A DNA stretch of 64,000 nt from Neorhizobium petrolearium. GTDB lineage: Bacteria; Pseudomonadota; Alphaproteobacteria; Rhizobiales; Rhizobiaceae. The notes beneath the pieces were generated by a model that saw only the letters and a list, made by a program, of their open reading frames with translations, had not been told where the DNA came from and searched no databases. The DNA is taken from positions 124,001 through 188,000 of the forward strand of contig NZ_JAGGJW010000008.1 of the NCBI RefSeq assembly GCF_017873175.1, read 5' to 3'. Of this stretch, positions 1-64,000 are shown piece after piece. A program made the translations under genes and the position numbers. The stretch's first letter is position 1. The number at the start of each line of letters is the position of its first letter.

Positions 1-1
1 T

Positions 2-667
2 TTTGCCGCCGGCTTCAGCCTTACGGAGGGTATCATCACCTCGATTGCGGAGATCGAGGCTATCTCGGTCGTGGCCGAAGGGCGGGGCCTCGATGTGCAG
101 GTGACGCTTGCGGAAGAAAAGGAAGATGCACTGCGCGCCCGCCGTCGCCACATGGCGGGGCCGGTCGGCTGCGGGCTCTGCGGTATCGAGTCGATCGACC
201 AGGCGATACGGCCTGTACCGGATGTTTCAGCCGTTTCAATGGCGCTGACCATGAAGGACGTTGCCGATGCTGCCGCAGCGCTCAATGATGCACAGCCGCT
301 GCATGCCGAGACCCATGCGGTCCACGGCGCCGGTTTTTTCGTGCCCGGCAAAGGCCTGATCGCAGTCCGCGAGGATGTCGGCCGCCATAATGCTCTCGAT
401 AAGCTGGCTGGCGCATTGGTTCGGCAGGGCATCGGAGGCCAGTCCGGCGTGGTCGTCGTCACCAGCCGGATTTCGGTTGAGATGGTCCAGAAGACGGCGA
501 TTCTCGGCAGTGCCCTTCTGATCGCCATTTCCGCACCGACCGCGCTTGCTATTCGCACGGCAGAAGAAGCGGGTATGACCCTCGTCGCCCTGACGCGCGG
601 CGAGGATTTCGAAATCTTTACGCGTACCGATCGCATTACCACTGGAGTTGTCGCCGATGTCGCATGA
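2..667 (+). CDS. fdhD: FdhD, formate dehydrogenase sulfurtransferase (5' truncated by window)
   Basis: This is the C-terminal part (about 221 residues) of FdhD; the reading frame is open to the window edge, so the N-terminus lies outside. FdhD passes sulfur from IscS to the molybdenum cofactor before insertion into formate dehydrogenase and acts in the cytoplasm. The sequence shows the cysteine motif CGLCG (nt about 169-183), which carries the sulfur-relay cysteines of the family, followed by the conserved EDVGRHNALDK segment and the TSRISVEMVQK segment. It overlaps the next gene, fdsD, by 11 nt, which fits the end of an fds (NAD-dependent soluble formate dehydrogenase) operon whose catalytic genes would be upstream of the window. 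Family assignment is firm; the operon context is inferred from one neighbour. Confidence 0.95.
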   Translation, partial: FAAGFSLTEGIITSIAEIEAISVVAEGRGLDVQVTLAEEKEDALRARRRHMAGPVGCGLCGIESIDQAIRPVPDVSAVSMALTMKDVADAAAALNDAQPLHAETHAVHGAGFFVPGKGLIAVREDVGRHNALDKLAGALVRQGIGGQSGVVVVTSRISVEMVQKTAILGSALLIAISAPTALAIRTAEEAGMTLVALTRGEDFEIFTRTDRITTGVVADVA

Positions 668-1001
668 TCAGGGGCTGGAAAAACTGATCCGGATGGCGAA
701 CCAGATTGCCACCTTCTTCATGTCGCAGCCGGAAAATGTACGTGCCGAAGGGGTCGCCACACATATCAACAAGTTCTGGGAGCCGCGCATGCGCCGGCAC
801 CTTTTAGAGCATCTCGACAACGGCGGTGAGGGGCTTCTGCCGCTTGTCGTCAAGGCTTCGGTGCTGATCCGCCGACCGGACGCCAAGGCCGGATCGGGCG
901 TTGGCGTCGGAGAGGACGCGGAGGAGGGGGCACCCGGCGGCAAGGGACCGGCATCGGGAGAATCGCTTTCCGAACCGAGCATCCCGGAAGTCAGGGCCTG
1001 A
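657..1001 (+). CDS. fdsD: Formate dehydrogenase delta subunit (FdsD)
   Basis: A 114-residue protein matching the small delta subunit of NAD-dependent formate dehydrogenases: LIRMANQIATFF near the N-terminus, then the INKFWEPRMRRHL block typical of FdsD. In the family it supports assembly or stability of the molybdenum FdsABG enzyme and is not itself catalytic. I chose ATG 657 (MSHDQGLEKL); an in-frame TTG at 648 also exists. The start lies inside the end of fdhD (11-nt overlap), so translation is probably coupled. The last 35 residues are Gly/Glu/Pro-rich and low in complexity, longer than in many homologues. Confidence 0.88.
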   Translation: MSHDQGLEKLIRMANQIATFFMSQPENVRAEGVATHINKFWEPRMRRHLLEHLDNGGEGLLPLVVKASVLIRRPDAKAGSGVGVGEDAEEGAPGGKGPASGESLSEPSIPEVRA

Positions 1002-1119
1002 TAGCGCGAATTTCTGTCTTCCGGATCGCGAAACAACGATTGCCGAGTCGCCGTCGTCCCACGGAGGCGGACAAATCTTCGCTCACATAAAAGTTCCCAA
1101 AAAACGGAGGCGGCTCCGA

Positions 1120-1146
1120 TTGACGAAACGGGAATGCGATCTAGAT
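1120..1146 (+). promoter_or_regulatory. Weak possible promoter upstream of the aldo/keto reductase
   Basis: TTGACG at 1120-1125 and CTAGAT at 1141-1146 resemble the rhizobial sigma-70 consensus, but the spacer is only 15 nt. The 257-nt gap between fdsD and the next gene otherwise holds only a short CGGAG/CTCCG inverted repeat just before this site. Confidence 0.22.
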
Positions 1147-1258
1147 TGATCGTGGAGCCTGACGCCGCTTTCCCCAAGCTCATCCCGCGCTCCCCGCGCC
1201 GCCCGGCTCTGTACAGATTATTCCGATCTTCAGCCGTCAGTGCACACGGGAGTTTTCC

Positions 1259-2308
1259 ATGCGCTACAATCAGCTCGGTAATACGGGTCTTTTCGTTTCA
1301 GAAATTTGCCTCGGCACCATGACGTTCGGTGAAGCAGGCGCCGCCTCGCAATGGGGCCAGATCGCCGGCGTCGAACAGGACGCCGCCGACAGGATCGTCG
1401 AGCGATCACTGACTGCCGGCGTCAACTTCATCGATACGGCAAACGTTTATTCGCTCGGCAATTCCGAGCGTATTCTCGGCCAGTCTCTCAAAAATCTCGG
1501 CGTACCGCGCAAGGACGTCATCATCGCCACCAAGGTTCATGGCCAAATGGGCGACAAGCCAAACGATCGGGGTTCTTCGCGCGGCCATATCATGGATTCC
1601 GTAGAGCAAAGCCTCGAACGGCTGCAGACGGATCATATCGATCTCTATCAAGTTCATGGCACGGATACGGTGACGCCGATCGATGAGACGTTGCGGGCGC
1701 TGGACGATCTAGTGTCACGTGGCCTCGTGCGTTATGTCGGTCTTTCCAACTGGGCGGCCTGGCGCATCGCCAAGGCACTCGGCATTTCTGAACGCAAGGG
1801 TTTTGCCCGTTTCGAGACGGTGCAGGCCTATTACTCGATCGCCGGTCGTGATCTGGAGCGCGAGATCGTTCCGTTGATGCAGGAAGAGAAGCTTGGCCTG
1901 ATGGTCTGGTCGCCGCTCGCCGGCGGTCTGCTTTCCGGAAAGTACGGTCCCGGTGCGTCAGGCAACGGCGAAGGCCGCCGCGCGAGCTTCGATTTTCCGC
2001 CGGTCGATAAGGATCGCGCTTGGGCCTGCGTTGCTGTCATGCGCGAAGTAGCCGCCAAACATGGCGCGAGTGTCGCGGAAGTGGCGCTGGGCTACATCCT
2101 GGCCAAGCCGTTTGTGACCAGCGTCATCATCGGAGCCAAACGGTTGGAGCAGCTCGAAGAAAATCTCAAGGCGGTGACCTTGATGCTCGATGCCGATGAT
2201 ATGGCGAGGCTGGACGAAGTGAGTGCACTGCCGCCGGAATATCCTCGCTGGATGCTCGATCGTCAGGGGGCTGGACGCAGGCCCGCCCCGTTCGAACCAA
2301 AGGAATGA
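1259..2308 (+). CDS. Aldo/keto reductase
   Basis: A 349-residue NADPH-dependent aldo/keto reductase of the potassium-channel beta-subunit/YghZ-like branch. It begins MRYNQLGNTGLFVSEICLG, the family's N-terminal strand. The catalytic tetrad can be traced: Asp in FIDTANVYS (about 60, with Tyr at about 65), Lys in IIATKVHG, and His in YQVHGTD. The C-terminal NADP-binding region includes SVIIGAKRLEQLEENL. Substrate cannot be read from sequence. The start ATG follows GGGAG. It is monocistronic in context: the gene upstream is fdsD after 257 nt, and the convergent cheW follows. Confidence 0.92.
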   Translation: MRYNQLGNTGLFVSEICLGTMTFGEAGAASQWGQIAGVEQDAADRIVERSLTAGVNFIDTANVYSLGNSERILGQSLKNLGVPRKDVIIATKVHGQMGDKPNDRGSSRGHIMDSVEQSLERLQTDHIDLYQVHGTDTVTPIDETLRALDDLVSRGLVRYVGLSNWAAWRIAKALGISERKGFARFETVQAYYSIAGRDLEREIVPLMQEEKLGLMVWSPLAGGLLSGKYGPGASGNGEGRRASFDFPPVDKDRAWACVAVMREVAAKHGASVAEVALGYILAKPFVTSVIIGAKRLEQLEENLKAVTLMLDADDMARLDEVSALPPEYPRWMLDRQGAGRRPAPFEPKE

Positions 2309-2320
2309 TCATCAAATAAA

Positions 2321-2358
2321 GCAGAAGCCGCCGGCGATGTCGCACGGGCGGCTCTGCA
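2321..2358. terminator. Bidirectional hairpin between aldo/keto reductase and cheW
   Basis: GCAGA-A-GCCGCC pairs with GGCGGC-TCTGC (one bulged A) around a loop of about 14 nt, sitting between two convergent genes. No strong T-tract follows on either strand, so termination efficiency is uncertain. Confidence 0.5.
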
Positions 2359-2375
2359 AGCTTACCGGGGTCCGC

Positions 2376-2855
2376 TTAGGCGGCTAGGTCTTCCGCCTCG
2401 GTGCCCTTGAACATCTTGGCGAGATTCAGGAAGCAGATCATCCCGTTCTCGTTGGCGATGATACCTTCCGAGAAGGATTTGTCGAAGGAAGCGGAAATCT
2501 CCGGAACCGGCTGAACCTGGCTCGAGGGAATGGTGAGGATATCGGAGACGCGGTCGACAAGCATGCCGATCACCATGTTATGCACCTCGGCGACAACGAT
2601 GGCGCTGCGCTCATTTGCTACTGTGCTCTTCATGCCGAGCTTGTAGGCGAGGTCGATGATCGGGATGACGGAACCGCGCAGGTTCATAACACCGATCACG
2701 TCCGGTGGCGCATGCGGGATCGGGGTCGAAGGAGCCCAGCCGCGGATTTCGCGGATTGTCGTCGTCTTCACGCAGAACTCCTGCTCGTGCAGACGAAAAG
2801 CTATGATCTCCAGCGTTTCGCCGCTGTAGCTTGTGGAGTTGATTGTCGTAGCCAT
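2376..2855 (-). CDS. cheW: Chemotaxis coupling protein CheW
   Basis: A 159-residue CheW that couples chemoreceptors to the CheA kinase in the cytoplasmic chemosensory array. Conserved features include the N-terminal EIIAFRLHEQEFCV strand, the VIGVMNLRGSVIPIIDL block (CheW signature NLRG), and GMLVDRVSDILTI. The ATG at 2855 overlaps the TGA of the chemoreceptor gene by one base (TGATG), so the two are translationally coupled; an in-frame upstream start adding five residues is less likely. Pairing with a single receptor suggests a dedicated coupling protein rather than the main che operon copy. Confidence 0.94.
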   Translation of the reverse strand: MATTINSTSYSGETLEIIAFRLHEQEFCVKTTTIREIRGWAPSTPIPHAPPDVIGVMNLRGSVIPIIDLAYKLGMKSTVANERSAIVVAEVHNMVIGMLVDRVSDILTIPSSQVQPVPEISASFDKSFSEGIIANENGMICFLNLAKMFKGTEAEDLAA

Positions 2856-4642
2856 CAGAATTCTTCCCAACTATCCGTTGCCTGGGCGGCAGCGGCTCCC
2901 CCTGATGCGGCGCGCGCGACCGTTGCCATGAGATTGCGTGCCGGCGATGCGACAGGGCGTGCATCAGGTCGCGCTTGAGCAATTCTATGCGAAGAGTGTT
3001 GCCCAAATCTAAATTGCGCCAGGAGATTGCGCAGGGTTTCGGCTTCGCGGGCCAAGCTGTGGCTGGCTGCCGTCGTTTCCTCGACCATGGCCGCATTCTG
3101 CTGTGTGTTCTGGTCCATGGAATTCACGGCGTTGCTGATCTCACGGATCCCCGTGGATTGCTCACGGGATGCTTCCACGATCGCGACGACATTGCCGTTG
3201 ATGTCTTCCACCTGAGCGATAATCTGTTCCAGAGCTTTGCCAGTCTCTCCAACCAGGGCAACGCCACGCTTGACATGTTCCGAGGAGGTGGAGATCAGGG
3301 TCTTGATTTCCTTGGCTGCGGTAGCGGACCGTTGTGCGAGTTCCCGAACTTCCTGGGCAACGACCGCAAAGCCCTTTCCGGCTTCGCCTGCCCGTGCTGC
3401 TTCGACGCCTGCATTGAGCGCCAGGAGATTGGTCTGGAACGCGATGTCGTCGATGACGCCGATGATGTTCGAGATCTCTTTGGAAGAGTTCTCTATCTGA
3501 TCCATCGCGCCGACAGCATTGCGAACAACGGCGCCTGAATGTTCAGCGCCGCTCTTCGTGCGAGAGACAAGGTCGCCTGCTTCTTCGGCGCGCTTGGCAC
3601 TGTCGGTAACCGTCCGGCTGATCTCTTCCAGTGCCGCCGCAGTTTCTTCGACTGCCGCGGCCTGCTGTTCCGTCCGCTTTGCCAGGCTGTCGGAGGCCTG
3701 GCGGATTTCGCTGGAGCCGCCGGCGATGCCTTCTGCATTCTCGCCGACCGTACGCATAGCCTCTGCCAGCTTGGCGACCGCTTCGTTGAAATCGGTACGG
3801 ATCTTTTCCAGCGTCGGGATGAAAGGCTTCTCGATCTGAGCCGTGAGGTCACCATGGGACAGCGCGGTAAGGCCCACGGCAAGATCATCGACAGCGCGCA
3901 CCCGCTCGGTAATGTCGGTCGCAAACTTGACAACCTTGAAGACTCGGCCATCGGCATCGAAGATCGGGTTGTAGGAGGCCTGGATCCAGACCACCTTGCC
4001 GCCTTTGCCGATGCGCTTGAATTCCTGGGCGATGGCTTCGCCGCCCGCCAGCTTCTTCCAGAATTCGCGATAATCGGGGCTGTCGCGGAATGCCGGCTCG
4101 CAGAACATGCTGTGATGCTTGCCGGCAATCTCGGCGTGTTGGTAGCCGAGGCAGGACAGGAAATTCTCGTTGGCGGTCAGGATCTCGCCGGTCGGCGTAA
4201 ATTCGATAACGGCCTGGATCCGTGAGATCGCATTGATCTTGCCTTCGTCCTCGGCGGCCTTCAGCTTCGCGGCAGTGATGTCGGTCGCGAACTTGATGAC
4301 CTTGTAGGGCTTGCCGCCGGACATGACCGGATTGTAGGACGCCTGGATCCATATCTCGCGGCCCCCTTTCCCGATCCGCTTGTAGGCTGCGGCCTCATAT
4401 TTGCCGCTACCGAGGCGTGCCCAGAAGTCCTTGTAGTCCTGTGACTTCGTATAAGCCGGGTCGCAGAACATGCTGTGATGCTTGCCGACGATTTCGGAGA
4501 GCGCGTAGCCAAGAGTCTTGCAGAAGTTCTCGTTGGCTGTGAGGACAGTTCCGGACAGATCAAATTCGATGATCGCCTGCGATTTGGCGAGCGCTGCAAG
4601 CATTGCTTTCGCGTCGGCGCCTGGAAGAGAAAGGATAGACAT
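2855..4642 (-). CDS. Cytosolic methyl-accepting chemotaxis protein with two PAS domains
   Basis: A 595-residue chemoreceptor with no hydrophobic membrane segment. Two tandem PAS/PAC modules (about residues 12-130 and 135-250) share the motifs [15 protein letters not shown] and KFATDIT. A short HAMP-like linker follows, then the signalling domain with hairpin tip [33 protein letters not shown]-type sequence. The C-terminus ends DSWEEF, matching the xWxxF tether that docks CheR/CheB in other receptors. Architecture resembles the cytosolic McpY-type receptors of rhizobia. PAS domains suggest sensing of redox, oxygen or a small cytosolic ligand; the ligand is unknown. It forms an operon with cheW. 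The 248 nt upstream are AT-rich and probably hold its promoter. Confidence 0.94.
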
Positions 4643-4890
4643 TAGACTTTGCTTGCTCCCGCTTGTGAGTTCAGCTTCGTCTCAAGCCGCCGCTTGTCTC
4701 TCCACATGAAAGTCAGGGTGCTGCAGAGGGCCCTTGAGTCTCACAAGAAATAGCCCTCAAAAATTAACGTCAGGTCAATAATTCTCTCACTTCGTACTCG
4801 GAAATATACGTAGGACTTTTGTATAAAATCAATTTTCCTTGTAATTTATGCCAGAAAACGAACAGGTTGATAGAATATAAATTGAAAACA

Positions 4891-5820
4891 CTATGCCGAA
4901 CGCGTCGGACGATCCAGAACTCGCCGGCCGAAAAGGCTTGCCGTCAGCTCCACCATGATCCGCGCGCTCTTGCCGCGATCGTCAAGGAACGGGTTCAGCT
5001 CGACGAGATCGAGCGAACAGACAAGTCCGGTATCATGCAACATTTCCATGATCAGATGCGCCTCGCGGAAGGTTGCGCCTCCCGGTACGGTGGTGCCTAC
5101 TCCCGGTGCGATATCCGGATCGAGGAAATCCACGTCAAGGCTGACATGCAAAAGACCGTTGGCGGCGTTTACCCTATCGATCACCTGAAGCATGATCGCT
5201 GCGATGCCGTTCTCATCGATGGCGCGCATGTCGAAGACGTTGACGCCGTGCTCGGCGATCATCTTCCGCTCGATTTCGTCGACGGAGCGGATGCCGATCT
5301 GAAAAACATTCCGCGGGTCGACCATGGGGCGGTCGCTGTCGAGGATCGGTGCGAATTCCGCCTGTCCTGTGAAGAAGGCCACCGGCATTCCGTGAATATT
5401 GCCTGACGGTGAGGTTTCCGGCGAATTGAAATCCGCATGAGCATCGATCCAGAGCACGAAGAGTGGCCGGCCGATCCCGGCAGCGTAACGGGCCATGCCC
5501 GGCACGCTGCCCATGGAAAGGCTATGATCGCCGCCCATGATCACGGGTATCGTACCGGCTTTAGCCTTTTCGTAGATCCGGTTTTCCAGTGCCCGCGCGA
5601 AAGCGCCGACGATCGGCAGATTCTTCGCATCCTGCCGCTCTTCGAGATCGGTTGCCGGTTCCGGGCACAGGTCGCCGCTATCGCTGACGCGGAACCCCAG
5701 GCCTTCCAGCGACTTGACAATGCCGGCCAGACGGAAGGCTGCCGGGCCCATGGCGCAACCGCCGCGGCCGGACCCTTCTTCCAGAGGAACGCCGATCAAT
5801 GTGATGTCCTTGGAGTTCAT
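4891..5820 (-). CDS. rocF: Arginase
   Basis: A 309-residue arginase hydrolysing L-arginine to ornithine and urea in the cytoplasm. The binuclear manganese site is complete: GGDHS (about residue 101), DAHADFN (about 132) and SLDVDFLDPDIAPG (about 235). The GNIHGMP substrate loop is present, separating it from agmatinases. Length is normal for the family. The gene stands alone between the chemoreceptor promoter region and tamB. It may instead be annotated arcA as in Agrobacterium. Confidence 0.95.
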   Translation of the reverse strand: MNSKDITLIGVPLEEGSGRGGCAMGPAAFRLAGIVKSLEGLGFRVSDSGDLCPEPATDLEERQDAKNLPIVGAFARALENRIYEKAKAGTIPVIMGGDHSLSMGSVPGMARYAAGIGRPLFVLWIDAHADFNSPETSPSGNIHGMPVAFFTGQAEFAPILDSDRPMVDPRNVFQIGIRSVDEIERKMIAEHGVNVFDMRAIDENGIAAIMLQVIDRVNAANGLLHVSLDVDFLDPDIAPGVGTTVPGGATFREAHLIMEMLHDTGLVCSLDLVELNPFLDDRGKSARIMVELTASLFGRRVLDRPTRSA

Positions 5821-5860
5821 TCTCTTCTCCCGAGAAAGGCAGGATAAATGAGGCTCGAAA

Positions 5861-8800
5861 TCAGTATTCGTGCTCGTAAAAGATGCCGGCCTTGCCGCCT
5901 TCTGTCCCGGCGCCGGCCTTGAGTTTCACGCCTCGGCCGATATCGAGATTGATCGTGGCCTCGGCGCCGCCGGAGCCGCCCTGCTCGACCTGCACATAGG
6001 TACGATTGTTGATGTAGCGGCCGACGGAGACGGTCGTCTGGCCTGTCTCGTCGGTGTTGATATCGAGGTCGTCGACGCCGAGATTGCTGCGCAGCGTTTC
6101 GAGAAGGGAGGTGGAGCCACCGCCGGCAAGCTGGGTAACGGCATCGGCGAGCTGGGCGATCTGCAGCGGCGAAAGCCGCGACATGGACTGGCCGAAGATC
6201 AGCCGCGCCAGGACCTCATCCTGCGGCAGGGCGGGCGAAGAAGAGAAGGTGATCGTCGGATCGTTCGCCACGCCGGTGACCTTCACAATGATTGTCGTCT
6301 GGGCTGAGGTCGTGCTGGCTTCCATGTTCAGGACCGGGATCAGCCCGCCGCCGAAGGTGATTTCACCTTCCGTGAAATCGAGCCGCTTGGCGAGGATGAC
6401 GATGCGTCCACGGCGCATTTCGAAACCGCCGGAGACGATGGGATCTACCGCTGTGCCGGTTATGGTCAGGTCACCGCCGAGTTCTGCATCGATACCTCGA
6501 CCGCGGACGAAGATGCCGTTGGGCGCGCTGATCTGCAGATTGAGGGCGATCGGCCTCGAACTGCCGGTTGCCTCCTTAGGGCGGAGTTCCTCCATCTGTC
6601 GCAGCACATCGGGTGGGGCATTACGGTGACGGATGTCTATTTCCGCAAGCGAGGTCGGGAGCCTAGCAGGCACTGTGATCGCTGCCTTGGTCAACGTTAC
6701 CCGGCCACCAAGGAGGGGGCCAGACGTCAGCGGGCCGGTCAGGGTCAAGGCACCGTCGGCCGTTGCCGCAAAGAGGGCCCCGTCCGCATAGGTTGCTCGC
6801 GCGAGCATGATCCTCAGATCGGCCGGAAAGCCGGAGCCGGGCGTAATGCCGACCGAGCCCTGGATCGAGATGCTGCCGCCGCCTGAGAGCTTGCCGGAGA
6901 GCTGGGAAATGTTGGCGCTGTTACCGTTGAAGGAGATATTGGCGGCAAGATCAGTAACGGCAAGGTTGCGCCGCACGTCGACAAGCCGTGCGCCGGATGA
7001 GGAGGCCGTGCCAGTGATCGCCGGCGCCGAAGCCGTGCCGCCGATTGCCAGATCGACATTGCCGGTACCTTCCAGCACGAAGCCTTGAGCGGCAAGCTGG
7101 CCGGCGAGGATGGAGAAGGGCAATTGCCCATTGAATTTGAGGTTGAGAGGCTTTTCTCCAGCCAGTGAAACCGAACCGCTGCCCGAAAGCGAGATGCCAC
7201 CGCCACCCGAAAGTCTAGTATCGACGGTGACTGCAGCGTTCTGGAAAGTCCCGTTTGCCGTGATGTTCAGTGGTGCCAGCCCTGCAGATGCGGTCTGGCT
7301 GACGCCGGCATCGGCCCAGCGAAGATCGTAACGGACGGCAGGCGCCTCCGGCGTCCCAGTTGCGGTGACGGTCCCGGAAACTGTGCCGCGGGCGCCCAGG
7401 GTCGGCGCGAAGGCGTTAATCAGGCTTGCGGGCACCGCATTGGCACGGGCGTTGATGTCGAGAGCCGGAACACCGTTCTGAAGAAGAACGCGGCCGGCGG
7501 CTGACAGGTCGAGGCCGTCGGAACCCGTCAGGCGGGTCGCGTCTAGTGCGACCGTCCCGTTGGCAAAGCTTCCGCTTGCTTGGAGACGAAACGGACTGAT
7601 GCCAGCATCGCGCGTCTGGCGAAGCTGCGCATCATTCCATTCAAGATCATAGCGGATCGCAGGAGCGGAGGTGGACCCTGTGGCGTTCACGGTACCGGAG
7701 ATCGTGCCGGCAGCGTTGACCGCCGGAACGAAGGCATTGAGGAGGTTCGCAGGCAGTGCATTGATATTGGCCGTCAGGTCGAGGGACGAGCCGGCAGTGC
7801 CGTTAACGGTGACGCTGCCGCTGCCGGTCGCGAGCGTTAGTCCGGCAAGCCGCGCACCACCATTGACGATGGCAATGCGGGTGGGGGCGGCAAGCCGAAC
7901 CGGGATGTTGCGTGGCGAGGCGGTGAAGCTCTCTATGCCCACCGAGATCTCGCCATCGGTCTGGACATCACCAACGGCATTGAGCGGCGCATTGTCATAT
8001 TGGGCGGTGAGGTTGAAGCCTGTCCTGCTGCCGCTATGGCTGACGTCAAGGTTGATGTCGCTGACGCCAACGGATCCGGTGCCGATGCGGCCGGCGCGCA
8101 CTGTGCCCTCGGCCGCGATCGCCTTGATGTCCGGAATGGCAAGATCGATGTTCGGCTGGACGATCTCGATCGAGCCGCGGCGAAGCGCATTGCCGGATGC
8201 CCGGATTGCGGCGCCGGCCCGGCCATCCGTATTGCTGAAAGTCACAGAACCACGGAGATCGCCCTGGGCCTGTTGGGCGGCGAGCGCGGCAAGCATCGAG
8301 ACATCCGGAAAATCGAAATTCAACTGGCCTTCCGGCAGGAAATCGGGTGAGAAGCTCAACGCACCATTGAGTTTGTTGGGGCCGACCTCGGCGCTGATTG
8401 ACGGTGCGCTCGTGCGGCCCTGTGTCGAGATTATATCGGCGTTGGCGCGGATCGACTGGCCGTCCAACGAGCCCGTAGCCGTCAACTTGCCCTTGGGTGC
8501 GTTCGGGTCGGCGGTACCGTCGAAGACAACGCTCATGTTCTGGAGCTTACGACCGACGAGACGTGCGTCCGCGGAATTGAGAACGGCCTTCACGCCCATT
8601 GCAGCGAGCGGGCCGTTGACTGCGATGTCGAAACCCGCGGCGCCCTCGCCTTCGGGCAGCCAGCGCTTCAAGTCCGGCATGCGGCCGGCAAGATGGCCGG
8701 TCACGGTCTGGTTTTCGAGAACAACGTTACCATTCGCCTCGACTGCATTGGATCGCATCACAAAGTTTTCGAGGCTCACACGGCCACGGCCGTCGGTCGC

Positions 8801-10363
8801 CGCGTTGACATAACCCTCGGCCGAAAGTTTGCCCTCGAACTTCGAGACCAGAGCGGCCGGCAGCACGGCAGGGTTTGCGAAGATACGGAAATTACCGGTG
8901 ACAGCCTGCTTCGACATGTCATAGGCGCCAGAAAGTGTGCCATTGACATTGGCGCTGTCAAAGGTCGCCGCGTCGAGGCCGATCGCCGGCGGCGCGAGCC
9001 TGAGCGGCGCATCCAGCGTCACGGGCCCGCCGATGATTCGATCGAGGCTATCGTTTGTAAAATCCGTGCGAGCAACGGTGAACCGGCTGCGGATACTGCC
9101 TGCGCGATCGATGAGATTGAGATCCTCGCTTTCCGCCTGCAGGCGGATTTGCCCGAAGCGACCTTGCGGCAGTTCGGCGGCGCTCAAGGCAGCCGTTGCA
9201 TTGAAGCGGGCCGAGGATGCGGCACCCGTCAGGGTGAAATTGATGCTCTCGAAAGAAAACCGGCTCTCCTGACCGCTGATCGGCCAGACGAGGGCTACGG
9301 GGCCGTTGGTGCCGGCGAGGCCCGCAGTGAGGCTGTTGTCGCCCGTTGGATCCCAGACCCCTTGTGCGGAAATCTTCACGGCACCCGACGTGAGGTTGCC
9401 GCGTTCGATGTCGACACGGCCGGAGTCGGCATAGATTGCGGCGACATTGATATCGGTCGTGCCGGCGAACAGAGGCCGGAACGCGGGCGGCAACAGGGTT
9501 GCGAGTTGGCCGCCGCCAGTCACCTCCACGCGGTGCCTGCCGTCCTCGATAAGCATGTGCTTGCCGTCGACAGCGATGACCGGGGTGCCGCCGACGCTGC
9601 CCTGCAATTTGCCGGCCCAATCGGAAAGCGGACCTTCGCCGTCGAGCGCCAGTTCCACCGCAGGCGCGCCCGGCAGGCGCAGGAGGCGGGCAAGCAGACC
9701 ACCTTGCGGCTCGGAGACGGCGGCTTTCAGTGTCAGACGATTCTCGGAGGGGGCGTAGACCACATCGGCGGATGCCTTGGCATCCGGCTCATCCTTCCGG
9801 GTTGCCTGCAAGTCGAGGGAAATATCGGGTCCGGTCGCATCTACCGAGCCCTTGACCGAGAGGGAGAAATCCCGTCCGGAAAGCGCCTGAGAGAGATTGA
9901 TGTCCGGCAGGTCGATCTGTGCGACCCGGATTCCGATCGGGAGAGGGGATCCTGAAGAACTCGAAGTCGTTTGAGGCGTTGCCGGGGTGTTCGAGGGCCG
10001 CGGCGGACGGATGAAATTTACGGTCTCGGCGGAAATACGTTCGGCACGGAAAACACCTCCGGCCAACGCCGTTGGTGACCAGTCGACCTTGATGCCGCCG
10101 ATCTGGGCGTAGGGGCCTGCCTTGTCGGAAAGGGTAAGCGTGTCGATCCGCAGATCGCCGGTCAAAAGGCCTTCCGGCCGCGAAAAGGTGATGGTTCGGT
10201 CCGGGGTGGAAACAATTGCGGAGATTCGGTCTGCCGCCACCCGTCCGCCAACGGGGGTGAGCGCCACGAAAAGGAGAACACCAAGCGCCATGACGAACAG
10301 GATCGCGACCGCGCCAAGCACGGCTTTCACAACCCATTTCAGCAGGCGAACCATCAGCGTCAT
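5861..10363 (-). CDS. tamB: TamB, translocation and assembly module inner-membrane component
   Basis: A 1500-residue AsmA-like/DUF490 protein. An N-terminal membrane anchor (about residues 10-36, rich in V/L/A) is followed by a very long region of beta-rich repeats with many G-x-[ILV] strands, as expected for the periplasm-spanning hydrophobic groove. The C-terminus contains the conserved TamB domain (FGGGLIPVLNMEAST, then ILARLIFGQSMSRLSPLQIAQLA-like sequence) and ends FYEHEY. TamB works with TamA in autotransporter and outer-membrane protein assembly and has been linked to phospholipid transport. It lies 29 nt downstream of tamA in the same direction, the classic pair. Confidence 0.95.
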   Translation of the reverse strand: MTLMVRLLKWVVKAVLGAVAILFVMALGVLLFVALTPVGGRVAADRISAIVSTPDRTITFSRPEGLLTGDLRIDTLTLSDKAGPYAQIGGIKVDWSPTALAGGVFRAERISAETVNFIRPPRPSNTPATPQTTSSSSGSPLPIGIRVAQIDLPDINLSQALSGRDFSLSVKGSVDATGPDISLDLQATRKDEPDAKASADVVYAPSENRLTLKAAVSEPQGGLLARLLRLPGAPAVELALDGEGPLSDWAGKLQGSVGGTPVIAVDGKHMLIEDGRHRVEVTGGGQLATLLPPAFRPLFAGTTDINVAAIYADSGRVDIERGNLTSGAVKISAQGVWDPTGDNSLTAGLAGTNGPVALVWPISGQESRFSFESINFTLTGAASSARFNATAALSAAELPQGRFGQIRLQAESEDLNLIDRAGSIRSRFTVARTDFTNDSLDRIIGGPVTLDAPLRLAPPAIGLDAATFDSANVNGTLSGAYDMSKQAVTGNFRIFANPAVLPAALVSKFEGKLSAEGYVNAATDGRGRVSLENFVMRSNAVEANGNVVLENQTVTGHLAGRMPDLKRWLPEGEGAAGFDIAVNGPLAAMGVKAVLNSADARLVGRKLQNMSVVFDGTADPNAPKGKLTATGSLDGQSIRANADIISTQGRTSAPSISAEVGPNKLNGALSFSPDFLPEGQLNFDFPDVSMLAALAAQQAQGDLRGSVTFSNTDGRAGAAIRASGNALRRGSIEIVQPNIDLAIPDIKAIAAEGTVRAGRIGTGSVGVSDINLDVSHSGSRTGFNLTAQYDNAPLNAVGDVQTDGEISVGIESFTASPRNIPVRLAAPTRIAIVNGGARLAGLTLATGSGSVTVNGTAGSSLDLTANINALPANLLNAFVPAVNAAGTISGTVNATGSTSAPAIRYDLEWNDAQLRQTRDAGISPFRLQASGSFANGTVALDATRLTGSDGLDLSAAGRVLLQNGVPALDINARANAVPASLINAFAPTLGARGTVSGTVTATGTPEAPAVRYDLRWADAGVSQTASAGLAPLNITANGTFQNAAVTVDTRLSGGGGISLSGSGSVSLAGEKPLNLKFNGQLPFSILAGQLAAQGFVLEGTGNVDLAIGGTASAPAITGTASSSGARLVDVRRNLAVTDLAANISFNGNSANISQLSGKLSGGGSISIQGSVGITPGSGFPADLRIMLARATYADGALFAATADGALTLTGPLTSGPLLGGRVTLTKAAITVPARLPTSLAEIDIRHRNAPPDVLRQMEELRPKEATGSSRPIALNLQISAPNGIFVRGRGIDAELGGDLTITGTAVDPIVSGGFEMRRGRIVILAKRLDFTEGEITFGGGLIPVLNMEASTTSAQTTIIVKVTGVANDPTITFSSSPALPQDEVLARLIFGQSMSRLSPLQIAQLADAVTQLAGGGSTSLLETLRSNLGVDDLDINTDETGQTTVSVGRYINNRTYVQVEQGGSGGAEATINLDIGRGVKLKAGAGTEGGKAGIFYEHEY

Positions 10364-10392
10364 GCCCGATATGCTACCTTTCCATCTGCCTT

Positions 10393-12327
10393 TCAGAATG
10401 CCTGTCCTATACCAGCATAGATCCCATATTGGCTGCCGCCATCGTAACGCTGCAACGGAATTGCGACGTCAAGTCGGAGCGGCCCAAAAGGCGTGGCATA
10501 TCGTACGCCGATCCCCGCTCCCGCGCGTATATCAGAAAAATCAGGCATGATTCCGGTCGAAACGGTACCGACATCGATAAAAGGTACAATGCCGATACTC
10601 TCTGACACTTTTACCCGTACTTCGAAAGAGCCCAGCGTATAGGATCGCCCGCCCGTCGGCTCGTCGGCACTGTTATAGGGCGAAATTTCCCGATAGGCAT
10701 AACCGCGCACCGATCCACCGCCTCCGGCGAAGAATCTGCGTGTCGCGGGAATGCTTTCAAGGTCGTCGGCACCGACCAGTGCACCGGCCGCAAGCCGGCC
10801 CGCGAGCACGATGCCATTTTCTTCCCCGAAGCCGAGATAGCCGGAGATCGAACCTTCGAATGAGGAAAAGACCGTGCCGTCCAGAAGCTCATAGCTGGGC
10901 TTAGCCGCCAGCGTGGCGTGATAACCTTCCGTCGGATCGAGCTTGTTATCGCGGGCGTCCCGTTCGAAACCAAGCGGAAGACTGACGGTGAGATACTGGT
11001 TCTTGCCGAACGCATCGTCGGTATTGATCCAGGCTATTTCGCCGCCGGCAGTCAACTTGTCCCTGTCGTTCAATTCGTAGGCAATGCTGGCCGAGTAGAT
11101 GACCGATTGCGCCTCGTAGATATCATCCGGCGTCTCGCTCTTGGCTTCGAGACGGGATTCGAAAGTAGCCTCGGGCACGAAGGCACCGGGTTTGGTGAAT
11201 ATGATGCCGGCGGAGTAGTCGTAGGTGCCGAGATCGGTCGTGGCTCCGATGCCGGACACCTTGCCCTCGATACGCAGCGATTCTGCCTCGCCGAACAGAT
11301 TGCGATGACCCCAATAGCCTTCAAGCCCGATTCCGTCGATCGAGGAGTATTCGGCGCCGAAGCCGAAATAACGATGTTTGCCTTCTGACACCTCGATCGT
11401 CAGCGGCAGCGAACCATTCGGAGCGAGTCTATCCGCTTCGCGGATCGTCACGCTCGAAAAGACACCGAGCTCGCGCAGGCGGTCATTCGCCTTCTTCAGT
11501 TGCTCCGGCGAATAGCGCCCGCCCCTGTCGAGCCGTGAATAACGGCTGATGAAGGCGGCATCGACGGTTCGCGAGCCCTTGACGGCCACCGCACCGAACG
11601 GCGCCATGGGACCGCCGACAGCACCGAGCACGACATCGATGGTATTCGTCCTGTGATCGGCGGTCACCTGTCGCTCGGTAAGCTTTGCAAGCGGCCGGCC
11701 CTCATCCTTCAGATCGACGAGAAGCTGCTCGCCGGCTTTGAGGATAAGGCGAGATCCGGCTTCTCCGCCGGGAACCAGGTCGTATTTCGCGGGATCGCGT
11801 CCGACGGCATCTCCTTCAAAACGCACCGAGCCAAGCTTGAAGACCGGACCGGGGGCGATGCGAACGGTCACCGGAACAGGCGCTGCGTGATTGAAGGTCG
11901 GATTGGGTGGCAAACTGTCTATGTCGGTGCCGGCGACGGAAATATGCACGGTGCCGCCGTAACGCGCTGCTTCATAAAGAACGGCGATCAGTCGGTCGCG
12001 GTCTTCCCGCGCCTTGATAACGACACCAAGATCGCCGGAGACGGGCTGCTTCTCGTCGGCGACGAGCGACGCTGCATTTTCGAGGCGCTCTTTGAGATCC
12101 TTGTCCGCATTTCCCGTCTCGAGTGTCACGTCGTACCGGACAGGATCGATGACCTCGACGGTCTCCTCGTCATCCCCGAAGAGCGTTATGCCGAAGATCT
12201 TGAAGGCGTAGGCATTGTTTACGAGCGGCGGAGCAAACAGAAAGGCGGCGACGAGCATTGCGACGGTGCCTGCTCCCCTCAGCTTCCGGTCCTTTTCCCG
12301 CCCCGTACTTTTGTTCCGCATACGCAA
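10393..12327 (-). CDS. tamA: TamA, outer-membrane BamA-family protein
   Basis: A 644-residue Omp85/BamA-family protein. A basic N-terminus and hydrophobic segment ending in NNAYA (about residues 20-41) form a signal peptide. POTRA-like repeats follow to about residue 300. The C-terminal 16-strand barrel carries the RRFFAGGGGSVRGYAY motif, whose VRGY is the lid-lock motif of the family, and ends in the aromatic Phe typical of barrels (GIGQAF). It probably inserts or assembles outer-membrane proteins with TamB. The exact start (12327 or 12321) is uncertain. Confidence 0.94.
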   Translation of the reverse strand: MRMRNKSTGREKDRKLRGAGTVAMLVAAFLFAPPLVNNAYAFKIFGITLFGDDEETVEVIDPVRYDVTLETGNADKDLKERLENAASLVADEKQPVSGDLGVVIKAREDRDRLIAVLYEAARYGGTVHISVAGTDIDSLPPNPTFNHAAPVPVTVRIAPGPVFKLGSVRFEGDAVGRDPAKYDLVPGGEAGSRLILKAGEQLLVDLKDEGRPLAKLTERQVTADHRTNTIDVVLGAVGGPMAPFGAVAVKGSRTVDAAFISRYSRLDRGGRYSPEQLKKANDRLRELGVFSSVTIREADRLAPNGSLPLTIEVSEGKHRYFGFGAEYSSIDGIGLEGYWGHRNLFGEAESLRIEGKVSGIGATTDLGTYDYSAGIIFTKPGAFVPEATFESRLEAKSETPDDIYEAQSVIYSASIAYELNDRDKLTAGGEIAWINTDDAFGKNQYLTVSLPLGFERDARDNKLDPTEGYHATLAAKPSYELLDGTVFSSFEGSISGYLGFGEENGIVLAGRLAAGALVGADDLESIPATRRFFAGGGGSVRGYAYREISPYNSADEPTGGRSYTLGSFEVRVKVSESIGIVPFIDVGTVSTGIMPDFSDIRAGAGIGVRYATPFGPLRLDVAIPLQRYDGGSQYGIYAGIGQAF

Positions 12328-12440
12328 ATTAACTGTCGACGCCTCGGCTTTGAGTCCTCATAGCCCCCAACAAAACCTATCTAACGGCAAAAGAAGGGGC
12401 AGGGTACCCCTTGTCTGTCCTTCGCGATGATTTCATGAAA

Positions 12441-12470
12441 GAAAAAGCCCCGAAGCGTGCTCCGGGGCCA
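12441..12470 (-). terminator. Intrinsic terminator of the glycine-zipper gene
   Basis: On the minus strand GGCCCCGGAGC and TTCGGGGC form a GC-rich stem followed by TTTTTC, 26 nt after the stop codon. It is a textbook Rho-independent terminator that insulates the gene from tamA. Confidence 0.8.
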
Positions 12471-12495
12471 CACATTTCGCCGGCAATCCGAGCGT

Positions 12496-12762
12496 TTATC
12501 GGTAACCGCGCGGGCAATCGTCGACATAGCGACGACCATAGCGGTCGCGATAGTAGCACTGACCGGGCTGTTCGGCGACGGAGCCGATCAATGCGCCCGA
12601 TACGCCGCCAATCGCGGCGCCGACAGCCGCACCGCGGACGTTGCCTGTCGCAAGGCCACCGATCACGGCACCCGACGCAGCGCCGATGCCAGCGCCTTGT
12701 TCAGTTGCGGTGCAACTCGCGAGGGATGCGCCAAGCATCAGAAGCACGATGGCTTTCTTCAT
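12496..12762 (-). CDS. Small glycine-zipper lipoprotein
   Basis: An 88-residue protein starting MKKAIVLLMLGASLASC, a lipoprotein signal peptide with lipobox LASC (Cys about 17). The middle is a glycine zipper (GAGIGAASGAVIGGLATG, then AAVGAAIGGVSGALIG), a pattern that packs in membranes or oligomers; the tail is QCYYRDRYGRRYVDDC. I chose ATG 12762 because AGGAGA precedes it by about 7 nt; a longer frame lacks this. Similar proteins are common in rhizobia as YMGG-like or osmotically inducible lipoproteins; function unknown. It has its own terminator and looks monocistronic. Confidence 0.85.
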   Translation of the reverse strand: MKKAIVLLMLGASLASCTATEQGAGIGAASGAVIGGLATGNVRGAAVGAAIGGVSGALIGSVAEQPGQCYYRDRYGRRYVDDCPRGYR

Positions 12763-13037
12763 GACATTTCTCCTTTGTCTATTATGGCCGGCCCTTCCGC
12801 GGCATCCGCCAGCAAGCTCCAGCACTATCGCGGGAACAATAGGGTGCGATGTAGAAGAGTCCATATGCCGCCTTCATTTCTTTGAGGAATTTGCCCTCGA
12901 ATCGTTGGTGGAAGCGTCAAGACGGGTTCCGAGGCCGACCAAATAATTGACGGTTCCCTAGAAAGTAGCAGTTGATCCTCTCCGTAAAAAAGCAAATGAT
13001 GATGTCTGTATCCGGGAGAGATGCGAGGAGGAAAATG

Positions 13038-13526
13038 ATGACGAAAGTGACGCTGACCGTGAACGGCCGCGCGATGAGCGGCGAGTGCGAGGATCGCACC
13101 CTGCTCGTGCACTTCATCCGCGAGAAACTTGGTTTGACCGGAACGCATGTGGGATGCGACACGACCCAGTGCGGCGCTTGTGTCATCCATATGGACGGCC
13201 ATTCGGTCAAAAGCTGCTCCATCCTCGCGGTACAGGCTTCCGGTTCAACGATCACAACGATTGAGGGGCTGGCCGGCCAGGGCGAATTGCATCCGGTGCA
13301 GGCGGCCTTCAAGGAGCACCACGGACTTCAATGCGGCTTCTGCACGCCCGGAATGGTGATGACGGCGGTCGACATGATCAACCGTGAAGGCGGTTCGCTG
13401 ACAGAAGAGAAGGTCCGCGCAGGGCTGGAAGGCAATATCTGTCGCTGTACTGGTTACCACAATATCGTCAAGGCCATCCTCGCCGCCGATGCCGAAATGG
13501 CATCGGGCCGTCAAGCGGCGGAGTGA
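13038..13526 (+). CDS. coxS: Form II CO-dehydrogenase-like iron-sulfur subunit (CoxS)
   Basis: A 162-residue two-[2Fe-2S] subunit of a molybdenum hydroxylase (xanthine oxidase family). The N-terminal plant-type ferredoxin cluster is bound by [16 protein letters not shown] and SCS; the second cluster uses QCGFCTPGM and NICRCTGY. It passes electrons from the Mo site (CoxL) to FAD (CoxM). AGGAGG at 13026-13031 places the start at 13038 ([10 protein letters not shown]) or the adjacent ATG 13035. The gene order S-L-M with the next two genes is the order of form II enzymes. Confidence 0.94.
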
Positions 13527-13531
13527 AGGCA

Positions 13532-13629
13532 AGCGAATAGGGAGTAGCGAATAGCGAATAGTTGGCCGTTGGTTTGGCCCGTCGCTACTCGAAATCCCTC
13601 TATTCGCTACTTCCTATTGGCTATTCGCT
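13532..13629. repeat. Inverted-repeat cluster of AGCGAATAG units between coxS and coxL
   Basis: Three GCGAATAG copies (13533-13540, 13547-13554, 13554-13561) face two CTATTCGC copies (13600-13607, 13621-13628). The arms AGCGAATAG and GGAGTAGCGAATAG can pair with the right arm with one 7-nt offset, giving a long interrupted hairpin within the operon. The composition is AT-richer than the flanking genes. It looks like a small dispersed intergenic repeat that may act on mRNA stability or attenuate coxL relative to coxS. Confidence 0.7.
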
Positions 13630-13649
13630 CATTTCTGGAGGAGATGAAA

Positions 13650-15995
13650 ATGGGTGTTGAAGGAATCGGTGCACGCGTAACCCGCAAGGAAGACAAGCGT
13701 TTCCTGACCGGCAAGGGGCGCTATACGGACGACATGACTGTCCCCGGCATGAAATCTGCCTACTTCATTCGCAGTCCGCACGCGCACGCCAGGATCAAGA
13801 GCATCGATGCGAGTGCCGCGAAGTCCATGCCGGGCGTCATCGATGTGCTGGACGGCAAGCAGCTGCAGGCCGATGGCATCGGCAATCTCATCTGCGGCTG
13901 GATGATCCATTCGAAGGATGGCTCACCCATGAAAATGGGCGCCTGGCGGCCGCTCGCCGCTGAAACCGTGCGCTATGTGGGCGATGCGGTGGCGATCGTC
14001 GTGGCGGATTCCATCGGTGAAGCCCGCGATGCGGCGGAAGCCGTCATCATCGACTACGAGCCGCTTCCAGCCGTCACCGAGGCGACCGCAGCGCTGGAGG
14101 CCGGAGCGCCGCAGATCCACCCGGAAGCATCAAACAACCTGATCTTCGACTGGCAGCTCGGCGATCCGGATGCGACCGACCGGGCGATCGCGTCGGCCGC
14201 GCATGTCACCGAGATCGAGATCGTCAACAACCGGCTTTCGCCGAACCCGATGGAGCCGCGCGCCACGCTCGGTATCTATGATTCGGCCGAAGACCACTAC
14301 ACCTGCTATACGACGAGCCAGAACCCGCACGTGGCTCGCCTTGTCATGAGCGCGTTCTACAATGTCGCGCCGGAAAACAAGCTGCGCGTCATCGCGCCGG
14401 ATGTCGGCGGCGGTTTCGGCTCGAAGATCTACATCTATCCGGAGGAGATCGTCTGCCTGTGGGCTTCGAAGAAGACCGGAGTGCCGGTGAAATGGACTTC
14501 CGACCGCACAGAAGCCTTCCTTACCGACGCCCACGGCCGTGACCATGTTTCCAAGGTGAAGATGGCCTTCGACGCGGACAACCGCATCACGGCGCTGAAG
14601 GTCGACACGATCGCCAATCTCGGCGCCTATATGTCGCTCTTCTCTTCGGCCGTGCCGACCTATCTCTATGCGACGCTGCTTTCCGGCCAATACGCGATCC
14701 CGGCGATTCATGCCAATGTCCGCACCGTCTATACCAATACCGTGCCGGTCGATGCCTATCGCGGCGCCGGGCGCCCTGAAGCAACCTACTTGCTTGAGCG
14801 CACAATCGAGACGGCGGCGCGCGAGCTCGGCGTCTCGCCGGCTGAACTGAGGCGGAAGAATTTTATCCGTTCCTTCCCCTATCAGACGCCGGTGATCATG
14901 AATTACGACACCGGCGATTACGAAGCTTCGCTCGATGCTGCGATGCAGGCGGCCGACTGGAAAGGCTTTGCTGCCCGCAAGGCACAGTCAGAAGCCAGTG
15001 GCAAGAAGCGCGGCATCGGTATGAGCTGTTATATCGAAGCTTGTGGTATTGCACCGTCGCAGGCGGTTGGTTCGCTCGGCGCAGGTGTTGGTCTTTGGGA
15101 ATCGGCGGAAGTACGGGTGAACGCGGTCGGAACGATTGAGGTGCTGACCGGCTCCCATAGCCATGGGCAGGGTCACGAAACCACGTTTGCCCAGCTCGTC
15201 GCCGGCCGACTCGGCGTGCCGATCGACAGCATCAACATCGTTCATGGCGATACCGACAAGGTGCAGATGGGCATGGGCACTTATGGTTCCCGCTCCGGCG
15301 CAGTCGGCATGTCGGCGATCGTCAAGGCACTCGACAAGGTCGAGGCCAAGGCAAAGAAGATCGCGGCACATCTGATGGAGGCGGACGAGCAGGATGTCGT
15401 GATCGAAAACGGCGAGTTGAAAATTGCCGGTACGGATAAAGCCTTGCCATGGTTCCAGGTGGCACTCGCCGCCTATACGGCTCATAACCTGCCGGCTGGT
15501 ATGGAGCCCGGGCTCAAGGAAACGGCTTTCTACGATCCGGCCAACTTCACCTTCCCGGCCGGTTGCTATATCGCGGAGGTTGAGATCGATCCGGAAACCG
15601 GCGAGACGGACATCATCCAGTTCGTCGCCGCCGATGACTTCGGCAATATCATCAATCCGCTGATTGTAGAGGGCCAGGTGCATGGCGGTTTGGCCCAAGG
15701 CATCGGCCAGGCGCTGCTCGAGGCTGTGCACTATGATTCGAACGGTCAGCTCCTGACGGCGAGCTTCATGGATTACGCCATGCCGCGCGCCGACGACCTG
15801 CCGTCCTTCAAGCTGTCGCACCAGAACACGCCTTGCCCAAATAATCCGCTCGGTATCAAAGGATGTGGTGAGGCAGGTGCGATCGGCTCGCCGCCGGCGC
15901 TGATCAACGCCATCACCGATGCGATCGGCAATAACGGGCTTACCATGCCAGCGACCCCGATGAAGGTCTGGCAGGCGATGCACGCGGCTCATTGA
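13650..15995 (+). CDS. coxL: Form II CO-dehydrogenase-like molybdenum subunit (CoxL)
   Basis: A 781-residue catalytic subunit carrying the molybdenum-cytosine dinucleotide cofactor. It starts MGVEGIGARVTRKEDKRFL after GGAGGAG (6-nt spacing); an ATG two codons earlier touches the Shine-Dalgarno and is less likely. The active-site loop reads AYRGAGR, the signature of form II (BMS-type) CoxL; true form I CO dehydrogenases have AYRCSFR. Other landmarks are DVGGGFGSK, GSHSHGQGHET and the C-terminal IKGCGEAGAIGSPPA with the conserved glutamate. The substrate is probably an aldehyde or N-heterocycle, or CO at low rate; form II enzymes are poorly characterised. No coxG/D/E/F maturation genes follow. 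Confidence 0.92.
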   Translation: MGVEGIGARVTRKEDKRFLTGKGRYTDDMTVPGMKSAYFIRSPHAHARIKSIDASAAKSMPGVIDVLDGKQLQADGIGNLICGWMIHSKDGSPMKMGAWRPLAAETVRYVGDAVAIVVADSIGEARDAAEAVIIDYEPLPAVTEATAALEAGAPQIHPEASNNLIFDWQLGDPDATDRAIASAAHVTEIEIVNNRLSPNPMEPRATLGIYDSAEDHYTCYTTSQNPHVARLVMSAFYNVAPENKLRVIAPDVGGGFGSKIYIYPEEIVCLWASKKTGVPVKWTSDRTEAFLTDAHGRDHVSKVKMAFDADNRITALKVDTIANLGAYMSLFSSAVPTYLYATLLSGQYAIPAIHANVRTVYTNTVPVDAYRGAGRPEATYLLERTIETAARELGVSPAELRRKNFIRSFPYQTPVIMNYDTGDYEASLDAAMQAADWKGFAARKAQSEASGKKRGIGMSCYIEACGIAPSQAVGSLGAGVGLWESAEVRVNAVGTIEVLTGSHSHGQGHETTFAQLVAGRLGVPIDSINIVHGDTDKVQMGMGTYGSRSGAVGMSAIVKALDKVEAKAKKIAAHLMEADEQDVVIENGELKIAGTDKALPWFQVALAAYTAHNLPAGMEPGLKETAFYDPANFTFPAGCYIAEVEIDPETGETDIIQFVAADDFGNIINPLIVEGQVHGGLAQGIGQALLEAVHYDSNGQLLTASFMDYAMPRADDLPSFKLSHQNTPCPNNPLGIKGCGEAGAIGSPPALINAITDAIGNNGLTMPATPMKVWQAMHAAH

Positions 15996-16008
15996 GGAGG
16001 AATGGACA

Positions 16009-16806
16009 ATGTATGCAACCAGCTATCACCGTGCTTCCTCCGTGGAAGATGCCGTCAAACTCCGCGCTGCGCATGAGGAGGGTAAATATCTCTCCGGCGG
16101 CATGACACTGATCTCGACCATGAAGCAGCGACTCGCCGCGCCGACCGATCTCATCGATCTCCGGCATATCGCGGCTCTGCGCGGGATTTCGATCGACGGT
16201 CGCGAGGTGACGATCGGCGCCGCCACGCCGCATGCCGATGTCGCCGGTTCCCGTGAACTTCGTGCCATCTGCCCTGCGATCTGCGAGCTTGCAAGCCATA
16301 TCGGAGACCCGCATGTGCGCCATATGGGCACGATCGGGGGCTCGATTGCCAATAACGATCCGGCGGCGGATTATCCGGCTGGCGTACTAGGCCTTGCTGC
16401 GACGGTGATTACCGACCGGCGTTCGATCGCGGCAGATGAGTTCTTCACGGACCTATTCGAGACGGCCCTTGAGGATGGCGAGATTGTGACCGCCGTCTCC
16501 TTCGATGCACCGGAAAAGGCAGGTTATGCAAAGTTCAACAATCCGGCCTCGCGCTTCGCGATGGTTGGCGTCTTCGTGGCAAAGACATCCAGCGGCGTGC
16601 GTGTTGCCGTGACCGGCGCTGGCTCGAACGGTGTCTTTCGCCATTCGGGCTTCGAACAGGCGCTCGCTTCCAACTGGTCAGCCGATGCTCTGTCGAACAT
16701 CGCGGTGGATTCGTCCAATCTTCTCTCGGACCTGCATGCCAACGCGGAATATCGCGCCAACCTCGTGAAGGTCATGGCGAAACGAGCCGTCGTTGCTGCC
16801 GGTTGA
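16009..16806 (+). CDS. coxM: FAD-binding subunit of the molybdenum hydroxylase (CoxM)
   Basis: A 265-residue FAD subunit of the xanthine-dehydrogenase family that takes electrons from CoxS. The FAD-binding motifs are SGGMTL (replacing the usual AGGxSL) and HMGTIGGSIANNDPAADYP near residue 105. It lies 13 nt after coxL with GAGGAGGAA as ribosome binding site, completing the S-L-M operon. Length is slightly shorter than typical (280-290), mostly from a short C-terminus. Confidence 0.93.
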   Translation: MYATSYHRASSVEDAVKLRAAHEEGKYLSGGMTLISTMKQRLAAPTDLIDLRHIAALRGISIDGREVTIGAATPHADVAGSRELRAICPAICELASHIGDPHVRHMGTIGGSIANNDPAADYPAGVLGLAATVITDRRSIAADEFFTDLFETALEDGEIVTAVSFDAPEKAGYAKFNNPASRFAMVGVFVAKTSSGVRVAVTGAGSNGVFRHSGFEQALASNWSADALSNIAVDSSNLLSDLHANAEYRANLVKVMAKRAVVAAG

Positions 16807-16827
16807 CGACGAGTCGCGATCCGAACC

Positions 16828-16862
16828 GGAAGGAAAGAGCGCAAGCGCCGCTCTTTCCTTCC
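16828..16862 (+). terminator. 14-bp perfect hairpin after coxM
   Basis: GGAAGGAAAGAGCG (16828-16841) pairs exactly with CGCTCTTTCCTTCC (16849-16862) around a 7-nt loop, 22 nt after coxM. No T-run follows, so it may act as a weak terminator or an mRNA 3' stabiliser between the cox operon and the hemA promoter. Confidence 0.6.
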
Positions 16863-16865
16863 TCC

Positions 16866-16879
16866 TTGACGTGGATCAA
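16866..16879 (+). promoter_or_regulatory. FNR/FixK-type anaerobox upstream of hemA
   Basis: TTGACGTGGATCAA matches the FNR/FixK consensus TTGAT-N4-ATCAA at 9 of 10 informative positions, centred about 154 nt before the hemA ATG. In rhizobia several haem genes are induced at low oxygen through FixK/FnrN, which makes this site plausible. A second, imperfect palindrome TTGGAATAATTCAAA lies at about 16913-16927 nearer the gene. Confidence 0.6.
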
Positions 16880-17026
16880 TTATCGCATTGCCCATATTGG
16901 CTAAGTCTTTTATTGGAATAATTCAAAGATACGGGCCTTTTGCCGCAGGTGGGTTTTATTCACGCATCGCGGGGTTGACGAAAAGCGCGACTGAAACCAA
17001 AACCAAAGCAGGTTCTGGAGTGTGAC

Positions 17027-18241
17027 ATGGATTTCGAGGCATTTTTCAAGAGCGAACTGGACGGGCTTCACACGGAGGGTCGTTATCGGGTGTTCGCTGA
17101 TCTCGAACGGCATCGTGGCAATTTTCCGCGCGCCACACGCCACACTCCCGATGGCCCGAAGGAAGTAACCGTCTGGTGTTCCAACGACTATCTCGGCATG
17201 GGCCAGCATCCCGCCGTAATCGAGGCGATGAAGGAAGCCATCGATCACTGTGGCGCGGGTGCGGGAGGCACCCGGAATATTTCTGGAACGACGCACTACC
17301 ACGTTCTCCTCGAGCGCGAGCTTGCCGATCTGCATGGTAAGGAAGCGGGCCTGATCTTCAACTCGGGCTATATGTCGAATTGGGCAACGCTTGGTACGCT
17401 CGGCCAGAAGATCCCGGGACTGATCATTTTCTCCGATGCGCTGAACCATGCGTCGATGATCGAGGGCATCCGCTATGCCAAATGCGAACGGATGATCTGG
17501 AAGCACAACGATCTCGATGACTTGGAGGCGAAGCTCGCGGCCGCCGATCCGAGCGCGCCGAAGCTGATCGCCTTCGAATCCGTCTACTCGATGGACGGTG
17601 ATATTGCCCCGATCAAGGAAATCTGCGATCTGGCCGACAAATACGGAGCGATGACCTATCTCGATGAAGTGCATGCGGTCGGCATGTATGGCCCGCGTGG
17701 CGGCGGCATTGCCGAGCGCGAAGGCCTGATGGATCGGCTGACGGTCATCGAGGGGACGCTTGGCAAGGCGTTCGGTGTGATGGGTGGCTATATCGCTGCC
17801 TCCGCAGCACTTTGCGATTTCATTCGCTCTTTTGCCTCCGGCTTCATCTTTACGACGGCACTGCCGCCGACATTGGCTGCCGGTGCGCTCGCTTCGATCC
17901 GGCATCTGAAGGCAAGCCCCTTCGAGCGCGTCCGTCATCAGGATCGCGTTCGCAAGTTGCGCACCATGCTCGACCAGCGCGGCATTCCGCATATGCACAA
18001 TCCCAGCCATATCGTGCCGGTCATGGTCGGCGATGCTGCAAAGTGCAAATGGATTTCGGATATCCTGCTCGATACCTGCGACGTCTATGTCCAGCCGATC
18101 AACTACCCGACCGTGGCAAAGAAGACCGAACGCTTGCGAATCACTCCGACTCCGCTGCATTCGGATGCCGATATCGAGCATTTGGTCGGCTCGCTGCACC
18201 AGCTCTGGTCGCGTTGTGCGCTGGCAAGGCACGTCGCGTGA
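17027..18241 (+). CDS. hemA: 5-aminolevulinate synthase
   Basis: A 404-residue PLP enzyme condensing glycine with succinyl-CoA to 5-aminolevulinate, the first step of haem synthesis in alphaproteobacteria (Shemin pathway). The PLP lysine lies in EGTLGKAFG (K247), preceded by YLDEVHAVG with the cofactor-binding Asp. The glycine-rich [17 protein letters not shown] segment near residue 83 is diagnostic of ALAS against other alpha-oxoamine synthases. Length is normal. An FNR/FixK-type box lies upstream, suggesting oxygen control. It converges with dxr. Confidence 0.97.
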
Positions 18242-18264
18242 CAGGTCTGAAAATCGGATAAGCC

Positions 18265-18295
18265 AAATGGCCGCTTATGCGGCCATTTCATTTTT
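18265..18295. terminator. Shared terminator of hemA and dxr
   Basis: AAATGGCCGC (18265-18274), loop TTAT, GCGGCCATTT (18279-18288), then CATTTTT on the plus strand. It is a strong intrinsic terminator for hemA and overlaps the last codons of convergent dxr. Confidence 0.8.
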
Positions 18296-19462
18296 CGCGA
18301 TGATTTCGCCGGCCCGTCTGCGGGCTTCTGCATCCGCCGTGAAAACCTCGTCCATGGTCGTGGCTGCGCCGTAATCTGCCATGCTGTCCATCACCTGTTC
18401 GGTAATGTCGGCCATATTCAGGAAGCCGATGCGGCCGGCACAGAAGGCGTGGAAGGAGGTCTCTTCTGCTGCATTCATGGCTGCGCCCTGTACGCCGCCT
18501 CGTTCAAGCGCCGTTCGCGCGAGCCGCAGTGCCGGGAAGCGCACTTCGTCCGGGGCTTCGAAATCGAGACGTGCGAGTTTCGCAAAATCCAGCCGTTCGA
18601 CGTTGAGCTTTGGCCGGTTCGGATAAGTGAGCGCATAACCGATCGCGGTGCGCATGTCCGGGCAGCCGAGTTGGGCAAGCACCGAGCCGTCCGTGTACCC
18701 GACCATGGAATGGATGACCGATTGCGGATGGACGATCACCTCGATCTGGTCCGGCCTCAGATCGAAGAGGTGTTTCGCCTCGATCATCTCCAGCGCCTTG
18801 TTGAACATGGACGCACTGCCGATCGAGATCTTCAATCCCATCGACCAGTTAGGATGGGCACGGGCGGTCTCTACTGTAACGCCCGCCATCGCCTCACGTG
18901 TCCAGGTGCGGAACGGGCCGCCTGATGCAGTCAGAACGATGCGTTCCACGGCATGGTGCTGATCGTCTTCCAGCGACTGAAAGATCGCGCTGTGCTCGCT
19001 GTCGACCGGAATCAGCCGCCCGCCGCCTTCGGCAACCGCGTTGATGAAAAGCTCACCGGCGGAGACCAGGCACTCCTTGTTGGCAAGGGCGATATCGGCG
19101 CCTCGTTGTGCGGCGGCCAGCGTCGGTGCGAGCCCCGCAGTGCCGACGATTGCCGCCATGACCCAGTCAGAATCCCGCGCGCCCGCCTCGATCAGTGCGT
19201 CGCGTCCGGCGGCCACTTCAATGTCGCTGCCCGCAAGCGCGTCCTTCAGAGCAGAATATTGAGCGTCATCGGCAGTGACAGCCAGGCTCGCGCCGCACGC
19301 CTTCGCCTGCTCGGCCAGGAGGGCGATATTGGCATTGCCGGTGATCGCGACGACGTCAAAAGCCTCTCGGCCGCCGAGCTGATCCACGACATCGAGCGTG
19401 TTGACGCCGATCGAGCCCGTAGAGCCGAGAATGCTGATGCGGCGTTTGCCGGTATCGGCCAT
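18275..19462 (-). CDS. dxr: 1-deoxy-D-xylulose-5-phosphate reductoisomerase
   Basis: A 395-residue DXR, second enzyme of the MEP isoprenoid pathway, converting DXP to MEP with NADPH. The N-terminus ISILGSTGSIGVNTLDVV is the NADPH motif; metal and substrate residues sit in NKECLVSAG and VDSEHSAIFQ. The start is ATG 19462 (MADTGKRR) after GGAAG; an upstream in-frame extension of 25 residues has no good ribosome binding site. In the conserved stretch usually read KIS[VI]DSA[ST]M this protein has KISIGSASM, replacing the Asp next to the substrate-binding Ser by Gly. The gene is convergent to hemA. Confidence 0.95.
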   Translation of the reverse strand: MADTGKRRISILGSTGSIGVNTLDVVDQLGGREAFDVVAITGNANIALLAEQAKACGASLAVTADDAQYSALKDALAGSDIEVAAGRDALIEAGARDSDWVMAAIVGTAGLAPTLAAAQRGADIALANKECLVSAGELFINAVAEGGGRLIPVDSEHSAIFQSLEDDQHHAVERIVLTASGGPFRTWTREAMAGVTVETARAHPNWSMGLKISIGSASMFNKALEMIEAKHLFDLRPDQIEVIVHPQSVIHSMVGYTDGSVLAQLGCPDMRTAIGYALTYPNRPKLNVERLDFAKLARLDFEAPDEVRFPALRLARTALERGGVQGAAMNAAEETSFHAFCAGRIGFLNMADITEQVMDSMADYGAATTMDEVFTADAEARRRAGEIIAKNEMAA

Positions 19463-19590
19463 GATATCTTCCGTTTCATAAAGCTGCCGCAGGTCTACAA
19501 GCGAAAGTCGCAGCTCACAAGGCTTGAATTTCATCACGCTGCGACCAAGTGCTGCTTGATCCGGGAAATGGCTTCAAGCGAAATAAGGTC

Positions 19591-20808
19591 ATGAGCGCGA
19601 CACAGGAAATAAAGACCACATGCGTGATCGCAGGAGCGGGGCCGGCTGGCCTGATGCTCGGTTATCTGCTGGCGCGGTCGGGCGTCGATGTCGTAGTGAT
19701 AGAGAAGCATGGCGATTTCCTGCGGGATTTTCGCGGCGACACGATTCACCCGTCGACCATGGAAGTGATGCAGGAACTCGGCCTCATCGACGAGCTCCTG
19801 AAACTGCCGCATACGCGGGCGCCGAAATTGTCCGCTGAAATGGCGGGCCGAACGATTACCATCGCCGATTTTTCACGCCTGCCGGTGAAGAACCGCTTTA
19901 TCGCCTTCATGCCGCAATGGGATTTCCTGAACTTTCTTGCAGCTCAAGCCCAGGGATATCCGAATTTCCGGCTGATCATGAATGCAAAGGTCACGGAGCT
20001 GTTGGAAGAGGGTAATCGGATTTCCGGCCTCGTGGCAGAAACGACCGAAGGCAATCTGCCCATCCATTCCAGGCTCGTTATAGGTGCAGACGGTCGGAAC
20101 TCGGTTGTGCGGGAGAAGGCGGAGCTTATCGTCGAAAGTTTCGGCATTCCGAGCGAGGTGGTCTGGATGAAGCTTTCGAAACAGCCAGGCGATCCAGACG
20201 AAGTGATGGGGCATGCCGGTCCGCGTCAGGGCTTCGTGCTGATCGATCGCGGTGACTATTGGCAATGCGGCTATGTCATTCGTAAGGGAACGCTTGCCGA
20301 AATCCGCGAGAAAGGTATCGAAACCTTTCGCCAGATGGTGATCGATGTTTCGCCGCTGCCGGCGGATCGCATACAGGAAATCCGTACATTCGACGATACG
20401 AGCCTGCTCACCGTCCGTATCGACAGACTGAAACAGTGGTGGCGACCGGGACTCATCTGCATCGGCGATGCGGCACATGCCATGTCGCCGATCGGCGGTG
20501 TCGGCGTCAACCTGGCAATCCAGGATGCCGTGGCGGCAGCCAACATCCTGGCGGCTCCGTTAGGGGAAAACCGCCTTTCCGATGCCGATCTGGCGGCCGT
20601 CGAAAAGCGCCGCAGCTTTCCGACCAAAGCGACACAGAAGCTGCAGCTGATGATGCGCAGCCGCCGCCGCGCCGATCAGGCGGATGAGCAGAGACGAAAA
20701 GGCCCGCCCGCCTTTATCCGCGGCATTGCTCGATGGCCAGTGCTTGCCCATCTGTCAGGACGCCTCATCGGCCTTGGCTTTCGGATGGAGCATGTAAGGC
20801 CGCGTTGA
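19591..20808 (+). CDS. FAD-dependent monooxygenase (PHBH/UbiH-like)
   Basis: A 405-residue group A flavin monooxygenase. It has the dinucleotide fold GAGPAGLMLGYLLARSG near the N-terminus, the GADGRNSVVRE (DG) motif near residue 160, and GDAAHAMSPIGGVGVNLAIQD near residue 290. These bind FAD and NAD(P)H for aromatic or polyketide hydroxylation; the substrate is not apparent. ATG 19591 follows AATAAGG. It is divergent from dxr (128 nt between starts) and convergent with the following lipoprotein gene, so no operon partner indicates its pathway. Confidence 0.9.
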   Translation: MSATQEIKTTCVIAGAGPAGLMLGYLLARSGVDVVVIEKHGDFLRDFRGDTIHPSTMEVMQELGLIDELLKLPHTRAPKLSAEMAGRTITIADFSRLPVKNRFIAFMPQWDFLNFLAAQAQGYPNFRLIMNAKVTELLEEGNRISGLVAETTEGNLPIHSRLVIGADGRNSVVREKAELIVESFGIPSEVVWMKLSKQPGDPDEVMGHAGPRQGFVLIDRGDYWQCGYVIRKGTLAEIREKGIETFRQMVIDVSPLPADRIQEIRTFDDTSLLTVRIDRLKQWWRPGLICIGDAAHAMSPIGGVGVNLAIQDAVAAANILAAPLGENRLSDADLAAVEKRRSFPTKATQKLQLMMRSRRRADQADEQRRKGPPAFIRGIARWPVLAHLSGRLIGLGFRMEHVRPR

Positions 20809-20813
20809 CGGGC

Positions 20814-21344
20814 CTATTTCTTGACGCCCATCACTTCGGCGCAGCGTGAGAGGCTGAAACCTTCGCCATCGGTATCTTTCGTCGCGCGCAGCATGCGGAT
20901 GATCTTGTCGGCGCCCGTTGTAATCTGCAGTTCGCAGAAGAGCTCCTCGGTGCGGGCCGGCGAGATCATCTGTGGCGCTGCGGGTTGAGCCGAAATGCCG
21001 AAGGACGAGGTTTTGGTGGTCGTGACGGTGCTGCCATCCGCCTTCTTCTGCGTTTCCGTCGTCGTGCGCGTAACCCGGTTCGCATCCTGTTTGGCGGGTT
21101 GCGGTGTCTGATACTGGGCCGGAATATAACGCGTCGTCTCGCCGCCGACCCAAGTATAGATCGTTCCGCCGTCATTCAGCGGGAAAGACGAAACGGGCGG
21201 CCCGTAATAGGTGAAGAAGGAATCGACCGGCTGGCCGATCCACTTGGACTGGATCGCCTGGTTGGCTTCTTCCGTCGTCGTACAGCCGACCATGATCATG
21301 GCCAGCACACCGAGTGCGGCCACGCAAGAAAAACGCGAATTCAT
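20814..21344 (-). CDS. Putative lipoprotein of unknown function
   Basis: A 176-residue protein with a lipoprotein signal peptide (MNSRFSCVAALGVLAMIMVGC, lipobox MVGC). The mature part begins with a conserved-looking WIGQPVDSFFTYYGPPV segment, which resembles small outer-membrane lipoprotein folds where a beta strand pairs with DGGTIYTWVGG. A Thr/Lys-rich low-complexity linker (about 90-115) precedes a C-terminal domain with two cysteines (ELFCEL, SRCAEVMG). The gene converges with the monooxygenase with only 5 nt between stops. I do not recognise a specific function. Confidence 0.75.
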   Translation of the reverse strand: MNSRFSCVAALGVLAMIMVGCTTTEEANQAIQSKWIGQPVDSFFTYYGPPVSSFPLNDGGTIYTWVGGETTRYIPAQYQTPQPAKQDANRVTRTTTETQKKADGSTVTTTKTSSFGISAQPAAPQMISPARTEELFCELQITTGADKIIRMLRATKDTDGEGFSLSRCAEVMGVKK

Positions 21345-21493
21345 TGACTAGCCCCCGAAATATTCCGCCAGCTTCCCCTTAAAGTGGCGCATAACTTTCT
21401 ATGGCCAGCAAATCGGCGAGGCAATCGGGACGTTACCTGCCCGGGAAGATGTCCACAGCCACGGAAGCAAGCCTTGACTTGGCCCGACGCAGA

Positions 21494-22282
21494 TCACTTC
21501 CCGGCGGGGCGCAAGGACCACACTTCCGGCTGAGCCAGAGCCATCTGCCCTGCGGCGGACATGCTTGCAGGCTGGGGCCGTTGAATGGGAACCGGGGCAT
21601 CAAGCGGAAGCACGAGATCATCCCCTTCTGCCTGCGTGGCTGTTGCTCGGACATCGTTCACGGCCACCATGCTTGGCGAAGCGGCAAGATGCGGCGCGAA
21701 GGCGAGGATATATTCATCCGCCGGCTTTGGGGCAGGGGTCTGCAGCTCACCTTCGTCGTCGCGTTTCTCGTAGAACGCATTGCCACCGGCCACGGTCACA
21801 TAGTGCATGTTGCCGTAAGGGAATTTCAGCCCATCCTGATGGAAGAACATGGCTTCCTTCACTTCGGGATTTCGTTCGCCTCGAAGGATGGCGTCTGCAG
21901 CAGCATTCAGTTCAGGCGCCGTTTCTTCTTTCATCACGCGTGTCATCACGCCCGGCGCGAATTGCTTCTCTTGGGAAACGACGCCGCAAATCGTCTCCGG
22001 ATAAGCACCGGAAGTCAGGCGGTTCATCACCACGCTGCCGACGGCCATGAAGCCGTCTTTGCTGGACCGCTTAGATTCAAAATACATCGCCCGCTTCAAG
22101 CATTCGCGGTCAGTTGCGGTATAAGTGTACACCTGCTTGGTGCTATCAATCGAAGCGGTATTCGTCTTCACGGAATCCTTGGTGATTGACGATGTCGTCT
22201 GAGACGACGTGCAGCCGGCCAGAAGGGCGAATCCAACCAGGCAGGCTGCCCTTCGAAAAGGGGCGTAAGTGATCGCCGTCAT
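21494..22282 (-). CDS. SleB-like cell-wall hydrolase lipoprotein
   Basis: A 262-residue envelope protein. The N-terminus has a signal peptide with lipobox LLAGC (Cys about 24). A hydrolase_2 (SleB-type) domain follows from about residue 55: CLKRAMYFES with the conserved catalytic Glu, VGSVVMNRLTSGAYPETICGVV, then QEKQFAPGV and FPYGNMHYVTVAGGNAFYE. Such enzymes act on peptidoglycan (lytic transglycosylase or amidase type). The C-terminal about 70 residues are Pro/Ala-rich. I chose ATG 22282 because GGGGA precedes it. It is monocistronic. Confidence 0.85.
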   Translation of the reverse strand: MTAITYAPFRRAACLVGFALLAGCTSSQTTSSITKDSVKTNTASIDSTKQVYTYTATDRECLKRAMYFESKRSSKDGFMAVGSVVMNRLTSGAYPETICGVVSQEKQFAPGVMTRVMKEETAPELNAAADAILRGERNPEVKEAMFFHQDGLKFPYGNMHYVTVAGGNAFYEKRDDEGELQTPAPKPADEYILAFAPHLAASPSMVAVNDVRATATQAEGDDLVLPLDAPVPIQRPQPASMSAAGQMALAQPEVWSLRPAGK

Positions 22283-22526
22283 GATGTCCCCGCGATAAAA
22301 TTTCAAAAATCACCTCGGCGCGAAAAGAGGTACCTCAAGCGCCGCTTCGGATCAAACAAAATCTATAAAGGCCGCAAAGGTTAAGAAAATCATTCTGATA
22401 CTGGAGAAGTTGGCAAGCGGCAGCGCTCAGCCGAATCAAGTCGTGGAAGGACCAGTTCCCTGTCCCTATCCGTGCGTCTTATCCGACGAAGGCGAAGGTT
22501 CGCTCTTCAACAGCCCATGCTACCTG

Positions 22527-23375
22527 CTACCGAAGGCTCTTCATGTCGACCATATCCATGTCGGTGAAGGATTGATTGTCTCCTGCCATGCTCCAGATGA
22601 AGGCATAAGCAGAGGTGCCTGCGCCGCAATGAATGGACCATGGGGGGGAAAGGACAGCCTGCTCGCTTCTGACGATCAGATGCTCCGTGGCCTCGGGGCG
22701 CCCCATCAGGTGCACGACGAACGCGTTTTCCGGCAGGTCGAAATAGAGATAGGCTTCCATGCGGCGATCATGCAGATGGGCCGGGATCGTATTCCAGACG
22801 CTGCCGGTTTCGAGCCGCGTCAGTCCCATCAGGAGCTGGCAGGTCGGCAAGACCTTCGGATGGAGATACTGGTAAAGTTTGCGCTTGTTCGAGGTGGCGC
22901 CGTCCCCGAGATCGTTCTCGATCGCATCGCTCTTGGCAATAATCCGCGAGGGAAGTTTGGCATGGGCAAGGGCGCTATTGATGTAAAATTTTGCAGGTCT
23001 CGTCGGGTCGACGCTTTCGAAGACAATTTCCTGCTTTCCCTGGCCGAGATAAAGCCCGTCCATGGATTGGAGATCATAAGTCGTGCCATCGGCCATGACG
23101 CGGCCCGGGCCACCGATATTGATCAGACCGAGCTCACGGCGCTCCAGTAGATAGTCGGTCCCGACGAGCTTCGCCAGTTCGTCGCCGACGATCAGCCGGC
23201 CGTTCGTGGGCATGGCACCGGCAACCAGCATTCTATCATAATGGGTATAGACCGCCTGGAGGCTTCCGGGGACGAAAAGCGTCTCGATCAGGAAGTTTTC
23301 CCTGATCTCCGCGCCTGTCATGCGTTCGGACTGGCTGTAGTGGATTGCATGGCGCGTTTGAACGGTGGCGGTCAT
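22527..23375 (-). CDS. kduI: 5-keto-4-deoxyuronate isomerase (KduI)
   Basis: A 282-residue cupin enzyme that converts 4-deoxy-L-threo-5-hexosulose uronate, the product released from unsaturated uronyl sugars, into 3-deoxy-D-glycero-2,5-hexodiulosonate. The zinc site is visible in PAHLHDRRMEAYLYFDL (two His and Glu) and SIHCGAGTSAYAFIW (fourth His). It is the last gene of an eight-gene leftward uronate operon. The next pathway enzyme, KduD, is not encoded next to it, though SDR enzymes further along could substitute. Confidence 0.95.
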   Translation of the reverse strand: MTATVQTRHAIHYSQSERMTGAEIRENFLIETLFVPGSLQAVYTHYDRMLVAGAMPTNGRLIVGDELAKLVGTDYLLERRELGLINIGGPGRVMADGTTYDLQSMDGLYLGQGKQEIVFESVDPTRPAKFYINSALAHAKLPSRIIAKSDAIENDLGDGATSNKRKLYQYLHPKVLPTCQLLMGLTRLETGSVWNTIPAHLHDRRMEAYLYFDLPENAFVVHLMGRPEATEHLIVRSEQAVLSPPWSIHCGAGTSAYAFIWSMAGDNQSFTDMDMVDMKSLR

Positions 23376-23457
23376 GTCTTTTCCTTTCGTGTCGGGAGCT
23401 GCAGTCCAGCATGCTTACGGCTCTTTGATGAAGGCCTTTCCGCAGCTTTACGGGAAT

Positions 23458-25377
23458 CTACAGCTCGAGTGCGAATGCGGGTATCGGTGAACCTTTCATC
23501 CGAAAGAACTGCTCGAATTCATCGATTTCGGGGCAAGGTGGCGGGGCATGAAGCGCCGCCTCCGCATCATCGCCAACAGGCAGTGCCATAGCGGCGGTCG
23601 CCAATACCGTCGTACCTGCGGGAATGTCGCCGCGCAATTGCGGCAGCAGCGTCTTGGCATGGATCAGGTTCGTGTTGGCGATAGGGCTCATCGCAAGGCC
23701 GGCCCGCTGCGCACCCGGCGAAAGGTCAATGATGGCGCTGATATCGCTTCGGCCGTGCCATACCGCCCGGCCTTCCGAATGCTCAGCCCGATCGACATTG
23801 AAATCGGCACGCTCAATGGCAAAGCCACCCTCGGCGGTTTTCAGCGCGCGCGGCGTGGTGATCCGGTGAACGCGTATGTGCCATGGGTTTACGGGCAGAA
23901 GCCAAGTCTCGACGACCACGTCGCTCCAGGGACGCCAGCGCGAATAAAGCCGGTCGTCAGCGATCAATGCCTCGTCCAAAGTCTCCCGCATGCGAAAGTG
24001 TACGTCGTCGTCGGACAATCCAAGCATGCCGTCGAAGCTGGCGGCGGCAAACTGCCGGTCATCGGCTTCGATATTGAAGGCGTAGCGCGTCGAATAGACG
24101 AATTTCGAATATTTCTCGTTCGCCCCGCGCATCTTGTCGTGCTGCTGCCCGGACGACAGAATCACCACGTTGCCAGGCGTGTGCATGGCGACCATGCCCG
24201 GTTCCTTCAGCGGAATCGGCAGCGGAAACTCCGGTGCCGGCGCTTCTTCCGCAATCCAGAACGGATGATCGTCCGGCAATGCGAGGGGCAGGAAGAATTT
24301 GAGCGCCCAGTAAGGCGATCCAGCTGAATTGTAACTCTCGCTCATCAAGAGGTTCGGATAGCCATAGCCGATCGAGAGAACTCCATCGCGATCGGCGATC
24401 GGTTTGTCCGACCACCAGCGGATATGCCGCATGTAGTAGCCCTTGATCTCGCTCCAAGGCAGTGCCTCGACTCCGGAGAAGGCGAGTGCTCCCCAAAAGC
24501 CGCCGGCGGCAAATCGGTAGGTCTGACTGCGTCCGAAGGCGAGCGCTGCTCCATCCGGGCCAAACCAGTGGCGAATGTCGCTGGAAAAGGTTCGTGCGCG
24601 TTCCCGCAAACGGGTTTTGCGAGCCTCGTCGCCTTTCGCCAGAACCGAATAGATCAGGCCATAGAAGTGCATGGCAAAGGGAATGTAATGATCGACTCGG
24701 CGCACCGGTCCGTCGCGATACCAGCCGTTGCCGATGTCGAATGCCTCCAGTTCGTCGAGATAGGCCGTAGTTTTCGATCGGTCGAAGTGTACCCCGACCC
24801 GTTCAAGTCCAAGGTCGATCAAGACGCGAAAGAATTTCCAGTTGTTGTCGACGAACTCGTGCTCGCGGCCACTGATCAGATAGGCTGCAATCTTGTCCTT
24901 GTCTTTTGGGGCAAGCGGCTCCCAGATATGCTCCGGAACCATTGCGAGAGCAAAGCAGATGGCAGCCAGTTCCACCAGTCGCTGATTTCGATCGGCGACG
25001 TCGCCCCAATATTCCGGATGGGAGGGGTCCGTGCCATTGGCGAGGCCGCGTCGATACAGATCCCAGAACGGAAAAGTGCCGCCGCCGGCAACCAGGGGCA
25101 CAATTCCCCAGAGCGGTCTTGCAAAACCCTCCAGATCAGCAGCTGCTCGGTCGAAGATGGCGCCGGTTGCGCTCAGGCGTACGCGTGCACCACCTTCGGA
25201 AAAGTAAGGCAGGAGCGGCTTGAAGAGATCGATGACGGCCTTCGAAAGGTCGTCACGGGTCTTCAAGGGATTGCCGAAAAGGGGATTGGCCTGAGCGAGA
25301 TCGTAAATCACAAGCGATATCCAGGAATATGTCCAAAGAGAATTGACCGCGAGAGGAGCACTCCCGCGGTCAATCAT
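23458..25377 (-). CDS. DUF2264 family protein
   Basis: A 639-residue protein matching the DUF2264 family: N-terminal alpha/alpha-barrel-like half (WGIVPLVAGGG, DNNWKFFRVLIDLGLERVG, GWYRDGPVRRVDHYIPFAMHFYG) and a C-terminal beta-rich half. These resemble hydrolases or lyases of polysaccharide loci, with the repeated WYRDG motif as a likely sugar-binding site. No signal peptide, so cytoplasmic. It sits between the solute-binding protein and kduI in the operon, suggesting it trims the imported oligosaccharide. The biochemical activity is not established. Confidence 0.85.
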   Translation of the reverse strand: MIDRGSAPLAVNSLWTYSWISLVIYDLAQANPLFGNPLKTRDDLSKAVIDLFKPLLPYFSEGGARVRLSATGAIFDRAAADLEGFARPLWGIVPLVAGGGTFPFWDLYRRGLANGTDPSHPEYWGDVADRNQRLVELAAICFALAMVPEHIWEPLAPKDKDKIAAYLISGREHEFVDNNWKFFRVLIDLGLERVGVHFDRSKTTAYLDELEAFDIGNGWYRDGPVRRVDHYIPFAMHFYGLIYSVLAKGDEARKTRLRERARTFSSDIRHWFGPDGAALAFGRSQTYRFAAGGFWGALAFSGVEALPWSEIKGYYMRHIRWWSDKPIADRDGVLSIGYGYPNLLMSESYNSAGSPYWALKFFLPLALPDDHPFWIAEEAPAPEFPLPIPLKEPGMVAMHTPGNVVILSSGQQHDKMRGANEKYSKFVYSTRYAFNIEADDRQFAAASFDGMLGLSDDDVHFRMRETLDEALIADDRLYSRWRPWSDVVVETWLLPVNPWHIRVHRITTPRALKTAEGGFAIERADFNVDRAEHSEGRAVWHGRSDISAIIDLSPGAQRAGLAMSPIANTNLIHAKTLLPQLRGDIPAGTTVLATAAMALPVGDDAEAALHAPPPCPEIDEFEQFFRMKGSPIPAFALEL

Positions 25378-25385
25378 GGCAGGAG

Positions 25386-26666
25386 TTATTTGATCGCTTT
25401 CACGCCTTCCGTCATTTCCTTCAGGCCGTCATCGACAGAGATATTGTCCGTCATGATCGCGTCATGCGTACGGTTCAGCACGACCTCGATTTTTGCTGCG
25501 TTGGGGTTCACCGCCATTTCCAGGAAGGACTTGCCGGCTTTCAGTGCCGCCTTGCTGTTCGCATCCTGCGGGAAGCCGGGAACGGAAGCGATCTTTTCGC
25601 CGACATCGTCTGTGCGCTGGGCCGGAATGGTACCGGTGGACGCGATGATTGCCGCCCCCTCCGGCCCGGTGACGAACTTTATGAAATCAAGCGTCACTTC
25701 CTTGTGATCGGAATTCTCGTTAACGGCGAGGCCGGAGATTTGCGCTGCGGTGGTCCCGGCCGGCACGCCTTCCGGATGCGGATACTTCACGATGCCCCAA
25801 TTTTTGCTCTTGGATTCGCCCGACTTGACCTTGGCGATCTGCGTACCGATGAACCAGGTGCCCATCGGCAGCATGCCGATCGTTCCGTTGAAGAACAGAG
25901 CCGAATAGTGGGTGTTGGAGGTTTTCAACGACGCATAGGACGGGACCACACCTTCCTTCTGCAGGGCAAGCGCCCGCTCGTACCAGGGCTTGAGGAAGGC
26001 ATAATCGCCATCGACCAGCGTATGCTTGCCGTCCAGGATACCGGGCAGTTGGACCGTCGAGCGCCAGGTGTGGAAGAGGGCGCCATAGGTCTTGTTCGTG
26101 CCCATGCCGCCGGTGAGTTTGGTGGCGATCTGGTCGAACTGCGCCCAGGTCATGTCATTCGTCGGATAGGAGACGCCGGCTTTGTCGAAGATATCCTTGT
26201 TATAATAGACGACCCAGAAGTCGGACCGGAAGGGGAGGGCATAGATCTTGCCATCTACCGTCAGTTCCTCAATGAGACCGCCGAAGGGCCCCGCATCGAT
26301 CGTCTGCTCCTTCATGAAGCCGCTGAGGTCGCTGATCGAACCGGCGCGCACCAGGTTGGCATAACCGGGAACGTCCTTGACCGTGACGATGTCGATATCC
26401 TTCGATCCACCGGTCAACTGCGTTGAAATCATCTGCTGGTAGTCCTGCGAGCCGAGATCGACAGGCTCGAACTTGACGTTCGGATGTTTTTTCTCGTAAG
26501 CCTCGATCAAGGGCTTGTAGTAGGCGACCTTGTCCCAATCCCAGAGCGCCCATTTGAGTGTGACCGCGTCGGCCGACTGTGCGAGCGCGGAGCCCGCGGT
26601 CGTCGTGGCGAAAGCCAGTCCGGCCAAGGCAAGTTTCATTGTTCTCCCAAAATGATCCAAAGACAT
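25386..26666 (-). CDS. ABC transporter solute-binding protein, uronate locus
   Basis: A 426-residue periplasmic family 1 solute-binding protein for oligosaccharides. A Sec signal peptide ends at about residue 30 (ALAGLAFATTTAGSALAQ). The mature part starts VTLKWALWDWDKVAYYKPLIEAYEKK and keeps the usual GKIYALPF and YYNKDIFDKAG segments. It belongs to the importer formed with the two permeases and the ATPase upstream in the operon. Confidence 0.93.
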   Translation of the reverse strand: MSLDHFGRTMKLALAGLAFATTTAGSALAQSADAVTLKWALWDWDKVAYYKPLIEAYEKKHPNVKFEPVDLGSQDYQQMISTQLTGGSKDIDIVTVKDVPGYANLVRAGSISDLSGFMKEQTIDAGPFGGLIEELTVDGKIYALPFRSDFWVVYYNKDIFDKAGVSYPTNDMTWAQFDQIATKLTGGMGTNKTYGALFHTWRSTVQLPGILDGKHTLVDGDYAFLKPWYERALALQKEGVVPSYASLKTSNTHYSALFFNGTIGMLPMGTWFIGTQIAKVKSGESKSKNWGIVKYPHPEGVPAGTTAAQISGLAVNENSDHKEVTLDFIKFVTGPEGAAIIASTGTIPAQRTDDVGEKIASVPGFPQDANSKAALKAGKSFLEMAVNPNAAKIEVVLNRTHDAIMTDNISVDDGLKEMTEGVKAIK

Positions 26667-26696
26667 TCCGATTCTCCTTCCCTGAGTGTTTCTGGA

Positions 26697-27431
26697 TTAG
26701 ATGTTTTGTGTCGTGTTGCGGGCTTGCGGCTCGCGTTGCTCTTGTGTTGCGATTGGCAGGGCTAGAACGATCGTCGCGGCCCGATGAACGCCGAATGCGA
26801 CGGCAAACATTCCGAGTGAAAAATTGAGCGTTGCCGGCATGAAAACGGAAACCGGATAGAAGGCGATGTGGGCGAGCCAGAGGGCCGATACAAAGGCAAT
26901 CGCCGCAAACGCCGGAAGCGGGCGGATAATTGAGGCAATTGCCGCGAGGCGCAGTAGCCTCAACGCCGGAAGGTTGCGCATCACCATCAGGACGATGAGG
27001 TGACATGCCATGACCGCAATGAAGGCAGTCACGACGAAACTGATGGTCAGCGGTGCCACCAGAACCAAATTATCTCTGGCCGCGGAGGTATAGCTCGCCG
27101 TCGCGTAGACCCCCATGCCAAGGGTGGCGGTGAAAGCGAGTCCCCAGGCCGTGGCGCGCCAGAAGTAGCTGATGAAAGCCTCCATAAAATCCCGCAGCAG
27201 GTAAACATTGCGGTCCTCGACGAAGGCGACGCAAATGCGCGCAGTCGCGGCGATTGCCGCCGGCAGGGTTACGACGAACATCGCGGCGAGAATGAACAGG
27301 ATGTTGAGCTTGACCATTTCCCACCATTCACGGGCGAAAATTTCTGCGAACAGGGCAAGCCTGGTCTTCTTTGGAGCATCCTTCGGAATGCCCCGTCCCT
27401 CCTTTGTCCACATGTCGCGCAGCCATTGCAT
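26697..27431 (-). CDS. YesL-like (DUF624) membrane protein
   Basis: A 244-residue inner-membrane protein of the DUF624/YesL family with about five hydrophobic segments (NILFILAAMFVVTLPAAIAA, FTATLGMGVYATA, VLVAPLTISFVVTAFIAVMA, SIIRPLPAFAAIAFVSALW, FSLGMFAVAFGV). YesL-type proteins accompany rhamnogalacturonan and other pectin-type ABC importers in Bacillus; their role is unclear. Start ATG 27431 follows GAGAGG; a TTG start overlapping the ATPase stop is the alternative. Confidence 0.8.
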   Translation of the reverse strand: MQWLRDMWTKEGRGIPKDAPKKTRLALFAEIFAREWWEMVKLNILFILAAMFVVTLPAAIAATARICVAFVEDRNVYLLRDFMEAFISYFWRATAWGLAFTATLGMGVYATASYTSAARDNLVLVAPLTISFVVTAFIAVMACHLIVLMVMRNLPALRLLRLAAIASIIRPLPAFAAIAFVSALWLAHIAFYPVSVFMPATLNFSLGMFAVAFGVHRAATIVLALPIATQEQREPQARNTTQNI

Positions 27432-27451
27432 GGCCTCTCTCCGCAGACGCC

Positions 27452-28561
<1,110 letters not shown>

Positions 28562-28571
28562 CAGGTCCTTC

Positions 28572-29744
28572 TCACCAATAGGAAGACCAGTTGCGCGAAA
28601 GGCGCGTCAAAGCTTCCATGTAATAGTAATCTCCCCAGGAGACGCACTCGTCGACGCCTTCGCCTCGGCAGGTGTTATGGGGGGATTTCTTCGAATAGGT
28701 CCCATGCAGGACGAGGCCGTTCGATACGGCGGAATCCTTGACTGCGTAGCGGTCCACGAGGCTCTTCATCACGCGGCGCGCCAATTCGCGATATCGCGAT
28801 GCGGTCTCAGGCTCGACCAGATCGGCCATTTCGAGCAGGCCGCAGGCGACGATCGAAGCGGAGGAGCTGTCACGGGGCTCGCCGTCCTCGTCCGAGAAAA
28901 TGAGGTCCCAATAGGGCACCATATCGACCGGCAGGCGCTTGAGATAGAAGGCGAGCAAGCGATCGAAGGTCTGGCGATATTCCTCGATCCTTTCATATCG
29001 GTAGGAAAGCGCCATTCCGGCGATGGCCCAAGCCTGGCCACGTGCCCAGGCGCTTTCGTCGCTGTATCCCTGTTTCGTCACGCCACGGACAGGTGCTCCC
29101 GTCACCGGGTCCAGGTAGAAGGTATGATAAGTAGTGTCATCGGGCCTGATGGAATTTGCCAGCGTCGTTCGGGCGTGCATCAGCGCTATATCGCGGTACT
29201 TCGGATCGTTCGTTTCGCGGCTCGCCCAATAGAGGAGCGGCAGGTTGAGCAGGCAATCGATGATGTAGCGGTATTCTTCCGCGACGCCCTTGCGGCCCCA
29301 GGCCTGGATGAACCGGCCGATCGGCTGGAAGCGCTCGATCAACTGGTCTGCCGCGAGTAGCGCAGCCTTGCGGCCATCCTCATCACCGACCAGTTTCCAT
29401 GCGGCGATGCAGGACGGCGAATAGAGGAACCCCATGTCGTGATGGTCCGTCTCGATGCGGTTTTCTATCCGGTGCAGGAAGCTCTGGATCTGGATTTGCG
29501 CGGCATATTGGAAGATCCTGTCGCCGGTATGCTCGAAAGCGAGCCAGATTTCTCCTGGCCAGAAGCCTGCGGTCCACTGGTTGTTTTCAACCGCCGGATA
29601 GACATTGCCGACGCTCGAATGATTCTGCGAGACATAGGTGAATTCCGGCAGGTTCCGCCTGACCTGCTCGACGGCCATATCGAGCGCGGTCTTAACCTCG
29701 GTATCGGTGATCGGCTGCGGGGCGACGGACGAGACGGCGTTCAT
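28572..29744 (-). CDS. Unsaturated glucuronyl hydrolase (GH88)
   Basis: A 390-residue cytoplasmic GH88 enzyme that hydrates the double bond of the 4,5-unsaturated uronic acid at the non-reducing end of lyase-generated oligosaccharides. Recognised by QWTAGFWPGEIWLA, HHDMGFLYSPSC (the catalytic Asp region), the second Asp in SDESAWARGQAWAIAG, and the C-terminal CVSWGDYYYMEALTRL. There is no signal peptide. The start ATG 29744 follows AAGGGTTAAG. It overlaps functionally with KduI, which takes the released monosaccharide. Confidence 0.94.
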   Translation of the reverse strand: MNAVSSVAPQPITDTEVKTALDMAVEQVRRNLPEFTYVSQNHSSVGNVYPAVENNQWTAGFWPGEIWLAFEHTGDRIFQYAAQIQIQSFLHRIENRIETDHHDMGFLYSPSCIAAWKLVGDEDGRKAALLAADQLIERFQPIGRFIQAWGRKGVAEEYRYIIDCLLNLPLLYWASRETNDPKYRDIALMHARTTLANSIRPDDTTYHTFYLDPVTGAPVRGVTKQGYSDESAWARGQAWAIAGMALSYRYERIEEYRQTFDRLLAFYLKRLPVDMVPYWDLIFSDEDGEPRDSSSASIVACGLLEMADLVEPETASRYRELARRVMKSLVDRYAVKDSAVSNGLVLHGTYSKKSPHNTCRGEGVDECVSWGDYYYMEALTRLSRNWSSYW

Positions 29745-29748
29745 GGAC

Positions 29749-30585
29749 TTAACCCTTGAGACCCGACGAGGCGACACCCTCGACGAAGAAGCGCTGCAGA
29801 GACAGGAAGACGACGAGAACCGGAATGAGTGCCACGACCGAGGCGGCCATGATCAGCCCGTATTCGGCCGAATACTGGGAGATGAACATGCGCAGGCCGA
29901 TCTGGATGGTCTTCAGCTCGGTCTTGGTGAGATAGATCATCGGCCCGAGGAAGTCGTTCCATGTGGTGACGAAGGTGAAGATGGTCAGCGTCGAAAGCGC
30001 TGGCTTCGAGAGCGGCAGCATGATCTTTGCCCAAATCTGGTACTCGTTCATGCCGTCGATGCGCGCCGCTTCGCAGAGCTCTGTCGGGATAGACATATAG
30101 AACTGCCGCATCAGGAAGACGCCGAAGGCGGTAAAGGCCTGCAGGCAGATCAGCGCCAGATGCGTGTTGTTAAGCCCGAACTCCCGCATTAACAGGAATT
30201 GCGGCACCATGTAGACCTGCCAGGGCATGGCGATCGTGGCGATATAGCCCAGGAAGAGCGTGTTCTTGTAGGGAAAGTTGAGCTTGGCGAAGGCATAGGC
30301 TGCGAAGCTCGATGTCAGGAGCTGGAGAAGCGTGACGATGATGGTCAGCTTGGACGTGTTGTAGATGAAGAGCGCCAACGGGATCTTCGTCCAGATGTCC
30401 ACGTAGTTCCGCCATTGCGGCTCGGACGGAATCCATTCGATCGGGAAGACGAAGACGTCACGGCTGAGCTTCAGCGAAGCCGAGAGCATCCAGGCGAACG
30501 GCATCAGCATCACCGCGGTGATGACGATGGCGATCGTATAGACGGCTAAGGTTTTGGCCGTGATTTTACGTCCGGCGATCCTCAT
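29749..30585 (-). CDS. ABC transporter permease 2, uronate locus
   Basis: A 278-residue MalG-type inner-membrane permease with six predicted helices and the cytoplasmic EAA loop EAARIDGMNEYQIWAKIMLPLSKP, which docks the ATPase. It is separated by 4 nt from each neighbouring gene, showing tight operon packing. The C-terminus GVASSGLKG is typical of carbohydrate CUT1 permeases. Confidence 0.95.
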   Translation of the reverse strand: MRIAGRKITAKTLAVYTIAIVITAVMLMPFAWMLSASLKLSRDVFVFPIEWIPSEPQWRNYVDIWTKIPLALFIYNTSKLTIIVTLLQLLTSSFAAYAFAKLNFPYKNTLFLGYIATIAMPWQVYMVPQFLLMREFGLNNTHLALICLQAFTAFGVFLMRQFYMSIPTELCEAARIDGMNEYQIWAKIMLPLSKPALSTLTIFTFVTTWNDFLGPMIYLTKTELKTIQIGLRMFISQYSAEYGLIMAASVVALIPVLVVFLSLQRFFVEGVASSGLKG

Positions 30586-30589
30586 GACC

Positions 30590-31540
30590 TCAGTCCTCCC
30601 TCTGACGGTGGAACTGGATGACCGTGACGGCGAGCACGAGGAAGAAGAGGACCAGCGCGACCATGCTGGAATAACCGAGATCCCAGGAGATGAAGGCCTC
30701 GTTGTAGATGTGGTAGACGAGGACGAGTGTGGATGTGCCCGGACCGCCCTGGGTGATCATGTAGACCTGGTCGAATACCTTGAAGGATTGGATCGTCAGC
30801 ATGACCGTCACGAAGAACGTGGTCGGCGCGAGCTGTGGCACGGTGACGTAGATGAATTTCTGCCAGGAATTGGCGCCGTCGAGGTCGGCCGCCTCGTAGA
30901 GCTCGGAATTGATGCCCTGCAGGCCGGCCAGATAGATGACCATGTAATAGCCCATGCTCTTCCAGATGCCGAAGAGAATGACCGTGACCATGGCCCAATG
31001 TCGATCGGCCGCCCAGCCCGGCATGTCCTTTGGATCGAGGCCGAGCGTGTAGAGGATCATGTTCACCGGTCCCATTTCGGGATTGAAGATCATGTTCCAG
31101 ACGACGGCCACGGCGACCAGCGATGCGACATACGGGAAGAACATCGCGGTCCGGAAGAAATCGCGGCCGAAGATCTTCTGGTTCAAAAGGATTGCGAGGC
31201 CGAGCGCGCAGAGAAGCGTCGCCGGCACGGATACGACCGTATAGACGACGGTGTTCCAGAAAGCCGCGATGAAGGCCTTGTCCTCGAAAAGCCGCCAGAA
31301 ATTATCCAGCCCTGCGAAGGTGATGGCGTTGGAGCCATCCCAGTGCATGAAGGCCAGCGCGAATGCAAAGGCGATCGGTCCGAGGGTGAAGACGGCAAAG
31401 CCGATGAAATTCGGTGCGATGAAGGAATAGGCGACCAGTGCATCCTGTATCTTGCGGCGTCGTTTCGACAAGGCCTTCACCTTGCGCCGGGGATCTGCCG
31501 GTGCATGGTCTATCGCTGTAGCCGTATTCGAAATGGACAC
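30590..31540 (-). CDS. ABC transporter permease 1, uronate locus
   Basis: A MalF-type CUT1 permease of 316 residues with helices from YSFIAPNFIGFAVFTLGPIAFA onward and EAA loop YEAADLDGANSWQKFIYVTVPQLAP. I place the start at GTG 31540 because GGAGAGGAT precedes it at proper spacing; an upstream in-frame extension of 47 Arg-rich residues does not look like a permease N-terminus. It is the first gene of the leftward uronate operon, divergent from the heparinase gene. Confidence 0.9.
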   Translation of the reverse strand: MSISNTATAIDHAPADPRRKVKALSKRRRKIQDALVAYSFIAPNFIGFAVFTLGPIAFAFALAFMHWDGSNAITFAGLDNFWRLFEDKAFIAAFWNTVVYTVVSVPATLLCALGLAILLNQKIFGRDFFRTAMFFPYVASLVAVAVVWNMIFNPEMGPVNMILYTLGLDPKDMPGWAADRHWAMVTVILFGIWKSMGYYMVIYLAGLQGINSELYEAADLDGANSWQKFIYVTVPQLAPTTFFVTVMLTIQSFKVFDQVYMITQGGPGTSTLVLVYHIYNEAFISWDLGYSSMVALVLFFLVLAVTVIQFHRQRED

Positions 31541-31694
31541 CGATCCTCTCCTCCCGGCTGACCGCCTGCGACATGAAAGCCGCCAGGCACGACGCGCAAT
31601 TCCGTTGTTGCCTACGGGCGCATCCTCGCGCTCCTCCTCGCCTACCGCTGCACCACATAGCATATCTTCCACATTGGTCAAACAAGTTATGAAT

Positions 31695-31741
31695 AAATCA
31701 TATGAATTTGGTGGCGACGGGAAAATACGTATGATAGGTGG
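31695..31741. promoter_or_regulatory. Two TATGA boxes in the divergent uronate promoter region
   Basis: AAATcaTATGAatttGGTGG (31695-31714) and AAATacgTATGAtaGGTGG (31723-31741) are similar units in the 242-nt divergent region; the second contains the palindrome ATACGTAT. A related ATGTATGA occurs just upstream of the gntR gene at 35222-35229. These are candidate operators of the locus regulator. The rest of the region shows no other clear signal. Confidence 0.35.
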
Positions 31742-31782
31742 GAGGTGCGATCTGAAACTGGCTGCGCTTTGGGAGGAGACAC

Positions 31783-33573
31783 ATGTTCAGCGAGGTGGCG
31801 GGGAAGCTGCCAGGCAGTCTGGCCGGTTTCTGCCCCGGTGTTCCTTTCTCGGACCGCGCTGCCTGGACTGCTGTGCCCGCTCCCCTTCGCGCCGTGATTC
31901 TCCAGGATGCCGAAGAAACGCTCAAGCGGCCATGGTCGCTTATCCTGGCATCCGACTACCGGGAATACGGTGAAACGGGCAATCGGTCCCGTTTCGAGGA
32001 GCTTTACTTCAGCCGGCGCCGCATGTTGAACAACCTCGTTCTCGGGGAGTTGGTCGAGGGCAGGAAACGCTTCCTCCCGGCCATCGTCGACGGCATTTTC
32101 CTGATTGCCGAGGAAAGCGGCTGGCAGTTGCCGGCACACAATTCCTATGAGAGGGGTGGCCCGCGTTCTGCTCTCCCTGACACCGCCCGGCCCGTCATCG
32201 ATCTATTTGCAGCGGAAACCGCAGCGTTGCTTGCCACTGTCGTGGCACTGATGCGGGACGAACTGGATGCGGTGAGCCCCGAGATCGCCGCCCATATCGA
32301 ACGGGAGATCGGAGTTCGCATCTTTGAACCTTACTTGGTCAGGCATTTCTGGTGGATGGGCCGCGGCAGCGAGCGGATGAACAACTGGACGGCGTGGATA
32401 ACCCAGAATGTCCTCCTGTCCGTCTTCTGCCTTCGCACCGAACAGCAACTGCGCCGGAAAGTCGTCGAAAAGGCTCTCGGCAGCCTCGATGCTTTTTTGA
32501 AGGATTATGCCGAGGACGGTGCCTGCGAGGAAGGCGTTGTCTATTACCGGCATGCCGCGCTCTGTCTGCATGGCGCGATGACCATCCTGGACGCTGCAGC
32601 GCCGGGCGTTTTCACGTCCCTCCGGAGCGAACCGAAAATCCGCAACATGGCCGAATATATTCTCAACATGCATGTTTGCGGCCGTCACTATTTCAATTTC
32701 GCGGATTCTTCTGCGGTGGTCGAGCCCTGCAGTGCGCGCGAGTATCTCTTTGGCGAGGCGGTTGGATCAGAGGCTTTGGCATCGTTTGCCGCAGCCGACA
32801 GAGTGCGCGCGGAAAACCCGCATCTGCCGCAGGAATGGAATCTTTGGTACCGGGTGCAGGAGTTGCTGACGGGACCGAAGATCTCCGCCAAACCTGATCA
32901 CGTCGAGGCACGCGATATCTTCTATCCTGGCATCGAGTTGTTCATTGCACGCGACGAACATTTCGCTCTCGCAGTGAAGGGCGGCCATAACGGCGAAAGC
33001 CACAACCACAACGACGTCGGAAGCGTGACGCTCTACAAGGATGGCCGGCCATTCCTCATCGATGTCGGCGTCGAAACCTACACTGCCAAGACCTTTTCTC
33101 AGAGACGGTACGAGATATGGACGATGCAGTCGGCATATCACAACCTGCCGACCTTCGGCGGCGTCATGCAGTCTGATGGCGAAGGCTTTGCCGCGCGGGA
33201 TGTGGCGACCAGTTTCGATGAGGCGGAAGCGCGCATTTCCCTCGATATCGCCGGCGCCTATCCGCCCGAGGCGCAGGTCCGTAGCTATCGGCGCGTCGTC
33301 TCACTCCTTCGGGGTCGCCACGTGGAAATTTCCGACATCTACGAAGGGGATGTGCCGGCCGTTCTGTCGCTCATGATCTGCTTCGAGCCATCAGTCGTGG
33401 CGGGGGTGATCGAAGTGCCGCCCTTCGGCCGGATCGAGTTGCAGGGCGCCGGCAGAGTGGAAGTGGAGCCCATCGAGATAGAGGATGAACGGCTGAGGGA
33501 ATCCTGGCCCGCCAGGATCTACCGGCTGCTTATTCCTCTTGCCGAGAAAAAACTGACACTACGGATCGTCTGA
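31783..33573 (+). CDS. Heparinase II/III family lyase
   Basis: A 596-residue protein of the heparinase II/III (PL12/15/17/21-like) superfamily: an N-terminal alpha/alpha toroid (about 1-340, with RHFWWMGRGSERMNNWTAWI) and a C-terminal beta-sandwich domain with the conserved His-rich block HNGESHNHNDVGSVTLY and PFLIDVGVETYT. The toroid keeps the Asn/Tyr/His set used for beta-elimination (NNWT, VYYRHA, HYFNF), though I cannot assign each residue. No signal peptide is present, so it should act on imported oligosaccharides in the cytoplasm, releasing unsaturated uronates for GH88 and KduI. It starts a divergent two-gene unit. Confidence 0.88.
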   Translation: MFSEVAGKLPGSLAGFCPGVPFSDRAAWTAVPAPLRAVILQDAEETLKRPWSLILASDYREYGETGNRSRFEELYFSRRRMLNNLVLGELVEGRKRFLPAIVDGIFLIAEESGWQLPAHNSYERGGPRSALPDTARPVIDLFAAETAALLATVVALMRDELDAVSPEIAAHIEREIGVRIFEPYLVRHFWWMGRGSERMNNWTAWITQNVLLSVFCLRTEQQLRRKVVEKALGSLDAFLKDYAEDGACEEGVVYYRHAALCLHGAMTILDAAAPGVFTSLRSEPKIRNMAEYILNMHVCGRHYFNFADSSAVVEPCSAREYLFGEAVGSEALASFAAADRVRAENPHLPQEWNLWYRVQELLTGPKISAKPDHVEARDIFYPGIELFIARDEHFALAVKGGHNGESHNHNDVGSVTLYKDGRPFLIDVGVETYTAKTFSQRRYEIWTMQSAYHNLPTFGGVMQSDGEGFAARDVATSFDEAEARISLDIAGAYPPEAQVRSYRRVVSLLRGRHVEISDIYEGDVPAVLSLMICFEPSVVAGVIEVPPFGRIELQGAGRVEVEPIEIEDERLRESWPARIYRLLIPLAEKKLTLRIV

Positions 33574-33583
33574 GGAGGACGGG

Positions 33584-34372
33584 ATGGAATTGACGTTGAA
33601 GGTCCTTGGCCTCAATGGGACCGTCCTGGCAAGTGCGACAGGAAAGGACGAAGTCTTTCTCGTTTACCGCCAGGACTACCAGGAAGGTGATCAGATCGTT
33701 GTCATGGCATCGGAACCGGGACATGTCGTTCTCGCGCTTGACGACACGATCGGCTCTGCTGCAGCCTACCTCAAAGGTCCCAGCTATTCTCTCAAGGTCC
33801 CTTTCGGCGACAAGCGTGCCTGCTATTCCCCCCGTGCATTTCAGGGCGATATTCACCGGCTCCATGTGCGCAAGGCCCGGCCGGACGAGATCGCCTCACG
33901 GAGGAACCTGGCTCTCAATCCATGGGATGATCATGCCAATACAACGCTGTTCCCGCATGCGAAAGCCAATGCGGAGACGCGCGGCGAAGCGGTGTTTGCC
34001 GCGCGCAATGTGATCGATGGCGAGAAGGCCAACGACCATCACGGTTTCTGGCCCTACACGAGCTGGGGTATCAACAGAAATCCGGAAGCGACACTCACGG
34101 TGGGGTTCGGTCGCCCGGTTTGGATCGACGAACTCGTCTTCTATCTGCGGGCGGATTTCCCGCATGACTCATGGTGGAAAAAGGCAAGCATCACCTTTTC
34201 GAACGGCGAAACCACTTGCTTTCCATTGGCTAAGTCAGGGGCAGCTCAATCCTTTTCGGTAAGGCCCAGGACTGTCGAATGGATTCGCTTGCACAGCCTC
34301 GTCAAGGCCGAAGATCCTTCATTCTTTCCGGCGTTGACACAGATCGAAGTGTGGGGAAGAGACGTTGCCTAG
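33584..34372 (+). CDS. Discoidin-like protein of unknown function
   Basis: A 262-residue soluble protein, 10 nt after the lyase gene. The C-terminal half (about 130-258) reads like an F5/8 type C or galactose-binding fold: AARNVIDGEKANDHHGFWPYTSWGI, EATLTVGFGRPVWIDELVFYLR, VEWIRLHSLV, LTQIEVWGRD. The N-terminal half is a beta-rich region (FLVYRQDYQEGDQIVVMA) that may be a second sandwich. No signal peptide. Context suggests it binds or processes the same oligosaccharide as the lyase. I do not recognise a named family. Confidence 0.7.
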   Translation: MELTLKVLGLNGTVLASATGKDEVFLVYRQDYQEGDQIVVMASEPGHVVLALDDTIGSAAAYLKGPSYSLKVPFGDKRACYSPRAFQGDIHRLHVRKARPDEIASRRNLALNPWDDHANTTLFPHAKANAETRGEAVFAARNVIDGEKANDHHGFWPYTSWGINRNPEATLTVGFGRPVWIDELVFYLRADFPHDSWWKKASITFSNGETTCFPLAKSGAAQSFSVRPRTVEWIRLHSLVKAEDPSFFPALTQIEVWGRDVA

Positions 34373-34380
34373 GGCCGGGT

Positions 34381-34402
34381 ATGGGTGGCGACGATCACCC
34401 AT
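34381..34402. terminator. Short hairpin between discoidin-like gene and gntR
   Basis: ATGGGTG and CACCCAT pair around an 8-nt loop between convergent stops. No T-tract, so a weak terminator at best. Confidence 0.35.
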
Positions 34403-34418
34403 GTAGGGTGCTGGCGAC

Positions 34419-35177
34419 CTAGCCCGGAAATGTTCGGAAGTCCTTGAGCAAGTCTCGATATCGGATCTGACTGCCTCTCAAATGATCGCGCATGGCGTTG
34501 CGTGCGGCTTCCTCGTCCCGATCGGAGATCGCCACGACGATTGCCTCATGCTCCTTGTGGATCATTTTTCGATAAGCGGTTTGTTCGGCCGCCCGCGACT
34601 CGTTGACAATCTTTGATTGGGGAATGACCGCGGAGCCGTGGAACTCGAGATGCTGCTTGAAAAGCGGGTTATTGGTGGCCTCGGCAATGGCGAAGTGGAG
34701 GGCGAGATCCGCTTCGCGGATCGATTCATCATTCTCGATGCATTTGAGAATTTTCCGATGACACTCGAAAATCGTCTCCTCCTGCGCCGGCGACCGGCGC
34801 AGCGCCGCAAGGCCTGCTGCTTCGATCTCGAGCGGCGCGCGGACTTCGAGGACTTCCAGATCGGAGGATACGCGCGCCTTGTCGACTCGTCGTCCGGAAA
34901 GCGATGGATACGCGTCGGTGCCGAGAACAAATATCCCGGCTCCCTGGCGCACTTCGACAAGCCCATCGGAACGAAGTGCCGCTACCGCTTCCCGGATCAC
35001 GGTGCGGCTGACACCGTGCGTCTCGGTCAGTTCGATTTCGCTCGGAAGCTTGTCGCCGGGAGAGTATTGACCGCTCAAGATAGCCTGCCGAAGGCTTTCT
35101 CCGACTTGTGAGACCAGCGATCCGGGACCCCTGCCGCGATCCTTTATGTGTACTGCCACGCCTTGATCCCTTTGCAT
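34419..35177 (-). CDS. GntR-family (FadR/FCD) regulator of the uronate locus
   Basis: A 252-residue FadR-type repressor. The winged helix (about 20-85: LRQAILSGQYSPGDKLPSE, TETHGVSRTVIREAVAALRSDGLVEVRQGAG) is followed by an all-helical FCD ligand domain (LEVLEVRAPLEIEAAGLAALR; ADLALHFAIAEATNNP with the metal-binding Asp/His pattern; KEHEAIVVAISDRD; DHL). FCD regulators respond to small organic acids, so a deoxy-uronate intermediate of the adjacent pathway is a reasonable inducer. It converges with the lyase operon. Confidence 0.92.
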   Translation of the reverse strand: MQRDQGVAVHIKDRGRGPGSLVSQVGESLRQAILSGQYSPGDKLPSEIELTETHGVSRTVIREAVAALRSDGLVEVRQGAGIFVLGTDAYPSLSGRRVDKARVSSDLEVLEVRAPLEIEAAGLAALRRSPAQEETIFECHRKILKCIENDESIREADLALHFAIAEATNNPLFKQHLEFHGSAVIPQSKIVNESRAAEQTAYRKMIHKEHEAIVVAISDRDEEAARNAMRDHLRGSQIRYRDLLKDFRTFPG

Positions 35178-35539
35178 TGGCTATCGGAGCACCACCTCGA
35201 TGTGCAATCGATTCATCAGACATGTATGACAAATAAAGCTCCGTTTCAATGGACGAGTCGACGGCGAATATCTCTCCCCGACCAGTTGTCGTTATCGGAC
35301 GGAAGAATCTAATGCCGCTGCTCGTGTCCAGAGCGGTTCACGGCTCAAAAAGATAAGTTGATGCTTGAGGTCGATCAGGCCCAAGCGACCGGTCTCTTCA
35401 AGTGACCTGATCCCCTGCTAGATTAATATGATGATCTTTGCGGCCTGCTCGTCATCGTGCGGCCTTCTTCGCGACACGGTCACTCACGCGCCCATCATTA
35501 GCATCGGGCAGTCGCGAGGGTAAGCCAAGCCTTCAGTCG
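35178..35539. other. Intergenic region without a recognisable gene
   Basis: A 362-nt gap between the gntR start and the end of the ABC ATPase gene. Near the gntR start, TTCATCAGACATGTATGACAA (35212-35232 region) is a possible operator. The remainder shows no ORF with ribosome binding site, tRNA or strong hairpin. Confidence 0.5.
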
Positions 35540-36292
35540 TCAGTGTGCGGTTCCATCCACGATGACGTGGTCATGATCCAGTGAGCATTTCTCAATGCGC
35601 GCATGAATCTTGTAGACCTCGCGCAACATTTCGGCGGTGACCACGTCGCGAGGCTTGCCGCAGGCGCGCATGCGGCCATTGGCGATGACCAGCACCTTGT
35701 CGGCAAAGCGGAGAGCCTGATTGAGGTCGTGGATAGCGATCAGGACGATCATACCCTTGGTGCGCGCCTGGCGTTGCATGAAGTCGAGCACCTCGACCTG
35801 GCGATGGAGGTCGAGCGCGCTGGTCGGTTCGTCCATCAGCATGATTTCCGGTTCCCGGATCAACGCCTGGGCTATGGAGACGAGCTGCCTTTGGCCACCG
35901 GAAAGTGCGCCAAGGTCTCGGAAGGCGATCGAGGTGATATTCAGCGCCTTCATGATTTCGTCGATGAAACGCAGATCGCCGTCACTGACGGCCCAGGTCT
36001 GGCCCTGCTTGCGGGCCAGCAGGATAGATTCATACACGGTTAGAACGGCGTTGGCGGAAGTATCCTGAGGCATGTAGCCGATGGCATTCCCTCTCCTGGC
36101 TCCGTCGATCACAACACTGCCAGGCCCCTTCAGTATGCCGGTGATCCGCTTGAAGAGCGTTGACTTGCCGGCCGCGTTCGGACCGATCACCGCGATCATT
36201 TCACCGGATTTCATCATCGGTGTCGTCACGCCTTCGACGAAGAGCTTGCGACCGTGGTAAGCGCCGACCGATTGCAACTGCAACGCTACCAT
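35540..36292 (-). CDS. Iron/corrinoid-type ABC transporter ATPase (module A)
   Basis: A 250-residue FecE/BtuD-type ATPase. Walker A GPNAAGKST, signature LSGGQRQLVSIAQA, Walker B IMLMDEPTSALDLH, switch His in IAIHD. It overlaps the permease gene by 7 nt at its start. With the permease and binding protein it forms a complete importer for a metal chelate or corrinoid. The C-terminal tail SLDHDHVIVDGTAH is His/Asp-rich. Confidence 0.93.
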   Translation of the reverse strand: MVALQLQSVGAYHGRKLFVEGVTTPMMKSGEMIAVIGPNAAGKSTLFKRITGILKGPGSVVIDGARRGNAIGYMPQDTSANAVLTVYESILLARKQGQTWAVSDGDLRFIDEIMKALNITSIAFRDLGALSGGQRQLVSIAQALIREPEIMLMDEPTSALDLHRQVEVLDFMQRQARTKGMIVLIAIHDLNQALRFADKVLVIANGRMRACGKPRDVVTAEMLREVYKIHARIEKCSLDHDHVIVDGTAH

Positions 36293-37356
36293 GAACGGCT
36301 CCTGTTGGAGAGGATGAGCGAGAAGAAGAAAGGTACCCCAACCAGCGCGGTGATGATGCCGATGGGAAAAACCACGCCTGGAATGATCGATTTCGACACG
36401 ATTGATGTCAGCGAGAGCAGGAGTGCGCCGGAGAGGATTGAGCCCGGCAGGAAGAAGCGCTGATCCTCGCCGAGAATCATGCGGGCGATATGCGGTCCGA
36501 CGAGGCCCACGAAGCCGATCGTGCCGACGAAACTCACCGGTACAGCGGCCAGCAGCGAGATGATCAGCATGGTCTCCAGCCGGATGCGGCGGACGTTCAC
36601 CCCGAAGCTGGCGGCTTTGTCTTCGCCGAGGCGGATAGCTGTCAGAGCCCAGGCATTGCGCGCAAACAGCGGCAGGGCGATCAGAAGGACGGCAAGCGTG
36701 ACCCAGATCTTCGGCCAGGTCGCCTTGGTGAGACTTCCCATCGTCCAGAAGACGACCGCCGACAAAGCCTGCTCGGAGGCGAGATACTGCAGGAAGGCGA
36801 GCAGGGCGTTGAAAGTGAAAACCAAGGCAATGCCGAGCAGGACGACCGTCTGAACCGAAACGCCGCGGGCTTGTGAGATGAAATGGATGAAAAGCGTGGC
36901 AATCAGCGCCATGATGAAGGCGTTGACAGGCACGAGCATGCCGGCCGCAACCGGCAGGAGCGAGACGCTAGTGACGATCGCAAGCGCGGCACCGAAGCTC
37001 GCGGCGGCCGAAATGCCGAGCGTGAAGGGGCTCGCAAGCGGGTTGGCCAAGATCGTCTGCATTTGAGCCCCTGCAACGGAAAGAGCGGCGCCGACCACGA
37101 TTGCCATGATGGCGACCGGCATGCGGATATCCCATACGACGGCCCGGACCTGCGGCGAGACAGAGGACGGATCGAGAAGTGCAGCGACGACTTCACCGAG
37201 GCCGTAGCGGGCCGGCCCCCAGGCGAGATCGACGGCAAATGACAGGCAAAGTGCACCGGTCATCACCGCAAGGATTGTCAGCTTGCGCCGGGCGAGGGCG
37301 CGATAGCGCTCCCGCCCGGCGTTGACTTCAATCGACGGAGCTGCGACCTCGGCCAT
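36286..37356 (-). CDS. FecCD/BtuC-type permease (module A)
   Basis: A 356-residue permease of the vitamin B12/iron-siderophore family with about ten hydrophobic helices. Landmarks are VVGAALSVAGAQMQTILANPLASPFTLGISAAASFGAA near residue 90, IGFVGLVGPHIARMILG near residue 270, and the C-terminal PIGIITALVGVPFF. The cytoplasmic coupling helix region precedes these. It lies 6 nt after the binding-protein gene and overlaps the ATPase gene. Confidence 0.95.
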   Translation of the reverse strand: MAEVAAPSIEVNAGRERYRALARRKLTILAVMTGALCLSFAVDLAWGPARYGLGEVVAALLDPSSVSPQVRAVVWDIRMPVAIMAIVVGAALSVAGAQMQTILANPLASPFTLGISAAASFGAALAIVTSVSLLPVAAGMLVPVNAFIMALIATLFIHFISQARGVSVQTVVLLGIALVFTFNALLAFLQYLASEQALSAVVFWTMGSLTKATWPKIWVTLAVLLIALPLFARNAWALTAIRLGEDKAASFGVNVRRIRLETMLIISLLAAVPVSFVGTIGFVGLVGPHIARMILGEDQRFFLPGSILSGALLLSLTSIVSKSIIPGVVFPIGIITALVGVPFFFSLILSNRSRSW

Positions 37357-37362
37357 CGGCGC

Positions 37363-38499
37363 TTACCGACCCTCTTTCGCGCTGACCCAATAACCCGGCT
37401 GATAAGCGACCGGCAGGAACTTCTCGTGGAACTCCTTGAAGGTGGCGTCCGGATCGAGATCGGCGAAAAGGTCCGGGTGGAACCACTTGGCCATCTGCTG
37501 CACGGCGACGAACTGATAAGGGCTCGTATAAAATTGATGCCAGATCGCATGAACATTGCCATTGGCGACGGCTTTCGAACCGGTGAAAGCAGGGTTTTCC
37601 ATCAGCGCATTCAGTGCCTTGCGGCTATCGTTGAAGGTGGACGCGGCGCTCGGGCCAACGTTCACATAGTCCTTGGCATTTTTCGTCTGGCTCCAATTGG
37701 ATCCCGTGACGACAACGATATCCGGATTGGAAGCAACAACCTGTTCGGCATTGATGGAGCCTGTATAGCCAGGCAGGAAATCGGAGCCGAGATTGTGGCC
37801 GCCGGCCCAATCCACCATCAGGCCGAAATTGTCCGGGCCGAACGTGCCGCAGCACTCCACGAGTCCGGCAGCGCGGTACATGAAGACGTTCGGTTTCGGC
37901 GGATAGGCCGCCTTGAGCTTGTCAGTGACGCGCGCCATCTGCTCCTTCCAGTAGACGGCGATGGCTTCGGCACGGTCCTCGTGGCCAAGAATCTTGCCGA
38001 GAATCTTCAGACTCGGTTCCGTGTTGTCGAGAATGTGTTCGCGGAAGTCGATATAGACGATCTTCACGCCGATGCCGTTCAGCATATCCTCAAGTTTGAC
38101 TTCGTCGGCGGCCTGCTTGTTGCCAATCGGGAGCAGCACGACATCGGGATTGAGCTTGACGACCGTCTCAGTCTGTAGCGTGCCATCCGTCAGGTTGCCG
38201 AGGAAGGGAAGTTCCTTGCCCTTAGGGAACTTCGTGACATAGGTGTTGAAGCCGTCCTTGTCGGTCGTCCACAGGTCGTTACGCCAGCCGACCACCTTTG
38301 CGAAGGGATCTTCCTTTTCGATCGGCGCCACGGCGTAGAGCATGCGGCCCTCACCCAGGATGACGCGCTCGACCGGCTTGTCAAAGGCTACTTCGCGGCC
38401 AGCCACGTCCTTCACCGTGAAGGATTGCGCCATGGCAGGCAAGGCCAGAAGGCCTCCAAGCACAACCGCAGTTGCTGCCGACAATTTCATGAAATCCAT
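37363..38499 (-). CDS. FecB-type periplasmic binding protein (module A)
   Basis: A 378-residue binding protein with a Sec signal peptide (MDFMKLSAATAVVLGGLLALPAMAQ, cleavage near 25). The mature N-terminus FTVKDVAGREVAFDKPVERVIL is typical of iron-siderophore/B12 binding proteins, followed by two lobes joined by a long helix. It lacks a lipobox, so is soluble in the periplasm. ATG 38499 follows GGGAGAG. It is divergent from the methyltransferase at 38614. The VECCGTFGP pair of cysteines near the middle is unusual for the family. Confidence 0.92.
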   Translation of the reverse strand: MDFMKLSAATAVVLGGLLALPAMAQSFTVKDVAGREVAFDKPVERVILGEGRMLYAVAPIEKEDPFAKVVGWRNDLWTTDKDGFNTYVTKFPKGKELPFLGNLTDGTLQTETVVKLNPDVVLLPIGNKQAADEVKLEDMLNGIGVKIVYIDFREHILDNTEPSLKILGKILGHEDRAEAIAVYWKEQMARVTDKLKAAYPPKPNVFMYRAAGLVECCGTFGPDNFGLMVDWAGGHNLGSDFLPGYTGSINAEQVVASNPDIVVVTGSNWSQTKNAKDYVNVGPSAASTFNDSRKALNALMENPAFTGSKAVANGNVHAIWHQFYTSPYQFVAVQQMAKWFHPDLFADLDPDATFKEFHEKFLPVAYQPGYWVSAKEGR

Positions 38500-38613
38500 A
38501 TGGAAACTCTCCCGACGCCCGATAATGTCCACAGGCATAAGAAATGTGACTTTCGGAATCAAGTTTTATGTTTTAGAGCTTTTCCAAAGTTTTGAAGTGC
38601 AGGGGTGGCTGTG

Positions 38614-39399
38614 ATGAACCTGATGAACACCAATTACTCTATCCGTGACGAGATTCGTGACTTCTGGTCGGAAAGAGCCGCAACGTTCGACGAGAGCGTC
38701 GGCCATGAAATCTTCTCCGAGGGCGAGCGGAAGGGCTGGCAGCGGTTGATCAGGAAGCATCTGGGCGAGGGAGAAGGCCGGGCGGCACTCGATCTCGCCT
38801 GCGGCACGGCGGTCATCTCGCACCTGATGAACGATGTTGGCTTCAGGGTGACGGGCCTCGACTGGTCGGATGCGATGCTGGCGCAGGCGCGCGCCAAGGC
38901 GAAGACACGAGGCGCCGATATCCGTTTCGTCTCTGGCGACGCGGAAAACACGATGGAGCCGAAGGAGAGCTACGACGCTATCACCAACCGCCACCTTGTC
39001 TGGACGCTGGTCGATCCGCCTGCGGCTTTCCGCGAATGGTTCTCCGTCCTGAAGCCAGGGGGAAAGGTCCTGATCGTCGACGGAAACATGGGCAAGGAAA
39101 CCTGGGTCAAGAGCCTTCAGACGTTCTGGGCGAAAATGACAGGCAAGCAGCTTGCGAGCCACATGGCGCCAGAGATGATGGCACGGCATCAAAGCATCCG
39201 ATCACGGGTCTACTTCTCCGACCGAATGCCGGCGGAAGCGATTGTGGATTTGCTGCGTCAAGCCGGTTTCGAAAACATCGTCGTCGACCGCAAGCTGTTC
39301 GACATCCACTGGGCGCAAGCCCGCAAGATGCCCTTCCTGCGCGGCCTCGAGCGCATGGTGCAGGATCGGTATGCGATCTGTGCGACCAAGCCAAATTAG
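38614..39399 (+). CDS. Class I SAM-dependent methyltransferase (module A)
   Basis: A 261-residue Rossmann-fold methyltransferase. The SAM motif I is ALDLACGTAVISHL, followed by the acidic motif II VTGLDWSDAML and motif IV-like NRHLVWTLVDPP. The post-motif LKPGGKVLIVDGNMG is conserved. I favour ATG 38614 after AGGGGTG; GTG 38605 is in frame. It is divergent from the module A binding protein with 114 nt between starts, and closely resembles the module B methyltransferase (shared DAE.TMEP, RHLVWTL and LKPGGK blocks). Its acceptor substrate is unknown; pairing with a chelate importer suggests modification of the imported ligand. Confidence 0.88.
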   Translation: MNLMNTNYSIRDEIRDFWSERAATFDESVGHEIFSEGERKGWQRLIRKHLGEGEGRAALDLACGTAVISHLMNDVGFRVTGLDWSDAMLAQARAKAKTRGADIRFVSGDAENTMEPKESYDAITNRHLVWTLVDPPAAFREWFSVLKPGGKVLIVDGNMGKETWVKSLQTFWAKMTGKQLASHMAPEMMARHQSIRSRVYFSDRMPAEAIVDLLRQAGFENIVVDRKLFDIHWAQARKMPFLRGLERMVQDRYAICATKPN

Positions 39400-39502
39400 C
39401 CTTCCCTCCTGATATTTCATCGGCATTTTGCTGCACTCCGACTCTGAAACAAAAAAGACGGCTGAGATTGAAAGCCGCTGGACACGTGCGCATCCTTTGC
39501 TT

Positions 39503-39519
39503 ATGTAATGATATTACAT
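39503..39519. promoter_or_regulatory. 17-bp AT-rich palindrome upstream of the riboswitch
   Basis: ATGTAAT-GAT-ATTACAT is a perfect inverted repeat in the leader/promoter region of module B, directly followed by TACGTTAAATG. Its form resembles Zur/Fur-family metal-regulator boxes of proteobacteria, but no regulator gene is nearby, so identity is open. Confidence 0.45.
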
Positions 39520-39611
39520 TACGTTAAATGCCAATATCGGGAGAGGCCAATGGCTCGCTTACAATCATTCGCCACTTGACGGCGATCTCGAGTGGTCTTT
39601 ATCTGGCGAGT

Positions 39612-39816
39612 GACGGTTCCCGGAGTTCAATGCGAAGGGATGAAATGGGAACACGGTGCGGAGACCCGAAGGGGATCCAAGACCGTGGCTGCCCCCGCAA
39701 CTGTAAGCGGATTGCCGTCCATCCTCGTGGCGCTGAAGGGTGCCATGCCACTGCGTCAGTCCGGCGCGGGAAGGCAGATGGACGACAGATATCCGCAAGC
39801 CAGGAGACCTGCCGTC
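39612..39816 (+). ncRNA. Cobalamin riboswitch
   Basis: Conserved segments occur in the right order: TGGGAACACGGTG (39646-39658), CCCCGCAACTGTAA (39693-39706), the B12 box GCCACTG (39747-39753), CGGGAAGGC (39767-39775) and AGCCAGGAGACCTGCC (39798-39813). The closing P1 stem is GACGG (39612-39616) with CCGTC (39812-39816). Adenosylcobalamin binding would repress the downstream importer genes, probably by blocking translation: a CGGGC/GCCCG hairpin (39836-39851) sits just before the first ribosome binding site. It identifies module B as part of the cobalamin/cobalt regulon. Confidence 0.95.
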
Positions 39817-39866
39817 GAATATCGATCCATCGTCACGGGCGGGGATGCCCGGAACAGGAGCAGGAC

Positions 39867-39950
39867 ATGACTATCATCCGCGCCTTTTGGCGTTCTGGCA
39901 CTTCGTATTCCCCAAATCTCGACGACTATTCAGCTGATCGGGCTGCCTAA
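39867..39950 (+). CDS. Possible 27-residue leader ORF after the riboswitch
   Basis: ATG 39867 is preceded by AGGAGCAGG and opens a 27-codon frame ending TAA (MTIIRAFWRSGTSYSPNLDD...). It is the first good ribosome binding site downstream of the riboswitch, 75 nt before the binding-protein gene. It matches no cobalt transporter subunit I know. It may be a regulatory leader peptide or chance. Confidence 0.35.
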   Translation: MTIIRAFWRSGTSYSPNLDDYSADRAA

Positions 39951-40025
39951 CGGGCATTCTGAGCCTCACCACCGTCCGGCACGCGGGCTTGCCGCCGGCG
40001 TTCACGTCACATTTCGGGGAACACG

Positions 40026-41060
40026 ATGAATATCTTTCTGAAACGGCCGCTGCATGTTGGCCTGGGCGCCTTCTCCTTGATCGCCTCCGGCCTGTTCCAC
40101 AGCGCCGCTGCGGCGGAAACCAGCTATCCTCTCACGCTCGAAAATTGCGGCCGGCAGGTCACCTTCGGGAAGGCGCCGTCGCGTACGGTCTCGATCGGTC
40201 AGAGCAGCACCGAAATCCTTTATCTCCTGGGGCTGGCGAACAGGGTGGTCGGTACGGCGCTTTGGGTCGGCCCGGTCCTCAAAGGCTACGAGGATGTGAA
40301 TACGAAGATCGAACGGCTTGCAGACAACGAGCCTAGCTTTGAAAGCGTGCTTGGCAAGAAACCGGACATCGTTGCCGTTCAGTTCCAGTGGCAGGTCGGA
40401 CCCGAGGGCGTGGTCGCCAAGCCGGAGCAGTTCGACGAACTTGGCATTCCGGTCTATACGTCGCCATCCGATTGCATCGGCAAGGAAAATTCTGCCGCCA
40501 GCGACGGCGTCCGCCATCAGGTCTTCACCATGGAACTCGTCTATCGAGAAGTCCGCGATCTCGCTAAGATCTACAACGTCCAGGACAAGGGCGAAGAGGT
40601 CGTGGCGGACCTGAAGCGGCGCGAGGATGCCGCCCGGGCCAAGGTCGCCCCGGCGGAAGGCAAGCTGTCCGCCGTCTTCTGGTTCTCGAGCGCCCAGCAG
40701 GATTCTGATCCCTATATGGCGGGCAAGAACGGCGCGCCGGGCTATATCATGTCGGCTCTCGGCATCGAGAACATCATAAAGACCGATGACGAATGGCCGA
40801 CGATCGGCTGGGAAACCATCGCCAAGGCCAATCCGACCATGATCGTCGCGGGCGCCATGGAGCGGCGGCGTTATCCGCTGGACAGTATCGAGGCCAAGCA
40901 CAGGTTCCTTGAGACGGATCCCGTTGCAAGCCTGATGCCGGCCGTGAAGAACGGTCATGTCTTCGACATGGATGCACAGGCGATGAACCCGACGATCCGC
41001 ACCATCGAAGGCATCGAGGCGTTGGCCGATGCCATCGCCGCTGCCGGCCTTGCAAAGTGA
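40026..41060 (+). CDS. BtuF/FecB-type periplasmic binding protein (module B)
   Basis: A 344-residue binding protein with a Sec signal peptide ending near HSAAAAE (residue 31). The mature chain opens with YPLTLENCGRQVTFGKAPSRTVSIGQSSTEIL, the usual class III binding-protein start, and includes the hinge-region GKKPDIVAV and TIGWETIAKANPTMIV. It lies downstream of a cobalamin riboswitch, so the likely ligand is cobalamin, a cobalamin precursor, or a cobalt chelate. GGGGAA serves as ribosome binding site. Confidence 0.93.
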   Translation: MNIFLKRPLHVGLGAFSLIASGLFHSAAAAETSYPLTLENCGRQVTFGKAPSRTVSIGQSSTEILYLLGLANRVVGTALWVGPVLKGYEDVNTKIERLADNEPSFESVLGKKPDIVAVQFQWQVGPEGVVAKPEQFDELGIPVYTSPSDCIGKENSAASDGVRHQVFTMELVYREVRDLAKIYNVQDKGEEVVADLKRREDAARAKVAPAEGKLSAVFWFSSAQQDSDPYMAGKNGAPGYIMSALGIENIIKTDDEWPTIGWETIAKANPTMIVAGAMERRRYPLDSIEAKHRFLETDPVASLMPAVKNGHVFDMDAQAMNPTIRTIEGIEALADAIAAAGLAK

Positions 41061-42097
41061 CCCTCCAAGTGGGCCGGGCGATATCCTCAATCGGACGAAT
41101 GGGCGCGGTTTTCCTTGCGCTTGTCGTCCTTGTCGCCGCGCTTTGGCTGGGCGCGGCGATCGGTGAGACAGCGATACCGCTCGAGGTGGTCGCCAAGACG
41201 GTCGCCAACCGGCTATGGGATGCAGGTTATCCGCTGGAACCGATCGACGAAGGCATTGTCTGGAGCTATCGGTTAAGCCGCGCCGTAGTCGCGGCCTGCT
41301 GCGGCGCCTCACTCGCTTTATCCGGCGTCGTGCTGCAATCGCTGCTGCGCAATCCGCTGGCCGATCCTTATATCCTTGGCATATCGGCCGGGGCTTCCAC
41401 CGGTGCTGTCGGCGTGGCGATCCTGGGACTTGGTGCGGGCCTCCTGACGCTGCCGATGGGAGCCTTCCTTGGTGCCCTCGTCGCCTTCGCGCTTGTCAGC
41501 CTTTTGGCCGCCAAGGCGGGCAAGGGTACGGCCGCCATCATCCTTGCCGGCGTCGCGGGTTCGCAGCTCTTCAACGCGCTCACCTCCTTTATCGTCACCA
41601 AGGCGGCGACCGCCGAGCAGGCGCGCGGCATCATGTTCTGGCTGCTCGGCAATCTTTCCGGCGTCCGTTGGCCGGATGCCTGGCTCGCCATTCCTGCGGC
41701 TCTATTCGGCCTTGCGGTCTGCCTCTGGCATGCCCGGTCGCTTGATGCCTTCACCTTCGGCGCAGAATCGGCCGCTTCGCTCGGCATTTCGGTTCGCCGG
41801 ACCTATCTCACGCTGGTCGGCATATCCGCGATGATGACGGCGGTCATGGTCTCCATCGTAGGGTCGATCGGCTTCGTCGGACTGGTCATCCCGCATGCGG
41901 CGCGCATGCTGGTCGGCATCCGCCATGGCGTGCTCCTGCCGGCGGCAGCGCTGATCGGCGCCGCCTTCATGATTGTGGCGGATATCCTGTCGCGCATTTT
42001 GATTCCGGGCCAGGTTCTGCCAATCGGCGTGATCACCGCGCTCATCGGAGCGCCGGCCTTCGCCTTGATTCTTGGACAGAGGAGAGGCCGCGCATGA
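41057..42097 (+). CDS. BtuC/FecCD-type permease (module B)
   Basis: A 346-residue permease of the B12/siderophore class. It has CCGASLALSGVVLQSLLRNPLADPYILGISAGASTGA-type sequence near residue 78 and IGFVGLVIPHAARMLVGI near residue 270. The GTG start at 41057 overlaps the binding-protein stop by 4 nt (GTGA), indicating translational coupling. It shares family but is clearly diverged from the module A permease. Confidence 0.95.
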   Translation: MTLQVGRAISSIGRMGAVFLALVVLVAALWLGAAIGETAIPLEVVAKTVANRLWDAGYPLEPIDEGIVWSYRLSRAVVAACCGASLALSGVVLQSLLRNPLADPYILGISAGASTGAVGVAILGLGAGLLTLPMGAFLGALVAFALVSLLAAKAGKGTAAIILAGVAGSQLFNALTSFIVTKAATAEQARGIMFWLLGNLSGVRWPDAWLAIPAALFGLAVCLWHARSLDAFTFGAESAASLGISVRRTYLTLVGISAMMTAVMVSIVGSIGFVGLVIPHAARMLVGIRHGVLLPAAALIGAAFMIVADILSRILIPGQVLPIGVITALIGAPAFALILGQRRGRA

Positions 42098-42924
42098 TGC
42101 TTTCGGCCAGGAATGTTTCATGGGCAGCCGGAGGCGCCGAAATCCTGCGCGATGTCTCGCTTGACGTGCGGTCAGGCGAATTTCTCGGCATCATCGGCCC
42201 GAACGGTTCGGGAAAGACGAGCCTGATGGCGTTGCTTGCCGGCATCCGCAAGCCGAAGTCGGGCGAAGTCCTGCTGGACGGCGTGCCGATCGGCACGCTC
42301 GGGCGGCGCGAGGTTGCCCGCCGGTTGGCACTAGTGGAGCAGCAGGCGGAGACCGGCGAGCGGATTACTGCCCGGCAGGCGGTCGAACTTGGACGCACGC
42401 CCTATCTAGAACCGCTGTCGCCCTGGTCGCCGGAGGACGACGCGATCGTAGAGGCGGCGCTTCAAAACGTCGATATGGTCCACCTGTCCAGCCGGTTGTG
42501 GCACACGCTTTCCGGCGGCGAACGCCAGCGCCTGCATATCGGCCGCGCGCTCGCACAACATCCGCGAATCTTGCTTCTCGATGAGCCCACCAACCATCTC
42601 GACATCGGCCACCAGATCGGCTTGCTCGATCTGGTGCGTCGGCAAGGTTTGACTGTGGCGGCGGCTCTGCACGATCTCAATCATGCGGCCATGTTCTGCG
42701 ACCGCCTTGCCGTCATGCAGGGCGGGCAACTGGTGGCGCTCGGCACACCGAGCGATGTGCTGACGGTCGAATGCATTCGGGAGGTCTTCGGCGTGGAGGC
42801 GGAGATCGATCAGGGAAACGATGGCAGCTGCTTCATCCGCTACATAGCCATGGGTTCGCCCCATACGGCACCATCATTCGGGAAAGATGCACGCCTGAAG
42901 TCGATTGCACATAGGGTATCGTGA
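42094..42924 (+). CDS. BtuD/FecE-type ABC ATPase (module B)
   Basis: A 276-residue ATPase with Walker A GPNGSGKTS, signature LSGGERQRLHIGRA, Walker B ILLLDEPTNHLDIG and switch ALHD. The start ATG overlaps the permease stop by 4 nt. The roughly 25-residue C-terminal tail after the canonical domain is not part of the usual fold. Confidence 0.94.
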   Translation: MMLSARNVSWAAGGAEILRDVSLDVRSGEFLGIIGPNGSGKTSLMALLAGIRKPKSGEVLLDGVPIGTLGRREVARRLALVEQQAETGERITARQAVELGRTPYLEPLSPWSPEDDAIVEAALQNVDMVHLSSRLWHTLSGGERQRLHIGRALAQHPRILLLDEPTNHLDIGHQIGLLDLVRRQGLTVAAALHDLNHAAMFCDRLAVMQGGQLVALGTPSDVLTVECIREVFGVEAEIDQGNDGSCFIRYIAMGSPHTAPSFGKDARLKSIAHRVS

Positions 42925-43718
42925 GCATGGACGGACGCAACCACCACCTCAAGGAGGATATCCGCGAACATTGGTCCAAGCGGTCGGAAACCTTCGATCT
43001 CGCCTTTGGTCATCGCATTCCGCCCGGGCCGGAACTTGAGGCCTGGGCCGCCGCAGTCCGTCGGAGCCTCGGCAACGAACCGCTCAAGGTGCTTGAACTT
43101 GCCTGCGGCACCGGCGAGGTGACCAATGTGCTCCTCTCCCTCGGGCACGAGGTCACGGCCCTCGATTTTTCCGAAGCAATGCTGAATGTCGCGCGGCGCA
43201 AGCATGCGGGGCGGAAACGGGTACGGTTCATCCTTGCCGATGCGGAGCAGACGATGGAGCCGGACGCAAGCTATGGCGCCGTCGTCTGCCGTCATCTCGT
43301 CTGGACGCTGACGGAACCCGAACAGGCCCTTGCCGATTGGTGTCGGGTCCTGAAGCCGGGAGGGAAACTTCTGATCTTCGACGGCGATTGGGCAAGGCCG
43401 ACGCCCGTTGGGAAATTCGCGTCTTACGCCATCGGTCTCATCGACAGGCTGAGCGGAATCGATCCGCATTATGATGGCGCCATGAGTGACCAGCACCAGA
43501 ACATCATGGCCTCGCTGCCGTTCGGTGAGGGCCTCACCGTGGAGAGGCTCCAGCCGCTGGTCGAAGCGGCGGGCTTTGAGGACATAGAGATTTCCTCCCA
43601 TCGACCGATCGCCGCAGCGCAGCGCAAGACCACCAATTTGAGAAACCGATTGAGAACGCTGCTTTACCGGCGCTTCATTCTCTCCTGCCGGCGGCCGAGC
43701 TTCAGCAGGAGCGAGTGA
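42921..43718 (+). CDS. Class I SAM-dependent methyltransferase (module B)
   Basis: A 265-residue methyltransferase, GTG start overlapping the ATPase stop by 4 nt (ATG 42927 is an alternative). SAM motif I is VLELACGTGEVTNV, acidic motif VTALDFSEAML, and downstream RHLVWTLTEPEQ and LKPGGKLLIFDGDW. It is a paralogue of the module A methyltransferase. Being translated from the same riboswitch-controlled message as the importer, it probably acts on the imported corrinoid or chelate, or on a ligand linked to it. Confidence 0.9.
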   Translation: MSMDGRNHHLKEDIREHWSKRSETFDLAFGHRIPPGPELEAWAAAVRRSLGNEPLKVLELACGTGEVTNVLLSLGHEVTALDFSEAMLNVARRKHAGRKRVRFILADAEQTMEPDASYGAVVCRHLVWTLTEPEQALADWCRVLKPGGKLLIFDGDWARPTPVGKFASYAIGLIDRLSGIDPHYDGAMSDQHQNIMASLPFGEGLTVERLQPLVEAAGFEDIEISSHRPIAAAQRKTTNLRNRLRTLLYRRFILSCRRPSFSRSE

Positions 43719-43771
43719 AGGCACAGGGTCGTCCCCGCGGTGCCGAACATGGGTTGAGTTCGTGCCTATTT

Positions 43772-43800
43772 TAGGCGCACTGCACAATTTTTGGCGCCTA
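43772..43800. promoter_or_regulatory. Inverted repeat upstream of the sigma-54 promoter
   Basis: TAGGCGC (43772-43778) and GCGCCTA (43794-43800) flank TGCACAATTTTTGGCGCC, which is close to but one base longer than an NtrC site. It is placed about 85 nt before the promoter, as an enhancer would be. Confidence 0.4.
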
Positions 43801-43871
43801 TGTGATTGATGTTTGGCAGATGCGAGCACGACTTGAGAGCGAAATAACGGATTTAATTACCTTTTCGTATT

Positions 43872-43888
43872 TGGCACAGCTCTTGCAT
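43872..43888 (+). promoter_or_regulatory. Sigma-54 (-24/-12) promoter of the nitrate operon
   Basis: TGGCAC-N5-TTGCAT is a perfect match to the sigma-54 consensus. Transcription would start near 43898, just before the structured leader. Confidence 0.85.
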
Positions 43889-43900
43889 CTAAACTAGTGA

Positions 43901-44016
43901 GGCCAACGGGCCGCATTTTTTGGCGTCCAACGACGGGCGCCCCAGGCAAAGCCGCTGATCAGGATATCTCGCACACCTTTGGTGTTCGCGTACCTGGCCA
44001 GCGGCTTTTTGTTTTT
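43901..44016 (+). promoter_or_regulatory. ANTAR (NasT-type) antitermination leader with terminator
   Basis: After the expected start come hairpin 1 GGCC-AACG-GGCC (43901-43912) and hairpin 2 GGCGTCC-AACGAC-GGGCGCC (43922-43941). Hairpin 2's hexaloop has A at position 1 and G at position 4, the rule for ANTAR-bound RNA. A terminator follows: AAAGCCGCTG (43948-43957) pairs with CAGCGGCTTT (43999-44008) and runs into TTTTGTTTTT. The layout matches NasT-controlled nitrate leaders of alphaproteobacteria. nasST themselves are not in the window. Confidence 0.75.
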
Positions 44017-44064
44017 AACCTCTAGCGATGGATCGGCACGACCTTGTCGGGCCCTGGAGAAGCC

Positions 44065-45330
44065 ATGTCTGTACTTGAGAAAACGCAGCCCATGTCCGCC
44101 GGCGAACCAGCCAAAGCATTGTGGATGTCCACGATCGCCTTCACCGTCTGTTTTGCCGTATGGACGATCTTTGCGATCATCGGGATCCGTATCAAGCAGG
44201 ATCTCGGACTGAACGAAGCCCAGTTCGGATTGCTGGTCGGCACGCCGATCCTGACCGGTTCGCTCATCCGCATCCTCCTTGGCGTCTGGACCAGCCGTTA
44301 CGGCGGCCGCCTCGTTTACACGCTCACCATGCTGGCCGCTGCATTGGCGACCTTCCTGCTGTCCTATGCTCAAACCTACACACAAATGCTGATTGCCGGT
44401 CTCGGTGTCGGCCTTGCCGGTGGTTCTTTCGCAGTCGGCGTCGCCTATGTCTCGCCCTTCTTCCCGGCCGAAAAGCAGGGGACGGCACTTGGCATCTTCG
44501 GCGCCGGCAATGTCGGCGCGGCCGTGACCAAATTCGCTGCACCGTTCGTGCTCATCGCATGGGGGTGGCAGGCTGTCGCGCAGATCTGGGCCGTAGGGCT
44601 GGCGTTGATGGCAATCGTCTTCTGGTTCACCACGACGGATGATCCGGCCTTCCGCCTTCGCCGCGAGCATGGTGTTGTTTCCAAGAGCCTGCTTCAGGAG
44701 TTCGCACCACTGAAGAACGCTCAGGTCTGGCGCTTCTCGCTCTACTATTTCTTCGCCTTTGGCGGCTTCGTTGCCCTGTCGTTATGGCTGCCTCGCTATC
44801 TCGTCGGCGTCTATGGCTTCAACCTTGGAGTCGCCGGCATAATCGCGGCTGCCTATTCCATTCCGGGCAGCATCTTCCGTGCCTTCGGCGGCGTGTTGTC
44901 GGACAGGAAGGGTGCGCGCAGCGTCATGTATGCGATGTTCGCGGTATCGGCCGTTGCCACGCTCATCCTTTCGCTACCGGCAGCCGGAACCGGCTCCGCA
45001 CTCGGGATCACGCCGGGCGTCTTCATCGTCGTCATTTTCGTTTTGGGCTTCATGATGAGCCTCGGCAAGGCCGCCGTCTACAAGCATATTCCGGCATATT
45101 ACCCGGAGAGCGTCGGCGCCGTCGGCGGTATCGTCGGCATGATGGGCGGTCTCGGCGGCTTCATTCTTCCGATTGCCTTCGGCGTGCTTAAGGACATGAC
45201 CGGCCTTTGGTCCAGCTGCTTCGTGCTGCTCTTTCTGATCGTCGCAATCTCGCTCGTCTGGATGCACTTGTCGGTAAAGCAACTCGACCGTCAGGGGCTC
45301 TCCGCTCAGCCGGTGGCCGCCGCCACCTGA
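44065..45330 (+). CDS. narK: Nitrate/nitrite MFS transporter (NarK/NasA family)
   Basis: A 421-residue, 12-helix MFS transporter. The two nitrate-signature regions are visible as glycine-rich helices: GLGVGLAGGSFAVGVAYVSPFF and LGFMMSLGKAAVYKHIPAYYPE followed by VGAVGGIVGMMGGLGGFILP. ATG 44065 follows TGGAGA; an upstream in-frame start would fall inside the leader. It is the first gene of the nitrate assimilation operon and is controlled by sigma-54 and the ANTAR leader. Confidence 0.94.
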   Translation: MSVLEKTQPMSAGEPAKALWMSTIAFTVCFAVWTIFAIIGIRIKQDLGLNEAQFGLLVGTPILTGSLIRILLGVWTSRYGGRLVYTLTMLAAALATFLLSYAQTYTQMLIAGLGVGLAGGSFAVGVAYVSPFFPAEKQGTALGIFGAGNVGAAVTKFAAPFVLIAWGWQAVAQIWAVGLALMAIVFWFTTTDDPAFRLRREHGVVSKSLLQEFAPLKNAQVWRFSLYYFFAFGGFVALSLWLPRYLVGVYGFNLGVAGIIAAAYSIPGSIFRAFGGVLSDRKGARSVMYAMFAVSAVATLILSLPAAGTGSALGITPGVFIVVIFVLGFMMSLGKAAVYKHIPAYYPESVGAVGGIVGMMGGLGGFILPIAFGVLKDMTGLWSSCFVLLFLIVAISLVWMHLSVKQLDRQGLSAQPVAAAT

Positions 45331-45389
45331 GGTCCCGAGATTAACAGCTCCAGCGAAGGCCCGTACCGATTACGGAGGAAGGTAGATCT

Positions 45390-45722
45390 ATGGACTGGCA
45401 TCTGATCGGCGATATTTCCGACGTTCCGCTGCGCGGTGCGCGGTGCGTGAAGACACCGCAGGGCAGGATCGCGGTGTTTCGGACGGCGGAAGACGAGGTG
45501 TTTGCGACAGACGATCGTTGTCCCCACAAGGGCGGGCCGCTCAGCCAGGGCATTGTGCATGGCAAAGCCGTCACCTGCCCGCTGCATAACTGGGTGATCT
45601 CGCTCGAAACCGGAAAGGCGCTCGGTGCTGACGAGGGGGAGGTTCGCACCATCCCCCTCAGAAACGACAACGGCAGGCTCTTCATCGCGCTTGAGACTCT
45701 GATGACGGTGGCGGCGGAATAA
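45390..45722 (+). CDS. nirD: Rieske-type [2Fe-2S] protein (NirD/NasG-like)
   Basis: A 110-residue Rieske ferredoxin-fold protein annotated in most genomes as nitrite reductase small subunit. Both cluster ligand pairs are present: CPHKGGPL and CPLHNW; the E. coli NirD small subunit lacks such ligands. It lies between the transporter and nitrate reductase genes, with ACGGAGGAAGG as ribosome binding site, and its TAA directly abuts the next ATG. The expected nirB is absent here, so it may be an electron carrier for nitrate reductase, as NasG is in Paracoccus. Confidence 0.85.
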   Translation: MDWHLIGDISDVPLRGARCVKTPQGRIAVFRTAEDEVFATDDRCPHKGGPLSQGIVHGKAVTCPLHNWVISLETGKALGADEGEVRTIPLRNDNGRLFIALETLMTVAAE

Positions 45723-48377
45723 ATGGCAACCGATGTGAAGACTACCTGTCCTTATTGCGGTGTCGGCTGCGGTGTCATCGCTTCCCTGGCGGATGACGGT
45801 GTCGTGACGGTAAGAGGCGATCCAGAGCATCCGGCCAATTTCGGCAGGCTCTGCTCCAAGGGCTCCGCGCTCGCGGAAACCATCGACCTGGACGGGCGTG
45901 TGCTTTTTCCCGAGATCGGGGGCCAGCGCGCCAATTGGGACGCGGCACTTGATCTCGTCGCGCAAAAATTCTCTGAAGCGATTGCCGAATACGGACCGGA
46001 TTCAGTTGCGTTCTACGTCTCCGGCCAATTGCTGACCGAGGATTATTACATTGCCAACAAGCTGATGAAGGGTTTCATCGGTTCGGCCAATATCGATACC
46101 AATTCAAGGCTTTGCATGTCGTCTTCGGTCGCCGGCCATCGCCGCGCCTTCGGGTCCGACACAGTGCCAGGTGCTTATGAGGACCTGGAGCTTGCTGATC
46201 TTGTAATCCTCACCGGCTCGAATCTCGCCTGGTGCCATCCGGTGATCTATCAGCGATTGGGCGCAGCGAAAGCTGCACGGCCAAGCATGAAGATCGTGGT
46301 CATTGATCCGCGCCGCACCATGACCTGCGATATTGCCGACCTCCATCTTGCGATCCGGCCCGATGGCGATGTTGCGCTGTTCATGGGGCTGCTCGCCCAT
46401 CTGGCGGCCAGTTCCGCGATCGATCAGAACTACATCGCCGCTCATACACAGGGTTTTGCCGAAGCCTTTGCTACTGCTTCGGCGCTCTCTTTCATCGACC
46501 TTATGGAGCGCACCGGCCTGCCATCCATGCAGATCCGCGAATTTTTCCGCCTGTTCGAAACGACGGAAAAGGTCGTCACCTGCTACAGCCAGGGCGTCAA
46601 CCAGTCCTCGTCCGGCACGGACAAGGTCAATGCCATCATCAACTGTCATCTGGCGACAGGCCGCATCGGCCGGCCCGGCATGGGGCCTTTCTCGCTGACC
46701 GGGCAGCCGAACGCGATGGGTGGGCGCGAAGTGGGGGGACTCGCCAACATGCTGGCAGCCCATATGGCAATTGAGAGCGCCGAGGATCGCGATCGCGTGC
46801 AGCGCTTCTGGGCCTCTCCAACCATTGCGTCGAAGCCCGGGCTCAAGGCCATCGATATGTTCCGTGCCGTCGCCGACGGACGCGTCAAGGCGCTCTGGAT
46901 CATGGCGACCAATCCAGCCGTTTCGATGCCGGATGCCGATGCGGTCGAGGCGGCAATCAAGGCCTGTCCGTTCGTCGTGGTCTCGGACATTCTGAAGGAA
47001 ACCGATACTGCCCGCCATGCGCATGTGCTGCTGCCTTCGCTTGGCTGGGGCGAGAAGGACGGCACGATCACCAATTCGGAGCGGCGTATCTCCCGTCAGC
47101 GGCCGTTCCTTCCCACGCCTGGCGAAGCGAAGGCTGATTGGTGGCAGGTAGCAGAAGTCGGACGTCGAATGGGTTTTGCCGGCTTTGATTTCCATTCGCC
47201 GGCCGACATCTTTGCCGAGCATGCGGCGCTCTCGGCGTTCGAGAACGATGGCGGCCGTGATTTCGATATCGGTGCCTATGTCGGAATCGATCGTCCCGCC
47301 TATGACGCCATCGCCCCTTTTCAGTGGCCGCGGTCTGCTGGCATGAAACCTGGCGTGACCCGTTTCTTTGCAGACGGCGGATTCTATCACTCCGATCGCA
47401 TCGCGCGGTTCATAGCCGTGCAGGCCCCTGCCACCAGTCGCACCAATGAGCAATACCCGTTGACACTGAACACCGGCCGCATCCGCGACCATTGGCACAC
47501 GATGACGCGAACCGGCAAAAGCGCTCGGCTTGGCAGCCACATCGCCGAGCCCTTCGCGGAAATCCATCCGGCGGACGCGATGGAACTGGGCATTCGGGAT
47601 GCCGGTCTGGTCGAACTCGAAAGTCCGTATGGCAAGGCGATGGTCCGGACCCTGGTGACCGAACGGCAGGCGCGCGGAAATGTCTTCGTGCCGATGCACT
47701 GGAACGACCAGTTCGCTGCCAAGGCCCGTATCGATGCGCTGGTCGCACCCGTTACCGACCCCTTCTCCGGTCAGCCGGCCTCCAAGAACGTCGCAATTGC
47801 TGTCCGCCCCTTCAAGGCTGCATTCTATGGTTTCGCGATTTCCGTCAGTAGGCCAGTTGTTTCGCAGGCAGAATACTGGGCACTCGCCAAGGCGGCCGGC
47901 GGCTGGCGAATAGAGTTCGCTTTCGTGGATGCGATCGAGGACTGGGTGGGCTGGTGCCGTACCGCGTTTGGCATCCCTGACGAGATCGAACCGCTGGGTT
48001 ATGCCGATGCTCAGTCCGGGGATCTCCGGCTTGCCTTCTTCGAGGGCGAAAGTCTGATTGCCGCGCTTTTTCTCGCACGCGAGCCGGTTGCAGTCGCGCG
48101 CAACTGGGCGGTTGATCAACTTACCGCCAAGCATGTTGATCTCCGCAGGCGCTTTGCTGTCGTTGCCGGGCGCCCGGGTGCCGATCAGCCGGATCCCGGT
48201 GCGACTGTCTGTTCCTGCTTCTCGGTTGGTGTGAACCGCATCATCTCCGCCATTCGTGGCGGTTGCCACAGCGTTGATACGGTGGGGAGAGAAACCAAAG
48301 CCGGGACGAATTGCGGCTCATGCCGCGCCGAGATCAGGGGGATCATCAACGGCTGCCTTGCAGCGGCAGCGGAATGA
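45723..48377 (+). CDS. nasA: Assimilatory nitrate reductase catalytic subunit
   Basis: An 884-residue cytoplasmic molybdopterin enzyme reducing nitrate to nitrite. The N-terminal [4Fe-4S] site is TCPYCGVGCG with a distal Cys in RLCSKGSAL. The bis-MGD domains follow, with YCxxx-type nitrate reductase core motifs such as GSNLAWCHPV and QGVNQSSSGTDKVNAIINCH. A C-terminal BFD-like [2Fe-2S] domain (about 830-884) carries TVCSCFSV and TNCGSCRAE, as in the NasA/NarB proteins of proteobacteria. It is the last gene of the operon; no cobA/cysG or nirB follows. Confidence 0.94.
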   Translation: MATDVKTTCPYCGVGCGVIASLADDGVVTVRGDPEHPANFGRLCSKGSALAETIDLDGRVLFPEIGGQRANWDAALDLVAQKFSEAIAEYGPDSVAFYVSGQLLTEDYYIANKLMKGFIGSANIDTNSRLCMSSSVAGHRRAFGSDTVPGAYEDLELADLVILTGSNLAWCHPVIYQRLGAAKAARPSMKIVVIDPRRTMTCDIADLHLAIRPDGDVALFMGLLAHLAASSAIDQNYIAAHTQGFAEAFATASALSFIDLMERTGLPSMQIREFFRLFETTEKVVTCYSQGVNQSSSGTDKVNAIINCHLATGRIGRPGMGPFSLTGQPNAMGGREVGGLANMLAAHMAIESAEDRDRVQRFWASPTIASKPGLKAIDMFRAVADGRVKALWIMATNPAVSMPDADAVEAAIKACPFVVVSDILKETDTARHAHVLLPSLGWGEKDGTITNSERRISRQRPFLPTPGEAKADWWQVAEVGRRMGFAGFDFHSPADIFAEHAALSAFENDGGRDFDIGAYVGIDRPAYDAIAPFQWPRSAGMKPGVTRFFADGGFYHSDRIARFIAVQAPATSRTNEQYPLTLNTGRIRDHWHTMTRTGKSARLGSHIAEPFAEIHPADAMELGIRDAGLVELESPYGKAMVRTLVTERQARGNVFVPMHWNDQFAAKARIDALVAPVTDPFSGQPASKNVAIAVRPFKAAFYGFAISVSRPVVSQAEYWALAKAAGGWRIEFAFVDAIEDWVGWCRTAFGIPDEIEPLGYADAQSGDLRLAFFEGESLIAALFLAREPVAVARNWAVDQLTAKHVDLRRRFAVVAGRPGADQPDPGATVCSCFSVGVNRIISAIRGGCHSVDTVGRETKAGTNCGSCRAEIRGIINGCLAAAAE

Positions 48378-48453
48378 TCCGACGGGATCGTCGAGGCGAT
48401 TAAGGTGTGCCGTGGATCGTGGCGCTTGCCGGGCAGGCGTTTTCCTGCGTCGG

Positions 48454-49506
48454 TTATTGAACTCCAACGTCGGACACCGGCTTTTCCCTGCGGCCCTGGT
48501 GATCGAAGAAATGCAGTTTTTCCGCTTGCGCCGTGAGTCCGATCTCGCTGCCGAGGGATGGTGCCATATGGTCGTCGCTGGTCACCAGGCACAGCTGTCC
48601 ATCCGGCAGCGTGACATGGAGAAGCGTGATGGCACCGGTATATTCGCAGAGGCTTACTTTGCCGCGCACGATGCCGTCTTGAGCTTTGCTCACCTTCAGA
48701 TGCTCGGGGCGCACACCCACGCTCTCAGCCGAAGCCGGAACAACGGCCGCGGGAGTGAGCAGCTGTGCATTGGCTGCCGGCAGCACGTTCATCTTGGGAC
48801 TGCCGATAAACTGGGCGACGAACATATTGGCGGGCCTTTCATAAAGCTCACGTGGTGAGCCCACCTGCTCGATCCGCCCGTCGCGGAGCACCACGATCTT
48901 GTCAGCCAGCGTCATCGCTTCAATCTGGTCGTGAGTGACATAGATCATCGTGGTCGACAGCCGCTTGTGAAGGGCTGCGATTTCGGAGCGCATGTGCACG
49001 CGCAACTCGGCATCGAGATTGGAAAGCGGCTCGTCGAAAAGAAACACGTCCGGATTGCCGACGATAGCACGCCCGATCGCCACGCGCTGACGTTGGCCGC
49101 CGGAGAGTTCGCGCGGGTAGCGATCGAGCAGGGCGTCGAGCTTGAGCGTAGCGGCTGCCTCGTTGATGCGCCGCTGGCGCTCCCCTGCCGGTACTTTGCG
49201 CACCTTCAGGCCGAAGCCCATGTTGTCCCTGACTGTCAGATGGGGATAAAGGGCATAAGACTGAAAGACCATGGCAACACCACGCTCGGAGGGTTGGACC
49301 TCGTTCACCAGCCGGTCTCCGATCATCAGCTCCCCGTCGCTGATATGTTCGAGCCCGGAAATAAGCCGCAGGAGCGTGGATTTTCCGCAGCCGGAAGGGC
49401 CGACGAACACGACGAACTCGCCGTCATCAATCCTGAGATCGACGCCGCGGATGACGTTGACGCTGCCAAAGTGTTTTTCGATGCCTTTGAGCAAAAGACT
49501 GGTCAT
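48454..49506 (-). CDS. Sugar ABC transporter ATPase (UgpC family), second island
   Basis: A 350-residue CUT1 ATPase. Walker [10 protein letters not shown], signature [14 protein letters not shown], Walker [17 protein letters not shown], switch His YVTHD, and a C-terminal TOBE domain (about 235-350). It is the last gene of the leftward operon of permeases and binding protein at 49.5-52.5 kb. It converges with the nitrate operon. Confidence 0.96.
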   Translation of the reverse strand: MTSLLLKGIEKHFGSVNVIRGVDLRIDDGEFVVFVGPSGCGKSTLLRLISGLEHISDGELMIGDRLVNEVQPSERGVAMVFQSYALYPHLTVRDNMGFGLKVRKVPAGERQRRINEAAATLKLDALLDRYPRELSGGQRQRVAIGRAIVGNPDVFLFDEPLSNLDAELRVHMRSEIAALHKRLSTTMIYVTHDQIEAMTLADKIVVLRDGRIEQVGSPRELYERPANMFVAQFIGSPKMNVLPAANAQLLTPAAVVPASAESVGVRPEHLKVSKAQDGIVRGKVSLCEYTGAITLLHVTLPDGQLCLVTSDDHMAPSLGSEIGLTAQAEKLHFFDHQGRREKPVSDVGVQ

Positions 49507-49519
49507 GGGAATAGCTTTC

Positions 49520-50362
49520 TCATCCCTTCACGCCGGAAAGCGCGAAACTCTCGATGATTTGTCGTTGCGCGATCAGATAGACGATCAGGATCGGCACCAC
49601 TGCGAGACTGGTTGCGGCGAGTTGCAGGTTCCAAAGGGGTAAACCGTAGCTGTCGTTGAAATTGGAGAGCGCGAGCGGCAGTGTGAACATCTCCAGCGAA
49701 CTCACGAAAATCAACGGCTCCAGGAACAGGTTCCAGGAGAAGAGGAAGGTGATGATCGCAACGGCCGCCAGCGCCGGGCGCGACATCGGCAGTGCGATCT
49801 GCCACCAGACGCCGAAGCGGGAAAGGCCGTCCATCTTGCCGGCTTCCTCCAGTTCCTTCGGTAGCGCGAGGAAATACTGTCGCATGAGGAACGTCGCCAT
49901 CACGCCATGGGGGCCGAAGGTCGGCAATAGGATCAGCGGCCAGTGCGTGTCCATTAGACCTGCCCAGCGCATCAGGAAGAAGTTCGGGATGATCGTCACC
50001 TCTTCCGGCACCATCAGCGCGGAGATGAGGAACAGCATCAGCAACCCGGCACCCGCAAAGCGCATGCGCGCCAGCGCGTAGCCTGCGAGCGAGGCGATGA
50101 CGAGGGTGAGCACCGTCACCAGGATCGCGATGTAGAGCGAATTGAAATACTGCCGCGCAAAGGGCTGATAGGTGAAGACCTCGATGAAATTCTGCCAGCG
50201 CCAGACACGCGGAATAAGCGTGGGCGCGCCGAAAATCTCAGTCACGCTTTTGAAGCCCGCCGAGACCATCCAGATAAATGGAAAGACGAAAGGGATTGCG
50301 GCAATCAGCAAGGCTATCGTCCAGCAGGCGCGATAAAGGATCTGGATCTGGCGCTGTGTCAT
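49520..50362 (-). CDS. Sugar ABC transporter permease (MalG type), second island
   Basis: A 280-residue permease with six helices and EAA loop EAGKMDGLSRFGVWWQIALPMSRP. It overlaps the upstream permease gene by 4 nt and is followed after 13 nt by the ATPase. The C-terminus ESFALSGVKG is typical of CUT1. Confidence 0.95.
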   Translation of the reverse strand: MTQRQIQILYRACWTIALLIAAIPFVFPFIWMVSAGFKSVTEIFGAPTLIPRVWRWQNFIEVFTYQPFARQYFNSLYIAILVTVLTLVIASLAGYALARMRFAGAGLLMLFLISALMVPEEVTIIPNFFLMRWAGLMDTHWPLILLPTFGPHGVMATFLMRQYFLALPKELEEAGKMDGLSRFGVWWQIALPMSRPALAAVAIITFLFSWNLFLEPLIFVSSLEMFTLPLALSNFNDSYGLPLWNLQLAATSLAVVPILIVYLIAQRQIIESFALSGVKG

Positions 50363-51288
50363 TCCATGCCCTTTCGTCTCAGCATCACCTGCACGATGGT
50401 CAGCGCCATGACGATGACGAACATGATCATGGCAAGCGTCGAGGCATAACCGACGTTGAAGAACTTGAAACCCTGCTGGTAGATGTAGAAGGCGAGCACC
50501 AGTGTGCCGTTTTCCGGGCCACCACCCGTCATCTGATAGATGTGGTCGAACACCTTGAACGAGCCGATGGTGGTGATGACCATGATCACAAGTGTCGTCG
50601 GCGCGAGAAGCGGCCAGGTGATCATGCTGAAGATCTGCCAGCGTGAGGCACCTTCAAGACGCGCGGCCTCCTCATAATCCCGCGGAATGGCCTGCAACGC
50701 CGCAATGTAGAGGATCATGTTGAGGCCAACCATTTTGATGACGCGGGTGATGATCACTGCTGCCATCGCCCAACCGGGCTCACGCAGCCAGTTGGGTCCG
50801 GTGATGCCCACCAGAGCCAGCACCTGATTGATGAAGCCGCCTTCACCCTGCAGCAGGAATTTCCACACGATCGCCCAGGCGATCGCCGAAGTAATCACCG
50901 GTGCGAAAAACACCGTGCGGAAGAATACGACCCCGAAGAAGGGGCGCGAGAGCGCAAGCGCAAGCGTCAGGGCCAGCGCCATGTTGAGGGGCACGAGGCC
51001 GAGTGCGAAGATGACCGAATTGCGTACGACATGCCAGAAATCAGGGTTCTCCAGCAACGCATTCTCGAAGTTGCGCAGGCCGACGAATGTCGCCTGCTGG
51101 GTCAGCAGGTTCCATTCGGTCAGCGAGTAATAGACAACAGCGCACAAAGGGCCGAGGAAGAAGATAAGAAAGCCGATGAAGGACGGGCTGACAAACAGCC
51201 ACGCCTCCATCATCTCCCTTGCTTTCAACGTCAGCCAGGGCTTCTGGCTAGTGCGCGTCGTCTTGAGGTTGTGAATGATATCGGTCAT
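50359..51288 (-). CDS. Sugar ABC transporter permease (MalF type), second island
   Basis: A 309-residue permease with LFVSPSFIGFLIFFLGPLCAVVYYS-like first helix and EAA loop YEEAARLEGASRWQIFSMITWPLLAP. I use ATG 51288 (MTDIIHNL) following CCGAAG; an upstream frame overlapping the binding-protein gene has no ribosome binding site. It forms the importer with the neighbouring permease. Confidence 0.94.
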   Translation of the reverse strand: MTDIIHNLKTTRTSQKPWLTLKAREMMEAWLFVSPSFIGFLIFFLGPLCAVVYYSLTEWNLLTQQATFVGLRNFENALLENPDFWHVVRNSVIFALGLVPLNMALALTLALALSRPFFGVVFFRTVFFAPVITSAIAWAIVWKFLLQGEGGFINQVLALVGITGPNWLREPGWAMAAVIITRVIKMVGLNMILYIAALQAIPRDYEEAARLEGASRWQIFSMITWPLLAPTTLVIMVITTIGSFKVFDHIYQMTGGGPENGTLVLAFYIYQQGFKFFNVGYASTLAMIMFVIVMALTIVQVMLRRKGME

Positions 51289-51299
51289 CTTCGGTCGTG

Positions 51300-52547
51300 T
51301 CAGAGCAGCGGCTGGATCGCCGAGCAGATTCCCTTGATGGCTGCGTCGACATCGGCATTCGCCTTCCACAGGGCATCGACGCGGGGCGCCATGGCGGCGA
51401 GAATCTGCGGCGACTTTTCATGAGCAGGATGCACCCGGCCATTGGCGATTGCCGCCGCGACATTCTTCATCATTTCCGGCGGAATGAGCTTGTTGCCGTT
51501 AATGAAGGCGTCGCTTTCAAGCACGCTCTTGCGTGCCGGCGGGAAGAACTGCGCCATGATGGCGACATTCTCCTTGCTGGTCATATGGGCGATGAATTCG
51601 GCAGCAATGTCCTTGTTCTTGCCTTGCGCGAAGACGACAAGACCGGCCTGGCCGATCACGGGCGATTCACCACCGGGTCCGGACGGCAGCGGTGCGATGC
51701 CCCACTTGAAGCCGGCTTCCGCCATCTTCGATGCGCGCGAGATCTGGTTCACCGTCATTGCCGAATTGCCGGAGAAATAGTCACCCTGTTCGCCGGGCGG
51801 CACGATCGACTTGTCCTTGAAGACCATGTCATGCAACTGCTTAACCGCTTTGATTGCCTCGGGCTTGTCGAAGCCGCATTCATGGTTCGACCAGATGTCG
51901 CCACCATAGGCCCTGATCGGGGGCAACAAGGCATGGGTCATGCGTGACGCATAACCTTCGCCGTCCTTGAACTCGAAACCCCATTTGCCGGGATTGGCCG
52001 CGGTCAGCTTTTTGGCGACCTCCTGGAACCTGTCCATGTTCCACTCGCCTTTTGCAGCGAGCGCCAGCGGATCTTCGAGGCCGGCTTTGTCGAACATGTC
52101 CTTGTTGTAATAGATCATGAAGGGCGAGGTGGAGAAGGGAATGCCGTATACCGTTTCGTCCTTCTGCCAGAGGCCCATTGCCGGCTGAGAGAAGTCGGCG
52201 AAATCATAGCCTTCGGTGGCTTTGAGCGTCGGACCGAGATCCATCAAGAGGTTGGCGTTCTCGAAGGCCGGCGCCGCATCCTCCATCATCCAGGCAATGT
52301 CGGGCGGATTTCCGCCGGCAACCTGGAAGGTCAGCTTCTGGGTGTAGTCGTTGACCGGCACCGTCTCGAATTTCACGTTGACATCGGGATGCTTGGCCTT
52401 GAAGCCTTCGGCGATGCCGTTGAGCATTTTGAGATGCACCTCGCTGCCGGTCCATACCGTCATGCGGAGATCCGTCGCGACGGCGGTGGACGTCATTGCG
52501 CATAATGTCAGAGCGGATGCTGCTATACCTGCTAGTGCGGCCCTCAT
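51300..52547 (-). CDS. Sugar ABC transporter solute-binding protein, second island
   Basis: A 415-residue family 1 binding protein. The signal peptide is MRAALAGIAASALTLCAMTS with cleavage near ATA (about 25). The mature chain starts LRMTVWTGSEVHLKMLNGIAEGF and keeps the YYNKDMFDKAG and GNSAMTVNQISRASK regions. The ligand is presumably a sugar or sugar-acid derivative handled by the neighbouring oxidoreductases. Confidence 0.93.
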   Translation of the reverse strand: MRAALAGIAASALTLCAMTSTAVATDLRMTVWTGSEVHLKMLNGIAEGFKAKHPDVNVKFETVPVNDYTQKLTFQVAGGNPPDIAWMMEDAAPAFENANLLMDLGPTLKATEGYDFADFSQPAMGLWQKDETVYGIPFSTSPFMIYYNKDMFDKAGLEDPLALAAKGEWNMDRFQEVAKKLTAANPGKWGFEFKDGEGYASRMTHALLPPIRAYGGDIWSNHECGFDKPEAIKAVKQLHDMVFKDKSIVPPGEQGDYFSGNSAMTVNQISRASKMAEAGFKWGIAPLPSGPGGESPVIGQAGLVVFAQGKNKDIAAEFIAHMTSKENVAIMAQFFPPARKSVLESDAFINGNKLIPPEMMKNVAAAIANGRVHPAHEKSPQILAAMAPRVDALWKANADVDAAIKGICSAIQPLL

Positions 52548-52590
52548 GGTTTCCTCCCCTTTGGTCGCTGGAAATCAACCCTCATCGAGT

Positions 52591-52675
52591 GAATGCCTTG
52601 GCATTCCCTCCGATTGCGGGCAGTTCGCTGCGGCCTGTTTGAACAGGCCACCCTTGCGGCGAATAGATCCGCCGC
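52591..52675. other. Three consecutive hairpins upstream of the binding-protein gene
   Basis: GAATGCC/GGCATTC (52591-52606), GGCCTGTT/AACAGGCC (52632-52649) and GCGGCG/CGCCGC (52656-52675) form three small stems in the 156-nt gap between the SDR stop and the binding-protein start. They may process or stabilise the mRNA so that the binding protein is made in excess, as in other importer operons. Confidence 0.55.
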
Positions 52676-52703
52676 GATTGTCTTCAAATCCCGCGCGCGC
52701 CGA

Positions 52704-53495
52704 TCATCCGGACGCTCCGGGAAGAGTGCCGGGCGCATCGCCGACCGACCATCCTCCGTCGACCGGAATGTTCGCGCCCGTGATGTAGCTTGCAGCATCA
52801 CTGCAGAGAAAAACGAAAGCTCCGACCAGATCCTCCGGCTGGCCCTGTCGGCCCAAGGGGATTTTGGCCGTAACCGCCTTGAGGAATTCCGGATCACTGT
52901 AGCGTTCGGCGTTGGCCTCGATTTGGATGGCGCCTGGCGAAACGACATTGAGTGTAACGCCGCGATGCCCGACGTCACGAGCAATGGCGCGCACCGCCGT
53001 CAATTGTGCCGCCTTGAGCGATGCGTAGACCACGGTTTCGGCCCGGGGCCGCGTCGCCATGATGCTGCCGGTCGCAATCACCCGGCCCCAGCCGCGTTTC
53101 GCCATTGGCGGAACAAGCTTGCCCGTGAGGGTCAGCAGCGCCGAAAAGTTGGCCGCGACATGGGCATCAATATGGGCGTCATCCACCTCCTGCCAGGGCA
53201 AGCGGCGTTCGATGGCGGCATTGGCGATCAGAATGTCGATCGGGCCGTACTGGTTGACCACATTATCTGCAAATGTCGCTATGGCCCGCTGATCGGTAAA
53301 GTCTGCCTCAAGCACCGGGGTGTCATCGCCGATCACGCGAGCTACTTCTCTTGCACCCGTTTCGTTGCCGAAATGGTGAAGGATGACGTCGGCGCCCTGC
53401 TCGAAGAGTCCGAGTGCCACAGCCCGGCCAATGCCGGAACTTGCGCCGGTCACCAGCGCGCGCCTGCCCTTCAGCGAGAAACGCGGCGATGTCAT
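52704..53495 (-). CDS. Short-chain dehydrogenase/reductase (SDR) 1
   Basis: A 263-residue classical SDR. The cofactor motif is TGASSGIGRAVAL, NNAG is replaced by IANAAIE, the catalytic Ser lies in VIATGSIMA, and the YxxxK dyad is YASLK. Likely oxidises a sugar or sugar acid. It overlaps the regulator gene by 4 nt, so SDR, regulator and importer genes appear to be one leftward unit. Confidence 0.93.
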   Translation of the reverse strand: MTSPRFSLKGRRALVTGASSGIGRAVALGLFEQGADVILHHFGNETGAREVARVIGDDTPVLEADFTDQRAIATFADNVVNQYGPIDILIANAAIERRLPWQEVDDAHIDAHVAANFSALLTLTGKLVPPMAKRGWGRVIATGSIMATRPRAETVVYASLKAAQLTAVRAIARDVGHRGVTLNVVSPGAIQIEANAERYSDPEFLKAVTAKIPLGRQGQPEDLVGAFVFLCSDAASYITGANIPVDGGWSVGDAPGTLPGASG

Positions 53496-54250
53496 GACGC
53501 ACCGCCGCCTAACTTGTCGGCAACTTCCAGTGATGCGATGTCGGCAGCGTCGAAATGAACCCGTATGCTCTGCTCGGCCAGATCGGCATCGCCGGCGGCA
53601 ATCGCGTCATAGATCGCCTGGTGGCGGGCGATCGTGGCGCGCCAATCGGCATCGCTGCGGTTGGCCCGGCGCGAAAACAGTTCGGAAACCTCGCGTTGCA
53701 CGGAGCGCATGCCTTCCATCTGCACGCGGATCATGGCGTTGCCTGTGGCCATGGCAAGGCCGAGGTGGAAAAGAATATCGGCCGCAGTGAAGCCGGCAGG
53801 TTCATGCAGCGATGCCCGCATGTCGATCAGCCCCTGTCGCATGGCTTCAAGGCCTTCCGGATCACGCCGCTCAGCGGCGAGCCGGGCGATGCCCGCCTCG
53901 ATCACCCGGCGCATCTCGTTGGCTTCCTGCAGACGCTTCAGGCTGGAACGTACCGCATAGCCATAGATGCGATCCATCGGCTCGCCGCTGAGGGCTTTGG
54001 CGCGCGCCACCTTGCCCTGCTGGGTGAAAATCAGCCCGGCGGCCGTCAACTGGCGCAGCGCCTCGCGCGCAATTGGCTTGGAGACGCCGAATTCCCTGGC
54101 GATTTCACCTTCCGGCGGCAGAGGTTCGCCGGGCGAAATGCGACCATCGAACAGGGCGGCTGCGATCGCGTCGGACACCCCGTCCGCCAGCCGTGACGGG
54201 CTGGCTGGCTTGGATGTGAATACGGGTTTCCGTTCCGGATTGGCGGTCAT
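53492..54250 (-). CDS. GntR-family (FadR/FCD) regulator, second island
   Basis: A 252-residue FadR-type regulator. The winged helix (about 15-80) includes ISPGEPLPPEGEIAREFGVSKPIAREALRQLTAAGL; the FCD domain has ADILFHLGLAMATGNAM and ARHQAIYDAIAAGDADLAEQ. ATG 54250 follows GAGGAAACAG; a start four codons upstream is also in frame. It faces the dehydratase gene across a region containing a 32-bp operator-like element also found upstream of SDR 2, so it probably controls both. Confidence 0.92.
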   Translation of the reverse strand: MTANPERKPVFTSKPASPSRLADGVSDAIAAALFDGRISPGEPLPPEGEIAREFGVSKPIAREALRQLTAAGLIFTQQGKVARAKALSGEPMDRIYGYAVRSSLKRLQEANEMRRVIEAGIARLAAERRDPEGLEAMRQGLIDMRASLHEPAGFTAADILFHLGLAMATGNAMIRVQMEGMRSVQREVSELFSRRANRSDADWRATIARHQAIYDAIAAGDADLAEQSIRVHFDAADIASLEVADKLGGGAS

Positions 54251-54288
54251 CTGTTTCCTCATATTTTTAACAATAGCACAACAGTTTG

Positions 54289-54320
54289 TAACTTAGCAAC
54301 TAGGTTTATCAGTTGCCAAG
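54289..54320. promoter_or_regulatory. Operator-like element, copy 1
   Basis: TAACTTAGCAACTA at 54289-54302, then GGTTTATC, AGTTGCC and AAG to 54320. It contains the inverted repeat GCAACT/AGTTGC. It matches the element at 59131-59162 at 26 of 32 positions and lies between the divergent regulator and dehydratase genes, where an autoregulating FadR-type repressor would bind. Confidence 0.75.
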
Positions 54321-54392
54321 ATGATAGCTGATCGCTAAAACTAGCAAAACCGCCCGAAAGCGGCGACTGAATTGTGGAGGACAATAAAGCCG

Positions 54393-55538
54393 ATGGAGCC
54401 CACGCATCCTGCAGCCAAGGAGGCGATCCGCATAACGGATGTGATCGCCCACCCCCTGAGTCAGACGCTGCCGAAGCCGACGGTAACGTCCTGGGGCACC
54501 TACAGTCAGGTTTCGATCGTGCTGGTCGAGCTGCGAACCGATGCCGGTATCATCGGCGTCGGCGAGACGCTCGCGCGGTTCTCACCCAAGGCTTATGCGG
54601 AACTGATAGAAACCTCGCTCAAGCCTCGCCTTGTCGGGCAGGATGCACGCAACATCGGTGCATTGTGGCAATCCATGCGCCGCTCGCTCTCCGGCCGCGC
54701 CGGCGGCATGCTGATCGAAGCGATCGCGGGAATCGATATCGCGCTTTGGGACATTCTCGGAAAGGCGGCGGGCCTTCCGGTCGCCAAACTGCTCGGCGGC
54801 ATGGGGCGCGAGCGAATCGATGTCTATGCCGCCGCCGTGAACTGGGTAGACGACGCCGAGGCCGACAGGGAATTGGAGCGCTATATCAACGAAGGGTTTC
54901 CGCGTATCAAGGTGAAGATAGCGAAGCCGGTGAAGGGAGCCTGCCGGCGTATCGAGCGTTTGCGCAAGCGCGCCGGCGACGATATCGGCCTCTGCGTCGA
55001 TGCGAACTGGGCCTACAATCTCGATGAGGCGATCGAGGTCGGGCGGGCGCTGGCTGCCAATGGCTATTTCTGGTTCGAGGAACCCCTGGCGCCGGAAAAC
55101 GAACAGGGCTACGAAGAATTGCGCAAGCGTTGCGATGTGCCGATCGCTGCCGGCGAAAGCAACTTCACCGCCGATCAGGCACAGCGGCTCGTCGCCAGCC
55201 GCACCCTTTCCGTCCTCCAGCCGGATGTCGCCCGCGCCGGCGGCATATCCGAGACGCGGCGCATGGCCGATTATGCCGGCCTGCATGATGTCGCTTATGC
55301 TCCGCACATCGGCATGTCCGGCATTATCTGCGAAACGGCAAGCGTTCATCTGGCGGCCGCACTTCCGAATTTTCGGGTCATGGAATGCGAATGCGACCTG
55401 AGTCCCTTCAAGCGCGAGCTCGCTGATCTCCACCCGGGTTGCCTGCGGCAGAAAAATGGCACGCTTGATGTTCCGAATGGCCCCGGCCTCGGCATTGAAA
55501 TCAATTGGGGCGCCGTAAAGCGGCTCCGCGTGCAGTGA
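54393..55538 (+). CDS. Enolase-superfamily dehydratase (mandelate racemase/muconate lactonizing type)
   Basis: A 381-residue enolase-superfamily enzyme. The KxK motif IKVKI near residue 175, metal ligands in VDANW, WFEEP and AAGES, and the Asp/His pair in LQPDVARAGG and APHIGMSG fit the mandelate racemase subgroup, which dehydrates sugar acids by abstracting the alpha proton. The substrate is probably a sugar acid, but the superfamily is too diverse to name it. GGAGG lies 12 nt before ATG 54393. It starts a rightward three-gene unit. Confidence 0.9.
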   Translation: MEPTHPAAKEAIRITDVIAHPLSQTLPKPTVTSWGTYSQVSIVLVELRTDAGIIGVGETLARFSPKAYAELIETSLKPRLVGQDARNIGALWQSMRRSLSGRAGGMLIEAIAGIDIALWDILGKAAGLPVAKLLGGMGRERIDVYAAAVNWVDDAEADRELERYINEGFPRIKVKIAKPVKGACRRIERLRKRAGDDIGLCVDANWAYNLDEAIEVGRALAANGYFWFEEPLAPENEQGYEELRKRCDVPIAAGESNFTADQAQRLVASRTLSVLQPDVARAGGISETRRMADYAGLHDVAYAPHIGMSGIICETASVHLAAALPNFRVMECECDLSPFKRELADLHPGCLRQKNGTLDVPNGPGLGIEINWGAVKRLRVQ

Positions 55539-55550
55539 GGCCATGACACG

Positions 55551-56462
55551 ATGACGACACCCTTTCACTTCCCCATGGCCAAAATGACCGAGGCAATGCG
55601 CCTGGCCATGCTCCGGGCCGATCCCGCGCTGAGCCGGTTCGACCCGCTGCCGCGCATCCTCTCCTTCGACGACTTTTCGCGCGGCCATTGCGGCTGGTCG
55701 CAGCTTGTCGGCAATTATGAGGACAGTCTCGATTCCATGCTGCCGGGCTATGCCCAGCATTCCAGCGCCATGCTCTCGACTCTGGGGCATTGGGATGCCG
55801 GCTCCCATGGCGGCATGGATTCCTCCTATGCGTTGAAAATTGCCACGAGGGCCCGGCCTGGCGCGCAGAACGTCGCGATCAAACGCCACACGTTTCGCAG
55901 GCGTGGGCCGATCCGCTTCGAGCTCTTCTTCACCTTCAAACCTGAAGCGACAGAGCTGAAACTCTCCGAGACCGATGTGCGCTCGGTCGGTTTGCTGTTC
56001 GACCTTCAATGCGGCGACCGTGACGGCGATGGTGAACGTGTCATGCCTCATCTGCGTTTTCTGAACGCGCTCGACGGCAAGCATTTGCAGAAATGGCAAT
56101 ACAAGCGCGAGACCACGCACCTCATGCCGATCGGTAGCGAGGACAAGACAGTCAGCCACTATCACCTTGCCCCCGGGGGATGGCTCGATCTGCCGGATGG
56201 CGAGCAACGACTCTGCTACAACGAAATTCCGACCAAAGTGAACTGGAGCTACCTGCGCTTCGACTTCGATCTCGTCTCGATGAAGGCGCTCGGTCTTCAG
56301 TGCAACGACCGCAGCTTCGATCTCTCGAACTTCGATTCGATCCGCATTCCGGCCATGAAGAACCTGTGGTGCATGCTGAATTTCTGCCTGTTCGCCGAGA
56401 CAGATGTCGCCAAACGCGCCTTCCTGTATGTGGATTCTATTTGCATTTCGGGGGATTTCTGA
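55551..56462 (+). CDS. Unrecognised protein, second island (1)
   Basis: A 303-residue protein I do not recognise. It has no signal peptide or membrane segment and is rich in aromatic residues, with HYHLAPGGWLDLP and a C-terminal FLYVDSICISGDF reading like a beta-sandwich (carbohydrate-binding or cupin-like). The N-terminus contains HWDAGSHGGMDSSYALK. It is 12 nt after the dehydratase and overlaps the next gene by 1 nt, so it belongs to the sugar-acid pathway operon. Possible role: lactonase, hydrolase or binding protein. Confidence 0.65.
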   Translation: MTTPFHFPMAKMTEAMRLAMLRADPALSRFDPLPRILSFDDFSRGHCGWSQLVGNYEDSLDSMLPGYAQHSSAMLSTLGHWDAGSHGGMDSSYALKIATRARPGAQNVAIKRHTFRRRGPIRFELFFTFKPEATELKLSETDVRSVGLLFDLQCGDRDGDGERVMPHLRFLNALDGKHLQKWQYKRETTHLMPIGSEDKTVSHYHLAPGGWLDLPDGEQRLCYNEIPTKVNWSYLRFDFDLVSMKALGLQCNDRSFDLSNFDSIRIPAMKNLWCMLNFCLFAETDVAKRAFLYVDSICISGDF

Positions 56463-56797
56463 TGCTGCCCGAAAATATCACCGCCGTCGTTTCCCGCAAC
56501 GAGCGCTGGAGCGGCGATGCCGCGAGCGAGCCCCATGAAGCCGGCTGGGCGCATGAAGCCGTCTTCTTTGTCCGCGCCCTTAAGGATCCGGTCGGAAAGA
56601 TGCCCAAGGGCTGGGTCGAGATTTCCCCCGATGGCATGCATTGGGTGCCGGAGGGAACGGAATTCGCCATGCCTTTGCAGCGCGACGGCATCGCTGTCGC
56701 CCGCCTCAAAGGCTTCGGAAACTGGTTGCGCGTCGCCACTCGTTTCGAGGATGGCGCAGAATGTACCGTGCTGGTTACGCTGCATCTAAAAGCCTGA
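56462..56797 (+). CDS. Unrecognised small protein, second island (2)
   Basis: A 111-residue protein overlapping the stop of the previous gene by one base (TGATG). It is beta-rich (VEISPDGMHWVPEGTEF, GFGNWLRVATRF, CTVLVTLHL), resembling an immunoglobulin-like or small sandwich fold. I do not recognise the family. Probably works with its overlapping neighbour. Confidence 0.65.
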   Translation: MLPENITAVVSRNERWSGDAASEPHEAGWAHEAVFFVRALKDPVGKMPKGWVEISPDGMHWVPEGTEFAMPLQRDGIAVARLKGFGNWLRVATRFEDGAECTVLVTLHLKA

Positions 56798-56798
56798 A

Positions 56799-56836
56799 AC
56801 GATAAGGGGGCAGAGAGATCTCTGCCCCCTTATCGT
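56799..56836. terminator. 38-bp perfect palindrome between convergent genes
   Basis: Starting ACGATAAGGGGGCAGAGA and mirrored exactly to 56836, it sits between stops at 56797 and 56842 and can form a stem of up to about 17 bp on either strand. A bidirectional terminator is the simple explanation, though the T-tract is missing. Confidence 0.7.
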
Positions 56837-56841
56837 CCCCC

Positions 56842-58236
56842 TCAGCCGAGATAGGCGCCCTGGGCCAGAAGCTCGCGTCGCAGGTCTTCGTAATCGACAT
56901 GCCGCGGGCTCGCCCGGTTGCCCACCGAGAGCGCGGCAGCAATCCCGGCGGCCTGTCCGAGTGCGAAACAGGGCGGCATGACGCGGATGGCGCTCAGTGC
57001 CTCATGGGTGGCTGAAACTGCCCGGCCTGATACGAGAAGGCCATCGTGATAGCGCGGCAGCATTACACGGTAGGGTATCCGGTAGATATTGGCTGTGGCC
57101 GGTGCATCGCCACCCGTTCCGCCGCCCGATCCTGTCGGATCGTGAATGTCGAGGGGATAGCCGCAAAGGGCAATCACATCTTCGAACGAGCGGCCCGAAC
57201 GGAGGTCGTCCAGGGTCAATTCATAGTCGCCATCGATGCGGCGCGTCTCTCGAACGCCGATCTGCGTTGCGGTATCCCTGAGTTCGACCTTTTCGAAACC
57301 GGGGAGATTGTTGCGGAAGAAGTCGAGCAATGCCAAGGTCTGCTCGCGGCCTTCGAGCTCCGCCAGGGTCAGCTCCTTTGCATCAGTACCGTTACGGCGG
57401 AGCACACGGCCGGTATTGATGCGCCAGACGCCGGGCTCCATGGTCTTGTAGAGCCCGATGCCACGCCGTGGGGCCGGGAAGCGGCCTTCCGCGGTCGCCT
57501 TCGCGACAATCGAGGCATAAGGCCGGTAGTCCTCCGGGTGAGACCGGACGTATTCCTCAACCACCTGATCGTTGACGTTCTGGACGCGGAAGAACAGGGT
57601 CTGCGGCTGGGCAAGGCCGTCGCTGTCTCGCCCCTGTCGCGTATGCACGCCTGCGAAATGGGCGACATCGCCATCGGCGGAGCAATCCACCACGACCTTC
57701 GCGCGGGCGGCCCTCAGGCCGCCTTTGCCCGCGCAGACGACACCCAATATCCGCGGGTTGATCGCCTCGTAGTCGTCGACAATGGCATCAACGACCATCG
57801 TATGCAGCAGTAGATCGACACCGGCTTCCAGGCACATACGCTGAGCCACCACCTTTGCTGCCTCCGGCTCGAAGGGCGTGACCTTGTCATGGCCGTAGAC
57901 GATGAAGCCGCTGTAGGCGGATCCGGCCGGAATGGTGCTCGGATGCAGGGCACCCCCAATCGCCATCATGCGCTGCACGAATTCCTCGTATACGCCGCGG
58001 ATGAGTTGCTGGCTCCCGTCGAGCGAATAGGATGTCATGCAAGGGCCGACGAGACCCGCTGTCAGGTTTCCTCCGAGAAAGCCGTAGCGTTCGATCAGGC
58101 GAACTCGCACATTGAGGCGTGCCGCCGCCACGGCGGCCGATATTCCCGAAGGTCCGCCTCCGATGACGAGCACGTCGACGTCATCGAATTCGGGAATATC
58201 GGCCGAATAGGCGTAGCGCTGCTCAATCTCCTCCAT
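56842..58236 (-). CDS. FAD-dependent oxidoreductase
   Basis: A 464-residue flavoprotein of the FAD_oxidored type. The dinucleotide-binding site is DVLVIGGGPSGISAAVAAARL near residue 22, the ADGDVAHFAGV motif near 186 and the C-terminal GRAVSATHEALSAIRVMPPCFALGQAAGIAAAL. The gene lies after SDR 2 in a leftward unit, and it likely oxidises an alpha-hydroxy acid, polyol or amine in the same pathway. Cytoplasmic; no signal peptide. Confidence 0.88.
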   Translation of the reverse strand: MEEIEQRYAYSADIPEFDDVDVLVIGGGPSGISAAVAAARLNVRVRLIERYGFLGGNLTAGLVGPCMTSYSLDGSQQLIRGVYEEFVQRMMAIGGALHPSTIPAGSAYSGFIVYGHDKVTPFEPEAAKVVAQRMCLEAGVDLLLHTMVVDAIVDDYEAINPRILGVVCAGKGGLRAARAKVVVDCSADGDVAHFAGVHTRQGRDSDGLAQPQTLFFRVQNVNDQVVEEYVRSHPEDYRPYASIVAKATAEGRFPAPRRGIGLYKTMEPGVWRINTGRVLRRNGTDAKELTLAELEGREQTLALLDFFRNNLPGFEKVELRDTATQIGVRETRRIDGDYELTLDDLRSGRSFEDVIALCGYPLDIHDPTGSGGGTGGDAPATANIYRIPYRVMLPRYHDGLLVSGRAVSATHEALSAIRVMPPCFALGQAAGIAAALSVGNRASPRHVDYEDLRRELLAQGAYLG

Positions 58237-58253
58237 CCCATTGCCCTCCGGTA

Positions 58254-59039
58254 TCAGCGAAACATCGAGCCGCCGTCGACGTCGAGCGCCGCGCCGTAGA
58301 CGAAGCTGGACGCATCCGAGCAGAGGAACAGGATGGCGGCGGCCATATCTTCCGGCCTGCCCATCCGCCGCATGGGCAGATTTGCAGCGATGCGCTCCTT
58401 CAGCGAAGGATCGATATGAGCATGCATGGGGGAATCGGTTGGTCCGGGGTTGAGGGCATTGATCCTGACCTTCTTGCCGGCAAGTTCACGCGCTACGGAC
58501 TTGACCAGCGACAGTGTCGCAGCCTTCGATGCTGCATAGGCGGTGTCGGCGATCAGTCCCCCGCCTCCGTGAACGCCGGCATCCGAGGCCACGCAGACGA
58601 TGTTGCCGCCCGCAGGATTTTCGAGCATGCGCTTCACGCCGGCCTGCACCGTAAAGAAGGTCCCAAGCAGATTGACGTTCAGCACGCGCTGCCAATGGCC
58701 CCAGTCCTGTTCGAAGAGGCGCTTGGCGGTGATGATTGCGGCGCAGGTGACGATATTGTCCAGTCGCCCGAGATGAGCATCGCAATAGGCGAAAGCCTCA
58801 GCAATGCTCTCGGGATTGCTGACATCCACCTTCACGGTATGAATCCTGGCTCCGCCTTTTCGCAACTCCGAACCATAGCGCTCGAGCCCCGCCTCGTCGC
58901 GATCGGCCATCACCACTTCTGCTCCCTTGGCGGCAAAAGCGCGGGCAGTTTCCAGCCCCATGCCGCTCGCGGCGCCGGTGATCAGTATGGTTCGCCCGGC
59001 GTAACTGTCATCGGCAAAGGGCGTATAGGCTTGGGTCAT
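58254..59039 (-). CDS. Short-chain dehydrogenase/reductase (SDR) 2
   Basis: A 261-residue SDR with TGAASGMGLETARAFA, Asp in MADRDEAG, catalytic YAASK and C-terminal DVDGGSMF. Probably an NAD-linked sugar or polyol dehydrogenase. Upstream (59131-59162) lies the second copy of the 32-bp operator-like element. The FAD oxidoreductase follows after 17 nt. Confidence 0.93.
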   Translation of the reverse strand: MTQAYTPFADDSYAGRTILITGAASGMGLETARAFAAKGAEVVMADRDEAGLERYGSELRKGGARIHTVKVDVSNPESIAEAFAYCDAHLGRLDNIVTCAAIITAKRLFEQDWGHWQRVLNVNLLGTFFTVQAGVKRMLENPAGGNIVCVASDAGVHGGGGLIADTAYAASKAATLSLVKSVARELAGKKVRINALNPGPTDSPMHAHIDPSLKERIAANLPMRRMGRPEDMAAAILFLCSDASSFVYGAALDVDGGSMFR

Positions 59040-59130
59040 CGGTAAATGTCCTTGATTGGAAGCGCGGCTGGGAAAGACAGGGGTGGATGAACAGCACCGA
59101 TCCAGGGGTGATGCCGTCTAACCTGGGAGA

Positions 59131-59162
59131 TAACTTAGCAACTATGTTTTCTAGTTGTAAAG
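59131..59162. promoter_or_regulatory. Operator-like element, copy 2
   Basis: TAACTTAGCAACTA at 59131-59144, then TGTTTTCT, AGTTGTA and AAG to 59162. Copy of the element at 54289-54320 with 26 of 32 bases identical; here the inverted repeat is CAACTA/TAGTTG. It lies 92 nt upstream of SDR 2. Confidence 0.75.
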
Positions 59163-59262
59163 AGTGCTTTCCGCGGTTTTTTGCCACGCGTGATCCGGCG
59201 CCACTGCCGCGGATACCTATGAGCCGCAAATCGGCCTGCGATTGAAGCTTGAGTGCCTGCTT

Positions 59263-60333
59263 TTATTGCGGCATCCATCCCGCCGCCAAGGGATGATCCA
59301 AGCCAAGGGGCAGCCGCACGATTTGATTTTGGCGAGCCGAGGCGTAGATCGCGGTAATGAGCTCAATCGAGTGATAGCTCTCCTGAAGCGTCGGCAGATA
59401 GAGGTCGGGCTGGCCCGTGAGGCAGGCGTGGATGTCGGCAAACAGGCCGGGGAATCTCGAAAGCATCCCCGGAATATCGGAGACGGCCGCATCGATCTCG
59501 GCCTGTCGTGACGGATCGGTTGACGTGAAAATCCAGGGACCCGCGCCGATCTGGTAAGGTTCCGTGCCCGAGGTTACAGTAACATGCTCGAAGCACATCC
59601 GAAGTCGTGAGCTGTTTCCCGCGGCACCTAATGTGACCGAGGAGGTGACCAGGGCTCCCTCGCTGGTGCGCATGGAAAGGGCGGCGCAATCTTCGGTCTC
59701 CACGGGATTGACGCGCGTGTCCAGAAAGGCTGCTATTTCGGTGACATCGCCGACAAGGTGGGTCATAAGATTATGGATATGGCAAGCGTGGCTGACGAGG
59801 ACTCCACCGAGCTCTCCCTTCCAGGTGCCTCGCCACCGCTCCTCATAATAGGTGGGGCCACGCTGCCAATGGGTCTCCAAGGCCACCAAATAGGGCTTTC
59901 CCAACAAGCCGCGTATCTTCAACTCGTGCGCTGCACGATAGCCGGCTCCATAGCGATACTGAAATACCGGGAAGACCTGTCTGCGCATCTTCGCCGCGAG
60001 GTCAGCAATGCGCCGAACGTCGGCGATCGAGCCCGCCAACGGTTTTTCGCAGACCACGTGCTTCCCGGCCTCCAGCGCGACCATAGTCATTGTGGCATGC
60101 AGTTGGGGTGGCAGGCAGATGTCGACGAGATCCACTTCGGGATCTGAGAGAACCTGGTTTATGTCTCCTATGGCCCGGCTGCCAGGTGCTTGCCCGGCCG
60201 CCTCTTCCGCGCGGGCTAGGTTGAGATCGCAGACATAGCGCACCGCAAATAATTCCGGCAGCGTCGCATAAGCGGCCACGTGGGCTTTGCCGATGCCTGC
60301 CCCGACGACTGCCACGCGGATGCGATCGCTCAT
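59263..60333 (-). CDS. Gfo/Idh/MocA family oxidoreductase 1
   Basis: A 356-residue NAD(P)-dependent oxidoreductase. N-terminal Rossmann motif VAVVGAGIGKAHVAAY, conserved EKP lysine motif VVCEKPLAGS near residue 95. The start ATG 60333 overlaps the next gene's TGA (ATGA). Such enzymes oxidise sugars, inositols or their derivatives; specificity unknown. Confidence 0.93.
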   Translation of the reverse strand: MSDRIRVAVVGAGIGKAHVAAYATLPELFAVRYVCDLNLARAEEAAGQAPGSRAIGDINQVLSDPEVDLVDICLPPQLHATMTMVALEAGKHVVCEKPLAGSIADVRRIADLAAKMRRQVFPVFQYRYGAGYRAAHELKIRGLLGKPYLVALETHWQRGPTYYEERWRGTWKGELGGVLVSHACHIHNLMTHLVGDVTEIAAFLDTRVNPVETEDCAALSMRTSEGALVTSSVTLGAAGNSSRLRMCFEHVTVTSGTEPYQIGAGPWIFTSTDPSRQAEIDAAVSDIPGMLSRFPGLFADIHACLTGQPDLYLPTLQESYHSIELITAIYASARQNQIVRLPLGLDHPLAAGWMPQ

Positions 60334-61352
60334 CGAGTTGCGCCGCCTTCCGCCAAAAACTGTGCCTGCAGCGCAAGTTCGGTCGCAAGGAACGCATGGG
60401 ATTGAGACATGGCGGTCTCGGTTCGGTTTTTCACATCGGCGGCAAGTCTTCCGAAGAAAGGCTTGCCCGCGCCTTTGGCATCGAACCGCTGGACGCCGGA
60501 TTTGTCGGCGAGAAAGACGTGATCCCCACCGGGTTGGCCCGCAATGTCGATATACTTGCGCAGTTCGATATAGCCGTCGGTCCCGAGAATTGTCATTCGC
60601 CCGTCTCCCCAGACGGGAAGGCCATGTGGCGTCAGCCAATCCACCCGTGCATAACCACGGCCCCCACTGCCTTCCAGCAGCGCTTCGCCAAAGTCCTGGA
60701 AATCCGGCCGATCCGGATTCGCAACATTGGCAACGTGAGCCGAGATCACCCGAGCTTCGGTGGACCCGGTGAAATGCAGGAACTGGTCGAATTGATGGGC
60801 GCAGATATCGGTCAGGATGCCGCCGCATCGCGTCCGGTCCCAGAACCAGCCCGGCCGGAGATGGGCATTGAGACGGTGCGGCCCGAGCCCCACCGTCTGG
60901 ACCACCGTTCCGATCCGGCCTTCGGCAATCAGGCGGTCCGCCAAAGTGGCGCTTTCAACGGACACACGCTCGGAGAAAGAGACAAGCCAACGACGTCCGG
61001 TCTCCGCCACAGTCGTGCGGATATCCGCAAGCTGCTTCAGGCTCGTGCAGCCGGGTTTATCGACCAGCACATCCTTACCGTGCAACATGGCGGAAATCGC
61101 AACCCCGGCGCGTTCGCTGTTGATGCCCGCGGAGAGAATGAGATCGATACTCGCCTCTTCCAGAATGGCCTGCGTCGATCGAAGCGGTACATCCGGATAG
61201 GTGTCCCGGAAGGTCTTGCGTGCCTCATTAGGGGTCTCATCGCCCGTTGTCCATGCAACGAGCGTGGCATTGGCCTCCCGCATGCCTTCGATCATGCCGT
61301 AGATGTGCCCATGGTCTATATCGATGACGCCGATGCGGAGGTCGAAGGCCAT
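60330..61352 (-). CDS. Gfo/Idh/MocA family oxidoreductase 2
   Basis: A 340-residue member of the same family with VIDIDHGHIYGMIEGM instead of a canonical glycine-rich loop and DKPGCTS in place of EKP. The GGILTDICAHQFDQFLHF segment carries the catalytic Asp/His. It is a 4-nt overlap partner of oxidoreductase 1 and lies 4 nt after oxidoreductase 3; AAAGGATAG precedes ATG 61352. The altered N-terminal loop suggests different cofactor binding or a different role from its neighbours. Confidence 0.9.
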   Translation of the reverse strand: MAFDLRIGVIDIDHGHIYGMIEGMREANATLVAWTTGDETPNEARKTFRDTYPDVPLRSTQAILEEASIDLILSAGINSERAGVAISAMLHGKDVLVDKPGCTSLKQLADIRTTVAETGRRWLVSFSERVSVESATLADRLIAEGRIGTVVQTVGLGPHRLNAHLRPGWFWDRTRCGGILTDICAHQFDQFLHFTGSTEARVISAHVANVANPDRPDFQDFGEALLEGSGGRGYARVDWLTPHGLPVWGDGRMTILGTDGYIELRKYIDIAGQPGGDHVFLADKSGVQRFDAKGAGKPFFGRLAADVKNRTETAMSQSHAFLATELALQAQFLAEGGATR

Positions 61353-61356
61353 GGGA

Positions 61357-62652
61357 CTATCCTTTGAGGTGGATGCCGCGGGCCCGCAGCATCGACTGGA
61401 TGTTGACGAGCGAGCCGGTCTCGATGGAGGCGTTGGCGGCGATGCCGGTGAGAATGGACCATGCGCCGGCGACATGGTCGGAAGCGCGGCCATAGCGGTC
61501 CGGCTCCATGCTTTCCGGATCGAAGATATATCCGAGCATGACCGGATCGGCACCGCCGTGGTCGCCCTTCGCCATTGGAACCTGGACCAGGCGTGGCGGC
61601 TCGCCGGCCAGATGCAGTTCGGTGGTGATCGCATCTTCGTTCGCATGCGCGCGTTTGCCGCCGAACACGCCGTGGACCTCGACATGGCGATGGGTGATGT
61701 CGCCCTTGGTTCCCTGGAATTTGATCTCCAGCCCTTCCCAAGGCGAATAGGCGGTCAGGGTGTAGTTGGCGGTGACGCCGGACGCATAGCGAATATGCGC
61801 CTGCATCGTATCCTCGATGCCGATCTCCTCGTCGAAGACGCAGCGGTCGCGGAAATAGCCGTCTTCGCTTTCTGCCTCGACGTAGAGCGCGCGCAGATTT
61901 TCGTCCGCCGACAGATCGAGCTCGAAATCGCATCTGTCGGCCACGGGACAGCCTGTGCAACGCGGACCGCGGCCTGCAAGTCCCAGTTCGGCCGCCATTT
62001 CCGGGCGATAAAAAACCCGCTTGCCGGATGCCAGAACCTCGGTCGGCGCCGAGCCGAGCCACCAATTGAGCAGGTCGAAATGATGCGTGGACTTATGGAC
62101 CAGCAGCCCACCGGAATTTTCCTTCTGCCGGTGCCAGCGTCGGAAGTAGTCGGCGCCATGAACGCGGTCGAGATGCCAGCGGAAGTCGACGACCGTCACC
62201 GTCCCGATCGTGCCGGAGGCTATAAGCTCCTTGATCTGGGTGCGGGCGGGAGAATACCGGTAGTTGAAGGTGACTGTGACCTTCCGGCCGGTCCGCCTCT
62301 GGGCATCGATAATCTGCTTCAGGCGGGTGAGGTCGATCGTCAGCGGTTTTTCACAGATGACATCGCAGCCGGCTTCGAAAGCGCGGACGATATAGTCGGC
62401 ATGCAGGAAGTCGGGCGTTGCCACGACCACCGTATCCGGCTTCTGTTCCGCAATCAGGCGGTCGAAATCGGAAGCAAGATAGGTCGCGACGCCGTTCGTT
62501 CCCGGCTTGGGGACTGCCTTGGCTGCTTCTCCCAATCGATGGGCATTGCTGTCGCAGAGCGCGACAATCTCGTGCTTGTCTGCGTAATCTTCGATCACGG
62601 AATCGCGGAACATCTGATGCCGCGAACCACATCCGACAATGGCAATCTTCAC
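61357..62652 (-). CDS. Gfo/Idh/MocA family oxidoreductase 3
   Basis: A 431-residue oxidoreductase with IAIVGCGSRHQMF and CEKPLTID. It carries an insertion with RCTGCPVADRC near residue 230 (possible structural zinc site) and an extended C-terminal region. The GGLLVHKSTHHFDLLNWW segment has the catalytic Lys/His. It overlaps the upstream ABC ATPase gene by 4 nt. Confidence 0.93.
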   Translation of the reverse strand: MKIAIVGCGSRHQMFRDSVIEDYADKHEIVALCDSNAHRLGEAAKAVPKPGTNGVATYLASDFDRLIAEQKPDTVVVATPDFLHADYIVRAFEAGCDVICEKPLTIDLTRLKQIIDAQRRTGRKVTVTFNYRYSPARTQIKELIASGTIGTVTVVDFRWHLDRVHGADYFRRWHRQKENSGGLLVHKSTHHFDLLNWWLGSAPTEVLASGKRVFYRPEMAAELGLAGRGPRCTGCPVADRCDFELDLSADENLRALYVEAESEDGYFRDRCVFDEEIGIEDTMQAHIRYASGVTANYTLTAYSPWEGLEIKFQGTKGDITHRHVEVHGVFGGKRAHANEDAITTELHLAGEPPRLVQVPMAKGDHGGADPVMLGYIFDPESMEPDRYGRASDHVAGAWSILTGIAANASIETGSLVNIQSMLRARGIHLKG

Positions 62653-63743
62653 TGGACCAGGCTTTCGTTCTGAGTGGGCTCGACGCGCTGACCGGCGCTG
62701 TCGAAATAATGGAGGTCGAAGAGGTCGAAGCCGATCGTCACCGGATCGCCCATGCGATAGGGATTGCGGCCGCTATCGCTGACAAGCAGCACCTGGCCCG
62801 AAGGCAGGGCCACATGCAGTAACGTCTCGCTACCAAGATATTCCACAAGCCGGATCGTTCCCTCGGTCGTGACATCGCCGTCGCCCACCTGCAATGACGA
62901 AGGGCGCACGCACAAGGTCATGGCTTCGCTCGTCGCTCTAAGAGCAGGAATGGCGAACCGGGGCAGGCCGGCAATGTCGACGAAGGTCCGGCCCGCCTCA
63001 TGTAACACCTTTGCCTGCAGCATGTTGATCTTGGGCGAGCCGATGAAGCCGGCAACGAAAAGGTTCTGGGGCCGGGTGTAGAGCTCCTGTGGCGTTCCGA
63101 CCTGCTCGATCTTGCCGCCCCTCAGCACCACGATGCGGCTTGCCATGGTCATGGCCTCCACCTGGTCATGCGTCACATAAATCATTGTCGTTCCGAGACG
63201 CGTATAGAGGGAAGCCAGTTCGGCCCGCATCTGCACACGCAGCTCGGCATCGAGGTTGGAAAGCGGTTCGTCGAAGAGGAAAAGCTGCGGCTCGCGCACG
63301 ATCGCCCGGCCGATCGCCACGCGTTGCTTCTGCCCGCCGGAAAGCTGGCGCGGCTTGCGGTCCATCAACTGCTCGATCTGCAGGATGCGAGCTGCCTCGG
63401 CCACCCGGTGTTCCACTTGCTGGCGCGGAACGTTGAAATTCTGCAGGCCGAAAGCAAGGTTTTTCCTGACGTTCATGTGGGGGTAGAGCGCATAGCTCTG
63501 AAACACCATCGACAGCTCGCGTTTGGAGGCGGGCAGGTCGTTAACGATCCGTCCGCCGATGGCGATTGTTCCTTCGCTGATGTCCTCCAGGCCGGCGATC
63601 ATGCGAAGAAGGGTGGATTTCCCGCAGCCCGAAGGGCCGACGAGGACAAGAAATTCGCCGTCGCGAATATCGAGGTTCAAACCCTGGATGATGGACAGCG
63701 CCCCGTAGCGCTTGCCGACGTTTCGAAGCGTCAATCCTGCCAT
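62649..63743 (-). CDS. Sugar ABC transporter ATPase (UgpC family), third importer
   Basis: A 364-residue CUT1 ATPase: Walker [10 protein letters not shown], signature [14 protein letters not shown], Walker [17 protein letters not shown], switch YVTHD and a TOBE region from about 235. It overlaps oxidoreductase 3 and follows a permease gene after 12 nt, so importer and oxidoreductases form one leftward operon that continues beyond the window. Confidence 0.96.
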
Positions 63744-63755
63744 GCGTCTTGTTTC

Positions 63756-64000
63756 CTATTTCATGCCGGAGGTGGCGATGCCACGAACGATGAGTTTCTG
63801 GAACAGGACGAAGAAGATCACGACCGGCACCAGTGAAAGCACAGACATCGCGAACATCTGGCCGTAGGCCGACTTGCCTTCCTGATCGAGGAAGAGGCGC
63901 AGCGCCAGCGGCACGGTATAGCTCTTGATGTCGTTGAGGTAGATCAGCGGTGCGAGGAAGTCCTCCCACACCCAGATCAGTGAAAAGATAGCGGCCGTGC
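63756..64000 (-). CDS. Sugar ABC transporter permease (MalG type), partial at window end
   Basis: C-terminal about 80 residues of a CUT1 permease: TAAIFSLIWVWEDFLAPLIYL, then SVLSLVPVVIFFVLFQKLIV and the terminal GIATSGMK. The reading frame is open to the window edge, so the N-terminus lies outside. Belongs with the ATPase gene that follows it. Confidence 0.9.
   Translation of the reverse strand, partial: TAAIFSLIWVWEDFLAPLIYLNDIKSYTVPLALRLFLDQEGKSAYGQMFAMSVLSLVPVVIFFVLFQKLIVRGIATSGMK

Follow-up and report, generated by a model that had tools for sequence, protein, structure and literature searches.

A conserved 17-bp palindrome as candidate operator of an FCD-type GntR regulator in a predicted sugar catabolic island of Neorhizobium petrolearium

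Two similar intergenic DNA elements in a catabolic island of Neorhizobium petrolearium most probably (we put the probability at roughly 0.8) serve as operators for the GntR regulator of FCD type that is encoded at 53492-54262 and would be an autoregulated repressor of three transcription units. The window analysed here is a stretch of 64,000 nucleotides, to which all coordinates refer. Sequence comparisons support well that the regulator owns both sites; what we infer is the direction of control, the nature of the inducer and the read-through into the importer genes. The type of system, a GntR/FCD divergon, is already known. Neither this operator sequence nor the target pathway was found in the open-licence literature, where the only string match was unrelated (a sheep microsatellite). 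The genes of the island are listed below; numbers of loci refer to 49 ortholog loci of the regulator.

48454..52547, minus strand: ABC importer, consisting of binding protein (Pfam SBP_bac_8), two permeases and ATPase
52704..53495, minus strand: SDR1, overlapping the regulator gene (Pfam adh_short_C2)
53492..54262, minus strand: GntR/FCD regulator, start at 54262 or 54250 (Pfam PF00392, 2e-16; PF07729, 4.9e-24)
54393..55538, plus strand: predicted dehydratase or cycloisomerase of the enolase superfamily (MR/MLE; Pfam MR_MLE_N and MR_MLE_C), 47 of 49 loci
55551..56462, plus strand: DUF6772 protein (PF20562, 1.4e-134), 49 of 49 loci
56462..56797, plus strand: 111-aa protein without family match, 49 of 49 loci
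56842..58236, minus strand: FAD-dependent oxidoreductase (flavoprotein; PF12831, 4.5e-127), 10 of 49 loci
58254..59039, minus strand: SDR2 (Pfam adh_short_C2); of 49 loci, 12 have it as a separate unit and 8 within the enolase operon

With 59.8 bits for PF00392 (cut-off 27) and 85.6 bits for PF07729 (cut-off 24.3), the regulator is a protein of the FadR (FCD) subfamily. The importer permeases and the ATPase were named from their translations and from conserved synteny. By sequence, the nearest solved structures to the enolase-type protein are 3ozm and 3h12, both putative mandelate racemases, and the uncharacterised protein 4ggb, and galactonate dehydratase 5olc is among the next-nearest; a function as acid-sugar dehydratase or cycloisomerase would fit its sequence. 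For the DUF6772 protein no paper was found in the open-licence literature. Its structural model is poor (mean pLDDT 62) and comes closest to beta folds that are lectin-like or alginate-lyase-like (TM below 0.5). The 111-aa protein has no match in Pfam or NCBIfam; its model is good (mean pLDDT 95) and resembles assorted beta folds, with 6-16% identity among the matches listed. Given this TM and these identities, respectively, an assignment of function to the two proteins from their folds was dropped.

The elements occupy positions 54289-54320 and 59131-59162 and are identical at 26 of 32 positions, including a common block of 14 bases, TAACTTAGCAACTA, exactly as the original prediction had described them. 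Both are indeed intergenic. The first is flanked by the regulator gene (53492-54262, minus strand) and the divergent enolase-type gene (ATG at 54393, plus strand), and the second precedes SDR2, which starts at 59039, by about 93 bp. Within the window, the runner-up match to the first element reaches 20 of 32 positions. No ungapped 32-mer alignment of one intergenic region with the other exceeds these 26 identities. Markov shuffling of both regions, repeated 1,000 times, gave best values of 18.3 on average and 22 at most, so that none reached 26 and a chance match, which had been considered unlikely from the start, is excluded. The following features were assigned within and around the elements.

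54290..54306, minus strand: candidate primary operator, palindrome AACCTAGTTGCTAAGTT (AACnTAG-N3-CTAnGTT), kept in front of the regulator gene in all 49 ortholog loci
54309..54320, plus strand: box (CTTGGCAACTGA on the minus strand), in which TTGCCA at 54313-54318 is the probable -35 of the enolase-type gene
54336-54341, plus strand: TAAAAC, possible -10 of the enolase-type gene
54270..54299, minus strand: possible regulator promoter, TTGCTA (54299-54294), 18 nt, TATTGT (54275-54270)
59132..59148, minus strand: candidate second operator, AACATAGTTGCTAAGTT, upstream of SDR2; arms perfect in 13 of 13 rows with separate SDR2 (12 loci and the window)
59151..59162, minus strand: box of the second element, CTTTACAACTAG, with TTTACA as possible SDR2 -35 (presumed promoter role)

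To follow the elements across species, relatives of the regulator were collected from one genome per species, and 80 of 92 relatives were among the matches listed. Those with 63-92% identity (49 relatives, L036-L084) were taken as orthologs and the other 31 (27-34%) were set aside; two orthologs with very long tree branches, L081 and L083, may hold sequence errors and were kept as they are. The element is present upstream of the respective regulator gene in all 49 ortholog loci, starting 50-110 bp before the regulator match; homologous islands do conserve it. Column statistics on 50 rows, made up of 49 distinct sequences and the window, delimit AACnTAGTTGCTAnGTT as the near-invariant part. Of these 50 primary rows, 41 show no deviation in either arm (AACnTAG and CTAnGTT) and all have TTG as centre, while the 13 second operators have TTG in eight cases and TAG, CAT, AAA or CAG in five. 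As the arms are fixed in the second operators while centre and box change, the unit that the regulator would recognise is best taken as the 17-bp palindrome AACnTAG-N3-CTAnGTT, with centres at 54298 and 59140. The inverted CAACT/AGTTG repeat, previously proposed as the core, does exist; its role as operator core was dropped in favour of this palindrome, which is the invariant symmetric unit across species. The arm of the repeat that falls outside the palindrome behaves like a promoter -35 box.

The second operator follows the arrangement of SDR2. In all 12 loci in which SDR2 is separate and oriented against the enolase operon, a second operator was detected about 100-120 bp upstream of SDR2 with 21.6-31.9 bits, as compared to a maximum of -2.8 bits in the control (one shuffled copy per locus, both strands). 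None was found in the 8 loci with SDR2 inside the enolase operon or in the 29 loci without SDR2 (no match of at least 60% identity in the locus DNA), some of the 49 loci being short upstream of the regulator (L061 and L064 below 4 kb), so that a distant SDR2 together with its operator may have escaped detection in these. In the phylogeny of the regulator, the rows with separate SDR2 (13 with the window) and those with SDR2 in the operon (8) each require one change. The contrast of 12/12 versus 0/8 is a consistent pattern in which each arrangement represents one clade, and its use as a series of independent events was dropped for this reason.

The box beside the palindrome has the features of a promoter element. 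Towards the enolase-type gene it reads TTGCYA, and a -10-like hexamer, scored by our own weighted TATAAT score, follows at 16-18 nt in 88% of 48 distinct flanks, as compared to 2-44% in spacing windows that do not overlap this peak. Towards the regulator gene, 61% of 49 flanks show such a hexamer 17-19 nt behind the TTGCTA in the centre of the palindrome, as compared to 0-43% for the remaining non-overlapping spacings, which lends moderate support to a regulator promoter with its -35 in the palindrome centre. All 8 distinct second operators carry CTTTACA. According to the available excerpt of PMC2573895, the sigma-70 consensus of Sinorhizobium meliloti is CTTGAC-N17-CTATAT; a strict consensus promoter scan gave no hit in either region. 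Variable positions of the box correspond to invariant ones of the palindrome and vice versa, so box and palindrome are under different constraints, and the most plausible reading of the long inverted repeat is an FCD palindrome that overlaps back-to-back -35 elements. An overlap with a -35 would also explain why the TTG centre is fixed in front of the regulator gene and free in the second operators.

A rather unlikely alternative is that the whole element of 29-31 bp forms a double site for two dimers or a tetramer, composed of the palindrome and a weaker inverted copy centred 16 bp away, the box being a protein-binding site instead of a -35 or in addition to it. The primary box CTTRGCAACT does mirror AGTTGCYAAG of the palindrome and keeps a constant distance to it in primary and second operators; weaker half-sites 7-12 nt from the centre adjoin many GntR-family sites (PMC4494728, available excerpt), and a tetrameric FCD regulator is described in the accessible part of PMC7797058. 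However, the box does not share the base constraints of a palindrome half-site: its positions 4 and 5 vary while their partners in the palindrome are fixed, and the second operators carry CTTTACAAC. Furthermore, a perfect palindrome stands next to a degraded box (CATAGCAAT or CATAGCAAA) in four more distant ortholog genomes, and the TTGCYA of the box with its correctly spaced -10-like hexamer argues for a -35.

With the palindrome overlapping -35 elements, as we prefer, repression could proceed as follows. A regulator dimer would cover the 17-bp palindrome and thereby block the promoter of the regulator, SDR1 and importer genes, whose -35 probably lies inside the palindrome, and it would hinder the back-to-back dehydratase promoter, with its presumed -35 in the adjoining box. 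A second dimer at the second site would block the promoter of SDR2 and the flavoprotein gene. Release of the regulator by an intermediate of the pathway, possibly an acid sugar, would then switch on the three transcription units together. A candidate operator between the regulator gene and a divergent catabolic operon that is kept in relatives, one hallmark of an autoregulated divergon, was found in 49 of 49 loci. It is an unlikely variant of this model that the regulator activates the dehydratase operon while repressing itself. The position of the palindrome upstream of the putative dehydratase -35 would suit an activator, but upstream of SDR2 and of the regulator gene the palindrome overlaps the putative promoter itself, which fits repression.

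The originally predicted joint control of importer, dehydratase, SDRs and flavoprotein is supported at the sequence level by the 49/49 and 12/12 loci described above, with the restriction that the importer would be joined to the regulon only if transcription from the regulator promoter reads through into its genes, as we presume. SDR1 and the binding-protein gene are separated by a gap of 156 bp that contains hairpins; no operator was found in it. A separate importer promoter is therefore possible and could be located in this gap.

The specificity of the motif was assessed by a series of genome scans. In the organism's own genome (64 contigs, 6,971,623 bases), these two places are the only matches to the long pattern with up to three mismatches (one match for the reversed control) and likewise to the 17-bp palindrome with up to one mismatch (eight matches for the reversed control); the many unrelated loci that would have spoken against the original prediction did not appear. 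Among 60 relatives, the own genome included, four possess a close ortholog of the regulator (73-100% identity). The palindrome with up to one mismatch gave 11 matches in this set, seven of them in the four ortholog genomes and four in three genomes without close ortholog (reversed control, 8). In 17 ortholog-bearing genomes, two of which overlap with the 60 relatives, all 24 places with 0-1 mismatch are inside the island (17 primary and 7 second sites), with no such copy outside, and a second site occurs in seven genomes, the same seven in which SDR2 is separate. At two mismatches, 10 further matches occur elsewhere in these genomes (control with up to two mismatches, 48). Finally, 397 genomes of the order, again including the own one, were scanned with the 31-bp pattern allowing two mismatches, orthologs being accepted with E up to 1e-70. 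The pattern was found directly upstream of the ortholog in all six ortholog genomes, which are not independent since four come from one genus, and in 4 of the 391 ortholog-less genomes (control, 12 matches). In the four genomes of the same genus the palindrome is perfect and the mismatches are confined to the box. These scans of the own genome, the 60 relatives, the 17 ortholog genomes and the 397 genomes rule out that the motif is widespread.

The sequence of the site is unusual for a regulator of this kind. According to the available excerpt of PMC4494728, the FadR-subfamily consensus is a palindrome with TKGT/ACMA boxes whose GT and AC are 2-3 nt apart, and Arg35 and Arg45 of FadR contact G; an Arg45-guanine contact is also shown for the FCD regulator Atu1419 in the accessible part of PMC7797058. 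The palindrome AACnTAG-N3-CTAnGTT departs from this consensus. The regulator nevertheless stays a member of the FadR subfamily, because PMC4494728 lists, in the same excerpt, members with other sites. Its reading head is altered as well. The recognition-helix arginine corresponding to FadR Arg45 is absent from the window regulator, which has Lys at this position, as do 45 of the 50 rows altogether (Arg in 5), and position 35 is Gly in 49 of 50 rows. Among non-orthologous FCD regulators, of which 50 of 57 were compared, position 45 is Arg in 50 of 50. The altered reading head and the altered site fit together, with an imperfect match within the lineage: three of the five Arg45 orthologs, all from one clade, have C at +3, the other two keep the usual site, and C at +3 is found in none of the 45 Lys rows. 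With three of five Arg rows from a single clade, the covariation of residue 45 and base +3 was judged too weak to prove a contact and was dropped as such.

It is very improbable that the palindrome is read by another regulator and that the FCD regulator is merely encoded beside it. The deviation of the palindrome from the FadR-subfamily consensus would speak for this, but site and reading head are unusual together, the element tracks the FCD ortholog in the 397 genomes and precedes the regulator gene in all 49 loci, and the FCD protein is the only regulatory protein among the ten proteins scanned. That the two elements are alike by chance or through a recent duplication without function, in favour of which there is nothing beyond their similarity in one genome, can be dismissed in view of the shuffles and of arms conserved in 49 loci and in the second operators of 12 loci.

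Overall, an anonymous catabolic island becomes one testable regulon with a predicted operator that is defined base by base, and this operator gives a handle on the DUF6772 and 111-residue proteins. If the regulator docks at the palindrome, a cluster for uptake and breakdown of an uncharacterised sugar would be one jointly controlled unit, holding a separate SDR unit through the second operator. The island occurs in at least 49 loci from Rhizobium, Mesorhizobium, Microvirga, Martelella, Paracoccus and others, and it offers a natural case in which the reading head of an FCD regulator and its presumed site depart together from the usual pattern.

When compared with known systems, the arrangement resembles that of the FCD divergon regulators DgoR, UxuR, LldR and GlcC, which, as far as described in the excerpt of PMC4494728, share the GntR helix-turn-helix and the FCD domain, a palindrome in the divergent intergenic region and the location of the regulator gene beside its targets. 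In contrast to these, the present site would be AACnTAG-N3-CTAnGTT instead of TKGT/ACMA, with Lys for Arg at position 45 and Gly for Arg at position 35. BioR and NanR of the FadR subfamily have consensus-breaking sites according to the same excerpt and indicate that FCD proteins can read other sites; the BioR site TTATMKATAA and the NanR direct repeats TGGTATAW are both unlike the present palindrome. The additional half-sites of GntR-family operators at 7-12 nt from the centre, also taken from this source, are similar in that a weaker inverted box adjoins the palindrome, whereas the box found here has its own conservation pattern and is -35-like. Atu1419, a tetrameric FCD repressor from Agrobacterium fabrum, a host related to the present bacterium, is likewise encoded beside catabolic genes and has sites overlapping promoter elements, but its site, ATGTATACAT, is read by Arg45 on guanine (PMC7797058, accessible part). 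We tentatively suggest, at somewhat less than even odds, that the present FCD lineage may form a separate DNA-reading class, with Lys in place of Arg45 and AACnTAG in place of TKGT, that controls an undescribed acid-sugar pathway comprising the enolase-type dehydratase, the DUF6772 protein and the 111-residue beta protein.

The DUF6772 gene is directly followed by a small gene, and this order is kept in all 49 loci with an ortholog of the GntR/FCD regulator (among the best 80 of 92 relatives), the products of the small gene being 61-87% identical.

56462-56797, plus strand: gene of a 111-aa protein, directly after the DUF6772 gene

Neither Pfam nor NCBIfam, both of which were searched, yielded a match for this protein. 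Its structure was confidently predicted as an all-beta fold (mean pLDDT 95), for which structure comparison revealed no clear structural relative among the matches listed. In two of the 49 ortholog loci, L048 and L058, the locus gene search found no enolase-type gene, and both retain the regulator, the operator, the DUF6772 and 111-aa genes, SDR2 and the flavoprotein. Thus, the DUF6772/111-aa pair does not strictly require an enolase-type gene nearby.

The SDR2 side of the island is adjoined by a further gene set.

59263-63743, minus strand: three Gfo/Idh/MocA-type genes and an ABC ATPase gene

Since a search of this stretch for a copy of the operator found none, the set probably lies outside the regulon.

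Within the regulator, SDR1 and importer series, the gap preceding the binding-protein gene contains two hairpin-forming stretches.

52548-52703, minus-strand series: spacer separating SDR1 from the binding-protein gene, with GCGGCGGATCTATTCGCCGC and GGCCTGTTCAAACAGGCC

These hairpins may set the expression level of the importer relative to that of the regulator and SDR1. In several ortholog loci (L044, L047, L057, L059, L060, L063, L067, L069, L071 and others) the gap is about 0.8 kb longer than in the window, and the binding-protein match is located near +2.5 kb from the regulator start instead of +1.6 to +1.7 kb. The additional length would be enough for one more gene.

The ortholog locus L039 is located on the chromosome of Rhizobium johnstonii 3841. 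For this strain, a published study reports a 2.6-fold increase of RL3840, a CUT1 binding-protein gene, in the pea rhizosphere (PMC8751395); RL3840 is a possible candidate for the binding-protein gene of the L039 island.
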